A DNA stretch of 59,678 bases from an uncultured Saprospiraceae bacterium (GTDB lineage Bacteria > Bacteroidota > Bacteroidia > Chitinophagales > Saprospiraceae). The stretch spans positions 1 through 59,678 of the forward strand of contig CALAJP010000126.1 in NCBI GenBank assembly GCA_937922815.1, in the 5' to 3' direction. Shown here piece by piece: positions 1 to 59,678 of this stretch; the stretch's first letter is position 1; each line of letters begins with the position of its first letter. The notes below the pieces were generated by a model. The model was not told where the DNA came from, made no database searches, and worked only from the letters and a program-made list of their open reading frames with translations. A program made the position numbers and the translations under genes.

Positions 1-3000
1 ATAGATGTAGACTCTGATAATGACAGTATCTTAGATTATAAAGAAGCTGGCTTTGTTTTAAGTGCTAATACAGATACAGATGGTGATGGATTATTAGATG
101 GCTATGATAACAATAGCTTAAACTGGGATGTTAACGATACGTTAGATAGTGGAGCAATATTTTTACCAGACACAGATTCTGATTTAAATATACCGTTTTA
201 TGGAAATGTCGATTTTAGAGATGCCATCGAGGATATGGATTTTGATGGAGATTCACTAATAAATTATTTAGATATTGATGATGATAATGATGGAATTTTA
301 GATTCACTAGAATGTAACCCTGAATGGACAGATTGGGATAATACAACGAGTGAAGAGTTTATAGTAAAAGGACAATTAGACCAGGTAGAAATCGTAGCAA
401 CAGAAAATGCGAATTTACGCCGATCTAGAATAACAGCTACGGGAAGAAACTTTAAAGGAAATGATGGACACAATATAGCAGGTTTAGCATTTAACATGAA
501 TGAAGTGTATGATTTAGCAGATTCGAATAAAGCAACATACATTTTTAAATTTTCACCCAAATTACCTAATGATATTTACATTCATTTTTCAGCTTTAGAC
601 ACAGATATCTATATGTCTACGGGAGATATAGAGACTATAAATGATGGAATAGGGCTTTCTACTTCTACTTTTAAGGTATCTGAAAACAACGCCGTTAATG
701 GAGGAGGGTTTTCTGCTAGGATTCCTGCAGGAACTGATTCACTTGTTGTGACACATGGAGCTGGAGGAGATAACTACTATTTAACTTTTACCTCAACCTG
801 TCAAGATACAGATAATGATGGTAAAGAAGATCATCTTGATTTAGATATTGATAATGATGGATGTTTCGATGCATTAGAAGCTGGATTTTTAGATGGGGAT
901 AATAATGGAATCTTAGGGACAGGTACCATAGCTTCAGGTTTAATGGTAGACAGTTTAGGTAGAGTAGATGGTGTTAATTCGGGCTATGTAGTAGCCGATA
1001 CGTCATATCAGGATTCAACAATCTCAACAGCTTGTGACCCTGTGAGTTCAGGTGTTGAGACCGAGACAATAAACGAAGATAGTAGTGTGGTTGTAAATGT
1101 TTTGAAAAACAATTCTGACCCTAATGGAGATTCCCTTACCGTAACATTAGGAAATGATACTATTACTACTCAAGGTGGAATAGTAAGCTATAACCCAGTA
1201 GATAGTAGTATTACTTATACCCCCGCAAAAGACTTCTTTGGTAGTGATACAATAATCTACTTCGTTTGTGATACAGCGAATGCGACAGCAAGCGATACTT
1301 GTGTGGCAGATACATTTTTTGTCTCCGTAGAACCTATTAATGATTCACCAACTAGTGGTAACGAGAGTGCTAAGATTGTTGAAAATTCACCTAATTCTTC
1401 TTTAGGTATAAATATTCTTTCTAATAACATAGATGTTGACGACGATACATTAAACATAACTGTTCCATCATCATCTATTAAAGGGGGACAAGTAAGTTAT
1501 AACTCGTCGGATAGTACAATAACATATACACCACCAGTAGATTTTTATGGAAGTGACACTATAATTTATGAACTATGTGATGATGAGGTGCCAACCCCAA
1601 TATGTATTAAAGATTCATTGTTTATAATAGTAGAAGAAGATACAGATGGAGATAATATACCTGATGTTATAGATTTAGATGATGATAATGATGGTATTAC
1701 AGATATAACGGAGAGTGAGAGAGGAAAAATAGAATGGACACATAATGAAAACGGCGGTACCTCTGATGCAGCAGTGATTTCAAATGGGTTCGAATCCAAA
1801 TTAGTATCAACCATGGATACTGATTTCGGTATAGGATTGACAGAGTACGGGAGTCGAACATACAACTATTTTTTAGATGGAGCCGACGAATCTAATTTCA
1901 GTGATGCAAAAGCTAATCATGATTATGTAGAAGTGGGATTAACCCCAAAGAATAATATGATTTTAAATAATATATCTTTAGGATTTTATACTAGTAGAGG
2001 AGATGAAGGAAGGTTATATGGTGATTTTAAAATAGCTATTGAGGTTAGTTCAGAACCTGATTTTGCAAACCCTACCGTTTTACTAGAAGACATTCAAATT
2101 GGAAAAATGTTAGAAGGCGGATACCTTTCCATTGGAAATGAGTTGGCTGCTGATTTGGAGAGTAATAAGACACACAAAATTAGATTTTATATTTATGATA
2201 GAAAAAATTCTCGTGTAAAGTGGGATGATTTATTTTTTAATTTAACTAGTGAAATAGATACGGACGAAGACGGTATTGCAGATAGTAAGGACTTAGATAG
2301 CGACGGAGATGGTTGTTATGATGCTAAAGAAGGGGGGATGGAATTCGAATATTCTTCAATCTTAAATGGAGTGTTAAAAGGAGATGTAGACTCTGTTGGT
2401 ATTCCTAAATTAGCTTCTCCTGGTGGGCAATCTTTAAATTTGTCAAGAGACTCTACTCTTAATTTATGTACCGAAATTGATTACCCCCAAAACACTGTTC
2501 ATCGAGATGAATCCATTAAATTTTGCTCTGATACAAGTTGGGTGGAAACCAGTACTATGACTTCAGTATCTTGTGCAGGAGGTTTGACGGATATTATTGG
2601 AGAGAATGGACAAGGCAGGTATGATGTAGATGCAGAAGGTTGTATTGTATATACAACAAACACAATAACGACTTCAAATACGGACACAGTTTGCGTTATA
2701 GTTTGTGATTCTAATGAAATCTGTAGGACGACACGCTATGTAATATCAATAGACACAGCTTCAAAATATGTATATCCAGAGGTTACGATAGAGCGAGGCG
2801 AAGAAGTAAGTTTATGTTTAGATACGAGTTGGGTAAGTTCAAGTCCATTGACAGCGAGTAGTTGTGCAGGTGGCTTGACGGATATTATTGGAGAGAATGG
2901 ACAAGGCAGGTATGATGTAGATGCAGAAGGTTGTATCGTATATACAGCAAACACAATAACGACTTCAAACACAGATACAGCATGTGTAGTTATTTGCGAT

Positions 3001-5454
3001 GCAAACGGCGTATGTGACACTACGCGATATGTAATTGCACTAGATACAGCTTCGAAATATGTATACCCAGAGGTTACGATAGAGCGAGGAGAAGAAGTAA
3101 GTTTATGTTTAGATACAAGTTGGGTGAGTTCAAGTCCATTGACAGCGAATAGTTGTGCAGGAGGTTTGACGGATATTAGTGGGGCGAATGGGCAAGGCAG
3201 GTATGATGTAGATGCAGAAGGTTGTATCGTATATACAGCAAACACAATAACGAATTCAAATACAGATACGGCATGTGTAGTTATTTGCGATGCAAACGGA
3301 GTATGTGATACGACACGCTATGTAATATCAATAGATACAGCTTCGAAATATGTATACCCTGAAAGCCCAATAGAGCCAGGAGAAACTAAAATAATATGTA
3401 TAGACAACAATTGGTTAAGTTCAGATATTAATTCAGTAACTAACTGTAACGGATTTAATTCAGGTGTTACAAGTCAAGGAGCCTATTTTACGTCTCCTGA
3501 TGGTTGCATTACTTATACGAGCAATGCTTCTTCGACAGCACATATAGACAGTGCCTGTGTCGTAGTCTGTGATGAAAATGGAGTATGTGATACGTCTACT
3601 GTAATTATACCAATAGATACTTCCCAAAAGTTAGTATTTACAAAGACTCCTGTAGAACCAAAAGAAACTATTAAATTGTGCAATATTCCTACATGGAATA
3701 CAACTTCGAACTATTATACTACTGATTTAAGTGGCAATGCTAGTGGGGTTGCTAATCAAGGAAATTATGTTATTGATGTAGATGGTTGTTTGATTTATAC
3801 AGTTAATGAAACAATTACCAATCCTACGGATTCAGTTTCTGTGATTTATTGTGATGGAAACGGAGTATGTGATACAACTATGTATATAATTCCAATTGAT
3901 ACTCTGAAAAATGAAATATTCCCTAATATTCCAAGTAGTCCAAACGAGAATAACACTATTTGTATCGACTTAGATTGGAATACAACAGACGATTTAACTT
4001 TCAGCGACTGTAAGGGGGATATTATGGGACAATCTACTAATGGGAGTTATTCTATTCGTGACAATGGTTGTGTCGATTATTTAGTAAATAATAATCCATC
4101 ATCTTTAGTAGATACTATATGTGTGGTTGTTTGTGATGATAATCAAGTTTGTGATACATCTAATGTAGTTATTCCTATAGACACAACATCAAACTTTGTT
4201 CGGCCGATTAGCCCGCTAAATCCATCTGAAACCAGAGTGATTTGTGTAGATTACGAATGGGCAACTAATTCTGAGACAACGATAACGGATTGTTATGGTT
4301 ATACGGCAGGTATTTCTAATCAAGGAAGTTACTCAATTGATGAAAATGGTTGTGTAACATTTAACACTATAGATAACCCTACTAGTTCTTCTGATACGGT
4401 TTGTGTTATGGTTTGTAATGAAAATGGACTATGTAACAATACCTATGTAGTTATGCCAATAGATACAACGAATAACGGAGGTAGAGTAATTGTTGAGGGC
4501 TTTGTCTTACCTGGTGAATTACTTACAGAATGTCTTGATACTACTTGGTCGAGTACAGCCGTAGGTATAACTTCATGTGATGAAAGCAATTCAAACCTTT
4601 ATTTTATTGACGATGAAAACTGTGTCACTTATACCGCAGAAGTGTCTCCGAAGACTTCCGCTGACTCAATTTGTTTGATTGTTTGTGATGATTATAACAC
4701 TTGCGATACAACAATATTTGTAATTGACTTGGGCGGAGGAGATTTAGACCAAGACGGTATTTCTGATAATATTGAGATTGGAGAAGATTCATCCAACCCA
4801 ATAGATACAGATGGAGATGGTATTCCTGATTATTTAGATACCGATTCTGATAATGATGGTATTCCTGATTTAGAGGAAGGAGGTGCAGAAGAACCTGCAG
4901 ATACAGACGAAGACGGTATTCCTGACTATAGAGACACCGATTCTGATAATGATGGATTGCCTGATTCTTACGAAAAAGGAGAATTTGGAGACTTACTAGA
5001 TACAGATAATGACGGTATCCCTAATTATTTAGATACGGACTCAGATGGTGATGGGTTAACGGACTTTTTTGAATTAGCTAGCGATTTATCGAAGCCTTTT
5101 GACGAAGAAAATATACCAGATTGCGATGAAGATGGAATTAATAATGTATTAGATCCTCAACCTTGTAGTAGGGTGATTCCGCAGACATTTACTCCAAATG
5201 GAGATGGTGACAATGACCTCTTTATTATTAAGGGATTATTAGAGACAGCTCCTAATGCTGCATTGAAAATATTCAATAGATGGGGTATGGTAGTTTATGC
5301 TGCTCAACCGTATATGAATGATTGGGACGGAATATCTAGAGATGGGCTATTTATCTCTAGAGGTGCTCCTTTACCAGTCGGTACTTATTTTTACTCAATC
5401 GAATTTAATAACGGTCAACCTACTCAATATGGTTATATCTATTTAACTAGATAA
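1..5454 (+). CDS. Giant T9SS-secreted repeat adhesin, 5' end outside window
   Basis: The frame is open from base 1 without a stop, so the true N-terminus lies upstream; the first in-frame ATG (235) sits inside a calcium-binding repeat and is not a credible start. About 1817 residues are visible. In order: thrombospondin type 3-like Asp repeats (DxDxDG-type, bases 1-300, 806-905, 1640-1710, 2260-2330), interrupted by two unrecognised globular inserts (about 325-805 and 1720-2255); two cadherin-like/Big_9-type Ig modules (about 1050-1635); eight copies of a six-cysteine repeat (2515-4731); a second Asp-repeat block (4738-5160); and a C-terminal T9SS type B sorting domain (about 5170-5451) with FTPNGDGDNDLF and FNRWG motifs. 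Known for the family: such CHU_C domains route proteins through T9SS to the cell surface. Inference: a calcium-stabilised surface adhesin or filament. A strong terminator follows. It is closely related to the next gene, which looks like a shorter copy of its C-terminal half. Confidence 0.9.
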   Translation: MDVDSDNDSILDYKEAGFVLSANTDTDGDGLLDGYDNNSLNWDVNDTLDSGAIFLPDTDSDLNIPFYGNVDFRDAIEDMDFDGDSLINYLDIDDDNDGILDSLECNPEWTDWDNTTSEEFIVKGQLDQVEIVATENANLRRSRITATGRNFKGNDGHNIAGLAFNMNEVYDLADSNKATYIFKFSPKLPNDIYIHFSALDTDIYMSTGDIETINDGIGLSTSTFKVSENNAVNGGGFSARIPAGTDSLVVTHGAGGDNYYLTFTSTCQDTDNDGKEDHLDLDIDNDGCFDALEAGFLDGDNNGILGTGTIASGLMVDSLGRVDGVNSGYVVADTSYQDSTISTACDPVSSGVETETINEDSSVVVNVLKNNSDPNGDSLTVTLGNDTITTQGGIVSYNPVDSSITYTPAKDFFGSDTIIYFVCDTANATASDTCVADTFFVSVEPINDSPTSGNESAKIVENSPNSSLGINILSNNIDVDDDTLNITVPSSSIKGGQVSYNSSDSTITYTPPVDFYGSDTIIYELCDDEVPTPICIKDSLFIIVEEDTDGDNIPDVIDLDDDNDGITDITESERGKIEWTHNENGGTSDAAVISNGFESKLVSTMDTDFGIGLTEYGSRTYNYFLDGADESNFSDAKANHDYVEVGLTPKNNMILNNISLGFYTSRGDEGRLYGDFKIAIEVSSEPDFANPTVLLEDIQIGKMLEGGYLSIGNELAADLESNKTHKIRFYIYDRKNSRVKWDDLFFNLTSEIDTDEDGIADSKDLDSDGDGCYDAKEGGMEFEYSSILNGVLKGDVDSVGIPKLASPGGQSLNLSRDSTLNLCTEIDYPQNTVHRDESIKFCSDTSWVETSTMTSVSCAGGLTDIIGENGQGRYDVDAEGCIVYTTNTITTSNTDTVCVIVCDSNEICRTTRYVISIDTASKYVYPEVTIERGEEVSLCLDTSWVSSSPLTASSCAGGLTDIIGENGQGRYDVDAEGCIVYTANTITTSNTDTACVVICDANGVCDTTRYVIALDTASKYVYPEVTIERGEEVSLCLDTSWVSSSPLTANSCAGGLTDISGANGQGRYDVDAEGCIVYTANTITNSNTDTACVVICDANGVCDTTRYVISIDTASKYVYPESPIEPGETKIICIDNNWLSSDINSVTNCNGFNSGVTSQGAYFTSPDGCITYTSNASSTAHIDSACVVVCDENGVCDTSTVIIPIDTSQKLVFTKTPVEPKETIKLCNIPTWNTTSNYYTTDLSGNASGVANQGNYVIDVDGCLIYTVNETITNPTDSVSVIYCDGNGVCDTTMYIIPIDTLKNEIFPNIPSSPNENNTICIDLDWNTTDDLTFSDCKGDIMGQSTNGSYSIRDNGCVDYLVNNNPSSLVDTICVVVCDDNQVCDTSNVVIPIDTTSNFVRPISPLNPSETRVICVDYEWATNSETTITDCYGYTAGISNQGSYSIDENGCVTFNTIDNPTSSSDTVCVMVCNENGLCNNTYVVMPIDTTNNGGRVIVEGFVLPGELLTECLDTTWSSTAVGITSCDESNSNLYFIDDENCVTYTAEVSPKTSADSICLIVCDDYNTCDTTIFVIDLGGGDLDQDGISDNIEIGEDSSNPIDTDGDGIPDYLDTDSDNDGIPDLEEGGAEEPADTDEDGIPDYRDTDSDNDGLPDSYEKGEFGDLLDTDNDGIPNYLDTDSDGDGLTDFFELASDLSKPFDEENIPDCDEDGINNVLDPQPCSRVIPQTFTPNGDGDNDLFIIKGLLETAPNAALKIFNRWGMVVYAAQPYMNDWDGISRDGLFISRGAPLPVGTYFYSIEFNNGQPTQYGYIYLTR
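2515..4731 (+). repeat. Eight tandem six-cysteine protein repeats
   Basis: Each copy runs roughly CxDxxW ... DC.G ... GxY.I...GC..YT ... D.VCV..CD.N.VCDT ... IDT, about 90-97 residues. Six cysteines are typical, but copies 5 and 8 have lost some. Copies 1-3 are almost identical at the DNA level with a 291-bp period (the same string starts at 2590, 2881 and, slightly diverged, 3172). The later copies are clearly older. The same repeat occurs in the genes at 5721 and 12979. Confidence 0.9.
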
Positions 5455-5473
5455 TTAATGTATAAGCTGTACT

Positions 5474-5517
5474 AAACCTGCCCTAAAAAATAGTATTCTT
5501 TTTAGGGCAGGTTTTTT
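5474..5517 (+). terminator. Rho-independent terminator
   Basis: A 16-bp perfect stem (5474-5489 with 5499-5514) around a 9-base loop, the 3' arm running into a T tract. It lies 20 bp after the stop of the giant adhesin gene. The remaining 200 bp up to the next gene is very AT-rich; no confident promoter match was seen. Confidence 0.9.
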
Positions 5518-5720
5518 ATGATTAACCTCGTTTTTTTAAAATTAGGTACGCTTTTTGTGTTTCTAATTATAATAATACTCCCTATTTTATATTAAACCTT
5601 GAGTTTTTAAAGAATATTAAGCCGTTATTGGATGGGTTTAGTTTTATGTTTTTACTTTAAATTGTTTTAGAATCAATTTAAGATTTGATATAACTAAAAA
5701 CAACTATAAAAAGTTTAAGT

Positions 5721-8051
5721 ATGTTTGAATATTTACATAGTTTTAAACAGACATTTAAGTTTATTATGGCATTTCTAGCACTTTTAGCTTTTCAAGATAT
5801 TAGTGCTGCAGATATAAAATGCCTTAATAACAGTACCTATAATGGTGCACACCCTTTTTTAAACGCCCTTTCTATAGAGCCTTTAAAAGAATTTGCTGTG
5901 GATCGTAACGGTTTAGATGCTCCAGAAAATAGATTTTTGAATGAGATAACTTTCTTAAATAACAATCTTGTTTCAAATACTTATAATAATCTGGCTAATG
6001 AAGAGTGTAACCCTTTGCCTTTTGTTTTATCGTCTGGAGAATCTGTTAGACCAAACCAGACCATTGACATTTGTGCAAAAACAACTTTTGGTGATTGTTC
6101 CCTGAAGATAATGCCATGTACTAAAAACGTCATTACTGTAACAGGAATGAATGGGCAAGGTGTTTATAGGTTCGAAGAATCGGGTTGTATTTCGTATACT
6201 GCAATACAAAAACCTACAGCAACTATTGATAGTATATGTGTACTAGTTTGTAATGAAGAGAAAAAATGTAAAGAAGCGTTTATAAAGACAACGATAAAGA
6301 AAACTTCAAATATCTTTTATTACCCGAAACCCCTCACTAAAGATACTAGCATCAAAATCTGTTTAGATTTAAATTGGGTTACCGACCAATCTGCTCTAAA
6401 TGTTTCGGATTGTGATGGAAAGAAGGCTAACACTTCTTTAAATGGTCAGTATCAAATAGATGGGGCAGGGTGCATAGGGTACACTGTTAATGAGTCTGTA
6501 ACTTCTTCAAAAGATTCTCTCTGTATAGTAGTTTGTGATAACACAATATGTGATACCACAATGATTGTCATTCCTATAGATACTAATCAGAATGTTATTT
6601 ATATTCCTACTTCAAGTAAACCTGATGTAAGTCGTGAACTTTGTTTAAATACTGATTGGAAAACAGATAACGACCTCACAGGAGCTAATTATGAAGGTAA
6701 TATTTCAGGAAAAACAGAATTGGGAAGTTATACCATTCAAAATAATGGCTGCGTTAATTATATAGCAAATAGTAACCCTGCTCGATTAGTGGATAGTTTG
6801 AATGTGGTATTTTGTGATGGAAATAATGTTTGCGATTCCACTATTTTAGTGATGCGAATAGATACAACGACAACAACATATTTATACCCAAATAGTCCTC
6901 TTAGTCCTGACGAAACTAAAGAAATATGTTTCGACTATGGATGGAAGTTTATAGAAGGTATAACCATTTCTAATTGCGAGGGCTTATATTCTGGAACTTC
7001 AAGCCAAGGAAGCTACTCTATACTAAACGACGGATGCATTAGTTATAAAACAAATACTAATCCTACGGACGTTTCCGATACCATTTGCGTTCGTGCATGC
7101 GACCAAAAAGGACGTTGCGATGAGAGAAAAGTGATTATTCCAATAGATACCTCATCATGGAGAGGCGTGATGACTTTAGATGATTCGTTTGTTTCAGGCG
7201 AAGTTTTTTCGGTTTGTATTGATACTTCTTGGGCTAACTCTGCTATAAATCTAAGTACATGTGCTTCGTCGGATGATGTTATAGTAGGAACTATGATATT
7301 TAATGAAGATAATTGTTTTACATACATAGTCCCTTTTGTTGAAAACAAAACGGTGGATACACTTTGCGTGATTGTATGTGATAACTATTCTACTTGTGAC
7401 ACTACGATGGTTCTTATTAGTTTAGGTAATAAAGACTCAGATAACGACGGTATTTCAGATTTGATAGAAATAGGTAGTGATTCATCTAACCCGATAGATA
7501 CGGATAATGACGGTATTCCCGATTATTTAGACTTAGATACAGACGATGACGGTATTCCCGATGCTATAGAAAAAGGAAATGGTATAATGCTAAGAGATAC
7601 AGATGGAGATGGCATCCCTAATTTTAGAGATATAGATTCGGACGGAGACGGACTTTTAGATTTGCTAGAGAGCAAAACCAATCCGAGCATACAGTTTCAT
7701 GTAGACTCAATGCCTGATTGTAATAATAATGGGATTTTTGATGTTTTAGATGCGGAACGTTGTGGAGAGTTACTAATTCCCGAAACTTTTACGCCTAACA
7801 ATGATGGAAAAAATGATTTGTTCATCATCACTGGCTTGATGCAATCGGCACCTAATGCCAAGCTAAGCGTCTTTAACCGTTGGGGAAGCCCTGTTTTTTC
7901 AGAAGAACCTTATCAAAATGATTGGAATGGGATTATTAAAGGTGGATATACATCTGAAAGAGGAGTAGTTCCCAAAGGCGTTTATTATTATATATTAGAG
8001 CCTAATAATGGAGAACCCATTCAAAATGGATTTATATATATTCTCTATTAA
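5721..8051 (+). CDS. T9SS type B secreted repeat protein
   Basis: 776 residues. A hydrophobic stretch at residues 14-30 ending in ISA/AD is a plausible signal peptide; the in-frame Met at residue 16 is an alternative start. After an unrecognised region of about 80 residues come five six-cysteine repeats (about 6063-7430), then an Asp-rich calcium-binding block (7434-7690, DxDNDGIxD units), and a T9SS type B C-terminal domain (FTPNNDGKNDLF, FNRWG, final YIY). The layout repeats the C-terminal half of the preceding gene without its cadherin-like modules, so the two are paralogues by tandem duplication. It is separated from that gene by a terminator and is probably transcribed alone. Its stop codon overlaps that of the convergent minus-strand gene by four bases. 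Expected location: cell surface. The binding partner is unknown. Confidence 0.9.
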   Translation: MFEYLHSFKQTFKFIMAFLALLAFQDISAADIKCLNNSTYNGAHPFLNALSIEPLKEFAVDRNGLDAPENRFLNEITFLNNNLVSNTYNNLANEECNPLPFVLSSGESVRPNQTIDICAKTTFGDCSLKIMPCTKNVITVTGMNGQGVYRFEESGCISYTAIQKPTATIDSICVLVCNEEKKCKEAFIKTTIKKTSNIFYYPKPLTKDTSIKICLDLNWVTDQSALNVSDCDGKKANTSLNGQYQIDGAGCIGYTVNESVTSSKDSLCIVVCDNTICDTTMIVIPIDTNQNVIYIPTSSKPDVSRELCLNTDWKTDNDLTGANYEGNISGKTELGSYTIQNNGCVNYIANSNPARLVDSLNVVFCDGNNVCDSTILVMRIDTTTTTYLYPNSPLSPDETKEICFDYGWKFIEGITISNCEGLYSGTSSQGSYSILNDGCISYKTNTNPTDVSDTICVRACDQKGRCDERKVIIPIDTSSWRGVMTLDDSFVSGEVFSVCIDTSWANSAINLSTCASSDDVIVGTMIFNEDNCFTYIVPFVENKTVDTLCVIVCDNYSTCDTTMVLISLGNKDSDNDGISDLIEIGSDSSNPIDTDNDGIPDYLDLDTDDDGIPDAIEKGNGIMLRDTDGDGIPNFRDIDSDGDGLLDLLESKTNPSIQFHVDSMPDCNNNGIFDVLDAERCGELLIPETFTPNNDGKNDLFIITGLMQSAPNAKLSVFNRWGSPVFSEEPYQNDWNGIIKGGYTSERGVVPKGVYYYILEPNNGEPIQNGFIYILY
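6063..7430 (+). repeat. Five tandem six-cysteine protein repeats
   Basis: These are the same repeat type as in the neighbouring surface proteins, more diverged. Copy 1 is poorly conserved around the first cysteines, copy 3 lacks the second and fourth cysteines, and copy 5 has an altered middle. Copies end in the recurrent IPIDT-like strand followed by a short proline-containing linker. Confidence 0.85.
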
Positions 8052-9013
8052 CAATTAAGTTCTTTGTCAAAGGCAGTATAAAATTGCAACTTCAGTTTCT
8101 TGATGTCAACAACACTATATTTTTTTGAAAAATGAATAGGGATAGCATTTTTAACTTGAGCTTTTCTTAAAACCTCACCAGATTGAGATGCATAGCTATG
8201 AAATTTTTGTTCAGCAAGGCTTTTGTCCTCATTCTTAAAATAACTTTCTATTAACACAGTATTACATCCTTGAAATAACTCAATAATAGATTTATGGTTT
8301 TCTTTACTTGGAGCATGGTCCATAATTACGCCTAAGCTATCACCATTTTTTTTGTATAAATACTTGAAAAGGTCTTCGGCTACGAATGTTTTATTTTCAA
8401 TCTGTATAGTTTGTTTTGGTGTTTTATTAATAAATGAAGCTTTTAGTTCTCCCATCCAAGAGCCTTTATGAAAATTAATTTTCGATATATCTATATTTAT
8501 AGAATCATGTTCTTTGAATAGGTAAGCAACTACATTTGTTTTGTGATTGAGTAGAGTACATTTAGCTACCATTTTTTTATTCCTAAAAATGATATTATCC
8601 TTTATTTTTATAATTTCTTTGTTTTCTAATTCCCAATGAGGAGCGGTTATTTCGGATTTAATAATAGTATTTAAATCAATAATTTCTCGTATTTCGTAAG
8701 TGATAAAATTCCTATCAATTAAATTCCACAAATAAGCACTGACCTTTGCTTGGACTTGTTTGGCAATACCTTTAGGTCCGAATATAATCATTTTGCCACC
8801 GTCCTTAATTTGGTGTCTAAGTATGTAGTCGAAATTTATGAAATGGTCAATATGTGTATGCGAAACAAATAAAACTTCTAGGCTAAGAACCATTCTAGGA
8901 GTTAGATTTCTGGCCATACCACAGTCAACCATAAAAGATTTGGAATAGTTATCTAAGTTGAACCAAATACAAATATCTTCTTTATTTTGACTTACTATTT
9001 TGTGGTGAAACAT
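8048..9013 (-). CDS. RNase Z-like metallo-beta-lactamase fold protein
   Basis: 321 residues. The zinc-binding signature SHTHIDH (His52, His54, Asp56, His57) is intact; later metal-ligand candidates are the Asp of IMDHAP and the His of AIPIHFS. The overall layout, with a MDHAP-type strand and a terminal PIHFS motif, resembles RNase Z/ElaC-like hydrolases, but the glycine-rich N-terminal FLGTG segment of true RNase Z is missing and the N-terminus is short. I call it an MBL-fold phosphodiesterase-like hydrolase, not a confident tRNA 3' processing enzyme. It is the second gene of a minus-strand pair, 23 bp after the YgjP-type peptidase. Its 3' end overlaps the convergent adhesin gene by four bases with no terminator between them. 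Confidence 0.8.
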   Translation of the reverse strand: MFHHKIVSQNKEDICIWFNLDNYSKSFMVDCGMARNLTPRMVLSLEVLFVSHTHIDHFINFDYILRHQIKDGGKMIIFGPKGIAKQVQAKVSAYLWNLIDRNFITYEIREIIDLNTIIKSEITAPHWELENKEIIKIKDNIIFRNKKMVAKCTLLNHKTNVVAYLFKEHDSINIDISKINFHKGSWMGELKASFINKTPKQTIQIENKTFVAEDLFKYLYKKNGDSLGVIMDHAPSKENHKSIIELFQGCNTVLIESYFKNEDKSLAEQKFHSYASQSGEVLRKAQVKNAIPIHFSKKYSVVDIKKLKLQFYTAFDKELNC

Positions 9014-9036
9014 ACAAGCGATTTAATGAAAGGAGG

Positions 9037-9792
9037 CTAAAGAAAAGGCATTTTCCCAATATCGCAATAAAAACTATTTTTTTTGAGCCATTGTTCCGAT
9101 TCGTAATAATTTGGATTGATTTTTAAAAGCGTGTTATAAAATTTTTCTGAATGATATAGGTCTACAGTATGCGATAATTCATGTAATATCACTGAATCCA
9201 AAATTTGAGGAGATGAAAATAATAGCCTAGTAGAAATATTGATATTGCCTTTTGTTGAATAACTACCCCAGTTGCTACGGTTATTTTTTAATCTGATGTT
9301 TGCTATTTTAGCGTTTAACGTTTGTTTGTTCAATTGATGCACACGATTAACGACACGAGGGTAGTAGTAGTCGGTGATTAGCTTCAATGAAATTTTGTTA
9401 ATATTTAATTTAGAAGCTAATACTTCTTCTTGATTTGGAAAGTTAATTTTAAGAACATCATCTTCTATCTTGGCCAAATATTTATTATTATCGTGAGGAG
9501 TAATATCTAATTTGAAAGGTTTGTGTATTGTATTAATTTGAGATAGTACACCAAGATCTATTATTGAATATTTTTCAAATAAATATTCGTTTTTGTCAAT
9601 ATGTTCAATGTACCAATCTAAAAACTCTTTCTTATAATAATGTAAGTCCTTTGTGGTCAGTTGTATTGGAAAACGGGCAATTGCAGCGGTAAATCCTACA
9701 CGAAAACTAATATCTTTTCTTCTTTCCATATGAATGACATATGGAAAAATCCTTCCTCTATAGTAAAAGTACTGTTTTTTAATTAGTTTCAA
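9037..9792 (-). CDS. YgjP-type (DUF45) metallopeptidase
   Basis: 251 residues. The zinc-peptidase signature HELSH is at residues 204-208, followed by HSEKFY (214-219), the spacing typical of the YgjP/DUF45 (M48-like) family; WGSYSTKGNINIS just before it is also characteristic. No signal peptide, so cytoplasmic. The physiological substrate of the family is not well defined. First gene of a two-gene operon with the MBL-fold protein downstream. A TAnnTTTG-type promoter element lies about 80 bp upstream on the same strand. Confidence 0.85.
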   Translation of the reverse strand: MKLIKKQYFYYRGRIFPYVIHMERRKDISFRVGFTAAIARFPIQLTTKDLHYYKKEFLDWYIEHIDKNEYLFEKYSIIDLGVLSQINTIHKPFKLDITPHDNNKYLAKIEDDVLKINFPNQEEVLASKLNINKISLKLITDYYYPRVVNRVHQLNKQTLNAKIANIRLKNNRSNWGSYSTKGNINISTRLLFSSPQILDSVILHELSHTVDLYHSEKFYNTLLKINPNYYESEQWLKKNSFYCDIGKMPFL

Positions 9793-10484
9793 AACGCTTA
9801 AGATTGTAGTTAATATGAATTTGGTTGACGGTTTCTTGGTTTTGATACGTATTGCGAATTTTTATAATACAAATATACATAGCTAGTATCATTTTTTATT
9901 AATTTTTAAAAAAATCTGTCGTACAATGGGCTTTTTTTTAGTCACATATTTAACAATAAACCTTGTTGAGTGACTAAAAATACAATGTAATGATAGGTGT
10001 GGATGGTCAAATATTTGTCAATAGGGTCTAACAAGGAAATCTATTTTTTAAAAAAAAGTCAAAAAAAGAATCTCTTTTTTACCAAAATGAAAGACATGGT
10101 TAGAAATGAGAATATTGTTTCTTTTTATTAAAGAATATCTTTTATGAGATTTTATTTAGAAACGTGTTTTTTTAAAATATACATATGTTATTATGTATAA
10201 ATTATTGATAATTAATCTACTTTGAATTGTATTAAATGTCAAAGATGTTTGAAGTGTCGGATTAGTGACTGTTGATGTTTGCTGTTTTTAGGTTAGGGGC
10301 TCTTATAATTTTCTTACTTGTCACAATTGGCTTAATTATTGAATTATTTGAATTGTTAAACTTAAGATTTAACAGATTCTCAACCATAGAGCAACCATGT
10401 ATCATCTTATTTTGATTAGGGAACTCTTTATTTAAAAAAAATGTTATGACTGCAGTATGCCCTCAAGCATTAAACCGTCTTAAA
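9793..10484. other. Long AT-rich intergenic region with a large dyad
   Basis: Nearly 700 bp between a minus-strand operon and the plus-strand adhesin pair, with no credible gene. It holds the minus-strand promoter element at 9870 and an 11-bp perfect inverted repeat (9935-9945 with 9970-9980) whose loop contains a further 5-bp inverted repeat. Neither side is followed by a proper T tract, so it is more likely a structured leader or protein-binding dyad than a terminator. The rest is poly-A/poly-T-rich sequence, presumably containing the promoter of the downstream genes. Confidence 0.5.
9870..9877 (-). promoter_or_regulatory. Promoter -7 element for the YgjP/MBL operon
   Basis: Read on the minus strand, bases 9877-9870 are TATATTTG, an exact match to the Bacteroidota -7 consensus TAnnTTTG, 78 bp upstream of the start codon at 9792. 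No clear TTG -33 element is visible, so this rests on the -7 match alone. Confidence 0.5.
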
Positions 10485-12965
10485 ATGAAATCAATCTATT
10501 CAATTTTTAGTATTCTAATTTTTGTATTAATTAGTACCGAAAATGCAAATTCTCAAGACATTTCCTTGTCAGCACCTATGATAGATTCTCCAATAGAGAT
10601 GGTAGGAAACCCTAGTGTGGGTAAGGCTGAATTGTCTTTTAGAATAGTTAATGAAACAAATTTCCCCTTAGATAGATTTTCGACAGACCCATTAATGATT
10701 AGTATATCCTTAGCTAGATTAGAACTCGATTTTGAATCTACAGGCACTTTTAATGATGCTATTTTAGGCACTTATGCCGATAAGTTTAATTGGTCTTACG
10801 ATCCCGTAACTAAATTTATTTTTGGAGAACAAATTGCTACGATAACAGAGCGGTTTCAAACTAATGGTAGTCCTGGAGCTGATTATCAAGGAAGAATTAG
10901 ACTAAAAGTAAAGACTACAGAAGAAACTATAGGTACTTCACCTGCGGATACATCTAGTCACTTATTTAACGTTAACTTAATTCCACCTAATTATGGAAAC
11001 AATGATGCCAATAATGATAATGTTAGCGGAGCGACATATACGAAAGATGTAGATGATGATGATGATGGTATTAAGGACGAGGATGATAATTGTACTAATC
11101 ATGCCAATGCAGACCAAAAAGATACTGATGGAGATGGTTTTGGTGATGTTTGTGATATTGATGATGACAATGATGGTATTTTAGATTCTATTGAAAATAG
11201 TGGTGCTAGATTAGATACTGACGGAGATTTAATTCCTGATTCATTAGACCTAGATAGTGATAATGATGGGATTCTAGATGTAGTTGAAGCGGGAGGCACA
11301 GATGCCAATAATGACGGAATGGCTGATGGTACTATTGATAGTGTAAATGGAGGTATTCCTACGTCAGCATTGGGGTTAATTCCTGTAGATACTGATGGCG
11401 ATAGTTATAAAGATTTTCAAGATTTAGATTCGGATAACGATGGTATGTCGGATTTAGCCGAATCTGGGCGAAATATAGCTACATCAGATACTAATGATAA
11501 TGGGGTGTTGGATAATGGTAATGACGTTGATAAAGACGGAATTATAGATGCATTTGACGGAAATACAAGCGACTTTGGAGACCAAAACTCTTTAGTCCCA
11601 AGAGATAGAGATTCTGATTTAATACCTGATTATAAAGACATCGATTCTGATGATGCATCTAATACATTAGGTAATGGGAATGATGATATATTCGTAAATG
11701 GATATGGTAGTTTAGATAACGGCAATACAGGACGAATCACATTCTTAGACGATGATGACGAGGATGGTATTGTTAATCTTGTAGATGCTAGAGATAACGA
11801 ATTTGGTTGGTTAGGCTTGCCAGATAAAGATGGTGATGATGTAGCAAATATCGATGACTTAGATGATGACAATGATGGTATATCAGATTTACAAGAAATA
11901 GCTGACTCTAGAAACAATGGAGATACAGATGGAGACGGAATTCCTAACCATTTAGATTTAGATTCAGATAACGACGGTATTTTAGATGTAATAGAAGCAA
12001 ATGGTACTGATGCTAATAATGATGGAATAGCAGATGGAACGGTTGGTAATACAGCAACAACAAATGGAATTCCTAGTTCTGCAAATGAAGGGTTAACACC
12101 TCCTAATACAGATGGAGAGGGGCCTCAAGATTATGTAGACTTAGATAGTGATGATGATGGTGCTTCTGATTTGGTAGAAAGTGGCGAACCTAATTATGCT
12201 ACGATGGATACGGACAACAATGGAGTTATCGACACTTCTTCAACCTCAGATTTAGATGCAGACGGAATTCAATCTCCTGTAGATGCTTCTACCAGTTTTG
12301 GAGATAGTTCTAGTCCACTTCCTGTTAATTCAGATTCTGATGCGATACCTGACTATAGAGATTTAGACAGAGATAACAACCCTGATATATTAGGCAGTGG
12401 AAGTGACGATGTATCGGAGAGTGGAAATAGTAGTTTAGATACTGATAGAGATGGTCGTGTCGACGATAAAACGGATGCTGACTATGACGGAATATTAGAT
12501 GCTATAGATGATAAAAAGGGAGAATTTGGAGGTTTGAAATCTCCTTCAACAGATTTAATCCCTAGAATACTTGCTAGTCCTTCTGTTTTTGTAACGGATA
12601 GTTCTACGATGAATGTAATAGTGACATTGAGTGAAGTTAATAATTTAACCAGCTCTGGAGATATATATGTTGTTATACCGAACCTGACATCAGTAAGTTT
12701 TCAGTTTGACCAATCATTAACTAAAGTTGGATTCCAAAATGTAAATAATTCAGATTGGACTTATGATGGGTTGGTAAATAACTTCCATACTTTCAAACTG
12801 TCTAGTTTAGTAGGAAAAGGAGTCTCTAAATTCGGGTTGGTAGCAACTGTTTATAGTGATGGTACCGATTCTACTCAAGCTATTACAGTTAGAGTAGTGG
12901 ACGGTTCAGGAGGAGATGTTAATGAAGTTAATAATTCTGATTCAGAATTTATTACGATAAAATAA
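10485..12965 (+). CDS. Secreted Asp-repeat (TSP3-like) protein without sorting domain
   Basis: 826 residues from the ATG at 10485, chosen over the in-frame ATG at 10446 because it places a clean signal peptide (MKSIYSIFSILIFVLISTENANS) at the N-terminus. Residues 25-185 form a domain shared with the next gene (conserved core around ADKFNWSYDP versus ASKFNWVYDA, and NLIPPNYGNND versus KIIPPSYGHND). Residues about 190-680 are dense calcium-binding DxDxDGxxD repeats with low-complexity inserts. The last 140 residues are a predicted beta domain beginning near LIPRILASPSVFVTDSS. No T9SS C-terminal domain is visible, unlike its relatives. The gene is 13 bp upstream of the 1500-residue adhesin and surely co-transcribed with it, which suggests it is a partner subunit. 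Confidence 0.85.
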   Translation: MKSIYSIFSILIFVLISTENANSQDISLSAPMIDSPIEMVGNPSVGKAELSFRIVNETNFPLDRFSTDPLMISISLARLELDFESTGTFNDAILGTYADKFNWSYDPVTKFIFGEQIATITERFQTNGSPGADYQGRIRLKVKTTEETIGTSPADTSSHLFNVNLIPPNYGNNDANNDNVSGATYTKDVDDDDDGIKDEDDNCTNHANADQKDTDGDGFGDVCDIDDDNDGILDSIENSGARLDTDGDLIPDSLDLDSDNDGILDVVEAGGTDANNDGMADGTIDSVNGGIPTSALGLIPVDTDGDSYKDFQDLDSDNDGMSDLAESGRNIATSDTNDNGVLDNGNDVDKDGIIDAFDGNTSDFGDQNSLVPRDRDSDLIPDYKDIDSDDASNTLGNGNDDIFVNGYGSLDNGNTGRITFLDDDDEDGIVNLVDARDNEFGWLGLPDKDGDDVANIDDLDDDNDGISDLQEIADSRNNGDTDGDGIPNHLDLDSDNDGILDVIEANGTDANNDGIADGTVGNTATTNGIPSSANEGLTPPNTDGEGPQDYVDLDSDDDGASDLVESGEPNYATMDTDNNGVIDTSSTSDLDADGIQSPVDASTSFGDSSSPLPVNSDSDAIPDYRDLDRDNNPDILGSGSDDVSESGNSSLDTDRDGRVDDKTDADYDGILDAIDDKKGEFGGLKSPSTDLIPRILASPSVFVTDSSTMNVIVTLSEVNNLTSSGDIYVVIPNLTSVSFQFDQSLTKVGFQNVNNSDWTYDGLVNNFHTFKLSSLVGKGVSKFGLVATVYSDGTDSTQAITVRVVDGSGGDVNEVNNSDSEFITIK

Positions 12966-12978
12966 TAAATAATTTAAA

Positions 12979-15900
12979 ATGATTAAATTAGCCAGAACAT
13001 TATTGTTTTTTGTTTTTTCAATAGGCAGTTTTGTAACTAAAGGTCAAGATATAGGTCTCGTAAACCCATCTCTTGGAGAAGTTCCAATTATTGTCGAAGG
13101 TTCACCTAATAGAGGTATAGTTGAAGGTACATTTTCAATGTTTAATTTATCTTCAAAAGCTTTCGATAAGTTTGCAGCAGATCCTGTTATTATTGAAGTA
13201 GAACTAAAAGGAATGCAACCAGCAGGTACAGACCCTTTGACTTCAATTAAAGGAACTTTTGCTTCTAAATTTAATTGGGTTTATGATGCTAATACTTTTA
13301 CATATACGGGGTCACAAAGTGATACCATATTGGGTTCATCAATACCGTTTTTTGTATCAGAAGGAAGTATTGTAATCGAGATGATGACTCGCTTCGAATC
13401 CGAATCTAGCGACAAGTCAAATGGTATGGTAGCCAAGATTATTCCTCCGTCTTATGGACATAATGATGTTGGGAATGATGAGTTTTCTATATTAGCTTAT
13501 ACAAAAGTTGGAGAATCAACTATTGTTTATTCAAAGTTATTAGACACTGCAGAAGTATTAGACTATTGCTTTGATGTCTCTTGGGCTAATTCAACACCAT
13601 TAACAGTAGAAGATTGTAATGGTAACCAAACAGGTAAAAGCTTTTTAGGAGGAGATTATACACTTGACAATGACGGTTGTTTAGTTTATAACCAACCTGA
13701 AGGAATTACAGAAAGCGTAAAAGATACTATATGTGTACGAATTTGTAATGATGATAATTTATGTGATGATTCTAAATTAGTTATCACTATAAAACCATCA
13801 GTAGATATTATTACACCGCCTATAAAACCAGCGGATAGTTTTTTAATATGCTTGGATACCACTTGGGTTACTGCAGGTCCAATATCGGCAACGGATTGTG
13901 ATGGTAGAAAAACGGGTGTTGCTTATCCTATAAACGGCACATACGTTATTCAAGACGATGGCTGTGTAAAATATACAGCTCCCACTATAGTTAATGAAGG
14001 TGGTAATGATACTGTTTGTGTTACAATTTGTGATGCAAATAATGTTTGTGATTCCACATTTGTAATATTCCCTATTTCAGTTAACGAACCAGAGATTATA
14101 GTTACTCCATTAAAACCAACTGAAAAGAAAGAGGTTTGTTTGGATACCACTTGGGTTTTAGAGTCACCTATAACAGCAACAGATTGTGATGATAATACGA
14201 ATGGAACTGCCTATCCATTAGGAGGGACTTATGTTATTAATGATGAAGGTTGTGTAGTTTACACAGCTCCTAGCAACATTACAAAAGGTGGGTTAGACAC
14301 CGTTTGTGTAAAGATATGTGACGCAGACAATAGATGTGATTCATCAATAGTTGTTTTCCCTATTACACCGACACCTGAAGTTTTAGTTTTAGATACGATT
14401 ACTACTAGAATGGTTGCAGATTATTGTTTAGATACTAACTGGATCGTAGAAAGCCCTATCACGGTAACTGATTGTGATGGAAATACAACAGGTAATTCAT
14501 CTACAGGAAATGGTACTTATACTATTAGTGCTGATGGTTGTTTTGAATATGTACCTTTAGCAACTTTAGATGAAGATATAACGGATAGTTTCTGTGTTGT
14601 AATATGTGACGCATTGAACTTATGTGATACGACTACTGTCGTTGTACCCGTGGTGGTTACTGAAGATGCAATAACTACCAAGCCACTAGAGCGAACCGAA
14701 CAGATTAATGTTTGTATAGATATAAGTTGGGTTCCTACGACGCAAGTTAATGTATTAGATTGTGATGGAAATACTTCAGGAACAGCGAACCCATTAGGAG
14801 GTACGTATATAATTAATGACGATGGCTGTGTAGATTATACGGCTCCAAGCAATATTGAAAAATCGGGTATCGATTCAGTATGTGTTGAAATATGCGATGC
14901 TAATAATGTTTGTGATACGGTTATTATAACCTACCCAATAATTGTTACTCCGCCTATTGTTACGCCACCAACACCATTAGATGTTGTAGACTCTATTCAA
15001 ATATGCTTAGATACTGACTGGGTAGCAGCAAGCCCAATTACAGCAACGGATTGTAATGATTCAAAAGTAGGGGTTGCACAACCATTAGGAGGTTCTTATA
15101 CAATTAATGATAATGGCTGTGTGGACTATAAAACACCAGTGGGCATTACTGAATCTGGAGTGGATACGGTATGTGTAAAAATATGCGATGCTAATGGGTT
15201 TTGCGATTCTACATTAGTATTATTTCCGATTAACGTATCACCACCCGTTATTATAACTGAACCTTTAAAACCAACCGAAGAGGAAAAAGTATGTTTGGAT
15301 ACGAATTGGGTTATTGCTTCGCCAATTACAGTAACGGATTGCGATAGCCAGACATCAGGTGTTGCTTATCCATTAGGAGGAACATATTTTGTAGGTAATG
15401 ATGGTTGTATAGACTATACAGCACCCGAAAATCCAGCTAAAGCAGGAAATGACAGCGTTTGCGTTGTAATATGTGATGCTTATGATGTTTGTGATACGAC
15501 AATAGTAGTGTTCCCAATCGAACTGCCTACACCCGTGATAACACCACCCACACCCATACAACCTGGAGACTCTATACAATTGTGTTTAGATACAACATGG
15601 GTAGTAGCAAGCCCAATTACAGCAACGGATTGTGATGATTCAAAAACAGGGGTTGCACAACCATTAGGAGGTTCTTATAGAATCAACGACAAAGGCTGTG
15701 TTGATTATACCGCACCAATAGGTATTACTGAATCTGGCGTTGATAGTGTATGCGTGAAAATATGTGACACGAATGGCGAATGTGTAACAAGTGTTATTTT
15801 ATTCCCTGTCAAGGTATCACCACCCGTTATTATAACTGAACCTTTAAAACCAACTGAAGAGGAAAAAGTATGTTTAGATACGAATTGGATTACAGGTGCA

Positions 15901-17481
15901 CCAATTACAGTAACAGATTGCAATAGTCAAACTTCTGGTATCGCACAACCGTTAGGAGGTGCATATACTATAGATGACAAAGGATGTGTAGATTACACAG
16001 CCCCTAGTAATATAAAAAAATCAGGGATTGATAGTGTATGTGTAGTCATTTGTGATGCGAATGATATTTGCGACACTACTATCATTAAATTCCCAGTGTT
16101 TGTAGATTCAACGATTATAGCACCTCCATCAACACCCGGAGATACGGTCAAAACTTGTGTAGATACTTCTTGGGTTCTTAATTCACCCGCAACGGTAACA
16201 GATTGTTCGGGCTCAACGTCAGGAACGGCGTACCCATTAGGAGGAACATATTTAGTAGACGACAAAGGATGTGTAGAATATATCGCCCCTACAAATGTTA
16301 AAGAAAGCGGTTATGATACAGTTTGTGTACTTGTTTGTGATAATTTAAATATCTGCGATAGTACAATTATTGTTTTCCCTGTTATTGTACCTCAAGAGTA
16401 TGTCATGCCTACAATGGGACAAGGAGAATCTACTAGTCAGTGTTTTGATGATGAGTGGACTCAGTCTATGGGGAAAATTAGCGTATGTGCATCAGATTTT
16501 AATGATAATGATGATATATCGTACAACATCAATGATAAAGGGTGTTTAGAGTATAGTGTTTCTGAAGATTTTAGAGGCAATATAGAAGATACCGTTTGTG
16601 TAGAAATATGTAATATAGATAACTTCTGTGTTCAACATTTAGTAATCTTCCCTATTAAGCAAGATACTATTACTGTAAAATATGCACCTAATGAGAAAAA
16701 TACTATAATAATGTTCCCGTCTAGTGAAGGGGTAGGAGAACATTCTAATTACGAGTATTGTAACGGAGAAGAGTATATTGTTATAGAAGAAGATTTAGAC
16801 CCTCAAGATAAAATACTTGATGTTGTCATTACCGAAAATAAAGAAGACTTTAACGCTTGTTTTGTTAGAATTAATGGAAATGATGTTGACACTACAATCG
16901 TAAGGTTTAAGATAAATCCTGATTGGGCTGACAAGACACCGATAGCTGAAAATGATCTTTACGAAGTCACTAGAGACAAGTCTTTGCAAGTACGAATTGT
17001 TGATAATGATGAAATCTACGATGCTGCCGATGTGGAAGTAAGTCTTTTAAATGAACCTAAAGGCAAATACCTAATGGATGGTAGTGGCTTGCTATTATAC
17101 GAAGTAATAAATTCGGAATGTGCTATGATAGATTCATTCGAGTACGAATTAACTACAGAGTATGGAAGTGATACTGCTTGGATAAAAGTAGAGTGGGTTT
17201 GTCAAGACTTTTTAGTAATGACGGGATTCTCTCCCAACGGAGATGATTTAAACGAAACCTTCAAAATACAAGGAATCGAAAATTATGATTCTAACGAGGT
17301 TGAGGTCTTTAATAGAAATGGAAACAGAGTATTCAAAATCGTTGGATATGATAACGATAATGGATGGGATGGAACATGGCAAAATACAGACTTACCTGAT
17401 GGTACATATTTCTACTTGATTAAGCTTGTTAAAGATGGTAAAGCAGAACGTGTTTCAGGCTATGTCAATATTAAAAGATAG
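12979..17481 (+). CDS. Giant T9SS type B secreted adhesin, eleven cysteine repeats
   Basis: 1500 residues. A signal peptide (residues 1-23, ending TKG/QD) is followed by an N-terminal domain homologous to that of the preceding gene (about 24-175), eleven six-cysteine repeats (bases 13558-16657), a spacer with a cadherin-like/Big_9-type module (PIAENDLYEV..., about bases 16930-17210), and a C-terminal T9SS type B domain (GFSPNGDDLNETF, VFNRNGNRVF, DGTYFYLIKL). Known: this domain class directs T9SS export and surface attachment. Inference: a long rod of stacked beta modules with regular disulfides or metal sites, extending far from the cell. A strong terminator follows at 17517, closing the two-gene operon. 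Confidence 0.9.
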   Translation: MIKLARTLLFFVFSIGSFVTKGQDIGLVNPSLGEVPIIVEGSPNRGIVEGTFSMFNLSSKAFDKFAADPVIIEVELKGMQPAGTDPLTSIKGTFASKFNWVYDANTFTYTGSQSDTILGSSIPFFVSEGSIVIEMMTRFESESSDKSNGMVAKIIPPSYGHNDVGNDEFSILAYTKVGESTIVYSKLLDTAEVLDYCFDVSWANSTPLTVEDCNGNQTGKSFLGGDYTLDNDGCLVYNQPEGITESVKDTICVRICNDDNLCDDSKLVITIKPSVDIITPPIKPADSFLICLDTTWVTAGPISATDCDGRKTGVAYPINGTYVIQDDGCVKYTAPTIVNEGGNDTVCVTICDANNVCDSTFVIFPISVNEPEIIVTPLKPTEKKEVCLDTTWVLESPITATDCDDNTNGTAYPLGGTYVINDEGCVVYTAPSNITKGGLDTVCVKICDADNRCDSSIVVFPITPTPEVLVLDTITTRMVADYCLDTNWIVESPITVTDCDGNTTGNSSTGNGTYTISADGCFEYVPLATLDEDITDSFCVVICDALNLCDTTTVVVPVVVTEDAITTKPLERTEQINVCIDISWVPTTQVNVLDCDGNTSGTANPLGGTYIINDDGCVDYTAPSNIEKSGIDSVCVEICDANNVCDTVIITYPIIVTPPIVTPPTPLDVVDSIQICLDTDWVAASPITATDCNDSKVGVAQPLGGSYTINDNGCVDYKTPVGITESGVDTVCVKICDANGFCDSTLVLFPINVSPPVIITEPLKPTEEEKVCLDTNWVIASPITVTDCDSQTSGVAYPLGGTYFVGNDGCIDYTAPENPAKAGNDSVCVVICDAYDVCDTTIVVFPIELPTPVITPPTPIQPGDSIQLCLDTTWVVASPITATDCDDSKTGVAQPLGGSYRINDKGCVDYTAPIGITESGVDSVCVKICDTNGECVTSVILFPVKVSPPVIITEPLKPTEEEKVCLDTNWITGAPITVTDCNSQTSGIAQPLGGAYTIDDKGCVDYTAPSNIKKSGIDSVCVVICDANDICDTTIIKFPVFVDSTIIAPPSTPGDTVKTCVDTSWVLNSPATVTDCSGSTSGTAYPLGGTYLVDDKGCVEYIAPTNVKESGYDTVCVLVCDNLNICDSTIIVFPVIVPQEYVMPTMGQGESTSQCFDDEWTQSMGKISVCASDFNDNDDISYNINDKGCLEYSVSEDFRGNIEDTVCVEICNIDNFCVQHLVIFPIKQDTITVKYAPNEKNTIIMFPSSEGVGEHSNYEYCNGEEYIVIEEDLDPQDKILDVVITENKEDFNACFVRINGNDVDTTIVRFKINPDWADKTPIAENDLYEVTRDKSLQVRIVDNDEIYDAADVEVSLLNEPKGKYLMDGSGLLLYEVINSECAMIDSFEYELTTEYGSDTAWIKVEWVCQDFLVMTGFSPNGDDLNETFKIQGIENYDSNEVEVFNRNGNRVFKIVGYDNDNGWDGTWQNTDLPDGTYFYLIKLVKDGKAERVSGYVNIKR
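13558..16657 (+). repeat. Eleven tandem six-cysteine protein repeats
   Basis: The units are the best-preserved version of the family: CLDTxWV, DCD, PLGGTYxIND, GCVDYTAP, GxDxVCVxICDAN, CDTTIVVFPI. Copies 6+7 and 8+9 form a higher-order dimer with a 579-bp period; for example, an almost identical linker starts at 15241 and again at 15820. Copies 1, 4 and 11 are the most diverged, so the array probably grew from its centre. Confidence 0.9.
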
Positions 17482-17516
17482 ATTTTAATAGTAAATACTT
17501 CCATAATACACATAAG

Positions 17517-17548
17517 AGACTGTCTCCACTTGGAGGCAGTCTTTTTTT
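17517..17548 (+). terminator. Rho-independent terminator after adhesin operon
   Basis: An 11-bp stem with one G-T pair (17517-17527 with 17532-17542), a 4-base loop, and a run of seven Ts. It lies 35 bp after the stop codon. Confidence 0.85.
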
Positions 17549-17580
17549 GTACATATGAGTCGTCCTAAAATAGGTTGATA

Positions 17581-18148
17581 GTTTTAAATAAAAAGATTAA
17601 ATCCAGTGAAACTATTGAAGTAAAAGCTCCTTTATTAGAACAAAGAGCAGGTAAAATGATTGTTAATGTGGTTCAAAACGCCACTAACCTAGGGGGAAAT
17701 ATGTAATATTTGATGCGGAAAATACCAGGAATATTAGTGGTTGATAATAATGTTACCTTAGCTGGAGGAGGAAATGTAAAAATCCTTATTGACGGAAAAA
17801 CAACCGAATATGTGGACATTAAACCTGTAATGAAGGATTTACTCGCTTCTGATATTAAAAAAGTAGATGTTATTAATTAACCTGGAGCAGAAATGGACGC
17901 AAATGGGACTAGTGGAGTGATAAATATTATTCTTAAAAAAATAGATTAAACGGTTGGAATGATTTTTATAATCGATTTTGGTACGGAAATATTAACTTTA
18001 ATAATTTAGCAGGAACTGTAAATTCGACTTGGGATAATAATATTATTAACTTTAAGGCGACCTACAGGTTTGGAAATCGGTATATAAAAAAGAAAAAGAT
18101 AGAGAAAACAAGGCTCAATCAGAATTGAACCGTACTACTAACGATTAA
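17581..18148 (+). pseudogene. Decayed TonB-dependent receptor / outer-membrane beta-barrel gene
   Basis: Conceptual translation of 17581-17946 reads as the plug domain of a Bacteroidota outer-membrane receptor (IEVKAPLLEQRAGKMIVNVV, RKIPGILVVDNNVTL, GNVKILIDGKTTEY, IKKVDVIN, DANGTSGVINIILKK). It is broken by in-frame stops at 17704, 17878 and 17947. The frame then changes, and about 17946-18080 reads as the C-terminal barrel strands (LNGWNDFYNRFWYGN..., INFKATYRFGNR). A further frame change leads to a lysine-rich tail ending at 18148. The rest of the barrel (several hundred residues in an intact receptor) and the N-terminus are missing. This is a gene remnant with nonsense changes, frameshifts and a large internal deletion. 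It has no start codon and lies behind a terminator. Confidence 0.8.
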
Positions 18149-18157
18149 AAATATAAT

Positions 18158-18340
18158 ATGAAGTATCAAGAAAAAATTAATGCAATAGAAGAAAAAATTG
18201 ATGCCTTAAAAAGCACGGATTCTAACCTTACCGAATTATTAAATGAAGCAGAAGCAGCATTGAAAATGATTCAAGAATGTAAACAGAGTCTCGTTGATGC
18301 TGAAACTCGTGTTGAAGAATTAATTAAAAAATATGAATAA
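18158..18340 (+). CDS. xseB: Exodeoxyribonuclease VII small subunit
   Basis: 60 residues. The pattern of two amphipathic helices, MKYQEKINAIEEKIDALK followed by LLNEAEAALKMIQECKQSLVDAETRVEEL, matches XseB, where the usual core is LEExxxLYEEGxxLxxxCxxxLxxAExxV. XseB binds XseA to form exonuclease VII, which degrades single-stranded DNA in the cytoplasm. xseA is not in this window. Length is slightly below the family norm of about 65-80. It begins 9 bp after the receptor pseudogene; a promoter may lie inside the dead gene. A terminator follows. Confidence 0.75.
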   Translation: MKYQEKINAIEEKIDALKSTDSNLTELLNEAEAALKMIQECKQSLVDAETRVEELIKKYE

Positions 18341-18346
18341 AGAGTA

Positions 18347-18380
18347 GTTCTCAAAAAGGTTTCTTATTTGAGAGCCCTTT
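18347..18380. terminator. Bidirectional terminator between xseB and the AraC gene
   Basis: A 9-bp stem with one G-T pair (18347-18355 with 18367-18375), loop of 11. The plus-strand side is followed by CCTTTT. The stem overlaps the last codons of the convergent AraC gene. Confidence 0.6.
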
Positions 18381-19227
18381 TATGAAATCTATTTTTATAT
18401 TCAAGCGGAGAAACAATCATAATTTCTCTAAATTTTCGATTGAAATAAGAGGCTTCATTATACCCCACAGAATAACTGATTTCGCTTACCGATTTTTGGT
18501 TTTGGATAAGAAGTTTGCACCCTTCATTGATTCTGATTTCGTTTAATATTTGGCTGAATGTTTTGTTGGTTGATTTTTTTATAAACTTACAAAAAGAAGA
18601 TTTTGTTAGATTAAGTAGTTGAGCTACATCATCTAGGTTTAATTGCGTATCAGAGAAATTTTTTAATATATAATCATAAACAATTTGGACTCTTTCTAAG
18701 GCAGCCACGTTATTAGACATTTTGAGCGTTGAGTTTTGTATGAACTTTTTCTCCTCTGTTTTTGAAAACAAGTCAAGTAATTGCAACAGCATTATAATTT
18801 TCATAGCTCCTTCATATTTCTCCATTTCGAGGATAATTTTCTTTGCTTTATTTACAGACTTACCAATAAGTTGAATACCGATAACAGCCTTTTTCATTTG
18901 CTTTTGAATTACTTTGAATTCTGGACATTCAAAAAAGTGATCTCCAAGAAAATCTTTTTTAAACTGAATGACTATTTGTTGTGAGCATTCATTAGTAATC
19001 CAACAGTGGGGCGTATTCTCTCCCAGCAATACCAAATCACCTTGAAAATAATCAGTAATTGAGTTCCCAACATATCGTTTTCCTTCGCCTTTTAGCGTTA
19101 GGCATATTTCTAATTCGGGGTGAAAATGCCATGATCCATTTACATAAGGTCTATTTACAACTTCCACCTTTTTAAACAGAATAGAACTAGATGGTTTGGT
19201 TATGATTTTTTCGAACTTAGGTTTCAT
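18364..19227 (-). CDS. AraC-family transcriptional regulator
   Basis: 287 residues. An N-terminal cupin-like sensor domain (WHFHPELEI near residue 35, GDLVLLGENTPHCW near 65-75) is followed by a C-terminal double helix-turn-helix (about 185-285) with LDDVAQLLNLTKSSFCKFIKK and the signature ISYSVGYNEASYFNRKFRE. The small-ligand cupin sensor and the position divergent from a TonB-dependent receptor and a glycoside hydrolase suggest that it controls them in response to a sugar or related solute. Two 11-bp direct repeats in the divergent gap are the likely binding sites. The ligand cannot be read from the sequence. Confidence 0.9.
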   Translation of the reverse strand: MKPKFEKIITKPSSSILFKKVEVVNRPYVNGSWHFHPELEICLTLKGEGKRYVGNSITDYFQGDLVLLGENTPHCWITNECSQQIVIQFKKDFLGDHFFECPEFKVIQKQMKKAVIGIQLIGKSVNKAKKIILEMEKYEGAMKIIMLLQLLDLFSKTEEKKFIQNSTLKMSNNVAALERVQIVYDYILKNFSDTQLNLDDVAQLLNLTKSSFCKFIKKSTNKTFSQILNEIRINEGCKLLIQNQKSVSEISYSVGYNEASYFNRKFREIMIVSPLEYKNRFHKRALK

Positions 19228-19283
19228 GGCGTGTGTTGTTTAGTTTTAAGTATAAAATATTGCCTTACTATTGTACTGTGAAA

Positions 19284-19315
19284 TAATAATTGGACAATAT
19301 AGTGTAATAATTGGA
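19284..19315 (+). promoter_or_regulatory. Putative AraC operator: two direct repeats
   Basis: TAATAATTGGA occurs at 19284-19294 and again, exactly, at 19305-19315. The 21-bp centre spacing equals two helical turns, which fits an AraC-type dimer binding direct half-sites. The pair lies just upstream of the receptor promoter element at 19350. Confidence 0.6.
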
Positions 19316-19349
19316 AAAATTAATTCTATTTAATCTCTTAGTTGAAAAG

Positions 19350-19357
19350 TAATTTTG
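19350..19357 (+). promoter_or_regulatory. Promoter -7 element of the TonB receptor gene
   Basis: TAATTTTG matches the TAnnTTTG consensus, 35 bp before the ATG at 19392. No good TTG -33 element is present, which is usual for an activator-dependent promoter; the direct repeats would sit roughly 47-78 bp upstream of the expected transcription start. Confidence 0.55.
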
Positions 19358-19391
19358 CTATTGTTAATTACTTAATTCAAAACTTATATAT

Positions 19392-21995
19392 ATGATTACT
19401 ATACGAAATGGCGTGTTATTATTGTCAATAAACCTAATGCTTTGTTTGGGAATAATGGCACAAGTTGAAATATCTGGAACCGTTACCGACGGCTCGAACG
19501 AAGAGGCAATTATAGGTGCGTCTATTCTTATTGAAAACACTTCTACGGGGACCGTTTCTGATTGGGACGGAAGCTTTACTTTTGAAACCGATAATACAGA
19601 ACCCTTTAATTTGGTAGTTAGTTATACTGGCTACGAAACACAGACTGTTAATGTGAACCCTAGTAGCGGAACAGGCTTGGCTATAGCTTTAAAGGAGTCA
19701 ACTACATCTTTAGATGAAGTAGTAGTGACAGGAAGTTTTAGTTCTAGATCACAGAAAGAATCTCCTATATCGATGACATATATGGATTCAAAATCGCTAC
19801 AAAGAGTATCTTCTTCATCTCAAGCAGATATTTTGATGAGTGTTCCAGGTATTACTGCAGAAGGTGGTGGTGGTGAGGTTGCCTCCAACGTTTTTGTAAG
19901 AGGGATGCCTTCAGGAGGACAATATCAGTTTACACCATTACAAGTAGATGGACTGCCTGTTATTAGTACTTTCGGGCTTAACTCATCTGCACATGATGTT
20001 TATTTTAGAAACGATATTGGTATTAGAAACTTAGAATTTACGAGAGGTGGTGCCTCAACGATGTTCGGAGCTGGTTCTGTGGCAGGAATTATTAATTATT
20101 CTAGTGTTACAGGAACACAAACCAATAAAAACAAAGTCCAATTAGAATGGGCTGATGGAGGAAGGGCAAAAATTGATTTCTTAACTTCAGGTCCTTTATC
20201 CGAAACGGTTACTTATGCCTTTAGTGGATTCTATCGTTATGACGAAGGTCCTTTAGAAACAGGATTGGCTACAAAAGGAGCACAATTAAGAGGTAATCTA
20301 AAGAAAATGTTTAATGAGGGCAAAAGTTCAGTTACGGTTTATGGTCAATTTATTGATGATAATGTTCAGTTTTATTTGCCATATCCATTACAGAATGAAA
20401 ATGGGGAATTCTCAAGACCAACTGGAAATGATGGCGAAGAAATATATACATTATTGACTTCTCAGGCAACTGACTTTTCTTTCGATACTCCTAACGGAAG
20501 ATACAATTCATCAATCACAAATGGTGTAGCAACCAAAGGTGGTTATGTTATGGCTGCATTAAAACATAGTTTTGAAAACAATTGGAGGCTAAGTGCTAAA
20601 GTTAAATATGCTTCTTATGACCACCATTTTGATTTATTTTTAGATGGTGATGGAACTCATAATGTGCCTGAAACTCAGGCTAGCTTCCTTGCAGATAGAA
20701 ATTTACCTGCTGATGCTAGATTAAGTTATGTAGATACAGGAGACGGTTTAGCTGCTAATGATTTATTATTTCAAAATCGGATTTTAGATAGAAATAGACC
20801 GATGAATGAAATCATTGGAGAGTTTAACTTAACTAAAACTGTTGAAACAGGTAATGCAGAACATAATTTTACAGTCGGTAGTTTCTTATCTTCAACTAGA
20901 GCAGATGATGATAATTGGATTTATTCTTATGTAGGAGATTTCTCTAATTCTCCAAGAATGGTTGCCATAGAATATGACAATACTGCGGGCGATACAGTTC
21001 AATATACTTTAGGTGGTTATGTTGATGGCTCAGGAAGACAAACAAGCGATAGATATCACATCAGTAATAAATATGCATTTTATTTATCTGACGAAATAAA
21101 AATGAACCGTTTTACATTAGATATTGGATTGAGATATGAAACGGCACGTGGTATTATTAACAGAGCTACTGGAGTAGGTTCTAATACTTTCCAAAAAGGT
21201 ACTGTTTCTGCTTCTGATGTAGCCGTTTCTATTGCAGGACTATATAAATTAAGTGCTCAAACGAATATATATGCTAACTTTTCTCGTGGATACTTCTTCC
21301 CTGAATTAAGGGGTGTTGGTTTCTTGAGTCCAGGTGTTGCTGCATCTTATGAAACTGAAAAAGTAATTCAAGGTGAAGTTGGAGCTAAAATTAAAGCAAA
21401 CAAACTTTCAGCAACTATTGCAGCATTTTTAGTGGCATTAAATGATAGAAGGAGTGTAGAATTAGTTGATGGACCAAATGGAAGTATTATAGAAGAAGTA
21501 AGCGTACAAAGTACTCGAACTGTAGGAACAGAGATAAATGCTAACTATGCAATTTCAAAAGATTTTCAATTAAACGGTACATTAACCTATCAAAATCACG
21601 AGTTTACAAAAGTAGAAAGCAACCCTGAACAAGAAGGAAATTGGCTAAGAAGACAACCTCAAATAATGGGAACACTTGCTGCAACTTATGATAATAATAT
21701 TTTTGATGCGAGTGTTTCTTCTACATTTTTAGGTAAAAGATTCGCAAACGATGCCAATTCAGTTGAATTAGATCCATATAGCCTAGTTAGGTTTGATGCA
21801 GGTTATAAAATTAAATTAGGAACTAAAAAAGAATCATTAAGATTAGGTGTTTCAATATTTAATGTGTTTGATAGCGAAGGTATCACAGAAGGTTCTCCGA
21901 GGCAAGGAAGTTCTCAAATTGGGGGAGGAGACTTCTTTGTTGGTCGTCCTATTCTTCCAAGAAGATTATTCTTACGTGCACAATTTGAATTTTAA
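19392..21995 (+). CDS. TonB-dependent receptor with carboxypeptidase-regulatory-like domain
   Basis: 867 residues. Signal peptide (about 1-24), then a CarboxypepD_reg-like beta-sandwich (VEISGTVTDGSNEEAIIGASI..., about 25-105), a TonB-box-like LDEVVVTGS, a plug domain (about 115-235, GGASTMFGAGSVAGIINY) and a 22-strand type barrel ending in the aromatic C-terminal strand RLFLRAQFEF. It imports a substrate across the outer membrane using TonB energy. It lacks an adjacent SusD, so it is not a SusCD-type pair; the plug is closer to siderophore/small-substrate receptors. Flanking genes (AraC, GH63-like hydrolase) suggest a glycoside or compatible-solute substrate. A terminator follows at 22031, so the hydrolase gene is either read through or separately transcribed. 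Confidence 0.92.
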   Translation: MITIRNGVLLLSINLMLCLGIMAQVEISGTVTDGSNEEAIIGASILIENTSTGTVSDWDGSFTFETDNTEPFNLVVSYTGYETQTVNVNPSSGTGLAIALKESTTSLDEVVVTGSFSSRSQKESPISMTYMDSKSLQRVSSSSQADILMSVPGITAEGGGGEVASNVFVRGMPSGGQYQFTPLQVDGLPVISTFGLNSSAHDVYFRNDIGIRNLEFTRGGASTMFGAGSVAGIINYSSVTGTQTNKNKVQLEWADGGRAKIDFLTSGPLSETVTYAFSGFYRYDEGPLETGLATKGAQLRGNLKKMFNEGKSSVTVYGQFIDDNVQFYLPYPLQNENGEFSRPTGNDGEEIYTLLTSQATDFSFDTPNGRYNSSITNGVATKGGYVMAALKHSFENNWRLSAKVKYASYDHHFDLFLDGDGTHNVPETQASFLADRNLPADARLSYVDTGDGLAANDLLFQNRILDRNRPMNEIIGEFNLTKTVETGNAEHNFTVGSFLSSTRADDDNWIYSYVGDFSNSPRMVAIEYDNTAGDTVQYTLGGYVDGSGRQTSDRYHISNKYAFYLSDEIKMNRFTLDIGLRYETARGIINRATGVGSNTFQKGTVSASDVAVSIAGLYKLSAQTNIYANFSRGYFFPELRGVGFLSPGVAASYETEKVIQGEVGAKIKANKLSATIAAFLVALNDRRSVELVDGPNGSIIEEVSVQSTRTVGTEINANYAISKDFQLNGTLTYQNHEFTKVESNPEQEGNWLRRQPQIMGTLAATYDNNIFDASVSSTFLGKRFANDANSVELDPYSLVRFDAGYKIKLGTKKESLRLGVSIFNVFDSEGITEGSPRQGSSQIGGGDFFVGRPILPRRLFLRAQFEF

Positions 21996-22030
21996 AATTT
22001 AGTAATTTTCATACAATATACTTTTTAGAT

Positions 22031-22057
22031 TAGGGAGGTACTTATCCTCCCTTTTTT
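22031..22057 (+). terminator. Rho-independent terminator
   Basis: A GGGAGG/CCTCCC stem (22033-22038 with 22046-22051), 7-base loop, then six Ts. Short but G+C-rich in an AT-rich setting. Confidence 0.75.
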
Positions 22058-22086
22058 ATATAAATTTTTATTATAAATGTTTACTT

Positions 22087-23388
22087 ATGAAAGTTGATTA
22101 TTTAGAGAAGGCAAAAGGAATTTTATTAAACAATAGAAAAGATGGATTCACTATTCCCAACCCAACACTTTATCCCTTTCAATGGAATTGGGATTCGGGG
22201 TTTATCGCTTTAGGGTATAGCCATTTTGATTTGAATAAAGCCATAGAAGAAATTGATACTTTGTTTGAAAGTCAATGGGGAAATGGATTTGTTCCTCACA
22301 TCATTTTTCACGATCAAAGTCAAGAAAATTATTTCCCAAATTACGAATTTTGGCATTCGGCAAGTAACCCAACAGCACCCGAAAAACCAACTTCTGGAAT
22401 TACTCAACCCGCCGTTCACGGTTTTATTATCGAAAGATTATTAGAACAACACCCCAATAGTGAAACGCTAAAAGACTTTATCATTAAAATGATTCCTAAA
22501 TTGATGGCTTATCATCGATTTTTATATAGCCATAGAGACCCCAATAACGAAGGACTATTCTATATTTATCACCCATGGGCATCGGGCAGAGATAATTCTC
22601 CTATCTGGGATGAATCATTAAATCGAATTAAATTAAATAAAGGAGAAATTCCAGATTACCAAAGAGTTGATATTACAATAGCGGATGCTTCTGAGCGTCC
22701 TACTTCTCACCAATATGACAGATATGTTTATTTGCTAGATTATGGAAAGAAGAATCAATTTGATGGTAAAGGCATAGACGATTGTCCATTGCGAATTCAA
22801 GATTGTATGATGAATGCTATTTTGATAAAATCAAATGATAGTATTATTAAACTTGGAAAACAATTTGGGATTGATGTATCCGAAGTAGAAGAATGGCAAA
22901 AACTTAGTAAGTCTAATTTTCACAACAAATTTTGGAATGAAGAAAACTCAGTCTATGCTTCTTACGACATGGTTGCTCAGAAACAAATCGGAATTTCAGA
23001 AATAGGAGGATATGTAGCATTATTTGCTCAGATACCTGACACGGAATCGGCAACAAAATTAGCAGACAAGATTAAATCTTACAGTACCAAAGGGTATTAT
23101 TTATTTCCTTCTTATGACCCTGAAACAGAAGCGTATGACGCTATTCGGTATTGGAGAGGTCCCATTTGGCCACATATGAACTGGATGATATATCATGGCT
23201 TGGTTTCTTATGGATATCCTGAATTGGCAGAACAAATGAAACAGGATACTTTGACCATCATTGAAAAATTTGGTTTTTATGAATATTTCGATGCTCGAAA
23301 ACTTGAAGCCGAGAAATCTAAAAAAGGCTATGGAGGAAATTATTTTTCTTGGACAGCTTCCACATATATTGATTTCAAAAACATGTAG
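22087..23388 (+). CDS. GH63/trehalase-like glycoside hydrolase
   Basis: 433 residues. Shows the (alpha/alpha)6-barrel motifs of the MGH1-type/GH63-like and trehalase-like enzymes that include glucosylglycerate and mannosylglycerate hydrolases: YPFQWNWDSGF (29-39), NGFVPHIIF (66-74), YFPNYEFW (82-89), SGITQP (103-108), HPWASGRDNSP (162-172, with Asp169 as the probable catalytic acid) and YWRGPIWPHMNW. A second catalytic acid is likely one of the glutamates in the ARKLEAEKSKKGYGG segment. No signal peptide, so it acts in the cytoplasm on an imported substrate. Exact specificity (trehalose, glucosylglycerate, other alpha-glucoside) cannot be decided. Part of the putative AraC-controlled unit. 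Confidence 0.85.
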   Translation: MKVDYLEKAKGILLNNRKDGFTIPNPTLYPFQWNWDSGFIALGYSHFDLNKAIEEIDTLFESQWGNGFVPHIIFHDQSQENYFPNYEFWHSASNPTAPEKPTSGITQPAVHGFIIERLLEQHPNSETLKDFIIKMIPKLMAYHRFLYSHRDPNNEGLFYIYHPWASGRDNSPIWDESLNRIKLNKGEIPDYQRVDITIADASERPTSHQYDRYVYLLDYGKKNQFDGKGIDDCPLRIQDCMMNAILIKSNDSIIKLGKQFGIDVSEVEEWQKLSKSNFHNKFWNEENSVYASYDMVAQKQIGISEIGGYVALFAQIPDTESATKLADKIKSYSTKGYYLFPSYDPETEAYDAIRYWRGPIWPHMNWMIYHGLVSYGYPELAEQMKQDTLTIIEKFGFYEYFDARKLEAEKSKKGYGGNYFSWTASTYIDFKNM

Positions 23389-23396
23389 AAATTTCA

Positions 23397-23424
23397 TTGC
23401 CTCTAAAGTAAAATACTATATTTG
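23397..23424 (+). promoter_or_regulatory. Promoter of the polysaccharide operon
   Basis: TTG at 23397-23399 and TATATTTG at 23417-23424 (17 bp apart) match the -33/-7 pattern of Bacteroidota housekeeping promoters. The expected start is about 25 bp ahead of the antiterminator ATG at 23455. Confidence 0.6.
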
Positions 23425-23454
23425 TGATTCCTATTTGAATAGAAAATTGATGGA

Positions 23455-23979
23455 ATGAGCGAAGGAATTAACCAATTAGACACCAATGAACCCCGATGGT
23501 TTGCGATTTATGTACATTACAAAAGAGAAAGAATTGTATCTAAATTATTAGAAGGAAAGGGAATTGAACATTATTTGGCATTAAGAAAAAAAACAAAAAA
23601 ATACGCATCAAAGATAAAAACGTCTCAAGTTCCTTTGATTCCGTGTTACTTATTCGTAAAAATCACGAAGAAAGACTACATACCTGTTTTGTCGAGCGAA
23701 TATGTTTATAAATTTATAAAGATAAAATCAGATTTGTTGGCAATACCTGAGGAACAAATAGACCTTTTGAAACAATTTTGTAACCCTAATGTAGAAGTAG
23801 ATAGCGTTACGGATTCGTTAGAAAAGGGTGATGAAGTAATGATTACAGGCGGTGACCTTTTAGGGGTTAAAGGAATGTTGGTTCAGATAGAAAACAAAAA
23901 CAAAGTTGTTGTTGAAATGAAAAACATCGGGATGGAGTTTTTATTAACAGTTGATAGTAGATTAATTAAAAAAATCTGA
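23455..23979 (+). CDS. UpxY/NusG-family transcription antiterminator
   Basis: 174 residues. N-terminal NGN domain (RWFAIYVHYKRERIVSKLL, VPLIPCYLFVKI) and C-terminal KOW domain (GDEVMITGGDLLGVKGMLV). This is the specialised NusG paralogue type (UpxY/RfaH-like) that in Bacteroidota sits first in capsule or exopolysaccharide operons and prevents early termination over them. The next two genes are indeed sugar-nucleotide-type genes, with gaps of 6 bp and a 1-bp overlap. The operon ends after only these three genes, which is unusually short for a cluster with a dedicated antiterminator. Confidence 0.85.
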   Translation: MSEGINQLDTNEPRWFAIYVHYKRERIVSKLLEGKGIEHYLALRKKTKKYASKIKTSQVPLIPCYLFVKITKKDYIPVLSSEYVYKFIKIKSDLLAIPEEQIDLLKQFCNPNVEVDSVTDSLEKGDEVMITGGDLLGVKGMLVQIENKNKVVVEMKNIGMEFLLTVDSRLIKKI

Positions 23980-23985
23980 TAGATA

Positions 23986-24471
23986 ATGGATATCAAAAAG
24001 TCACATTTTAAAAAAATAGAAGAATTCTTGAAATGGTCTGATTTCAAGGTGAGAACTTTTGACGATAATCGCCCATGGGGTGGCTTTTTTGCATTAGAAG
24101 ACAGCGAAGCAGAACGATTTGCAGCATTATTTTTCCCTGACGAAAAATTAGACTTTTCTTTGCAAATGAGCCCTAAAATTTTGATTGTAGCACCCCAACA
24201 AAGACTTTCTTGGCAATACCATTATCGTCGTTCCGAAATATGGAAAGTTCTTGGCGATTCCGTAGCAGTCATGAAAAGTGATACTGACCAACCGACCGAA
24301 GCTGTTACTTACCAAGCAGGAGAAATTATTCGCTTAAAACAAGGCGAAAGACATCGTTTAATTGGTTTGGAAGAGTGGGGTTATGTCGCTGAAATATGGA
24401 AACATTCTGACGCTAATAATCCATCAGATGAAAATGATATAGTTCGTGTTAGTGATGATTTTGGTCGATAA
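23986..24471 (+). CDS. Mannose-6-phosphate isomerase type II-like cupin
   Basis: 161 residues, a single cupin domain. Motifs RPWGGFFAL, SPKILIVAPQQRLSWQYHYRRSEIW, GEIIRLKQGERHRL and the terminal EIWKHSDANNPSDENDIVRVSDDFGR-type ending (split here by length) are those of the C-terminal isomerase domain found in bifunctional ManC/type II phosphomannose isomerases, occurring here as a free-standing protein. Metal ligands are probably the His residues in YHYRR and GERHRL. Likely role: fructose-6-phosphate/mannose-6-phosphate interconversion for a polysaccharide. No nucleotidyltransferase domain is present. Confidence 0.8.
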   Translation: MDIKKSHFKKIEEFLKWSDFKVRTFDDNRPWGGFFALEDSEAERFAALFFPDEKLDFSLQMSPKILIVAPQQRLSWQYHYRRSEIWKVLGDSVAVMKSDTDQPTEAVTYQAGEIIRLKQGERHRLIGLEEWGYVAEIWKHSDANNPSDENDIVRVSDDFGR

Positions 24472-25466
24472 TGAAAAAAACTAAACTACGTTTTGCTATT
24501 ATCGGAGTAGCAGGTTATATCGCTCCCAAACACTTGAAAGCTATTCAAGAAACGGGGAATGATTTAGTAGCAGCTTTAGATGTGAGTGATTCCGTAGGTA
24601 TTTTAGACTCGTACTTTCCAAAAACCTCGTTTTTTACGAGCTTCGAACGTTTTGATAGATTTATTGAAAAACAGAAAAGATTAGGCATAGGAATTGATTA
24701 TTTGGTGGTCTGTTCACCCAATTATCTCCATGATGCTCATATTCGTTATGGAATTAGAATCGGTGTGCCTGTTATTTGTGAAAAACCATTGGTATTAAAC
24801 CCATGGAACCTCGAAGCTATAACCGAAATGTCGAAGGAATTTTCTATTCCTGTTTTCAATATTTTGCAATTAAGATTGCATCCTGCTGTTATTAAATTGA
24901 AAGAAAAGTACGGCATTCCTATAAGTCAGATTCCCCAAAAAGTCGAAATAGAATTGACCTATATCACTTCACGTGGACCTTGGTATTTTGCAAGTTGGAA
25001 AGGAGATGAATCGAAGTCTGGAGGAATTGTTATGAATATTGGCGTCCACTTTTTTGATATGTTGATTGATATTTTTGGACAGGTTATCCAAACAGAAACA
25101 CATAGATATGAATATGATAGGTGTTGTGGCTACTTGGAACTGGAAAGGGCAAAAATTAAATGGTTCTTGAGCATAAACAATGATACCATTCCGAAGGAAG
25201 AAGGTAATAAAAGAACATTTCGACAACTAAAAATAGGGGAGGAGAAATTCGATTTTAGTACAGGATTTACAAACCTACATACACTGAGTTACGAAAAAAT
25301 ATTAAATAACAAAGGGTTTGAAGCGAGTAGTGTAAAGGCCGTATTAGAACTGATTCACAATATTAGAAAAATGAATCCTCAAATCAAAAACGATTCTAAT
25401 GTTCATCAATTAGCTTGTTTGCCTGCTACCCGACACCCATTTGACGACGAAACACCAAACGAATAA
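24471..25466 (+). CDS. WlbA/WbpB-like sugar-nucleotide 3-dehydrogenase
   Basis: 331 residues, Gfo/Idh/MocA family. N-terminal Rossmann fold (FAIIGVAGYIAPKHLKAI), the CEKP motif (residues 103-106, catalytic Lys105), and the GGIVMNIGVHFFDML signature that characterises WlbA/WbpB, which oxidise UDP-N-acetyl-glucosaminuronate at C3 on the way to 2,3-diacetamido-mannuronate sugars. The ATG shares one base with the stop of the preceding gene. The partner enzymes (aminotransferase WlbC, acetyltransferase WlbB, epimerase WlbD) are not in this window, so they must be elsewhere or lost. Confidence 0.82.
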   Translation: MKKTKLRFAIIGVAGYIAPKHLKAIQETGNDLVAALDVSDSVGILDSYFPKTSFFTSFERFDRFIEKQKRLGIGIDYLVVCSPNYLHDAHIRYGIRIGVPVICEKPLVLNPWNLEAITEMSKEFSIPVFNILQLRLHPAVIKLKEKYGIPISQIPQKVEIELTYITSRGPWYFASWKGDESKSGGIVMNIGVHFFDMLIDIFGQVIQTETHRYEYDRCCGYLELERAKIKWFLSINNDTIPKEEGNKRTFRQLKIGEEKFDFSTGFTNLHTLSYEKILNNKGFEASSVKAVLELIHNIRKMNPQIKNDSNVHQLACLPATRHPFDDETPNE

Positions 25467-25489
25467 ATAACTTCAAACCCTTTGATTAT

Positions 25490-25702
25490 CTAGCTTTTAT
25501 CTTCAATTTTTTTTCTGTCAGCTTCTTTCATGCCGTCTTTTATTTCTTCTTCGATAGAAGCACGTGCATTATTAAATTCTTTGATACCTTTTCCTAAACC
25601 TTTGGCCAATTCGGGAATTTTCTTTCCACCAAAAAGAAGAAGTACTACTAAAATTACAGCAAATATTTCATATCCACCTAAACTAAAAAATCCTAATACC
25701 AT
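25490..25702 (-). CDS. tatA: Sec-independent translocase subunit TatA
   Basis: 70 residues from the ATG at 25702: a short transmembrane helix (FSLGGYEIFAVILVVLLLFG), the hinge GGKKIPELAKGLGKGIKEF and a charged C-terminal amphipathic region, the standard TatA/E layout. It multimerises with TatC to pass folded proteins over the inner membrane. The longer frame up to 25804 is rejected because it would start upstream of a good promoter. tatC is not in the window. Convergent with the polysaccharide operon, 23 bp apart. Confidence 0.92.
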   Translation of the reverse strand: MVLGFFSLGGYEIFAVILVVLLLFGGKKIPELAKGLGKGIKEFNNARASIEEEIKDGMKEADRKKIEDKS

Positions 25703-25739
25703 GATTGTTTTATAAATTTCTTGTATTAAATCTAAAACA

Positions 25740-25770
25740 CAAATATACAATTCATTTGTGGGTAGAACAA
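25740..25770 (-). promoter_or_regulatory. tatA promoter
   Basis: On the minus strand: TTG at 25770-25768 and TATATTTG at 25747-25740 with 20 bp between, a near-ideal Bacteroidota promoter 38 bp upstream of the tatA ATG. The rest of the 474-bp gap up to dnaN is AT-rich and shows only the dnaN promoter element. Confidence 0.7.
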
Positions 25771-26102
25771 TTAATTCTATAAAATGAGAGACGAAACTGA
25801 CCAAATTTAATGTTTTAACACTTTATATTTTTTTGCGGAACGGATGTTTGCCTTAAAACAATAGGCATAATTACGAATCGGATTGTATGAGAAAAAAAAC
25901 AGGAGTTTTAAGAAAAGTACGGAATTTTATAGCCATAGGTAATTGAGAGAAGTGATTTACTGACTTACTTTCTGCAAGATTGTAATATTTCTTGACAAAC
26001 TAAAAACTGATTTTGGTGTTATTTTTAATTTTGACATCTGTTACTCCCTAACATTTTTTCATAAATGTTTTCAAAAAAAATCTAAACAAAAGATAGGTTT
26101 TG

Positions 26103-26110
26103 TATATTTG
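26103..26110 (+). promoter_or_regulatory. Promoter -7 element of dnaN
   Basis: TATATTTG, an exact TAnnTTTG match, 66 bp before the dnaN ATG. A -33 TTG at the right distance is not evident. Confidence 0.5.
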
Positions 26111-26176
26111 AGTTTCTGACCCAAAATTGGTTATTTCGTAGCCAATATTTTATAATATCAAACAAGAATAGACAAT

Positions 26177-27295
26177 ATGAAATTTACGGTATCTTCTAGC
26201 CTTATCCTTAAAAGTTTGAATAAATTAAGTTCAGTAATCAGCTCGAACCCTGTTCTTCCACTTCTTGAGGATTTTTTGTTCGTTTTAGATGGTAATGAAT
26301 TAACCTTGACGGCAACGGATTTAGATACTTCTATTCAGACCAAGATTGAAGTAATGAGTGAGGACAAAGGAATGGTTGCTATTCCTGCCAAAATATTATT
26401 GGAAACGCTAAAAGCATTACCGCAACAACCTCTAACTTTCAATATTGATGATAGTAACTTGAGTGTTGAATTGGTTTCGTCTTTCGGAACATACAAATTA
26501 TTAGGCGAAAATGGAGAAGAATACCCTAAATTGCCAGAAGAAGAAAATGTATCAAGTTTAAAAACAGATACTAACTCATTGATGAATGGTATTAGCAAAA
26601 CTATATTTGCGGCTTCTAACGATGATTTGAGACCCAACATGATGGGCGTTTTCTTCCAAATTGCTGACGGAACCTTAACATTAGTAGCTACCGATGCACA
26701 CAAATTAGTAAAATTCTCTTTACACGAAATAGATTCAGACGGAACATTCTCTTTTATTGTGCCTAAAAAATCGTTAAATGCATTGAAAGGTGTATTAAAA
26801 GAAGGGCAACAAGTAGAAATTACGTTCAATAGCAGCAATGCATTCTTCAAATTAGAAGACATGATTGTTATTTCTCGATTAGTAGATGCTCGATACCCTG
26901 ATTATAATGCCGTAATTCCTGTTAACAATCCAAATATTCTAACGGTAAACCGCTTAGACTTTTTGAGTGCATTGAAAAGAATAGGAATTTATGCAAACAA
27001 AACGACCAACCAAGTAATCTTGAATATTAACGAAACTAAAATCGTTCTTTCTTCTCAAGATTTAGATTTCTCTAACGAAGCAAGCGAAGAATTGAATTGT
27101 TCGTACGAAGGAGATTCGATAGATGTCGCATTCAATTCCAAATTTGTGATTGAGATGTTAGGTGTATTAGAAACGGACGAAGTTATTTTAAAACTATCTA
27201 CCCCCAGAAATGCAGGTATATTGATGCCTTCAGAAAATGTTGCCAACCAAGAAATTATTATGATTGTTATGCCTGTTATGTTGAGCAATGGATAA
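26177..27295 (+). CDS. dnaN: DNA polymerase III beta sliding clamp
   Basis: 372 residues, the usual length. Starts MKFTVSSSLILKSLNKLSSVISSNPVLPLLEDF and contains LTATDLDTSI, FAASNDDLRPNMMGV, TLVATDAHKLVKF and the C-terminal IMPVML-type ending, all typical of the three-domain clamp. It encircles DNA and tethers polymerase III. dnaA is not adjacent, so this is not an origin landmark. Its last 8 bases overlap the next gene, starting the operon dnaN-lipoprotein-nadD-porZ. Confidence 0.96.
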   Translation: MKFTVSSSLILKSLNKLSSVISSNPVLPLLEDFLFVLDGNELTLTATDLDTSIQTKIEVMSEDKGMVAIPAKILLETLKALPQQPLTFNIDDSNLSVELVSSFGTYKLLGENGEEYPKLPEEENVSSLKTDTNSLMNGISKTIFAASNDDLRPNMMGVFFQIADGTLTLVATDAHKLVKFSLHEIDSDGTFSFIVPKKSLNALKGVLKEGQQVEITFNSSNAFFKLEDMIVISRLVDARYPDYNAVIPVNNPNILTVNRLDFLSALKRIGIYANKTTNQVILNINETKIVLSSQDLDFSNEASEELNCSYEGDSIDVAFNSKFVIEMLGVLETDEVILKLSTPRNAGILMPSENVANQEIIMIVMPVMLSNG

Positions 27296-27683
27296 AAAGA
27301 AACATTATTTTCAAAATATAATTTTAGTAATTTGCGTTTGTTTTGTTGCTTGTCAAAGCAACAAAACAGGTGTAGATTCGCCCGAAAAGACAGCCTCTCT
27401 TTGGCTCAATGCCTATTATAATAATGATTTTGAACGTTTAGCCGTTTTAACCACTAAACCTACTCAGACACAAATTGCTGAATTGAAGAAGAATCTTTAT
27501 ATAGATGAAAACAAAGAATATCCATTCGAAATAACGAATATTAATTGTAGACAGACAGACAATAATAATGCGGAATGTACTTTTTTATTTAGTGACGATG
27601 TTTTGAAAAATCAGTCTGATACTTTGACCCTAAAACTCGAAGACTCCAAGTGGCTGGTGCAAATGCCTTCCTTGACAGATTGA
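27288..27683 (+). CDS. Small predicted lipoprotein, NTF2/DUF4878-like
   Basis: 131 residues. A hydrophobic leader followed by FVAC (lipobox-like) predicts lipid attachment. The body (EKTASLWLNAYYNNDFERLAVLT... ending CTFLFSDDVLKNQSDTLTLKLEDSKWLVQMP) has the pattern of NTF2-like DUF4878-type lipoproteins of Bacteroidota. Function unknown. It overlaps dnaN by 8 bp, and nadD starts 30 bp downstream. Confidence 0.7.
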   Translation: MDKKKHYFQNIILVICVCFVACQSNKTGVDSPEKTASLWLNAYYNNDFERLAVLTTKPTQTQIAELKKNLYIDENKEYPFEITNINCRQTDNNNAECTFLFSDDVLKNQSDTLTLKLEDSKWLVQMPSLTD

Positions 27684-27713
27684 TGATTTTTTAATCTTTT
27701 TAAGAAATTTGAT

Positions 27714-28292
27714 ATGCGTAAAATAGGATTATTTTTTGGTTCATTTAATCCTGTTCATGTCGGACATTTGATTATTGCCAATTTTATGGCTAATAATACC
27801 GATTTAGACGAACTTTGGATGGTAGTAAGCCCTCATAACCCACACAAGAAAAAAAGTACCCTTGCTAATAATTACATTCGATTGGATATGATTAATTTGG
27901 CTATCGAAGACAATCCTAAATTGAAATCATCGAATGTTGAATTCAGCCTGCCTGTACCTTCGTACACCGTAGATACTTTAGCTTATTTAAAAGAAAAACA
28001 TGCCGAAAAAGACTTTGTATTAATCATGGGAGGAGACAACTTGAAAAGTTTTCATAAATGGAAAAACCACGAAGTTATTCTCGAAAACCATGAAATTTAT
28101 GTTTATCAACGACCAACTCACAATATTGAGCATTGGGAAGACCATCCCAAAGTAAAGTTATTTGAAGCTCCATTGATGCAAATTTCTTCTTCTTTTATCC
28201 GTAAAAGCATCAAAGAAGGAAAGTCTATAAAATACCTTGTAACACCTCCCGTATTTGATTACCTTAACCAATCGAATTTATACAGAAAATGA
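27714..28292 (+). CDS. nadD: Nicotinate-nucleotide adenylyltransferase
   Basis: 192 residues. The nucleotidyltransferase signature GSFNPVHVGH (9-18) and the downstream ISSSFIRKSI motif identify NadD, which makes nicotinic acid adenine dinucleotide in NAD synthesis. MGGDNLKSFHKW is also typical. Cytoplasmic. The stop overlaps the porZ start by four bases (ATGA), indicating translational coupling. Confidence 0.95.
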   Translation: MRKIGLFFGSFNPVHVGHLIIANFMANNTDLDELWMVVSPHNPHKKKSTLANNYIRLDMINLAIEDNPKLKSSNVEFSLPVPSYTVDTLAYLKEKHAEKDFVLIMGGDNLKSFHKWKNHEVILENHEIYVYQRPTHNIEHWEDHPKVKLFEAPLMQISSSFIRKSIKEGKSIKYLVTPPVFDYLNQSNLYRK

Positions 28293-30571
28293 GAGTTTTA
28301 ATTATATTTTTTTGTGTTTTTAATGGTTTTATAAATCCCATAATAGCACAATTTTCTGCACCGTTGAATGGTTGGGGCGATGCCTACCCTTATCGAGATT
28401 TTTATGAAATAACGGAAAGCGAGGATGAAGTTTTTTTTCGTTCAAGAAAAGGCGTAATTGCGGTTGACAAAATGGCTAAAACCCGCAGAAAAATCTCGTC
28501 CGTTAATCAACTAAATAATAGTAACCTAACTTCAATTTGTTATGCTCAACAAGCAGAATACTTGATGGTAGGCTATGCGGATGGCTATATGGACTTAGTC
28601 GCAGATAACCAAACTTTATTTATTCCAGACATTGCAGAAAGCGGGACTTTTATTAATCGAAGAATAAACGATATTGTAGTTGATAAACCTACCAATATCG
28701 CTTATATTTCTACAGGTTTTGGTTTGGTTTTATATGATTTAAATACATTTCGGTTTTTAGAAACGGTTTTGTTTGATATGCCTGTGGAGAAAACGCTATT
28801 GTGGAATGGAAATATATTTGTTCAGACAGAAGATGATATTCGATGGTTTGAAAATGGAAATATTCAAAGTTTATCTGATTGGAATATTGTTTCTGAATTG
28901 ATAGGCTACGAATTGTCGATAGTATTCGAAGATAAAATATATGTTCATAATGAAAATGAAGTATTTGCTTATGATGGAAATAATGTAGAAACCTATTTTA
29001 CGACCAATTCTCAAAACATTATTGCTTTAGCCTCGACAGATAATCGCTTGATTATTTTGACCAATGAAGGAAACGATTCATACTTTTACGAAAGCACAAA
29101 TATTGACCAACCTATACTGCAAAGAGACTGTTTTTTTAGAGCATTTGATATTTATTTGGACGATGCTGACCAGATTTGGGTAGCTGTGCAAGGAGAATAT
29201 GTGGTACGAAAAAAGGAAATTGATTCTGATTGCGAAAGGTTTTTCTTTGACGGTCCTTATGATGAATCGACTTATCGAATGCAGTTTTTAGATGATAAGT
29301 TATGGGTAACATCGGGCAGTTTACAAGATAATTATAACTTTAGTTTTAACCGAGATGGCATTTATATGCTTGACCCAAGTATAGGGGATTGGAAGAATTT
29401 TCACCAATTTAGCAAACCTAGTTTAGCTTCTCTATTCGATTATTACGAAGTTGCTCATCTTCCATCCACAAACACCACTTATGTAAGCACCTATTCCAAC
29501 GGACTTATTCAGATTAATAATATTGATAGCAATTTTATAGTTTTGGATGATAGTAATTCTGAATTGAAAAGAGGAATTGTCGAAACATCTAGGGTATTAA
29601 CCGCAGGCTTAGCAGTAGATGATAATGAGAATCTTTGGATTGCAAATACGAATACCGAAGACCCTTTGGTTAGGTTAAGTAAAGAGGGCGATTATCAACG
29701 ATTTGGAATGAATGGAAGGCGAGATATTTTGGATGTTTTGGTAGATGATTTTGGAAATATTTGGGCTACATTAATTGGTACTGATGCTGGAGTTATGGTT
29801 ATGAATCCTGGCGATTTAGAGGTGAATGGCGATGAAAAATATCGAATATTTAGGGCAAGCAGCAGTGTTTTGACTAGTAATCGAGTCAATCACATGGTTA
29901 ATGATGAAGATGGAAATATATGGCTCTCTACTTCTGATGGAGTAGTTATAATGGAGTGTAGTTTTGACCCCTTTGATGCAAATTGTGATTTTTCATTACG
30001 GGTAGTTGATGAGAATGATTTTGATGATGAAAATAGTAATCTTTTTAATGACGAATGGGTAACGGGTATTGCCGTGGATGGTGCTAATCGAAAGTGGGTA
30101 GGCACAAGAAACGGTGTCTTTTTGCTATCCGAATCGGGAAGAGAACAGTTGCTTGCTTTCACTACGGCTAATAGTCCTCTTCCTAATAATGAAGTAAATA
30201 CGATTGCTATTGATGAAAATAATGGGACGGTTTTTATTGGTACATCGGACGGAATTGTAGCGTATGGTGGTACTGCCAGTAAAGCTGATGCTCAACATAC
30301 TGACGTGGTTGTTTATCCTAATCCTGTTACTCCAGATTATATGGGTAATATTGCGATAAAAGGATTGGCAAACGAAGCTTTAGTTTATATAACAGAACCT
30401 AATGGTAGGTTGGTTTATAAAGGATTTTCGAATGGAGGTTTTTTAGAATGGAATGGACGAGATTATAAAAACCAAAAAGTAGCTCCTGGCGTCTATATCA
30501 TTATGTCCTCTAACGAAAACCTTAATATTAAAGATACTGCAGTTGGTAAATTATTAATAATGAGAGATTAG
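28289..30571 (+). CDS. porZ: PorZ-like T9SS beta-propeller protein
   Basis: 760 residues. A signal peptide (about 1-21, ending IIA/Q) is followed by two beta-propeller regions with NIWxS/NLWIA type repeats and the PorZ-typical opening (LTSICYAQQAEYLMVGYADG, IPDIAESGTFINRRINDIV, AYISTGFGLVLYDLN). A T9SS type A C-terminal domain begins at VVVYPNPVTP and ends VGKLLIMRD. In Porphyromonas, PorZ sits on the surface, binds A-LPS and helps the sortase PorU; length (776 there) and layout agree. It is the only T9SS machinery component in this window and would serve secretion of the surface proteins at 1-17.5 kb. Last gene of the dnaN operon; its stop overlaps that of the convergent gene. Confidence 0.88.
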   Translation: MRVLIIFFCVFNGFINPIIAQFSAPLNGWGDAYPYRDFYEITESEDEVFFRSRKGVIAVDKMAKTRRKISSVNQLNNSNLTSICYAQQAEYLMVGYADGYMDLVADNQTLFIPDIAESGTFINRRINDIVVDKPTNIAYISTGFGLVLYDLNTFRFLETVLFDMPVEKTLLWNGNIFVQTEDDIRWFENGNIQSLSDWNIVSELIGYELSIVFEDKIYVHNENEVFAYDGNNVETYFTTNSQNIIALASTDNRLIILTNEGNDSYFYESTNIDQPILQRDCFFRAFDIYLDDADQIWVAVQGEYVVRKKEIDSDCERFFFDGPYDESTYRMQFLDDKLWVTSGSLQDNYNFSFNRDGIYMLDPSIGDWKNFHQFSKPSLASLFDYYEVAHLPSTNTTYVSTYSNGLIQINNIDSNFIVLDDSNSELKRGIVETSRVLTAGLAVDDNENLWIANTNTEDPLVRLSKEGDYQRFGMNGRRDILDVLVDDFGNIWATLIGTDAGVMVMNPGDLEVNGDEKYRIFRASSSVLTSNRVNHMVNDEDGNIWLSTSDGVVIMECSFDPFDANCDFSLRVVDENDFDDENSNLFNDEWVTGIAVDGANRKWVGTRNGVFLLSESGREQLLAFTTANSPLPNNEVNTIAIDENNGTVFIGTSDGIVAYGGTASKADAQHTDVVVYPNPVTPDYMGNIAIKGLANEALVYITEPNGRLVYKGFSNGGFLEWNGRDYKNQKVAPGVYIIMSSNENLNIKDTAVGKLLIMRD

Positions 30572-30957
30572 ATAGTAATTTCAATTTGGTTACCTTCCAA
30601 GTCAAGGATTACACTTTCGTAATATCCATCTCCCGTAGTGCGAGGCTTTCCTACTATTTCGTAACCATCGACACTTAATTGTTGAGTCAGGTTATCCACG
30701 TTCTCTTTCGAGCCAACAGAGATGGCAAAATGAACTAGTCCGAAATGATTATTTAATCCACTTTCTGTTCTATCTGACAAGTTTGGCTTATGCATAATTT
30801 CTAATCGACAGCCCGTATCAAAAGAAAGGAAATAAGAGCTAAATTTTTTATTAGGATTATAATATTTATCCCCACTAATGGCATGGAAATATTTTTCATA
30901 AAACAGTTTTGAAGCCTCCAAATCCTTTACCCAAATGGCTAGGTGTTCTATTCGCAT
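30568..30957 (-). CDS. VOC-family (glyoxalase-like) protein
   Basis: 129 residues, one vicinal oxygen chelate module pair: MRIEHLAIWVKDLEASKLFYEKYF at the start, LEIMHKP in the middle, HFGLVHFAISVGS and the terminal LDLEGNQIEI. Probable metal ligands are His5, the Glu of LEIM, the His of LVHFAI and the Glu of NQIEI. Resembles glyoxalase I-like/bleomycin-resistance-like proteins; substrate unknown. Cytoplasmic. It lies 7 bp downstream of the GNAT gene in a minus-strand pair and shares four bases with the end of porZ. Confidence 0.85.
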   Translation of the reverse strand: MRIEHLAIWVKDLEASKLFYEKYFHAISGDKYYNPNKKFSSYFLSFDTGCRLEIMHKPNLSDRTESGLNNHFGLVHFAISVGSKENVDNLTQQLSVDGYEIVGKPRTTGDGYYESVILDLEGNQIEITI

Positions 30958-30964
30958 AATTGTA

Positions 30965-31567
30965 TTATTTTTGAAGATAATTTTTTAATCGAAATTGTAA
31001 TGCCTTCTTGACAGCAGCCCATTCGGATTCTATAATCGAAAAAACAACAGTATCTCTATAGATATCGCCTTCTAATATTTGATGATTGCGAATAATACCG
31101 TCTTGTTTTGCCCCTAACTTTGCAATGGCTGTCCTTGAAGGTAAGTTATGGAAGTTGGTCGAAAACTGAACCGCAATACAATTAAGCACCTCGAAAGCAT
31201 ACTCTAATAATAATATTTTACAGACGGTGTTGACGTGTGTTTTTTGATAGCTTTTGGCATACCAAGTATATCCGATAGATAAACGTCTATGTTTAAGATG
31301 TATATCATATAGCCTTGTTGTTCCTATTATTTTGTCAATATGGGAATCTATAACTACGAAAGGAACAGATTTGTTTTTTTCTTTATCGCCCAGAGCCTTT
31401 GAAATATAGGCATCAATATTGGATGAGTTTGGAACAGAAGTGTACCAAGTTTCCCATAAATTACCGTCTTTAGCGGCAGTAAGTAAGGCGTTTTTGTGTT
31501 TTTCTTCTAATGGAATTAGTTGAATATTATTAGCACTAAGTGTTACATCAGAAGATAATTTTTTCAT
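30965..31567 (-). CDS. GNAT-family N-acetyltransferase (RimJ/RimL-like)
   Basis: 200 residues. The pattern LSANNIQLIPLEEKHKNALL, IIGTTRLYDIHLKHRRLSIGYTWY, the acetyl-CoA segment around KTHVNTVCKILLLEYAFEVLNCIAVQF (broken here by position, residues about 108-135) and NLPSRTAIAKLGAKQDGIIRNH is that of RimL-like acetyltransferases. The usual Q/RxxGxG/A loop is degenerate (YQKTHVN), which is common in this subgroup. Substrate unknown. First gene of a pair with the VOC gene. Confidence 0.85.
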   Translation of the reverse strand: MKKLSSDVTLSANNIQLIPLEEKHKNALLTAAKDGNLWETWYTSVPNSSNIDAYISKALGDKEKNKSVPFVVIDSHIDKIIGTTRLYDIHLKHRRLSIGYTWYAKSYQKTHVNTVCKILLLEYAFEVLNCIAVQFSTNFHNLPSRTAIAKLGAKQDGIIRNHQILEGDIYRDTVVFSIIESEWAAVKKALQFRLKNYLQK

Positions 31568-31720
31568 GTTTTGGTATTGAATTTGAATACCCTAAGTTAG
31601 ATTTTTTTTATAAAACAACAAACTTGTTATTCTAAATAGTTGAACTTCATTATTTTTGAGTTTAAATACTTACTAAATATTTTTATTGTATTTGTATTAT
31701 TCGTATAATTTGAAAGATTT

Positions 31721-32290
31721 ATGATTTGGAGTGAGGAAATAAAAGAAGCAATCCAAGTATTGGAGCAAGGAGGAATAATATTATTTCCTACGGATACGAT
31801 ATGGGGGATTGGGTGCGATGCGACTAATGACGCTGCAGTAAGAAAACTCAATTTGTTAAAAGATAGACCCGTAGGAAAAGGCTATGTTTTGTTAGCTGCC
31901 GATACCAAAATGGTTTCATCGTATGTAGAACAAGTTCCTCCCAAAATTGATACCTTGCTGAGTTATCATGTTCGACCCTTAACTGTGATATATAATGGAG
32001 GACACTCGTTGTCTCCTTCTGTGATTGCTCCTGATAGTACGGTAGCATTTAGAATACCATTAGATCAAATGTGCAAAGATTTATTGACAGATTATGGCAA
32101 ACCAATAGTCGCTACTTCTGCCAACGTGAATGGTCAACCTTTTGCTAAACATTTTGGAGAGATTAGTTCTGATATTTTATTGCACGTAGATAAGATTTTT
32201 AATTATAGACGTTCCGATAAAAACTTTGGAACACCTTCGATTATTGCCAAATTGAATAGGAAAGATGAAATTGAGGTGATTAGGCATTAG
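31721..32290 (+). CDS. tsaC: L-threonylcarbamoyladenylate synthase
   Basis: 189 residues, a YrdC/Sua5 domain without the Sua5 C-terminal extension. Motifs: GGIILFPTDTIWGIGCDATN, KLNLLKDRPVGKGYVLL, STVAFRIP and VATSANVNGQP, which bind ATP, bicarbonate and threonine. Makes threonylcarbamoyl-AMP for the t6A37 modification of tRNAs reading ANN codons. Monocistronic, with a long-stem terminator just downstream. Confidence 0.93.
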   Translation: MIWSEEIKEAIQVLEQGGIILFPTDTIWGIGCDATNDAAVRKLNLLKDRPVGKGYVLLAADTKMVSSYVEQVPPKIDTLLSYHVRPLTVIYNGGHSLSPSVIAPDSTVAFRIPLDQMCKDLLTDYGKPIVATSANVNGQPFAKHFGEISSDILLHVDKIFNYRRSDKNFGTPSIIAKLNRKDEIEVIRH

Positions 32291-32292
32291 TG

Positions 32293-32344
32293 TAAATAAA
32301 ACAAGTGTGCCTAACCTTATCGACAGACACACTTGTTTTATTTA
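32293..32344. terminator. Bidirectional terminator between tsaC and the lipoprotein gene
   Basis: A 17-bp perfect stem (32293-32309 with 32328-32344) with A-rich 5' and T-rich 3' arms, so it can work in both directions between convergent genes. Confidence 0.85.
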
Positions 32345-32363
32345 GATAAATTAGATTTGATTA

Positions 32364-33614
32364 TTACAAAGTAACTTCCCCTTCAAATAATGGCCATTTG
32401 TTAGCATAAATGGGATAACTCCACATCGCATTAAGACCAGGGACTCTAAAGAAATTATCCACACCAACAGTTAAATCGATATTTGCCTTGAAACCACCAA
32501 AGTAAGATACGGTAGGTCTTTCTCCAATTACTCCAGTTAAATCACCTTCTAAATATAAACCTGCTTTACCCGTTAATCCAACACCTACTACGTCATATAA
32601 CATGGCGTCGATTCCTGTCCCCACGGTAACAGAGGTCGTGAACCCAAGTGATGCGGTAAGTGGTTTTAGAGAATAGTTTAAGTCATATAACTGATTAACA
32701 TAATGAACTCTTCCATTTCTATAATGAACTCCCTTTTTTGTTTTGAAGCTACCTTGAGCTCCTGCCGTTATAGAAGCAAATACACTTCCATCTGCATTTA
32801 AGTTTAATTCAATATCGTGAGTGAATACAACAGGTAGCGGTCCTACCCAAAACACGGTCATTGGTAAAGGAATTTTTCCAATAGTAATACTCTCTTCTAA
32901 AAATGCATGCGAATGCGACCAAGTCACGTCTACGGATGCAGTTGTTGTGGCTTCAAAAATTGATTTATATTCAGATAACCTCCACCAATGAGAGCGAAGT
33001 ACAAAATCAAATGTAGGTGAAACACTAACTGTTCCAATTGCCTTTATTTGGTCGTATGTTGTTTCATTGTCATTGTCAGCATCATAGAGTATTCTATCCA
33101 TAGAGACCGTAAAAGTTCCTAAGGATTTAGGCCCTCTAGATTCGAATACAACTTGATCACCTTCGGTAGATGTAAAATTACTAGGACCGTTATATTGAGT
33201 AAAATCATTAAAAACCTCTTCGTCAATATTAGCAATTATGTCATTTACGTATGCTTGTTCGGTACTTATAACTATTCTGTCGCCATCGTAATCAATTTCT
33301 GTTATTTTTCTAAGAAAACCAGATGGTGCTTGTCGTAGAATACTTCCTGCTAAAAAAACTTTATCATCCAATTCGATAGAATTGTCATTTTTTAAAATAA
33401 TCTGATTCTCTTCGACTTTAAGTAGAGAAGATAAATATGCAGAAGTATCTGTGAAAATGATGGTTTCATTCAGTCTGTCGGCATTTCCGTTAGCATTAGA
33501 CTGATTGGGTATTGATGTGTCAGGGTCTTCGACAATTTCAACAATTTCATCTGTATCACATGAATAGATGAATACACTTAAAATTAATAAAAGGATGTAA
33601 TTATACGTTTTCAT
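32364..33614 (-). CDS. Predicted outer-membrane lipoprotein, unknown function
   Basis: 416 residues. N-terminus MKTYNYILLLILSVFIYSC with a lipobox-like SVFIYSC predicts a lipoprotein. An acidic linker follows, then a beta-rich body of alternating hydrophobic strands with recurrent motifs such as TFDFVLRSHWWRLSEYKSIF, ITAGAQGSFKTKKG and GLTGKAGLYLEGDLTG. I do not recognise the family with certainty; the layout suggests a repetitive beta-sheet or barrel-like surface protein. Flanked by a bidirectional terminator downstream and a 9-bp dyad 74 bp upstream of the start. Transcribed alone. Confidence 0.7.
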   Translation of the reverse strand: MKTYNYILLLILSVFIYSCDTDEIVEIVEDPDTSIPNQSNANGNADRLNETIIFTDTSAYLSSLLKVEENQIILKNDNSIELDDKVFLAGSILRQAPSGFLRKITEIDYDGDRIVISTEQAYVNDIIANIDEEVFNDFTQYNGPSNFTSTEGDQVVFESRGPKSLGTFTVSMDRILYDADNDNETTYDQIKAIGTVSVSPTFDFVLRSHWWRLSEYKSIFEATTTASVDVTWSHSHAFLEESITIGKIPLPMTVFWVGPLPVVFTHDIELNLNADGSVFASITAGAQGSFKTKKGVHYRNGRVHYVNQLYDLNYSLKPLTASLGFTTSVTVGTGIDAMLYDVVGVGLTGKAGLYLEGDLTGVIGERPTVSYFGGFKANIDLTVGVDNFFRVPGLNAMWSYPIYANKWPLFEGEVTL

Positions 33615-34011
33615 AGTATTTATAAAGTAAAAGGTTATAAAATTAAATCAATGTATAATTAATGGGATTACATAAAATATAGATGTATTCTTTAATCGCG
33701 AATTAAAGAAATATTCTTAATCAAAAAAATAAATTTTAAGTTTTATAAAAGGGGGGAAGAACCAATAAGATATAAACATATCGGTTATGTATGTTTACAA
33801 GTATATGCCTTTTTTAGGCGGTAAGCAAGTTTATTTAATCTAACTTTTGGGGTTAAAATGGGGGGATTTAAAAATGTGAATAAGTGTACAATTTACAATG
33901 CTTTTTGTGGATTGAGCTAACTTTTATAGATATGTATTCTGTTTTTTAATATAAAGTTTTCATAATGAGTGATATTATACTTACTTTTAGTTAGTAAAAT
34001 ATATAAGAATT
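33615..34011. other. Divergent intergenic region with a palindromic dyad
   Basis: 397 bp between the lipoprotein gene (minus) and the epimerase gene (plus). It contains a perfect 9-bp inverted repeat TTCTTTAAT-5-ATTAAAGAA at 33688-33710 whose centre is CGCGA. No T tract follows, so an operator is more likely than a terminator. Two short G-rich runs at about 33750 and 33860 stand out. No clear promoter consensus was seen. Confidence 0.45.
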
Positions 34012-35127
34012 ATGTCGCAACTTATCATTAGAGAGATTGAAATTATTCCTTTACAAATTCCGTTACACGAACCTTTTGTAATCTCGAAAGGCCCTCTATA
34101 TCACGCTAGTAATACATTTATTAAAATTTATGTTGATGATATTTATGGAATAGGAGAGTGTTGTCCTTTTAGAACTATTCATGGAGAAACACAAGCAGGA
34201 ACAGTAGCTGCAGCACAAGACTTAGCAAATTTATTAATTGGTAAAGATGCTCGTCAAATTCATTTATTGATGGGAATAATAGATAAATCTTTAGCAGGAA
34301 ACGCCTCCGTTAAATGTGCTTTTGATATGGCACTGTATGATTTGAATGCGAAATCGGTAAACTTACCTCTATATGCTTACCTCAACGGCCATTTAAGAGA
34401 TGATATATATACCGATATGACAGTTTCTTTGTTAGAAGAATCGAAAATGGTAGAAAAAGCTAAAAAATTCGTTGCAGATGGTTTTCCTGTCCTAAAAGTA
34501 AAGTTAGGAGATAGACCTTCCAGCAAAGATGTAAAAAGAATACAGTCTATTCGAAATGCTATTGGAATGGATATCCCATTGCGTATAGATGCGAACCAAG
34601 GTTGGAATTATTTAGAGGCGAAAAGGGCTTTGAATGGCATGAAAGAAATGAATATTGAGCATTGCGAAGCCCCTATTTTTGCTGAAAATATTATTGACTT
34701 AAGACGATTGAATCAGGAGAGTCCTATCCCAATCATGGGTGATGAAGCTATTTTTAGTCATAAAGATGCCTTTAAAAACTTAGCGGAACAATCGGTAAAT
34801 TTAATTAATATTAAGCTTGGTAAGTCGGGTGGAATTTGTCATGCTATGAAAATAGCTTCTATTGCACAGGCCGCAGGCGTTTATTGTCAAGTAGGTGGAT
34901 TTTCGGAAACGAGGGTTGGTATGTCCGCACTGGCTCATTTCTGTATGGTTTGGGATAATATCAAGTATTTCGATTTGGATAGTTGTTTAATGCATGCCGA
35001 AAACCCTGTCATTGGAGGCTTGACTTATACTAAAAACTGGCAAGTTTCTGTGCCTGATACACCAGGGCATGGAGCAGATATGGATATTGCGTTTCTGAGA
35101 AAATGGGACAAAATAACCGTTAATTAA
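34012..35127 (+). CDS. Enolase-superfamily dipeptide epimerase-like enzyme
   Basis: 371 residues. Mandelate racemase/muconate-lactonising layout: capping domain, then a barrel with the general-base pair KVK (Lys162, Lys164), metal ligands Asp193 (RIDANQGW), Glu219 (CEAPI) and Asp244 (GDEAIF), and the second base Lys268 (NIKLGKSGG). The C-terminal DLDSCLMHAENPVIGG resembles the DxD substrate-binding motif of dipeptide epimerases such as L-Ala-D/L-Glu epimerase. Likely role: epimerising dipeptides from peptidoglycan turnover, but exact dipeptide specificity is open. Single gene; a repeat-containing intergenic region follows. Confidence 0.85.
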   Translation: MSQLIIREIEIIPLQIPLHEPFVISKGPLYHASNTFIKIYVDDIYGIGECCPFRTIHGETQAGTVAAAQDLANLLIGKDARQIHLLMGIIDKSLAGNASVKCAFDMALYDLNAKSVNLPLYAYLNGHLRDDIYTDMTVSLLEESKMVEKAKKFVADGFPVLKVKLGDRPSSKDVKRIQSIRNAIGMDIPLRIDANQGWNYLEAKRALNGMKEMNIEHCEAPIFAENIIDLRRLNQESPIPIMGDEAIFSHKDAFKNLAEQSVNLINIKLGKSGGICHAMKIASIAQAAGVYCQVGGFSETRVGMSALAHFCMVWDNIKYFDLDSCLMHAENPVIGGLTYTKNWQVSVPDTPGHGADMDIAFLRKWDKITVN

Positions 35128-35324
35128 AGCTTGGTTTATAGATTGTTTTCATCTGGTAAGTGATAAAGGAGAGCAAGTAGATAGTCAAAATATCGGATAT
35201 GTAGTTAAGTTGAAAAGTACTAAATTACAAGGTGGTCAAAATCAAGAAAGAAGTACACAAAAACAGAGAAACTGGAAATAGTTTCATTAAATATTGATTA
35301 GCTAAATAACTAAAGTACTAATTA
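35128..35324. other. Intergenic stretch with a 50-codon open fragment
   Basis: From 35129 to 35281 one frame reads 50 codons ending in TAG (core VSDKGEQVDSQNIGYVVKLK) but has no ATG, GTG or TTG start in a suitable place and no ribosome-binding site. The composition is protein-like, so it may be the 3' remnant of a lost gene. I cannot assign a family. Confidence 0.35.
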
Positions 35325-35420
35325 CCCAATACGCCAAAGCCCCAATACGCCAAAGCCCCAACTCGCCAAAGCCCCAACTCGCCAAAGTCCCAACTCGCCA
35401 AAGTCCCAACTCGCCAAAAC
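35325..35420. repeat. Six-copy 16-bp tandem repeat (minisatellite)
   Basis: Six head-to-tail 16-bp units (consensus CCCAACTCGCCAAAGC/T) occupy 35325-35420. Copies 1-2 carry AATACG in place of AACTCG, and copy 6 ends in AC. It is C-rich on this strand against an AT-rich background, has no long reading frame, and sits 79 bp ahead of the rhodanese start codon. Confidence 0.9.
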
Positions 35421-35498
35421 ACCAATTCATAAACAACAAAATCTTCTCAATGTTAGTTAATAAATAAGAACTAATTCCTAACTAAAAATATTTTTAAA

Positions 35499-36023
35499 AT
35501 GCGTATTTGTACTCTTTTTTTACTTTTGCTATCTATTAATATATATTGTCAATCTGAAAACAAACCAATGGATAGACCTAAATGTGCGAACGATAAATTT
35601 GATAAAGTAGTAGATGGTTATTTGTCATATACGGTTCCGTTGGTAGGCGTGGAAGAAGTAGAAAAAATGGAAGATGTAGTTTTGTTAGATGCACGAGAAT
35701 GGGAAGAATTTAAGACCAGCCATATTCCCAATGCACAATTTATTGGGTATGATAATTTTAATCCAAGTTTAGTTTCAGGGGTAGATAAAGATGCAAAAAT
35801 CGTTGTGTATTGCTCGATAGGTTATCGTTCCGAAAAGATAGGCGAACAGCTAAAAGAATTAGGTTATGATAATGTTCAAAATCTATACGGAAGTATTTTT
35901 GAATGGGTCAATCAAGGAAAAACCATTGTAAATATGGATGAGGAACCCACAAAAAAAATACATACTTACGACAAAAAGTGGAGTAAGTATGTATTGAATA
36001 AAACGGCTGAAAAAGTCTATTGA
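35499..36023 (+). CDS. Exported rhodanese-like sulfurtransferase
   Basis: 174 residues. A signal peptide (about 1-17, IYC/QS) precedes a single rhodanese domain: VVLLDAREWEEFKTSHIPNA (about 60-80) and the active-site loop CSIGYRS with Cys105. The intact cysteine and six-residue loop suggest sulfurtransferase activity, presumably in the periplasm. A Cys in the leader could alternatively make it a lipoprotein, though the context is poor. Ends one base before the convergent Asp-box gene. Confidence 0.85.
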   Translation: MRICTLFLLLLSINIYCQSENKPMDRPKCANDKFDKVVDGYLSYTVPLVGVEEVEKMEDVVLLDAREWEEFKTSHIPNAQFIGYDNFNPSLVSGVDKDAKIVVYCSIGYRSEKIGEQLKELGYDNVQNLYGSIFEWVNQGKTIVNMDEEPTKKIHTYDKKWSKYVLNKTAEKVY

Positions 36024-36024
36024 C

Positions 36025-38796
36025 CTATTTTAATTCTAATTTCAACGTTTGATTGGCTACTTTGATGGAATAATTTCCTTTTTTGAAATAAGAATTTCCA
36101 TCATCAGCTTTATCTAAGTTATTCTTTTTTACCATTTCAGAATCATAACGACAAGGAATAGGAATGGTATTGATGCCTTTTTGTAATTGAATATTTTCAG
36201 AATATGCTATTTGATTATTAGAATCTAATATTTTCATGCTTTCTGTTTTCTTAGTATTGCTATAAATATAGCAGACAACATCGGGTTGATTTTGTTTGGC
36301 AAAATAATTTTTTTCACCCCAACGAGAATTGACACGAGTAGTAATAGAATCGGATAGAAAAGCTACCGATTCATTAGATTCTAAATCAACCATTTTATGA
36401 ATAGGGGCCACATCAGCTATGTATATTGAACGTCCGTGTGTTCCTAATACAATTTTTTTATCTCTAGCATGTACTTTTATATCATGGATGGATACACCGG
36501 GTAAACCACTAGTCCAAGCCGAGAAACTTTTTCCAGAATCTGTAGAAATATATAACCCTTGATCGGTTCCGATATAAATAATATTGGATTGGATTGGATC
36601 TTCGGTAATTACGTTAATGGCTTCATTCGGGAGATTACTACCTATTTCAACCCACGTATTTCCATCATCAGTAGATTTATAGGCATATTTGCTAGTATCA
36701 TCATTTCTATATCCATTCAAAGTTGCATAAATAGTTTTTGGTGTATGAGTAGAAGATTTTAAACTACTAACCCAAAGGTTTTTTGGTAATCCATTATTTA
36801 TTTTTGTCCATTTGCTACCACCATTTTCGTTTCTCCAGATATTTCCATCATCAGTACCTACATAAAGTTTCCCAAACGAAAAATGAGATTCGTTAATGCA
36901 TGTAATGGTTCCGAAAGGAACATTTCCTGCAATGCCACCATTCGTAAGGTCATTGGATAATTCTTCCCAATCTTCACCTTGATTCACAGAACGTAATAAT
37001 TTTTGAGCCCCCATATATATTACATCTTGATTGAATTCTGACAATAAGATAGGAGTTTGCCAGTTGAATCGATAGGCAGGGTTGCCCAATTCAGGAAAAG
37101 GTCTGATAGAAGTAGTTGAGTTGGTATTTAAGTTTAACCTGTAATAATATCCAAATTGAAAACCAGTATATACAATATCGCTATTTCTATTATCAACTTG
37201 AGTTTGCATACCGTCACCGCCCATAATTCTTTCATAAGGATATTCTCCGTATTGTTGCCAAGCGTTAGATTCTTTATAAGTAGAAGCTCCTTTCCAAACG
37301 CCATTATCTTGCAATCCACCATAGACATTAAAAGGCGTTTCGTTATCTAGTGTAATAGAATAGAATTGCCCCAAAGGAGGATGTGTGCATCGAGAATAGT
37401 TTTTACCAGCATCAAATGAATAGTTTACACCGCCATCATTACCCATAATAATATGGTCTTGATTGGTATCACTCATCCAGATAGCATGATGATCGACATG
37501 CATATTGTCAGCATTTATTGGAGAAAAGGTTTTGCCACCATCATCAGATAATAAACAAGGAACTCCAGCTACGATTACTCGATTAGGGTTTATAGGGCTG
37601 ACTTTGATTTGTCCAAAATAGTATCCATAGGTATTGTAAACTTTTTCTATTAACCCATCATGTGTTTTAGCCCAAGTCTTACCTTCGTCCATTGATTTAT
37701 AGACTTCTAATCCTTTTACTTTTCCATTAACTAATATGGTATTCGCATCAATCAAACTAGTATAAATGTCTGTTACAGAAAGTTCGTTGCTTTTTACTTT
37801 TTGAATAATTTTCTCGGCTGAAAATTTCTTATTTACGCCCACCGATTCTAAAAAATCATTAATCTCATCTACGGAGTAATTAAGGAATTCTTTTGTGGTT
37901 TTGCTCTTTAGATTCAGTAATGAAAGTTTATTTTTATCTTCTTTTGTCTCTATTTTTTCTTGGTTGTCATGCACCATATAGTACACTATTTGATTGTTAT
38001 AGTGGTGAATATCAACGCCCATTCTTCCTACATGTGTGCCTGTTGGCAAGCCATTGTTAGTGCTGTTTAATTTATTCCAAGTATCACCTCCATCTATACT
38101 TTTATATAATGCAGATGATTTTCCACTACCTTTAAAAGTCCATGCTTTACGGGTTCTTTCCCAAGCAGAAGCTAATAAAATGTCAGGATTTTTAGGGTCT
38201 ATAGTTAAATCAACAATACCTGTGGAATCATTGATAAATAATGTGTGTTTCCATGTTTTACCACCGTCTGTGGTCTTGTAAATACCTCTTTCTTTATTGT
38301 GGTCATAAAGTTGTCCTAATGAAGCAACCCAAACGGTCTCGGGACTGCTTGGGTGAATGATTATTCTACCAATATGTTGTGTATTTTTTAGCCCTATAAA
38401 AGACCATGTTTTACCCCAATCAGTAGATTTGTAAACACCATTTCCTGCCAATGAGGAACGACTGCTATTTACTTCTCCTGAGCCCAAATAAATGGTTTGT
38501 GTTTTCCAGTTGGCAGCGATATCTCCAATAGTCATAATGGATTGATTATCAAAGATAGGTTCAAAGCTAGCCCCCATATTTGGGCTAAACCAAAGCCCTC
38601 CAGAGGCAGTTGCTGCTAAAAATTGCTCATTTTTAGTGGGATTTACGTCTAAATCTACTATTCTTCCGCCAAAAACAGTCGGTCCAATATTTTTAAAATG
38701 AATCCCGTTTGCCGGAGAATAATCTTGTGCAATTAAAGAAGAAGTAAGTATTAATAATGCAAAGAAGAGAGAAGTATTCAGTAGCCTTTTTTTCAT
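36025..38796 (-). CDS. Secreted VPS10/Asp-box beta-propeller protein
   Basis: 923 residues. Signal peptide (about 1-23, SLIA/QD), then repeated sialidase-type Asp-boxes (S-x-D-x-G-x-T-W: STDWGKTW, TTDGGKTW, SIDGGDTW, SMDEGKTW, STDDGNTW, STDSGKSF), the hallmark of BNR/sortilin (VPS10-like) ten-bladed propellers. The C-terminal 120 residues form a beta domain (KGINTIPIPCRYD... KGNYSIKVANQTLKLELK). No T9SS sorting motif is visible. Related Bacteroidota proteins are annotated only as glycosyl hydrolase-like or WD40/BNR proteins. The sialidase catalytic arginine triad is not evident, so I do not assign enzymatic activity. Confidence 0.85.
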   Translation of the reverse strand: MKKRLLNTSLFFALLILTSSLIAQDYSPANGIHFKNIGPTVFGGRIVDLDVNPTKNEQFLAATASGGLWFSPNMGASFEPIFDNQSIMTIGDIAANWKTQTIYLGSGEVNSSRSSLAGNGVYKSTDWGKTWSFIGLKNTQHIGRIIIHPSSPETVWVASLGQLYDHNKERGIYKTTDGGKTWKHTLFINDSTGIVDLTIDPKNPDILLASAWERTRKAWTFKGSGKSSALYKSIDGGDTWNKLNSTNNGLPTGTHVGRMGVDIHHYNNQIVYYMVHDNQEKIETKEDKNKLSLLNLKSKTTKEFLNYSVDEINDFLESVGVNKKFSAEKIIQKVKSNELSVTDIYTSLIDANTILVNGKVKGLEVYKSMDEGKTWAKTHDGLIEKVYNTYGYYFGQIKVSPINPNRVIVAGVPCLLSDDGGKTFSPINADNMHVDHHAIWMSDTNQDHIIMGNDGGVNYSFDAGKNYSRCTHPPLGQFYSITLDNETPFNVYGGLQDNGVWKGASTYKESNAWQQYGEYPYERIMGGDGMQTQVDNRNSDIVYTGFQFGYYYRLNLNTNSTTSIRPFPELGNPAYRFNWQTPILLSEFNQDVIYMGAQKLLRSVNQGEDWEELSNDLTNGGIAGNVPFGTITCINESHFSFGKLYVGTDDGNIWRNENGGSKWTKINNGLPKNLWVSSLKSSTHTPKTIYATLNGYRNDDTSKYAYKSTDDGNTWVEIGSNLPNEAINVITEDPIQSNIIYIGTDQGLYISTDSGKSFSAWTSGLPGVSIHDIKVHARDKKIVLGTHGRSIYIADVAPIHKMVDLESNESVAFLSDSITTRVNSRWGEKNYFAKQNQPDVVCYIYSNTKKTESMKILDSNNQIAYSENIQLQKGINTIPIPCRYDSEMVKKNNLDKADDGNSYFKKGNYSIKVANQTLKLELK

Positions 38797-39030
38797 TTAT
38801 TAAAGTTAAATAGATTATATAATGATTTGGTTTCTATTGATTTCAAACGCCCATAAATATAATAAAAGAATTTGGAAAGTTCATTTTTATGTTAGGTGGT
38901 AATTTTTGATTCATTCTCCTTTGTATTTTATTAACATGTAATTAATTTGATTACACTTTTCTTTTAATATAAACGCAAAAGAATTATTTTATGAAGAGTC
39001 TATGACAAAAGCAGAATTATGTTGAAAAAA
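38797..39030. other. Divergent intergenic region upstream of mraZ
   Basis: The gap between the Asp-box gene (minus) and the dcw cluster (plus). Up to the MraZ operator at 39031 it is plain AT-rich sequence; I see no gene, hairpin or convincing minus-strand promoter match. Confidence 0.4.
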
Positions 39031-39060
39031 AAAGTGGTAAAAAGTGGTAAAAAGTGGCGT
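39031..39060 (+). promoter_or_regulatory. MraZ operator: three 10-bp GTGG repeats
   Basis: AAAGTGGTAA, AAAGTGGTAA and AAAGTGGCGT follow one another exactly every 10 bp, putting GTGG on the same helix face three times (39034, 39044, 39054). This is the arrangement of known MraZ boxes. The array covers the expected -33 region of the promoter at 39068, so binding should repress the cluster. Confidence 0.85.
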
Positions 39061-39067
39061 TATGGTA

Positions 39068-39075
39068 TATCTTTG
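39068..39075 (+). promoter_or_regulatory. Promoter -7 element of the dcw cluster
   Basis: TATCTTTG matches TAnnTTTG, 25 bp before the mraZ ATG and 8 bp after the last MraZ box. Confidence 0.6.
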
Positions 39076-39100
39076 GTTACTATAATTTAAAAAAGAATTT

Positions 39101-39553
39101 ATGACCCAACTTTTGGGAGAATATGAAGTCAAGGTGGATTCTAAAGGAAGAATCCGAATTCCATCCGATTTGCTTTCGCAAATGGGGGAGGATGCTGAAT
39201 TAGGCTTCGTAATTAACCGAGGGTTTGAAAATAATTTAATGTTGTATCCTAAAAAAGTTTGGGATAAAATCACTGAAGATGTAAATGCGTTGAATCCTTA
39301 TGATCGTAAAAATCAGAAGTTTATTCGTTTTTTTTATAGAGCACAGGAGGTTAAAAAGGATAGTACGGATAGAGTTTTGATTGGAAAGCGATTCCTTGGC
39401 TATGCAAACATATCTTCAAATATGATTCTTTTTGCTTATAACGATAAAGTTGAGTTGTGGGATCCTGAGACTTATGAAGAAAAGATGAATGAAGGGCCGG
39501 AAGATATTTGGGATATAGCTGCGGATGTGATGGGAAACAATAATAGAATTTAA
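39101..39553 (+). CDS. mraZ: Transcriptional regulator MraZ
   Basis: 150 residues, two AbrB-like SpoVT/MraZ modules: LLGEYEVKVDSKGRIRIPSDLL at the N-terminus and KDSTDRVLIGKRFLGYANI in the second half. MraZ forms a ring-shaped oligomer that binds GTGG repeats upstream of its own gene; three such repeats are present. First gene of the division/cell-wall cluster and its likely autorepressor. Confidence 0.95.
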   Translation: MTQLLGEYEVKVDSKGRIRIPSDLLSQMGEDAELGFVINRGFENNLMLYPKKVWDKITEDVNALNPYDRKNQKFIRFFYRAQEVKKDSTDRVLIGKRFLGYANISSNMILFAYNDKVELWDPETYEEKMNEGPEDIWDIAADVMGNNNRI

Positions 39554-39557
39554 TAAG

Positions 39558-40454
39558 ATGACGTATCACGTACCTGTAATGTTGGAACCTTGCTTAGATG
39601 CATTGGATATTAAGCCCGAATCGATTTATGTCGATGTTACATTTGGAGGGGGAGGTCATTCTAGGGCTATCTTGGAAAGGCTAACAACGGGGAAGTTGTA
39701 CGGATTTGATCAAGACGAAGATGCGAAACAGAATATTCCTGAGAATGAAAATTTTGTTTTTGTAGATAGTAATTTTCAGCATCTTAGACGATTTATGAAG
39801 TTGTATAGACAAGTAGGGAAAGTGTCAGGTATTTTGGCTGATTTGGGGGTTTCTTCATATCAGTTTGATACAGCTGAACGTGGTTTTAGTTTTCGTTTTG
39901 ATGGGCCATTAGATATGAGAATGAATCAGGCTACGGAATTGACAGCAGCAACTATTTTGAATACATACTCAGAAACTGAATTGATTAGATTGTTGAGTGA
40001 TTTTGGAGAAGTGAGAAATTCGAAAAGTTTGGCTAGAGCAATTGTTGAACGAAGAGAGAATCAAACTTTTTCTGAAATTCAACATCTAAATAATTTGCTA
40101 GATAAAATGAGAATTGGGGCAGTACCGAAATATTTTTCTACGGTTTATCAAGCATTAAGAATTGAGGTGAATGATGAAATGAAAGCTTTGGAGGATTTTT
40201 TGAAAGATTCGCTAGAAGTTTTAGAGCCAGGAGGGAAATTAGTTGTGATGTCATATCATTCTATTGAAGATCGACTGGTGAAAAGATTTATGAAAACAGG
40301 GAATGTGAAAGGGGAAATGATTAGAGATGAAAAAGGAGTGATTCACAGACCGTTTAAATTAATAACGAAAAAGCCTATTGAAGCGGATGCTAATGAAATT
40401 AAAATAAATTCAAGAGCAAGAAGTGCAAAGTTAAGAATAGCGGAGAAGAAATAA
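39558..40454 (+). CDS. rsmH: 16S rRNA (cytosine(1402)-N4)-methyltransferase
   Basis: 298 residues. YHVPVMLEPCLDAL, the SAM-binding VDVTFGGGGHSRAILERL, DLGVSSYQFDTAERGFSFRFDGPLDMRMN and SYHSIEDRLVKRFMK are diagnostic of RsmH/MraW, which methylates C1402 in the 30S decoding site. It starts 4 bp after mraZ and is followed by ftsL after 7 bp. Confidence 0.97.
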   Translation: MTYHVPVMLEPCLDALDIKPESIYVDVTFGGGGHSRAILERLTTGKLYGFDQDEDAKQNIPENENFVFVDSNFQHLRRFMKLYRQVGKVSGILADLGVSSYQFDTAERGFSFRFDGPLDMRMNQATELTAATILNTYSETELIRLLSDFGEVRNSKSLARAIVERRENQTFSEIQHLNNLLDKMRIGAVPKYFSTVYQALRIEVNDEMKALEDFLKDSLEVLEPGGKLVVMSYHSIEDRLVKRFMKTGNVKGEMIRDEKGVIHRPFKLITKKPIEADANEIKINSRARSAKLRIAEKK

Positions 40455-40461
40455 ATAAAGA

Positions 40462-40779
40462 ATGGCAGTAGATACAAAATCAAGTATAAAACAGTTTTTC
40501 TCATTAGGTCAAGCAGGTACAGATTGGGTATTGGCTAATTTGACCTACTTGTTTTTCTTGGTTTTTTTAGTACTAATATATATAGCAAATGCACATTATT
40601 CGGAGAGTAAAATTCGAAAAATACATTTGTTAACAAACGAAGTAAACGAATTAAGATTTGAATATATGTCTTTACGGTCACAAATCATGTATGAAACTAA
40701 GCAGTCTAAAATTGCTGCTCAGGTTAAAGAATTAGGGCTTCAACGTTCTGATGATAAGGTTTTTGTGATAGAAGATTAA
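40462..40779 (+). CDS. ftsL: FtsL-like division protein
   Basis: 105 residues: a short cytoplasmic N-terminus, one transmembrane helix (YLFFLVFLVLIYIANAHY) and a periplasmic coiled-coil segment (SESKIRKIHLLTNEVNELRFEYMSLRSQ). Size, topology and position between rsmH and ftsI fit FtsL, which with FtsB/FtsQ activates the FtsWI synthase. Sequence identity is low in this family, so the call leans on context. Confidence 0.85.
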   Translation: MAVDTKSSIKQFFSLGQAGTDWVLANLTYLFFLVFLVLIYIANAHYSESKIRKIHLLTNEVNELRFEYMSLRSQIMYETKQSKIAAQVKELGLQRSDDKVFVIED

Positions 40780-40808
40780 TAAATTCAATAAAAATATACT
40801 TTTTTTAA

Positions 40809-42947
40809 ATGAACATTAAAAACGAGGTACTATATCGAGTATATGGAGTAACAGTACTCTTTTTGATATACGGCTTTTTGATTTTAGGAAAAGTAGTTAA
40901 GATTTCCTTTGTAGAAGGAGATTATTGGGTTAGCAAAAGTGATAGCCTGTATTTGAAATATGAAAAAATAGATGCTCAGAGAGGTAATATTTTAGCAAGT
41001 GATGGAAGTTTTTTAGCAACTTCACTACCTTATTATGATATACGTTTCGATTTGAATGCTGCTGGATTAACAAAAGAAATCTTTGATTTGCATGTGGATT
41101 CATTGGCTTACCGACTGGTCGAACATGTCGATAATCGTTATACCGTAGGGGGGATGAAAGAAATGCTTGTCCGTGAAAGAAACAAAGGTCAGAAGTATTT
41201 ACTCATCAAAAGAAATGTAACTCACGAAGAATTGGAATTATATAAAACATTCCCAATTTTTAGGCGAGGACAGTTTAAAGGTGGGTTTATTTATGAGAAA
41301 AAAGCAATTAGAGGAAAACCTTATGGTATGTTAGCACACCGAACGGTTGGTTATGTTCGTAAAGATGCAAAACCTGTCGGTTTGGAAGGTTATTTTAACG
41401 ATGTATTGAGCGGTGAAGAGGGGAAAAGATTAGTGCAGCGAGTTAGTAATAAGGAATATATGCCTGTTTCTGATTTGGCAGATATTCAACCGCATAAAGG
41501 CAAAGATGTTAAAACTACGCTAGATGTTAATATTCAAGATGCTGCTCAATCTGCTTTGATGAGAGGAATGCTTAAGCATAATGCTCAGAGTGGATCAGCA
41601 ATAGTTATGGATGTGAAAACAGGAGCTATTAAAGCAATTGCTAACTTGGGTGTTAAGAAAGACGGCGATTTGTGGGAAAAGTACAATTATGCCATTGGAA
41701 CGCGTATCGAGCCTGGTTCTGTTTTTAAATTGGCTTCTGTGATGGCTCTTTTTGAAGAAGGTTATTCGACAGATACTCCAGTTTTTATAGGCAAAGGAAA
41801 GCATGAGTTTTATGACCAATTAATGATAGATAGTGGAAAAGAAAGTTTTTTATATGATTCTCTTTCGTTAAGAAAAGCATTTGAAATTTCTTCTAACGTA
41901 GGAATTGCTTCTACCATATCAAAACATTTTGGTGAGCCTGGAAGTAGCAGTTGGAGAACTAAAAATGCAAAATTTATCGCTTATTTGGAGCAATTTGGAT
42001 TGGATTTGCCTACAAATATTGAAATAGAAGGAGAGGCTGTTCCTTACATTAAAGATCCATTGGATGTTAAAGATGAATGGAGCGGAACGACACTTCCGTG
42101 GATGTCGATAGGATATGAAACCTTATTTACACCACTTCAAATGTTGAATTTCTATAATACCGTTGCTAATGATGGTAAAATGATGAAACCATACTTAGTT
42201 TCAGAAATTCAAGAAGATGGAGAATGGGTACAATCGTTCAAACCTGTCGTAGTCAAGAAAAAAATTGCATCTAAAGAAACTATTGCAAAAGCTAAAAAAT
42301 TATTGGCAGGAGTAGTCGAAAGCGGAACAGCAAATGCTTTGATGACTAAAAAATATGACTTTGCAGCAAAAACAGGTACTGCTCAATTGGATTATTCCAA
42401 AAAGGCAGAACGATTAAAGCATAGAGCTACTTTTGTTGGGTTTTTTCCCGTTGAAAATCCCATTTATAGCTGTATCGTTACCATAACAGACCCTAAGAAA
42501 TTAGGGATTTATGGGGGAGAAGTTGCAGGACCTATTTTTAGAGAGATTGCTGATAATTGTTATGCTACAAATGTAGATTTGAAAAAAAATGTTGCTGATT
42601 TTCGAAAGCCAATTATCAAAAACGATAAGTTGCCAGTTAATAGCAAAGGCAAATTAGAAGATTATGAGCGTTTGAATGAGTTTTTAGATTTCAAAATTGA
42701 AAAAGAATACAAAAGTGATGATTGGGTTTATTTAAAATCTAGCCAAGACACTTTATTATTAAAAGGACAAGATATAGTAAGTAATATTATTCCAAATGTA
42801 AAAGGAATGGGCTTGCGAGATGCTATTCATGTGCTTGAAAATATGGGACTAAAGGTTATTGTAAGAGGGACGGGCAAAGTTTACCGTCAGTCTATAAAAC
42901 CAGGTACCAAAGCAAGAAGACAACGAATTACGCTCAATTTGGGCTGA
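40809..42947 (+). CDS. ftsI: Division-specific penicillin-binding protein (FtsI/PBP3) with PASTA domain
   Basis: 712 residues. An N-terminal transmembrane anchor (about 10-30), PBP dimerisation domain, and a transpeptidase domain with all three motifs: SVFK (Ser304/Lys307), SSN (361-363) and KTG (521-523). A single C-terminal PASTA module (about 662-712) follows, as is usual for Bacteroidota FtsI. It cross-links septal peptidoglycan together with FtsW. The next reading frame (murE) begins 74 bp downstream. Confidence 0.95.
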   Translation: MNIKNEVLYRVYGVTVLFLIYGFLILGKVVKISFVEGDYWVSKSDSLYLKYEKIDAQRGNILASDGSFLATSLPYYDIRFDLNAAGLTKEIFDLHVDSLAYRLVEHVDNRYTVGGMKEMLVRERNKGQKYLLIKRNVTHEELELYKTFPIFRRGQFKGGFIYEKKAIRGKPYGMLAHRTVGYVRKDAKPVGLEGYFNDVLSGEEGKRLVQRVSNKEYMPVSDLADIQPHKGKDVKTTLDVNIQDAAQSALMRGMLKHNAQSGSAIVMDVKTGAIKAIANLGVKKDGDLWEKYNYAIGTRIEPGSVFKLASVMALFEEGYSTDTPVFIGKGKHEFYDQLMIDSGKESFLYDSLSLRKAFEISSNVGIASTISKHFGEPGSSSWRTKNAKFIAYLEQFGLDLPTNIEIEGEAVPYIKDPLDVKDEWSGTTLPWMSIGYETLFTPLQMLNFYNTVANDGKMMKPYLVSEIQEDGEWVQSFKPVVVKKKIASKETIAKAKKLLAGVVESGTANALMTKKYDFAAKTGTAQLDYSKKAERLKHRATFVGFFPVENPIYSCIVTITDPKKLGIYGGEVAGPIFREIADNCYATNVDLKKNVADFRKPIIKNDKLPVNSKGKLEDYERLNEFLDFKIEKEYKSDDWVYLKSSQDTLLLKGQDIVSNIIPNVKGMGLRDAIHVLENMGLKVIVRGTGKVYRQSIKPGTKARRQRITLNLG

Positions 42948-43021
42948 ATTAATTGTATATAGGTTTTCTGTCAAGATAGAGAATATGGACGCAGAAAAAC
43001 AAAACGAAAAACAAAAAAACA

Positions 43022-44488
43022 TTGACGTCGATCAAACAACTAGTTACAGGTTTCGATAATGAAATCTGTGAAAGCAAATATGATGAAAAAGGTGAGGTTT
43101 TAGGTCTTACCATTGATTCTAGAGCTGTAAAAGCTGGTTGGGCTTTCATTGCCATTAAGGGGTTGGAAGCTGATGGACATCATTTTATTGAAAAGGCTAT
43201 TGCAAATGGTGCAACGCTTATTATTTGTGAAGATTTGACATTTGTCAAGAATGAAAGTGTGGCTTTTATCCAATTCAAGGATACAAGGTCTATTGCTTCG
43301 TTATTGGCGTCTAATTTTTATGAGGCTCCTTCTGATGACGTTAAAGTTATTGGAGTTACAGGGACTAATGGTAAGACATCTGTTGTTTCTATGCTTTATG
43401 ACATGTTTACCAATTTAGGTTTTAAAGTGGCTAAATTATCCACTATCGAAAACCTTATTGGGGACGAAAAGTTAGAAGCAACACATACCACACCAGGACC
43501 AATTGCACTTCAACGATTGTTAAAGATGGCAGTAGATGCTAATTGTTCATATTGTTTTATGGAAGTTAGTTCTCATGCTATTCATCAACATCGAATTGCA
43601 GGGATTGTATTCGCAGGCGGATTGTTTACGAATATTTCTCATGACCATTTGGACTACCATAAAACATTTATGGAATATCTGAATGCGAAAAAAAAGTTCT
43701 TTGACATATTACCAAAGTCGTCGTTTGTGTTATCAAATATTGATGACAAAAATGGACGCGTAATGATGCAGAATACACTGGCGAAGAAGAGCACTTTTGG
43801 TGTTCGTTCTCCAGCAGATTTCAAAGCAAAAATATTGGAGCATACCTTCGAAGGAATGGAATTGAGTATTAATGATATATCAGTTTGGGTTTCTTTGGTG
43901 GGACAATTTAACGCTTACAATATTTTGAGTGTTTTTGCGATTGCGACCAAATTGGGGGTAAATAATGAAGAAGCTCTAATGGCTTGTTCCACTTTGCGAC
44001 CGCCCAAAGGAAGGTTTGATGTTATAATTATTAATAATCGAATCGGAATCGTTGATTATGCACATACACCAGATGCATTGCTCAATGTTTTACAAACGGT
44101 TTTAGAGATTAAAACAGAACAACAGCGGGTAATCACTATAGTAGGATGTGGTGGTGACCGAGACAAGAAGAAAAGACCACTTATGGCTAAAATTGCTACG
44201 CAATGGAGCCAGAAAGTAATCTTAACTTCCGATAACCCTCGTACCGAAGACCCTAATACTATTTTGAAAAATATGGAAGAAGGAGTGGATGAAAAATCAG
44301 TACACAAAGTTCTCTCAATAGTGGATAGAGACCAGGCTATAAAAACAGCAGTTATGCTTTCTAATAAGAATGATATTATTTTGTTAGCGGGCAAAGGTCA
44401 TGAATCTTATCAAGTTATTGGGAAAACAAAACATGTTTTTGATGACAAAATTCAGTTGTCGAAAGCATTAAACCAAATTCAGGAATAA
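43022..44488 (+). CDS. murE: UDP-MurNAc-tripeptide synthetase MurE
   Basis: 488 residues from a TTG at 43022, the only plausible in-frame initiator. Mur-ligase P-loop TGTNGKTS (113-120), central domain with HDHLDYH, and the SDNPRTEDP motif, whose DNPR sequence marks meso-diaminopimelate as the added amino acid. An ATG at 42985 opens a frame one base out of register; removing one A from the seven-A run at 43013-43019 would join it to murE, adding MDAEKQNEKQKT. Either TTG is the start, or there is slippage or an error in the run. Otherwise an ordinary member of the family, in the expected place. Confidence 0.9.
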   Translation: MTSIKQLVTGFDNEICESKYDEKGEVLGLTIDSRAVKAGWAFIAIKGLEADGHHFIEKAIANGATLIICEDLTFVKNESVAFIQFKDTRSIASLLASNFYEAPSDDVKVIGVTGTNGKTSVVSMLYDMFTNLGFKVAKLSTIENLIGDEKLEATHTTPGPIALQRLLKMAVDANCSYCFMEVSSHAIHQHRIAGIVFAGGLFTNISHDHLDYHKTFMEYLNAKKKFFDILPKSSFVLSNIDDKNGRVMMQNTLAKKSTFGVRSPADFKAKILEHTFEGMELSINDISVWVSLVGQFNAYNILSVFAIATKLGVNNEEALMACSTLRPPKGRFDVIIINNRIGIVDYAHTPDALLNVLQTVLEIKTEQQRVITIVGCGGDRDKKKRPLMAKIATQWSQKVILTSDNPRTEDPNTILKNMEEGVDEKSVHKVLSIVDRDQAIKTAVMLSNKNDIILLAGKGHESYQVIGKTKHVFDDKIQLSKALNQIQE

Positions 44489-44558
44489 AGAAACCTTTGT
44501 GATGAGTTTCGCTAAGAAATTCAAAACAATATTATAAAAAAATTGAACTACTATATTT

Positions 44559-45803
44559 ATGCTCTATCACCTTTTTGACTATCTGGAACAATTGAACTAC
44601 TCTGGTGCAGGAGTTTTTCAATATATCACATTTAGAGCAGGTGCAGCCGTATTGTTGGCATTGTTTATATCTTTTTATTTTGGTCAATCCATTATTTATT
44701 ATCTACAAAAACAGCAGATAGGAGAGACGGTAAGAGATTTGGGTCTGGCAGGACAAATGGCAAAACAAGGCACCCCAACTATGGGCGGTGTCATAATTGT
44801 TATTTCTATTTTAGTTCCTTGTTTGTTATTTGCTCGATTAGACAATGTATATATCTTATTGATGATTGTATCAACACTCTGGTTAGCATGTATTGGCTTT
44901 TTGGATGATTATATAAAAGTATTCAAGAAAGATAAAGAGGGATTAAAAGGCAAATTCAAGGTTTTAGGTCAAATTGGCTTAGGAATTATAGTAGGGGTAA
45001 CCATGTTATTAAGCGACGATATCGCAATAAGATTGGATACCAATGAAGCCAAAGAACTAGGATATACCGAATCGTTGAAAGATTTCAAAACAGTAGAAGG
45101 AGAAAAAGTAGCTTATTATAAATCTACGATGACAAACATGCCTTTTCTGAAGGACAACTCTTTAGATTATGCAGATTTTTTGTTCTTTTTAGATGATGAT
45201 ACAGCTCAAAAATATGCTTGGGTTGTGTTTTTATTTGCAATTATATTCATAATCACAGGTGTTTCTAATGCAGCAAATTTGACAGATGGAATAGATGGTT
45301 TAGCAACAGGCATAAGTGGAATTATTGGTTTTACACTTTTAATCTTAGCTTATGTAAGTGGAAATGTAGTTGCTGCAGATTATTTAGATATTCTGTTCAT
45401 CCCTCATACGGGTGAATTAGTAATATTCTGTGCATGCTTTTTGGGTGCATGCGTGGGTTTTTTATGGTACAATGCATACCCTGCACAAGTTTTTATGGGT
45501 GATACAGGCAGTTTAACACTCGGAGGGATTATTGCTGCTTTGGCAATTCTTATTCGAAAAGAACTCCTTATACCAATCTTGTGTGGGGTATTTTTAATCG
45601 AAACATTGTCTGTAATACTACAAGTTTATTATTTTAAATATACCCGAAAAAAGTATGGAGAAGGTCGTAGACTTTTCAAAATGTCGCCTATTCATCACCA
45701 TTTTCAAAAAATGGAAATACCCGAGCCTAAAATTGTAACTCGGTTTTGGATAGTGGGCGTTTTTTTGGCAATAGTTACGATACTTACTTTAAAAATTAGA
45801 TAA
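44559..45803 (+). CDS. mraY: Phospho-N-acetylmuramoyl-pentapeptide transferase
   Basis: 414 residues, about ten transmembrane helices. GTPTMGGVIIV, FLDDYIKVFKKDKEGLKGKFK, NLTDGIDGLATG, MGDTGSLTLGG and SPIHHHFQKM are MraY signatures. It makes lipid I on the inner face of the membrane. An insert of about 60 residues (near 145-210, soluble and acidic) lies between helices, a feature of Bacteroidota MraY. A 70-bp gap precedes it; murF, which sits here in proteobacteria, is absent. Confidence 0.95.
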   Translation: MLYHLFDYLEQLNYSGAGVFQYITFRAGAAVLLALFISFYFGQSIIYYLQKQQIGETVRDLGLAGQMAKQGTPTMGGVIIVISILVPCLLFARLDNVYILLMIVSTLWLACIGFLDDYIKVFKKDKEGLKGKFKVLGQIGLGIIVGVTMLLSDDIAIRLDTNEAKELGYTESLKDFKTVEGEKVAYYKSTMTNMPFLKDNSLDYADFLFFLDDDTAQKYAWVVFLFAIIFIITGVSNAANLTDGIDGLATGISGIIGFTLLILAYVSGNVVAADYLDILFIPHTGELVIFCACFLGACVGFLWYNAYPAQVFMGDTGSLTLGGIIAALAILIRKELLIPILCGVFLIETLSVILQVYYFKYTRKKYGEGRRLFKMSPIHHHFQKMEIPEPKIVTRFWIVGVFLAIVTILTLKIR

Positions 45804-45811
45804 AACTACTA

Positions 45812-47080
45812 ATGAGAATTGTAATATTAGGGGCTGGAATTAGCGGCGTAGGAGCTGCTAAATTAGCAAAACATCTTGATTTTGACGTTTTTGTTTCCGA
45901 CAAGGGACCAATTTCGATAGAATATAAAGACCAATTAGAGAAACTTAATATTACTTATGAAGAAAACACACACACGGAATCTCAAATTTTGAATGCCGAT
46001 TTAGTGGTTAAAAGCCCTGGTATTCCGAACCACATTCCATTATTAAAAAAAATAAAAGCAAAAGATATTTCTATTGTTTCGGAAATAGAGTTTGCTTACC
46101 CCCATACAAAAGCTAAAATAATTGCTATTACGGGAAGTAACGGAAAAACAACTTCTACTTCTTTGTTATATCATATTATGAAAGCTGCCAAATTAGATGT
46201 TCAAGTTGGTGGAAATATTGGGAATAGTTTCGCTGAACTGTGTGTTTCAAACTCTGCTAAATATGTAGTGTTGGAGCTTAGTAGTTTTCAGTTAGACCAT
46301 ATCCATTATTTTAAACCTTATGTATCAATCGTATTGAATATTACTCCAGACCATTTGGAAAGATATGATTACGAAATGACTAATTACATCAACGCTAAGT
46401 TGAATATCATTCGCAACCAAGAAAAAGAAGACACTTTTATTTTTAATCAAGATGATAAAAATATTAGTTCAGGAATGAAAATGTTAGAATTGAAGCCGAC
46501 ACTTCTTCCTGTTTCTGTAAACGATGAATATGAAAGTTTTAATTTTGAAACCGCTAGCTTAAAAGGGAAACACAATTTATTTAATATGAAATGTGTCATA
46601 AAAGCTGCTGAACTATTAGGAATTGAAAAACATATTATTCAAAAAGGTTTAGAAACATTTAAGCCTCGACCGCATAGACTACAATTTATTGAGTCGATAA
46701 ATGGGGTAGATTTTATAAATGATTCTAAAGCTACAAATGTTGAAGCCACTTATTTTGCATTGGAAGCCATGAAAAAACCAGTGGTTTGGATTGTAGGAGG
46801 AGTGGATAAGGGCAATAAATATAAAGAATTAGAGACTTTGGTGATAAATAAAGTGAAAGCTTGTGTTTTTTTGGGGATTGATAACCAAAAACTGATTCAA
46901 AGCTTTGGGAAGCATAAAAAATATGTAGAAACCAAATCAATGGACGAAGCAATCACAAAAGCAAAAGAATTTGCAAGATCAGGAGACGTAGTTTTACTAT
47001 CGCCTGCTTGTGCAAGTTTTGATTTATTTAAAAATTATGAAGATCGTGGAAATCAATTTATTGACTACGTGAAAAAATAA
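45812..47080 (+). CDS. murD: UDP-MurNAc-L-alanine:D-glutamate ligase
   Basis: 422 residues. N-terminal Rossmann domain (MRIVILGAGISGVGAAKLA), P-loop GSNGKTT (108-114), the LNITPDHLERYD motif, and SKATNVEATYFALE with VGGVDKG, typical of MurD. It adds D-Glu to UDP-MurNAc-L-Ala in the cytoplasm. It follows mraY by 8 bp. An 87-bp spacer with a short ATGATGG/CCATCAT dyad separates it from ftsW. Confidence 0.96.
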   Translation: MRIVILGAGISGVGAAKLAKHLDFDVFVSDKGPISIEYKDQLEKLNITYEENTHTESQILNADLVVKSPGIPNHIPLLKKIKAKDISIVSEIEFAYPHTKAKIIAITGSNGKTTSTSLLYHIMKAAKLDVQVGGNIGNSFAELCVSNSAKYVVLELSSFQLDHIHYFKPYVSIVLNITPDHLERYDYEMTNYINAKLNIIRNQEKEDTFIFNQDDKNISSGMKMLELKPTLLPVSVNDEYESFNFETASLKGKHNLFNMKCVIKAAELLGIEKHIIQKGLETFKPRPHRLQFIESINGVDFINDSKATNVEATYFALEAMKKPVVWIVGGVDKGNKYKELETLVINKVKACVFLGIDNQKLIQSFGKHKKYVETKSMDEAITKAKEFARSGDVVLLSPACASFDLFKNYEDRGNQFIDYVKK

Positions 47081-47167
47081 TATAGAATACAAATGATGGA
47101 ATCAGTTAACCAAAACGAACCATCATTTACAATAATAGGTAACTGAAACATTGAATAATCTTACAAA

Positions 47168-48301
47168 ATGACTTTAAGTAAAAGTATTACTGCAAGGTTG
47201 GGAGGAGATAAACTAATATGGTTGATAATCATATTGTTGACGGCTGTGTCTTTGATAGCAGTATATAGTTCTACGGGTACTATTGCTTACAAAGACAGAG
47301 GAGGAAATACCGAGTATTACTTATTCAAACACGGAGTTATTGTTTTTTTAGGCTTATTAATTACCATCGTTTTATATAGAGTTCATTATCTCAAATTTTC
47401 TAAAATAGCCCCGTTTTTATGGCTGTTGAGCATACCGCTGTTGATATTTACCGTCTTTTTTGGTGCGGAAGTAAACGATGCGAGAAGATGGATAACGTTG
47501 CCTATTATTAACTTAACGTTCCAGACTTCTGATTTTGGAAAACTAGCATTGATCATCTATTTAGCCAGAACTATTTCTGCAAAACAAGAATATATTTCAG
47601 ACTTTAAAAGTGCATTTGTTCCGATAATAGTACCTATCATTTTAACCTGTGGTTTGATAGCACCAGCTGATTTATCATCAGCCTTATTGTTATTTTTAAC
47701 ATGTTTTATAATGATGTTTATAGGAAGGGTTCATTATAAGTTTTTGTTATTATTGTTAGCAGGAGGAATGGTAGCTTTCGCATTTTTGATTTTGTTGTCC
47801 GCATTTTTTCCAGACTTTATCCGTCAAGAAACATGGATTTCGAGAATACAAGAATTTGTGATGAATTCGGATGGGGGATATCAAATTCAACAATCCAAAA
47901 TTGCCATTGCTAAAGGAGGTTTTTTTGGGTTAGGGCCAGGGAATAGCATTCAAAGAAACTTTTTACCGTCACCATATTCAGATTTTATTTATAGCATTAT
48001 TTGTGAGGAATTTGGTTTAATAGGAGCTTTTTTGATAGTTGCTATTTATTTAGGCTTGTTTTTAAGGACAGTATCATTGGTAACAAAATCACCAAAGGCA
48101 TTTGGGGCTATGTTAGCAATGGGACTTAGTGTGAGTTTAGTATTACAAGCACTAACAAATATGGCGGTTTCGGTACATTTAGTTCCTGTTACGGGACTGA
48201 CGTTGCCAATGGTAAGTATGGGTGGAACTTCATTAATTTTTACGAGTATGTCATTCGGTATTATTCTGAGTGTTAGTCGTTATATCGAAAAACTAAATTA
48301 A
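47168..48301 (+). CDS. ftsW: Septal peptidoglycan glycosyltransferase FtsW
   Basis: 377 residues, ten predicted membrane helices, SEDS family: VNDARRWITLPIINLTFQTSDFGKLALI, GGYQIQQSKIAIAKGGFFGLG, SDFIYSIICEEFGLIGA and PVTGLTLPMVSMGGTS are classical (each given in part). It polymerises lipid II with FtsI at the septum. The stop shares one base with the ATG of the MurG-MurC fusion. Confidence 0.95.
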   Translation: MTLSKSITARLGGDKLIWLIIILLTAVSLIAVYSSTGTIAYKDRGGNTEYYLFKHGVIVFLGLLITIVLYRVHYLKFSKIAPFLWLLSIPLLIFTVFFGAEVNDARRWITLPIINLTFQTSDFGKLALIIYLARTISAKQEYISDFKSAFVPIIVPIILTCGLIAPADLSSALLLFLTCFIMMFIGRVHYKFLLLLLAGGMVAFAFLILLSAFFPDFIRQETWISRIQEFVMNSDGGYQIQQSKIAIAKGGFFGLGPGNSIQRNFLPSPYSDFIYSIICEEFGLIGAFLIVAIYLGLFLRTVSLVTKSPKAFGAMLAMGLSVSLVLQALTNMAVSVHLVPVTGLTLPMVSMGGTSLIFTSMSFGIILSVSRYIEKLN

Positions 48302-50808
48302 TGGGGAGCACACAAGAAAAGTTAAAAGTAATTATCTCTGGCGGAGGTACAGGAGGACATATTTTTCCTGCATTAGCAATTGCTGAAGCATTGAAAAAAA
48401 AGGTATCTGATATTGAGTTTTTGTTCGTAGGGGCAGAAGGCAAGATGGAGATGACAAAAGTACCTAAAGCAGGTTATAAAATAATAGGTTTACCTATTCG
48501 AGGTTTTAGTAGGAAAATAAATTTTAAAGGAATAATTCATAACATTGAAACATTGCTTAGTTTGGGGCGTAGTATGTTGAAGGCTAAAAAAATAGTAACG
48601 AGTTTTAAACCTGATTTTGCTATCGGAGTTGGAGGTTATGCTAGTGGACCTATGCTAAAGGCTTCTGTTCGTAAAAACGTTCCTATTTTTCTCCAAGAGC
48701 AAAATTCTTTTGCGGGTTTGACTAACAAACTTTTAGCAAAAGAAACCCAAAAAATCTGTGTCGCCTATGATGGCATGGAGAAGTTTTTCCCAAAATCCAA
48801 AATAATTAAAACAGGTAATCCTGTTCGTGAAAGTATTTGTAATATTAATATTTCTAAAAAAGAAGGTTTAGAAATATTGAAATTCGATACTCATAAGCCA
48901 TTAGTACTCCTGATGGGAGGAAGTGGTGGTGCTAGAACATTGAATGAGGCGATGAAAAATGCTTTAGAACTCATCAAAAAGAATGAGAATATTCAATGGT
49001 TGTGGCAATGCGGAGCGTATTACTTGAATGAATATAAAAATTGTGAAGTTGCTCAATTAGATAATGTGACTATTACTGCCTTTATTGAAAATATGTCGGC
49101 AGCATATGTAGCATCGGATATTGTGATTGCTAGAGCAGGAGCGTTAACTATTTCTGAATTGTGTGTATTGGGCAAGCCCAGTATTTTAGTACCTTCTCCA
49201 AATGTTGCTGAAGACCACCAAACTCATAATGCAATGGCGTTGGTGAATAATGATGCCGCTTTGATAGTAACAGATGTTGATGCTAAAACTAATTTAGTGG
49301 TAAAAGCAATCGAATTAATTGAAAATAAAAAGGAAGCTAAAAAGTTAGCTGCTAATATAACAAGAATGGCAAGTTATGCTGCTGCTGACCAAATCGCCGA
49401 TGTGATTTTGGAAGCTTCTGGAGTAACTATTGATAAAAATGAAGATTTCTTTTCAGGTATTCAATCTGTTTTTATGATTGGAATTGGAGGAATTGGAATG
49501 AGTGCAATTGCTAGGTATTTGAAGAATAGAGGTATTGATGTGATGGGTTACGATAAAACTCAAACAAAATTGACCAATCAGCTTGAAAAAGAGAATATTA
49601 AAATTATCTTTGACGAAAATATTGAGTTAATTCCAAATCTAATTGATTTGGTGATTTACACCCCAGCCATACCAGATGGTCAACTTCAATTGACTCATTT
49701 TAAAAACTGCACATCCATACCTGTTTTAAAGAGAGCCGAAGCGTTAGGTAAGATAAGTAAAGAGAAAAAAACTTATGCTATCGCAGGTACTCATGGCAAA
49801 ACTTCAACATCAACTTTGCTCAGCCATTTACTAATAGCCGGAAATAAAGATATTTCAGCAATTTTAGGCGGTATCGTATCTGACTGGGGAAGTAATTTTA
49901 AGCATGGTGAATCAAATGTTTTAGTCGTAGAAGCAGACGAATATGATAAGTCGTTTTTGCATCTTAAACCAAATGCCGCTTCTATTCTTTCTGTCGATGC
50001 AGACCATTTAGATATCTATGGAGATAGAAAATTAATGCTTGCGGAAGGATTTGGAGCGTTTATCAATAAGATAGAAACAGGAGGGACTTTATTAATTCCT
50101 TTTGAAGCCAGAAAACTTGAAATTTTTAATAGAAAAGACATTAATATTTTAACTTTTGGAATAGAAGAAGGAGACATACAAGCAAAAAATGTAAGGGTAG
50201 AAAATGGCACATTTGTTTTCGATTTTTATGCCAATGAGTTAGAAGTGAAGAATTTTAAAACTCATTTTGTCGGAAAACATAATGTATTGAACGCTATTAA
50301 TGCGATTTATTTATCGATGTTAGAAGGTGTTAATGCAGAAGATTTGAAAAAAGGATTGTCCGAATTCAAAGGAATTAAAAGACGGTTCGAAATTATAAAA
50401 GAAGTAGAAAACAAAATTTATATAGATGATTATGCACATCACCCAACTGAAATAAAGGCTGCTTGGCAAACTGTCAATGAATTATATCCTAATAGAAAAA
50501 AATTAGTGGTTTTTCAGCCTCATTTGTTCTCTAGGACTAAAGATTTTGCCACTGAATTTGCTGAGGTGTTAGATGATATGGAACAATTAATTCTGGTTGA
50601 TATTTACCCTGCGAGAGAGCTACCTTTTGACGGAATAACTAGTCAAATCATTATTGATAAAATGACTAAAAATAATAAAATAAAGCCAGTAGCATTGGAA
50701 AATGTGTTGGATGAAATAAAGAAATATAATTACGAAGTAATATTGACATTAGGAGCAGGAAACATAGATACTTTGATTGATAAAATAGCAGATACTTTAG
50801 AAAAATAA
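48301..50808 (+). CDS. murG-murC: MurG-MurC fusion protein
   Basis: 835 residues in one uninterrupted frame. Residues 8-370 are MurG: GGGTGGH (14-20), GVGGYASGP (109-117), LQEQNSFAGLTNKLL, MGGSGGARTLN (205-215) and RAGALTISEL (278-287), the lipid I to lipid II GlcNAc-transferase. A linker of about 18 residues (372-389) leads into MurC: IGIGGIGMS (393-401), P-loop GTHGKTST (496-503), EADEYDKSF, DADHLDIYGD and DDYAHHPTEI, the UDP-MurNAc:L-alanine ligase. All key motifs of both enzymes are present, so both should be active. Gene order is the normal one; only the stop/start between them is lost. It overlaps ftsW by one base and abuts ftsQ directly. Confidence 0.95.
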   Translation: MGSTQEKLKVIISGGGTGGHIFPALAIAEALKKKVSDIEFLFVGAEGKMEMTKVPKAGYKIIGLPIRGFSRKINFKGIIHNIETLLSLGRSMLKAKKIVTSFKPDFAIGVGGYASGPMLKASVRKNVPIFLQEQNSFAGLTNKLLAKETQKICVAYDGMEKFFPKSKIIKTGNPVRESICNINISKKEGLEILKFDTHKPLVLLMGGSGGARTLNEAMKNALELIKKNENIQWLWQCGAYYLNEYKNCEVAQLDNVTITAFIENMSAAYVASDIVIARAGALTISELCVLGKPSILVPSPNVAEDHQTHNAMALVNNDAALIVTDVDAKTNLVVKAIELIENKKEAKKLAANITRMASYAAADQIADVILEASGVTIDKNEDFFSGIQSVFMIGIGGIGMSAIARYLKNRGIDVMGYDKTQTKLTNQLEKENIKIIFDENIELIPNLIDLVIYTPAIPDGQLQLTHFKNCTSIPVLKRAEALGKISKEKKTYAIAGTHGKTSTSTLLSHLLIAGNKDISAILGGIVSDWGSNFKHGESNVLVVEADEYDKSFLHLKPNAASILSVDADHLDIYGDRKLMLAEGFGAFINKIETGGTLLIPFEARKLEIFNRKDINILTFGIEEGDIQAKNVRVENGTFVFDFYANELEVKNFKTHFVGKHNVLNAINAIYLSMLEGVNAEDLKKGLSEFKGIKRRFEIIKEVENKIYIDDYAHHPTEIKAAWQTVNELYPNRKKLVVFQPHLFSRTKDFATEFAEVLDDMEQLILVDIYPARELPFDGITSQIIIDKMTKNNKIKPVALENVLDEIKKYNYEVILTLGAGNIDTLIDKIADTLEK

Positions 50809-51606
50809 ATGAATAAAGAAACTAAAAATATAAAATATAGATTAAAAAAGCCTTTTAGATACGCTCTTTGGGGGCTAGGTGTTCTATGCTTATGCATGGT
50901 TTTGGTTTCTGCTATGGGGAGTAGTTCTAATAAAACAGTTTCTAATGTACGAGTAGAAATTATTCCAACAGAAGAGAATCAGTTGTTGGTAACTAAAAAA
51001 GATGTTTTATCAGCTATCGTAAATCAATACCCACATGATATTAATACCGTTGTTATTAGTAAAATAGAGGTGATGGAAATTGAAAGTATTATAGAAAAAG
51101 TGCCTTTCGTTTCTGATGCTGAAGTATATTTTGATGCACAACAGAATTTGCATATCTCGATTGCTCAAGAAAAACCATTGGTAAGAATAATGGCAGAAAA
51201 TGGAGATAATTATTATTTGAATAAAGAGGCAAAACATATTCCGCTATCTAACCATGCAACTCCTAGAGTCTTGGTGGTTACAGGGAACGTACCCAAATAT
51301 AGTAGAAATGAAGACGGGTTAAGAGGAGAGAAGTTAAAGGAATTGTTTTATGTGGTCGAAAAAATCACAAATGATGATTTCTATAATCCATTAATTGAAC
51401 AAATTAATATAAACCAAGAAGGACAATACGAATTAGTACCTAAATTAGGAAAACATACCATTTTATTGGGTAGTTCAGAAGATTTAGATATTAAGTTTCA
51501 TAAAATAAAAAAAATTTACAAAGAAGTTTTTTCTCGCAAAGGTTGGCAACACTATAGTCTTATAGATGTCTCCTTCAAAGGACAGGCGGTTTGTAAAAAA
51601 GATTAA
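50809..51606 (+). CDS. ftsQ: Cell division protein FtsQ
   Basis: 265 residues: short basic cytoplasmic tail, one transmembrane helix (about 17-36), then a POTRA-like and FtsQ beta domain (KVPFVSDAEVYFDAQQNLHI, IAQEKPLVRI). Position between murC and ftsA and topology fit FtsQ/DivIB. The ATG follows the previous stop without a gap. Confidence 0.88.
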   Translation: MNKETKNIKYRLKKPFRYALWGLGVLCLCMVLVSAMGSSSNKTVSNVRVEIIPTEENQLLVTKKDVLSAIVNQYPHDINTVVISKIEVMEIESIIEKVPFVSDAEVYFDAQQNLHISIAQEKPLVRIMAENGDNYYLNKEAKHIPLSNHATPRVLVVTGNVPKYSRNEDGLRGEKLKELFYVVEKITNDDFYNPLIEQININQEGQYELVPKLGKHTILLGSSEDLDIKFHKIKKIYKEVFSRKGWQHYSLIDVSFKGQAVCKKD

Positions 51607-51667
51607 CACGAAAACAAATAATTTACTAAACAAACTTACAATTAACAGAACCAAAATATTTTAAGAC

Positions 51668-53023
51668 ATGCAACAATTTAATCAACAAAAAAAGATGGTT
51701 GTAGCCATAGACATTGGAACTACAAAGGTAGTGGCAATGGCAGGCTATAAAGATCACAATAACAAGATTGAGATTAAAGGAGTGGGAAAGGTAGAGAGTG
51801 ATGGTGTCTCAAGAGGAGTTGTGATTAATATTGATAGAGTAGTTAAATCTATCAGTGAAGCCGTTGCAATTGCACAAAAACACATCGATGAACCCATCAC
51901 TGATGTATATGTGGGAATAGCTGGACAACACATCCGTAGTCTTCAACATAGAGGAGTATTAACGAGAAATAATACATTAAGTGAAATTTCTCAGTCTGAT
52001 ATTGATGCATTGATTAATGATATGCATAAACTAGTATTGCCTCCTGGTGATAAAATCTTACATGTAATTCCTCAAGAATACACTGTAGATAATGAGACTG
52101 TGATAGGTGACCCTATCGGGATGTCAGGAGTAAGAATGGAAGCTAATTTCCATATTATTACAGGACAACAAACAGCTTCTAATAATATTACTAGATGTGT
52201 ATCTAAAGCAGGTTTAAATATAAAAAATATTACGCTTGAACCTATTGCTTCTGCCGCTGCTGTATTAAGTGAGCAAGAAAAAGAAGCAGGTGTAGTTTTG
52301 GTTGATATAGGAGGAGGCACAACTGATGTTACTATCTTTTACGAAGGAATCATTAGACATACTGCAGTTATTCCTTTAGGGGGACATGTTATTACAAAAG
52401 ACATTAAGGACGGCTGCAAAATAATGATTAAAGATGCAGAAAAACTTAAAGTAAAACAGGGCTGTGCATTGGCAGAAGAAGTATTGGAAGATAGAATTAT
52501 TTTGATTGATGGCTTGGTTGGTAGAGAACCAAAGCAAATTTCAAAAATTAATTTAGCAAAAATCATTGAAGCTAGAGTCGAAGAAATACTTGAATATTTA
52601 AGTTACGAAATAGAAAATGCGGGTTTTGACCCAATAGATTTGATTGGAGGAGTCGTTTTGACTGGTGGTGGAGCACTATTAGATCAAATTATTAAATCTG
52701 TAGAATATATGACGGGAATGAATTGCCGTCTTGGAATCCCATCAGATAGGTTAGCTCATGGTTATAATGAAGAAATGACTTCACCTAAAATGTCAACAGC
52801 TTTAGGTTTGTTGATTCTTGGAATTGAAAGTGAAGAAAGGTTTGAGAAATTTGCATTAAAAGAAGGTGTTGTTAATAATGACACTTCCGATAAATCAGAT
52901 AACGCTCATAGCCAACGAACTGATGAAGATAACCCATCTACGGATAGTCAATCTTTTATGCAGAAACTCTTCAATGGTGCGAAAGAGTTTTTTAACGAAC
53001 CACTAGAGTCTGACTTTAAATAA
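51668..53023 (+). CDS. ftsA: Cell division protein FtsA
   Basis: 451 residues, actin-like ATPase: VVAIDIGTTKVVAMAGY (phosphate 1), VVLVDIGGGTTDVTIF (phosphate 2), GGVVLTGGGALLD (adenosine), and an SHS2-type 1C domain (VYVGIAGQHIRSLQHRG). The C-terminal peptide MQKLFNGAKEFFNEPLE is the amphipathic membrane anchor. It tethers FtsZ filaments to the membrane. Confidence 0.96.
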   Translation: MQQFNQQKKMVVAIDIGTTKVVAMAGYKDHNNKIEIKGVGKVESDGVSRGVVINIDRVVKSISEAVAIAQKHIDEPITDVYVGIAGQHIRSLQHRGVLTRNNTLSEISQSDIDALINDMHKLVLPPGDKILHVIPQEYTVDNETVIGDPIGMSGVRMEANFHIITGQQTASNNITRCVSKAGLNIKNITLEPIASAAAVLSEQEKEAGVVLVDIGGGTTDVTIFYEGIIRHTAVIPLGGHVITKDIKDGCKIMIKDAEKLKVKQGCALAEEVLEDRIILIDGLVGREPKQISKINLAKIIEARVEEILEYLSYEIENAGFDPIDLIGGVVLTGGGALLDQIIKSVEYMTGMNCRLGIPSDRLAHGYNEEMTSPKMSTALGLLILGIESEERFEKFALKEGVVNNDTSDKSDNAHSQRTDEDNPSTDSQSFMQKLFNGAKEFFNEPLESDFK

Positions 53024-53067
53024 AAGTCTTCTCGATTTAAATTTTTAAAATTAAAAACAATCAAATT

Positions 53068-54492
53068 ATGATTTTCGATATACCCAAAAATGAACCCTCT
53101 ATAATTAAAGTTTTAGGTGTAGGAGGAGGTGGTTCTAATGCTGTTTCTTTCATGTATAAAGACGGAATTGTAGGCGTTGAATTCGGAATTTCAAATACTG
53201 ATGCTCAAGCATTGGAAGTAAGCCCCGTACCTACAAAAATTCATTTAGGTCCAACTTTGACCGAAGGGAGAGGAGCAGGTTCAAAACCTCAAGTTGGAAA
53301 ACAAGCTTGTTTAGAATCTACGGATGCTATAAACGAATTTTTAGGAGACGAGACCAAAATGTTGTTCATTACTGCTGGTATGGGAGGTGGAACAGGAACA
53401 GGTGCAGCACCTGTAATTGCTCAGGCCGCTAGAGAAAAAGATATTCTTACTATCGGTATTGTTACCGTTCCTTTTCAATTCGAAGGTAGAAGAAGAAAAG
53501 AATTAGGAATTGCAGGCTTGGAAGAGTTAAAAAAACACGTAGACACTATCGTTGTCGTTTCTAATGATAAATTAAGAGAGATGCATGGAGATTTGAAAAT
53601 CTCTGAGGCATTCGGAAAAGCAGATAATATATTAGCGACGGCGGCAAAAGCTATTGCTGAAATTATTACCGTACCAGGCTATATTAACGTGGATTTTGAA
53701 GATGTAAACTTCGTTATGAGAGATAGTGGAGTCGCAATCCTTGGAAATGGCGTAGCTGATGGAGAGGGAAGAGCAATGGCTGCTATTGACGCTGCTTTAC
53801 ATTCTCCGTTATTAGAAGATAATAATATTCGTGGTGCTCAATGTGTATTGGTTAATATTACTTCGGGTTCTAAAGAAGCAACTATGGACGAAATTAGTGC
53901 CATAAATGATTTCGTTCAAGAAGAAGCAGGTGAAGGAACCGATTTGATTTGGGGAAACTGTTATGATGAATCTTTAGGTGATGCATTGAGAGTTACCGTT
54001 ATTGCGACGGGGTTTCAAAAAAAGGCTGAACAACAGCGTTTGACGATCAATCAAGAAAAACCAAAAGTGGTTAATTTAGACGAAAGAGATGAGAGTAATG
54101 CGTTGTATGCATTAGGTAGTGATGCCGAGCCAATGAGTATCGAATTGGAGGCTCCTGCATCTAGAAAATATTCAAGAAAAGAAATTTTGAATATGAAGCA
54201 TACGAACCGAGAGCCTCAACACAATGACTATGACCCATTTGAAGAGGAACGAAACCGTTTGAAAATGGAGCGTATGAAAAGAATGAATGCTCGTAGAGCA
54301 AAAGCAGCAAAACCTAACAATATTCAAAAAGATTTAAAATCTATCGAAGACGAACCAGCATACAAAAGAAAGAAGGTTCATTTAGATGATTTGAAAGATG
54401 ATGAAACTGAATTTTCAAGACATACAATAAACGAACAAAATGAATTTGACGCATATTCAAACAATTCATTTTTGCATGATAATGTAGATTAA
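53068..54492 (+). CDS. ftsZ: Cell division protein FtsZ
   Basis: 474 residues. GTP-binding loops GGGGSNA (19-25) and the tubulin signature GGGTGTG (106-112), T7-loop region VNVDFEDV-like (INVDFEDVNFVM). A long charged linker follows the core, with a C-terminal peptide (DEPAYKRKKVHLDDL) that should bind FtsA, and then a tail of about 35 residues beyond it. Last gene of the cluster; a strong terminator lies 34 bp downstream. Confidence 0.97.
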   Translation: MIFDIPKNEPSIIKVLGVGGGGSNAVSFMYKDGIVGVEFGISNTDAQALEVSPVPTKIHLGPTLTEGRGAGSKPQVGKQACLESTDAINEFLGDETKMLFITAGMGGGTGTGAAPVIAQAAREKDILTIGIVTVPFQFEGRRRKELGIAGLEELKKHVDTIVVVSNDKLREMHGDLKISEAFGKADNILATAAKAIAEIITVPGYINVDFEDVNFVMRDSGVAILGNGVADGEGRAMAAIDAALHSPLLEDNNIRGAQCVLVNITSGSKEATMDEISAINDFVQEEAGEGTDLIWGNCYDESLGDALRVTVIATGFQKKAEQQRLTINQEKPKVVNLDERDESNALYALGSDAEPMSIELEAPASRKYSRKEILNMKHTNREPQHNDYDPFEEERNRLKMERMKRMNARRAKAAKPNNIQKDLKSIEDEPAYKRKKVHLDDLKDDETEFSRHTINEQNEFDAYSNNSFLHDNVD

Positions 54493-54525
54493 TTCTACTC
54501 TAAGATAATGGTTCTATGTTAATTT

Positions 54526-54558
54526 AATCCCCATCTATTTACAAAATAGATGGGGATT
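54526..54558. terminator. Bidirectional terminator between ftsZ and hscA
   Basis: A 15-bp perfect stem (54526-54540 with 54544-54558) with only a 3-base loop, in the convergent gap. No long T tract follows, but the stem is strong. Confidence 0.8.
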
Positions 54559-54591
54559 GTTATTCCTATTGATGATGATATAAAATATTTA

Positions 54592-56460
54592 CTATTCATC
54601 AATTTTTTTCCCTTGCATAGATGCAGAAACTACAGAATCCATAGCTCGATGAGCCAAGGGCTGTGTATAATCATTTAACTTTTCAATCATGGTGTTAATG
54701 GAATCTTTGTCCTCAGAAGATACTATTTCTTCTAGTTCTTTTACCAATGTAGTTGTTTGATGGTACTCCTCTTTTGATAAAATATTTTTATGTTGATTAA
54801 GGAATTTTTTAGAAGCTCTTACAATATAGTTGGCCTCATTTCTTGCTTCCATTAATGCTTTAACTTTTATATCCTGTTCCGCATTTTGAATAGAATCGAT
54901 AAGCATTTTTGCCATTTCTTCTTCAGAAATACTATATTGAGAATGGATGGTAATGGCTTGTTCTACTCCCGAACGCAATTCTTTAGCGTTTACTTTTAGT
55001 ACGCCATCAGCATCAATAATGAAATGAACTTCAATTTTGGGTAAACCAGCAGGCATAGGAGGTATATTATCTAATACAAATTCTCCTAAAGCTCTGTTGT
55101 CCGTAACTAATTCTCTTTCACCTTGAAAAACACTGACCTTTAATTTAGTTTGTCCGTCAACAGAAGTGGTATATTGTCTACCAACTCGTGCAGGGACTTT
55201 TGAGTTTCGGGGTAAAATAACATCCATCAAACCACCAACCGTTTCAATGCCTAAAGAAAGTGGTGTAATATCTAGTAATAATACATCTTTATTATTTCCG
55301 GCCAATACATCGGCTTGAATAGCAGCTCCCAAAGCGACTACTTCGTCTGGGTTCAAAGAATCATTTACGGGTTTTTCAAAATATTCACTTACTCTTTCTT
55401 TTACCAATGGTACTCGTGTCGAACCTCCGACTAAAATGACATGATCAATATCTACTTTTTCTAAACCTGCATCTTTCATTGCCTGTTCACAACTGTCAAT
55501 AGTTTTGGAAACTAAAGAATCAATAACTTTATTGAAGTCTGATCTCGAAAGGGTCATCTCTGCACCTGCAAACTTTTCAGAGAAGAAATCTTGGCTAGAT
55601 AATACTTTTTTCGCTTTTTCGGCAACTAATCGAAATGCTTGAAAAAAAGAGTCGTCAGCAAATAATTGTTCTTTATTCAAATCATGTTCTTTTATCCAAT
55701 ATTCTAAAATGGCTTTATCAAAATCATCTCCGCCTAAATAAGTATCTCCATGGGTCGATAGAACTTCAAAAACACCAGCTTGAATTTCTAATACAGAACA
55801 GTCAAATGTTCCACCGCCCAAATCATATACGACTACTTTTTGACCATCATTTTCATCAATTGTAATTCCATAAGCTAATGAAGCCGCAGTAGGTTCATTC
55901 AAAATCCTTAACACATCTAAACCCGCTAATTTGCCGGCTTGGCGGGTGGCTTGGCGTTGATTGTCATCAAAATAAGCGGGAACGGTAATCACAGCCTTTG
56001 AAATGGGTTGTTTTAATTCTCTTTCTATTCTTTCTTTGAGGTATTTCAATATCTCGGCGGATAATTCGATAGGACTATAAAATTTGTCTTGCACACGAAT
56101 TTTAACCATAGCATTATTTTCATCATCAATAATTTGATATGAAAAATGAGCATCTAATTCTTTTAAATCTTCGTAAGAACGTCCCAATAAACGTTTTACC
56201 GAATATATCGTATTCTCGGGATGTTCAATCATTTTTTCTTTGGCATCTTCACCTACTATAGCATTGCCGTGTTCATTAAAATAAACAATAGAAGGTACAA
56301 GGGTATGTTTTCCGTCCTTGCCTTTTATGGCTTTGGCTTTCCCCTCTTCTATTATCGCAACCAAAGAATTTGTAGTACCTAAATCGATTCCAACAATAAT
56401 CTCCTTTTTCTCCTCATTTTGGGTTACCCCTTCTTTCATATTAATACCAATCCTTGCCAT
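54592..56460 (-). CDS. hscA: Fe-S cluster assembly chaperone HscA (Hsp70 family)
   Basis: 622 residues from the ATG at 56460 (MARIGINMKEG, the usual Bacteroidota HscA start). An upstream ATG at 56490 is rejected because a -7 promoter element lies over it. Hsp70 ATPase motifs GIDLGTTNSLVA, VYDLGGGTFDCSVL and VGGSTRVPLV are present. The substrate domain has NSKVPAR and DADGVLKVNAKE with the HscA-type ELRSGVEQAI instead of the DnaK KD-rich sequence, and there is no EEVD-like or glycine-rich DnaK tail. It helps the scaffold IscU release Fe-S clusters. No isc/suf genes or hscB are adjacent. Confidence 0.88.
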   Translation of the reverse strand: MARIGINMKEGVTQNEEKKEIIVGIDLGTTNSLVAIIEEGKAKAIKGKDGKHTLVPSIVYFNEHGNAIVGEDAKEKMIEHPENTIYSVKRLLGRSYEDLKELDAHFSYQIIDDENNAMVKIRVQDKFYSPIELSAEILKYLKERIERELKQPISKAVITVPAYFDDNQRQATRQAGKLAGLDVLRILNEPTAASLAYGITIDENDGQKVVVYDLGGGTFDCSVLEIQAGVFEVLSTHGDTYLGGDDFDKAILEYWIKEHDLNKEQLFADDSFFQAFRLVAEKAKKVLSSQDFFSEKFAGAEMTLSRSDFNKVIDSLVSKTIDSCEQAMKDAGLEKVDIDHVILVGGSTRVPLVKERVSEYFEKPVNDSLNPDEVVALGAAIQADVLAGNNKDVLLLDITPLSLGIETVGGLMDVILPRNSKVPARVGRQYTTSVDGQTKLKVSVFQGERELVTDNRALGEFVLDNIPPMPAGLPKIEVHFIIDADGVLKVNAKELRSGVEQAITIHSQYSISEEEMAKMLIDSIQNAEQDIKVKALMEARNEANYIVRASKKFLNQHKNILSKEEYHQTTTLVKELEEIVSSEDKDSINTMIEKLNDYTQPLAHRAMDSVVSASMQGKKIDE

Positions 56461-56487
56461 ATTCTGTTTGTATTTTTTATTGAAGAA

Positions 56488-56495
56488 CAAAATTA
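56488..56495 (-). promoter_or_regulatory. Promoter -7 element of hscA
   Basis: On the minus strand 56495-56488 reads TAATTTTG (TAnnTTTG), 27 bp ahead of the ATG at 56460. It overlaps the alternative ATG at 56490 and so decides the start. Confidence 0.55.
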
Positions 56496-56550
56496 CGGAA
56501 TGAAGGTTTGAAAAGAGTGCTATTCTTTAATAAAATTTATCGTTTGAACT

Positions 56551-56934
56551 TTATTCATTACCTGCTTCCTGCGAATAATCAGTATTTAGACCTAACCATA
56601 AAGCTCGTGAATACCTAAAAAGCGGTACAAAAAAGATAGCACAAACTACTAATAGCCAGAAAAAAGCTGCATTGACCGAAAAATCGAAAAAGTAAACCAA
56701 TCCTCCTGTAAATCCTAGACAGAAGAAACCCATAAAAATATAGGAGATAAACATAGCACCGTAATAAAATCCTGGTTCTGGTAGAAAATTGTGGTTACAT
56801 TTCGTACAATGATGGTACATTTCAAAAGGTTTATTAAATTCGAAAGAACCACTTGGAAACAAATCGCCTTCTTTGCATTTGGGGCATTTTAGTTTAGAAA
56901 ATGAATACCAAAATGATTTTTTTGAATTAGACAT
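56551..56934 (-). CDS. DUF983 family membrane protein
   Basis: 127 residues. N-terminal zinc-ribbon-like pair CPKC ... CTKC (residues about 17-20 and 43-46), then two transmembrane helices (about 58-80 and 88-110), as in DUF983 proteins such as those found near cytochrome oxidase assembly genes. Function unknown. Ahead of hscA on the same strand, 90 bp apart, but hscA has its own promoter. Confidence 0.85.
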   Translation of the reverse strand: MSNSKKSFWYSFSKLKCPKCKEGDLFPSGSFEFNKPFEMYHHCTKCNHNFLPEPGFYYGAMFISYIFMGFFCLGFTGGLVYFFDFSVNAAFFWLLVVCAIFFVPLFRYSRALWLGLNTDYSQEAGNE

Positions 56935-56970
56935 AACCCTTTACCTTTATTTTATCGTAAAAAAAATGAA

Positions 56971-56978
56971 TACCTTTG
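56971..56978 (+). promoter_or_regulatory. Promoter -7 element of the TlpA-like gene
   Basis: TACCTTTG matches TAnnTTTG, 25 bp before the ATG at 57004. Confidence 0.5.
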
Positions 56979-57003
56979 TTTCTTCAAGAACATTAAATAC
57001 AAC

Positions 57004-57717
57004 ATGAATCATAAATATAGAACTTTCATTTCATTTCTTACTTGCTTTATTCTTTCTTTCTGTTTGGGAAATATAAATGCTCAGGAGAAACAAGTGAGCC
57101 TCGACCCTAAAAAAACAACTTTCAAAGATAGTCAAGGTCGAGAAATTACGTTTTCCGACTTTATCGAATTAACAGCTGTTCCTGATCATATTTTAGACCC
57201 TGTTTTTAATGCTGATGGTGAATTACTAGAAATGTATGTTATTTATCCTCCTTTTCAATCTAATAAAAGTGAAGAAGTAGAAACAGTTGTTGAAAAAAAG
57301 AATGATTTTTTTGAAATGGAAGTCCCCAATTTTAGTTTAACGAATATTGAAGGTCAAGCATTTGATAAAGAAAACCTTCAAAATAAAATTGTAGTTTTTA
57401 ATTTTTGGTTTACCAACTGTGGCCCTTGCCGAGAAGAAATACCACAGCTTAATGAATTAGTCAGCGAACATCCAAATGTGGTGTTTTTGGCTCCTACTTT
57501 TGATAAAAAAGCAAAAGTTCAAAATTTTATTACCAAACAATCATTTGATTATCATATTTTAGCCGATGCAAAAGATTTTGTAAATCAAATGGGAATTATT
57601 GGTTATCCCACTCACATGGTGATGGATAAAAATGGTAAAGTCCGTTCCATATTGACAGGTTCTCACAACATGAAAACAAGGCTCAAAAAATTGATTGCTG
57701 ACATAGAACAATTGTAG
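57004..57717 (+). CDS. TlpA-like periplasmic thioredoxin
   Basis: 237 residues. Signal peptide (about 1-26, INA/QE), an N-terminal extension of about 80 residues that I do not recognise, then a TlpA/ResA-like thioredoxin domain with the active site CGPC (139-142) and the cis-proline segment IGYPTHMVMD. Expected role: thiol-disulfide exchange in the periplasm, for example keeping cysteines reduced or correcting disulfides. This is relevant because the window encodes proteins very rich in cysteine. Single-gene unit with its own promoter. Confidence 0.88.
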   Translation: MNHKYRTFISFLTCFILSFCLGNINAQEKQVSLDPKKTTFKDSQGREITFSDFIELTAVPDHILDPVFNADGELLEMYVIYPPFQSNKSEEVETVVEKKNDFFEMEVPNFSLTNIEGQAFDKENLQNKIVVFNFWFTNCGPCREEIPQLNELVSEHPNVVFLAPTFDKKAKVQNFITKQSFDYHILADAKDFVNQMGIIGYPTHMVMDKNGKVRSILTGSHNMKTRLKKLIADIEQL

Positions 57718-57776
57718 AATCCCAATTTCCGTTTTAATTTCAAAATCATTCGTTCATTTTCTTTTGTTAATTATAA

Positions 57777-59117
57777 ATGACAATACTTACAAATATTAAA
57801 ACTGACTTTTTTATAAAATCATTGGGTGTAGTTTTATTACTCCTTTTCTCTTTCACCGTTCTTGCAGACGAACCCTATCTGCATAGAGTGCAACCTGTTA
57901 GAGGTGAAAACATTCAAAAATTACTCAAAAGATATCAATTAGATGGGGCGAGTTGCCATTTTGATTTCTTTTTGGATTTGAATGATATGAATGCTGATGA
58001 CCGATTATCGACTCGGAAAAAATATTATCTTCCTGTTGTCATTTATAGATACAATAATACTTCTATTCGTAGTACAACGGGAATTGAAAGTTGGAAAGAA
58101 GCACTTGCCATCAAAAAATACAATGAAACTTTACAAAACAAAAAGCTTCGCAAAAAGAGCATCGTTGAATCTCGAATATTATGGGTGCCATTGAAATATC
58201 TGTCTTGTCAAATGCCTGAATCTGTCGAGTTGGGGAGGGCAAAATTGGAACACTATGCCTATGATTTGCCAAGAAAAATATCTCCTTCTAAAAAGAAAGA
58301 AAAAGAGATTAAAGAAGAAGAAAATAAAGAGGCTCCACAAGTTGTAACCAAATTTGTGAAAAACAAAGAACCTATCAGTACAGAACCTCGGGACTTTCCT
58401 ATTTTTGGTAAAAAACATGCCTACACTCCCAAGAAAGATGAGTCTTTAAAAAATAAAATATATTACATCGTTAGTGGACATGGTGGGCCTGACCCAGGTG
58501 CAATAGGGAAATCGGGACGGCATACCCTTTGTGAAGATGAATATGCTTATGATGTGTCTTTACGGTTGGCTAAAAAAATTATTGAAAGAGGAGGAATTGC
58601 CTACGTGATGACCCGTGACCCCAATGATGGTATCCGAGATGACAAATATTTGGATTGTGATAAAGATGAATATACTTGGGGAACGGCAAGAATGCCTGCT
58701 AATCAACGCTATCGCCTCTACCAACGTTCGCAGTCTATTAATAAACTATACGATAGAAATAAAAAACTAGGACTCAATGAGCAAACAATGGTTTGTATTC
58801 ATATCGACTCTCGTTCGAAATCTCAAAAAACAGACGCTTTTTTCTATTATTTCCCGGGAAGTACAACGGGTAAAACCTTGGCAAAAAATTTATATAATGC
58901 CTTCGGAAATGGTTACAAAATAGTGCAACCCAACAGAGGATACAACGGTAAAGTAAGTGGTCGTGACCTCCATATGTTACGAGAATCAAAACCGAATTCC
59001 GTCTATATCGAATTGGGTAATATCCAGAATTCGAATGACCAAAAACGCATTATCCATGCTAGTAACCGTGACCTATTGGCGGATTGGCTACTGGCTGGGA
59101 TAACGAAGAAGATTTAG
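57777..59117 (+). CDS. N-acetylmuramoyl-L-alanine amidase (Amidase_3)
   Basis: 446 residues. Signal peptide (about 1-30, VLA/DE), an N-terminal LysM-like segment (GENIQKLLKRYQLDG...), a lysine/glutamate-rich linker (about 168-200), and the Amidase_3 catalytic domain (226-446): GHGGPDPGA with zinc ligand His235, CEDEYAYDV (a Glu ligand at 253 or 255), VCIHIDSR with the third His, and IELGNIQN with the catalytic Glu. It cleaves the MurNAc-L-Ala bond in peptidoglycan and may act in cell separation. The long loop between GGIAYVMTRDP and the HIDS strand (about 45 residues longer than minimal forms) could be regulatory. Confidence 0.9.
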   Translation: MTILTNIKTDFFIKSLGVVLLLLFSFTVLADEPYLHRVQPVRGENIQKLLKRYQLDGASCHFDFFLDLNDMNADDRLSTRKKYYLPVVIYRYNNTSIRSTTGIESWKEALAIKKYNETLQNKKLRKKSIVESRILWVPLKYLSCQMPESVELGRAKLEHYAYDLPRKISPSKKKEKEIKEEENKEAPQVVTKFVKNKEPISTEPRDFPIFGKKHAYTPKKDESLKNKIYYIVSGHGGPDPGAIGKSGRHTLCEDEYAYDVSLRLAKKIIERGGIAYVMTRDPNDGIRDDKYLDCDKDEYTWGTARMPANQRYRLYQRSQSINKLYDRNKKLGLNEQTMVCIHIDSRSKSQKTDAFFYYFPGSTTGKTLAKNLYNAFGNGYKIVQPNRGYNGKVSGRDLHMLRESKPNSVYIELGNIQNSNDQKRIIHASNRDLLADWLLAGITKKI

Positions 59118-59142
59118 ATGTTCAAATTATACGTGCTCTGGA

Positions 59143-59214
59143 CTAGGATTTATAGGATGGAAAGATTTTATGATTTAGCACACTTTTCTAATCATATCAT
59201 CCTCAAATCCTACG
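59143..59214. repeat. Imperfect inverted repeat next to the GxxExxY gene
   Basis: Left arm 59143-59176 and right arm 59190-59214 are imperfect reverse complements, sharing AGGATTT/AAATCCT, AGGATG/CATCCT and ATGATT/AATCAT blocks around a short loop. It ends 4 bp before the stop of the minus-strand GxxExxY gene and follows the amidase gene, so it may double as a terminator. Confidence 0.6.
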
Positions 59215-59218
59215 AATC

Positions 59219-59608
59219 TTAGTACTTACGATTATCTGGGTGGTTCACATTATAAACACGTTTAAATTGCAAACTTCTTGAACCAAAATTAATCAATAAA
59301 CCAATAGGTAGATTATAAGCTTCGCAATAATTCATAGCTTGAGCAAGGTGGACATCTTCAAGTTTAATAACAGCTTTTAGTTCAAGCATAATTTGGCCTT
59401 CCACAAAAAAGTCCACTCTCCTTTTTCCGATATGATTTTCTTCATACAATATGCCCATTTCCATTTCTCTAAGGAAAGAAAGCCCTTGGTTTTTCATTTC
59501 AATCGCCAAAGCTCTTTGATAAATCACCTCTTGAAAGCCATTCCCCAAGGTAGAATGAACTTTCATAGCACAACCAATTATCTTATGTGTCAATTCTTTC
59601 TTTTCCAT
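59219..59608 (-). CDS. GxxExxY family protein
   Basis: 129 residues. The family motif is at GNGFQEVIY; the body has the PD-(D/E)xK-like pattern RRVDFFVEGQIMLELKAV, with the E-L-K triad that resembles a nuclease core, and the terminal LLINFGSRSLQFKRVYN. The function of this family is not established. Such genes are often scattered in Bacteroidota genomes. Here it is a lone gene beside an inverted repeat. The last 70 bp of the window upstream of it show nothing further. Confidence 0.85.
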   Translation of the reverse strand: MEKKELTHKIIGCAMKVHSTLGNGFQEVIYQRALAIEMKNQGLSFLREMEMGILYEENHIGKRRVDFFVEGQIMLELKAVIKLEDVHLAQAMNYCEAYNLPIGLLINFGSRSLQFKRVYNVNHPDNRKY

Positions 59609-59678
59609 AGCATAAATTCTAATTAATAGGGTATTATGTTTAGCAGTTGGTATTCAAAATCAAACTGATTCTACCTTA

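Follow-up and report, generated by a model that had tools for sequence, protein, structure and literature searches.

A single reading frame for MurG and MurC in the dcw cluster of an uncultured Saprospiraceae bacterium, and its recurrence among Bacteroidota

The murG–murC Frame and Its Genomic Setting

The window analyzed here comprises positions 1–59,678 of contig CALAJP010000126.1 (assembly GCA_937922815.1) of an uncultured Saprospiraceae bacterium. Within its dcw cluster, one forward-strand frame carries both the glycosyltransferase MurG and the ligase MurC, essential enzymes of cell-wall synthesis that adjacent but distinct genes usually encode, and the following features can be delineated:

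39101–54492, plus strand: dcw cluster surrounding the fusion, delimited from the ORF list, with Mur ligase profile matches for the genes placed as murD and murE
47168–48301, plus strand: ftsW, whose stop codon shares one base with the murG start (TAATG)
48301–50808, plus strand: murG–murC fused gene, ATG start, 835 codons, no internal stop
48301–49407, plus strand: MurG module (residues 1–369; TIGR01133, N- and C-terminal GT28 domains), predicted N-acetylglucosaminyltransferase converting lipid I to lipid II
49408–49467, plus strand: linker of 20 residues (370–389) between the two profile matches, placed by the profile bounds
49468–50784, plus strand: MurC module (TIGR01082), three Mur ligase domains
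50785–50808, plus strand: C-terminal residues of MurC and stop codon TAA, from the ORF reading
50809–51606, plus strand: ftsQ-like gene, named by position, with its ATG immediately after the TAA of the fusion

Profile searches recovered both enzymes at full length. The murG profile TIGR01133 matched residues 5–369 with 280.6 bits (cut-off 250.25, E 1.6e-83), covering positions 3–353 of 353, and the murC profile TIGR01082 matched residues 390–828 with 393.8 bits (cut-off 335.1, E 1.2e-117), covering positions 2–447 of 449. Pfam domains follow the same order along the protein, with both GT28 domains (PF03033 and PF04101) preceding the three Mur ligase domains. Two complete profiles within a single frame are far beyond chance. 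The bifunctional MurC-Ddl family (NF011171) was considered as an identity and rejected, the protein scoring 223.1 against a cut-off of 1015 and matching only positions 8–446 of the 809-position profile.

Conserved motifs are found in both halves. Residues 9–334 of the MurG module align with E. coli MurG (1f0k), with the GGTGGH and GALT-SE regions conserved, and alignment of the MurC module with solved MurC showed all of the P-loop GTHGKT, EADE, DADHLD, DDYAHHP and FQPH..SRT motifs matched. An AlphaFold2 model of the whole chain, built from a 22-row alignment (mean pLDDT 87.5, pTM 0.63), consists of two well-folded modules and a connecting loop (residues 374–388) to which DSSP assigns no regular structure, and Foldseek matched the modelled modules to solved MurC and solved MurG. 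The pTM value fits an undefined mutual arrangement of the two predicted modules, without being proof of it.

An earlier note, made from the letters of the window, had proposed MurG and MurC in one polypeptide within the dcw cluster. This core observation stands: the 835-codon frame is free of stops and both domain identities pass their profile cut-offs, the proposed limits (residues 8–370 and about 390–835) are correct within a few residues, and the surrounding ORFs and nearby Mur ligase matches bear out the position in the cluster. From the sequences, we take the gene order to be presumably mraZ, mraW, an ftsL-like gene, a penicillin-binding protein gene with PASTA domains, murE, mraY, murD, ftsW, murG–murC, an ftsQ-like gene, ftsA and ftsZ; ftsW is presumed from its sequence and from gene order. 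Near the end of the window, a 129-residue ORF on the minus strand (59219–59608) presumably encodes a protein resembling the GxxExxY family.

The genome is a draft of 3.88 Mb in 308 contigs, 96.57% complete, in which searches with the TIGR profiles found the halves of the fusion to be the sole MurG and the sole MurC over cut-off. On another contig (C14; L002:1501–2802, minus strand), 434 residues of a MurC/Mpl-like ligase were matched with scores below both cut-offs (255.1 against 335.1 for MurC and 177.3 against 388.7 for Mpl). This ligase could conceivably be a second source of MurC activity in the genome.

The Junction Between the Two Modules

The junction in the window was read from a draft assembly, and the possibility of an artefact was assessed by comparison with loci where murG and murC are separate genes. 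The linker contains neither an in-frame stop nor an in-frame ATG, and three further features lie at or near it:

49431 (TGA), 49434 (TAA) and 49440 (TGA), plus strand: out-of-frame stops (frame +2), from sequence reading
49439–49441, plus strand: out-of-frame ATG (frame +1) that follows an A-run and reads ATGAAG, some 14 codons ahead of the GIGG motif of MurC
49474–49476, plus strand: first in-frame ATG past the MurG module (M392), falling within MurC's first predicted strand (residues 389–393)

In separate loci, the start of murC falls within a narrow zone. From a sample of 204 such loci, in which some genomes are counted repeatedly, 4 were dropped for lack of the GIGG motif, and an in-frame ATG, GTG or TTG was present within the 17 codons at positions −21 to −5 from this motif in 199 of the remaining 200. 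The corresponding zone of the window contains none. The out-of-frame ATG at 49439 and the stops around it are either a product of chance, a relic of an old gene boundary, or the sign that the real start of murC is masked by the loss of one base from the sequence.

In favour of this last option, in which a base missing from the window's sequence has joined two overlapping genes, are the draft state of the genome, the A-rich surroundings of this ATG and its place within the zone where murC commonly starts, and the existence of a one-base case among the fusions identified (G312, see below). One base missing between 49439 and about 49475 would let murC start at ATG 49439 and murG end at the stop at 49512, giving an overlap of 76 nt. 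Against this, overlaps reach no more than 23 nt across 169 separate loci when the ATG nearest the domain is taken as the murC start. Larger values are obtained if the farthest in-frame ATG is taken instead, namely 137 nt in L028 (G001) and 97 nt in L120, L121, L127, L138, L139 and L140 (genomes G717, G822 and G821), so that some separate loci would show overlaps of 97–137 nt if these upstream ATGs were true starts. The stops at 49431–49440 could be used only with two indels, and five fused genomes beyond the family of the window show that the architecture itself is real. With this evidence on both sides, we regard a sequencing or assembly artefact at this locus as very improbable.

Distribution of the Fusion

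Among 1,117 genomes searched (G000–G1116), 7 of which gave no match (6 in the family set and 1 in the class set), at least 8 are fused: G000 (the genome of the window), G031, G312, G587, G794, G757, G576 and G710. This is a lower bound, because the search could overlook fusions in which the linker breaks the match into two parts. Every match spanning both genes was read on DNA, namely 36 in the family set, 47 in the class set and 67 in the phylum set, these sets partly overlapping.

Matches were obtained in 392 of the 398 genomes of the window's family, and 36 of these 392 contained a single match across both genes; a stop separates the genes in 33, and 3 are fused (G000, G031 and G312). The class sample, in which 394 of 395 genomes gave a match and 47 matches spanned both genes, added G587, G794, G757, G576 and G710 on the DNA level, and in the phylum sample (345 genomes) the window's own fusion was the only fused one among the 67 spanning matches. 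Long open-frame values had also suggested fusions in G018, G023, G035, G286 and others, which were rejected since their DNA shows a stop between the genes. Among the 1,117 genomes searched, no other species of the genus to which the window belongs was found. In a contig scan of named genomes, 15 loci were retrieved, with all titles presumably belonging to Bacteroidota; both genes were present in 13 of them, the MurC half was not found in 2, and none was fused.

Outside the window's family, the fusions belong to two families. Family f70 (17 genomes) contains 3 fused genomes, all of genus g241, along with 11 in which the genes are separate and 3 that are not judgeable (G811 and G776 are without the genes, and G823 has them on two contigs). 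Three of the four sampled species of g241 are fused (G587, G794 and G757), the fourth being among these non-judgeable genomes. In family f83, both sampled genomes are fused (G576 and G710) and they represent two different genera. The fused frame of G757 ends at a contig end. When six of the fused proteins (those of G000, G031, G312, G587, G794 and G710) were scanned with the profiles, MurG was over cut-off in all six and MurC in five, the MurC half of G587 falling slightly under (332.4 against 335.1).

Separate murG and murC genes lie close together, with a median gap of 6 nt over 172 loci that were partly selected for closeness. Unusually long gaps occur at L084 (G018; at least 648 nt) and L091 (G069; at least 840 nt). 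At the locus of Persicobacter sp. CCB-QB2 (L066), murC is spread over two frames matching query residues 387–526 and 520–832, which reflects either a frameshift or an error in the sequence of the public genome.

Repeated Origin and Retention

A tree of 86 loci was computed from joined MurG and MurC sequences, with nearly the whole linker excluded. Mapping the fusion state on this tree requires at least five changes of state. G031 clusters with two genomes of its genus that lack the fusion (G226 and G156) and G312 with one such genome of its own genus (G280), both groupings at 100% SH-aLRT, while the g241 fusions form one clade and the f83 fusions another. The row of the window lies within a 13-row clade at 98% support, inside which the branching is unsettled. 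A single clade uniting G000, G031 and G312 was rejected (p-AU 2.9e-47, 30 rows), for a group that was picked after the first tree.

One of these cases calls for caution. Compared with the junction of G280 (L092), that of G312 (L059) contains one extra A in an A-run, by which a 4-nt ATGA overlap becomes a fused frame, and the murC ATG is kept. From its sequence, this junction may be a sequencing error, a very young change or fusion, or a slippage site, and the G312 fusion is considered suspect. Without it, four fused lineages are left. The fusion is retained in two lineages, across three species of g241 and across two genera of f83.

Proposed Product and Possible Benefit

Collectively, these data make it quite probable that in the window murG and murC, neighbours in the dcw cluster, have truly been fused into one gene, most likely yielding one 835-residue bifunctional enzyme. 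The fusion would have arisen by loss of the murG stop and of the murC start. In the pathway, MurC forms UDP-MurNAc-L-Ala, MurD, MurE, MurF and MraY act thereafter, and MurG produces lipid II. Both activities would be preserved in the simplest mechanism, a bifunctional chain whose active sites work independently of each other; the N-terminal half would transfer GlcNAc onto lipid I at the membrane and the C-terminal half would add L-alanine onto UDP-MurNAc. Since the two steps are non-consecutive, direct channelling of an intermediate between the sites is precluded. The predicted consequences are instead a MurG:MurC supply locked at 1:1, i.e., equal dosage, and a MurC that the short flexible linker would keep beside membrane-bound MurG.

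It can also be proposed that this one frame gives rise to two proteins, a free MurC being released through internal initiation or proteolysis. The in-frame GTG at 49402, TTG at 49408 and ATG at 49474 are possible internal starts, and Bacteroidota frequently initiate translation without a Shine-Dalgarno site. Nevertheless, the window has no start codon in the zone that holds one in nearly all separate loci, and initiation at ATG 49474 would, according to the predicted structure, cut the first strand of MurC. We thus find a separately released MurC unlikely in the window and favour a single unprocessed product. Four of the eight fused genomes (G312, G757, G794 and G710) do possess an in-frame candidate start 9–13 codons before the MurC motif, and free MurC may therefore arise there.

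Whether the tether would bring any advantage is a distinct question. There is roughly an even chance that the fusion is a neutral read-through, in which a stop was lost between close and often same-frame genes, the halves working as before and the tether having no role; this reading leaves room for a bifunctional product and rivals only a benefit. The 36 matched family genomes with one match across both genes, most of them still holding a stop in between, point in this direction, as do the short distances between separate genes (bearing in mind that these loci were partly chosen for closeness) and the sporadic nature of the fusions, the congeners of G031 and G312 being unfused. Neutrality is less easily reconciled with the persistence of the fusion in three species of one genus and in two genera of another family, or with a murC start zone that is empty in four of the eight fused genomes, although retention over such divergence is possible even without benefit. 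A selective explanation for the recurrence and persistence of the fusion in this phylum, according to which MurC normally belongs to a MurG-centred complex and the tether would hold this first ligase where lipid II is made at the membrane, matching precursor supply to use, is put forward only tentatively and appears rather doubtful. The data speak neither for nor against the coupling of supply to demand suggested in the earlier note, and a fusion as such does not demonstrate it.

Relation to Known Fusions

The MurG-MurC fusion is a kind already known, in print since 2016. Fusions of MurG and MurC are reported, with the actinomycete C. gilvus (murG/murC) given in the legend of Figure 3 (Laddomada et al., 2016, PMC4929429), and a 2019 paper includes the MurG and MurC pair in its list of fusions, discussing their non-consecutive steps (PMC6420597). 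In Frankia, a murG-murC operon that is unfused has been described (PMC7231273). The earlier note was not aware of a well-described MurG-MurC fusion; this is fair as far as "well-described" goes, and the two papers of 2016 and 2019 show that the pair itself had been described. Among the matches listed in the literature searches, assessed from titles and the opening lines of abstracts and with most subscription journals outside the search, none dealt with a biochemical characterization of a MurG-MurC fusion or named one in Bacteroidota. The presence and repeated origin of the fusion in this phylum, as well as its retention in two lineages, are new as far as these searches show.

As in the fusions noted by Laddomada et al. 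(2016), the dcw genes murG and murC form one gene in the window, and these authors stress that the steps are non-consecutive. C. gilvus belongs to another phylum, and a separate origin of the two fusions is likely because at least five changes of state are found within the window's phylum alone.

Other fusions join MurC or another Mur enzyme to different partners. Bordetella pertussis MurE-MurF similarly unites two Mur enzymes in one polypeptide, but these are two ligases of consecutive steps, without a glycosyltransferase; according to PMC6420597, the protein is expressed, elongated and flexible, with its active sites apart, and interacts with MurG. MurC-Ddl (NF011171), for which the same paper cites Chlamydia, resembles the fusion described here in joining MurC to an enzyme of a non-adjacent step and differs in its partner, Ddl.

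Naturally occurring gene fusions hint that the enzymes they join lie close together, and here a pair drawn from both ends of the cytoplasmic pathway has been fused about five times in one phylum. This repeated fusion agrees with the multi-enzyme complex centred on MurG that PMC4929429 and PMC6420597 propose, and MurG-MurC fusions would provide ready-made single-chain constructs for testing such a complex.

MurC is also joined to another pathway enzyme in the MurB/MurC fusion of Verrucomicrobium spinosum, whose partner MurB, unlike MurG, acts one step before MurC; as described in PMC4803751, this protein complements E. coli mutants defective in murB or in murC and is conserved through whole lineages. 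A related arrangement was observed in G464 (L111:577–2871, minus strand), where the murC frame continues into a MurB domain to give 764 amino acids, with FAD_binding_4 and MurB_C at residues 499–758, MurC coming first as in the Verrucomicrobium fusion.
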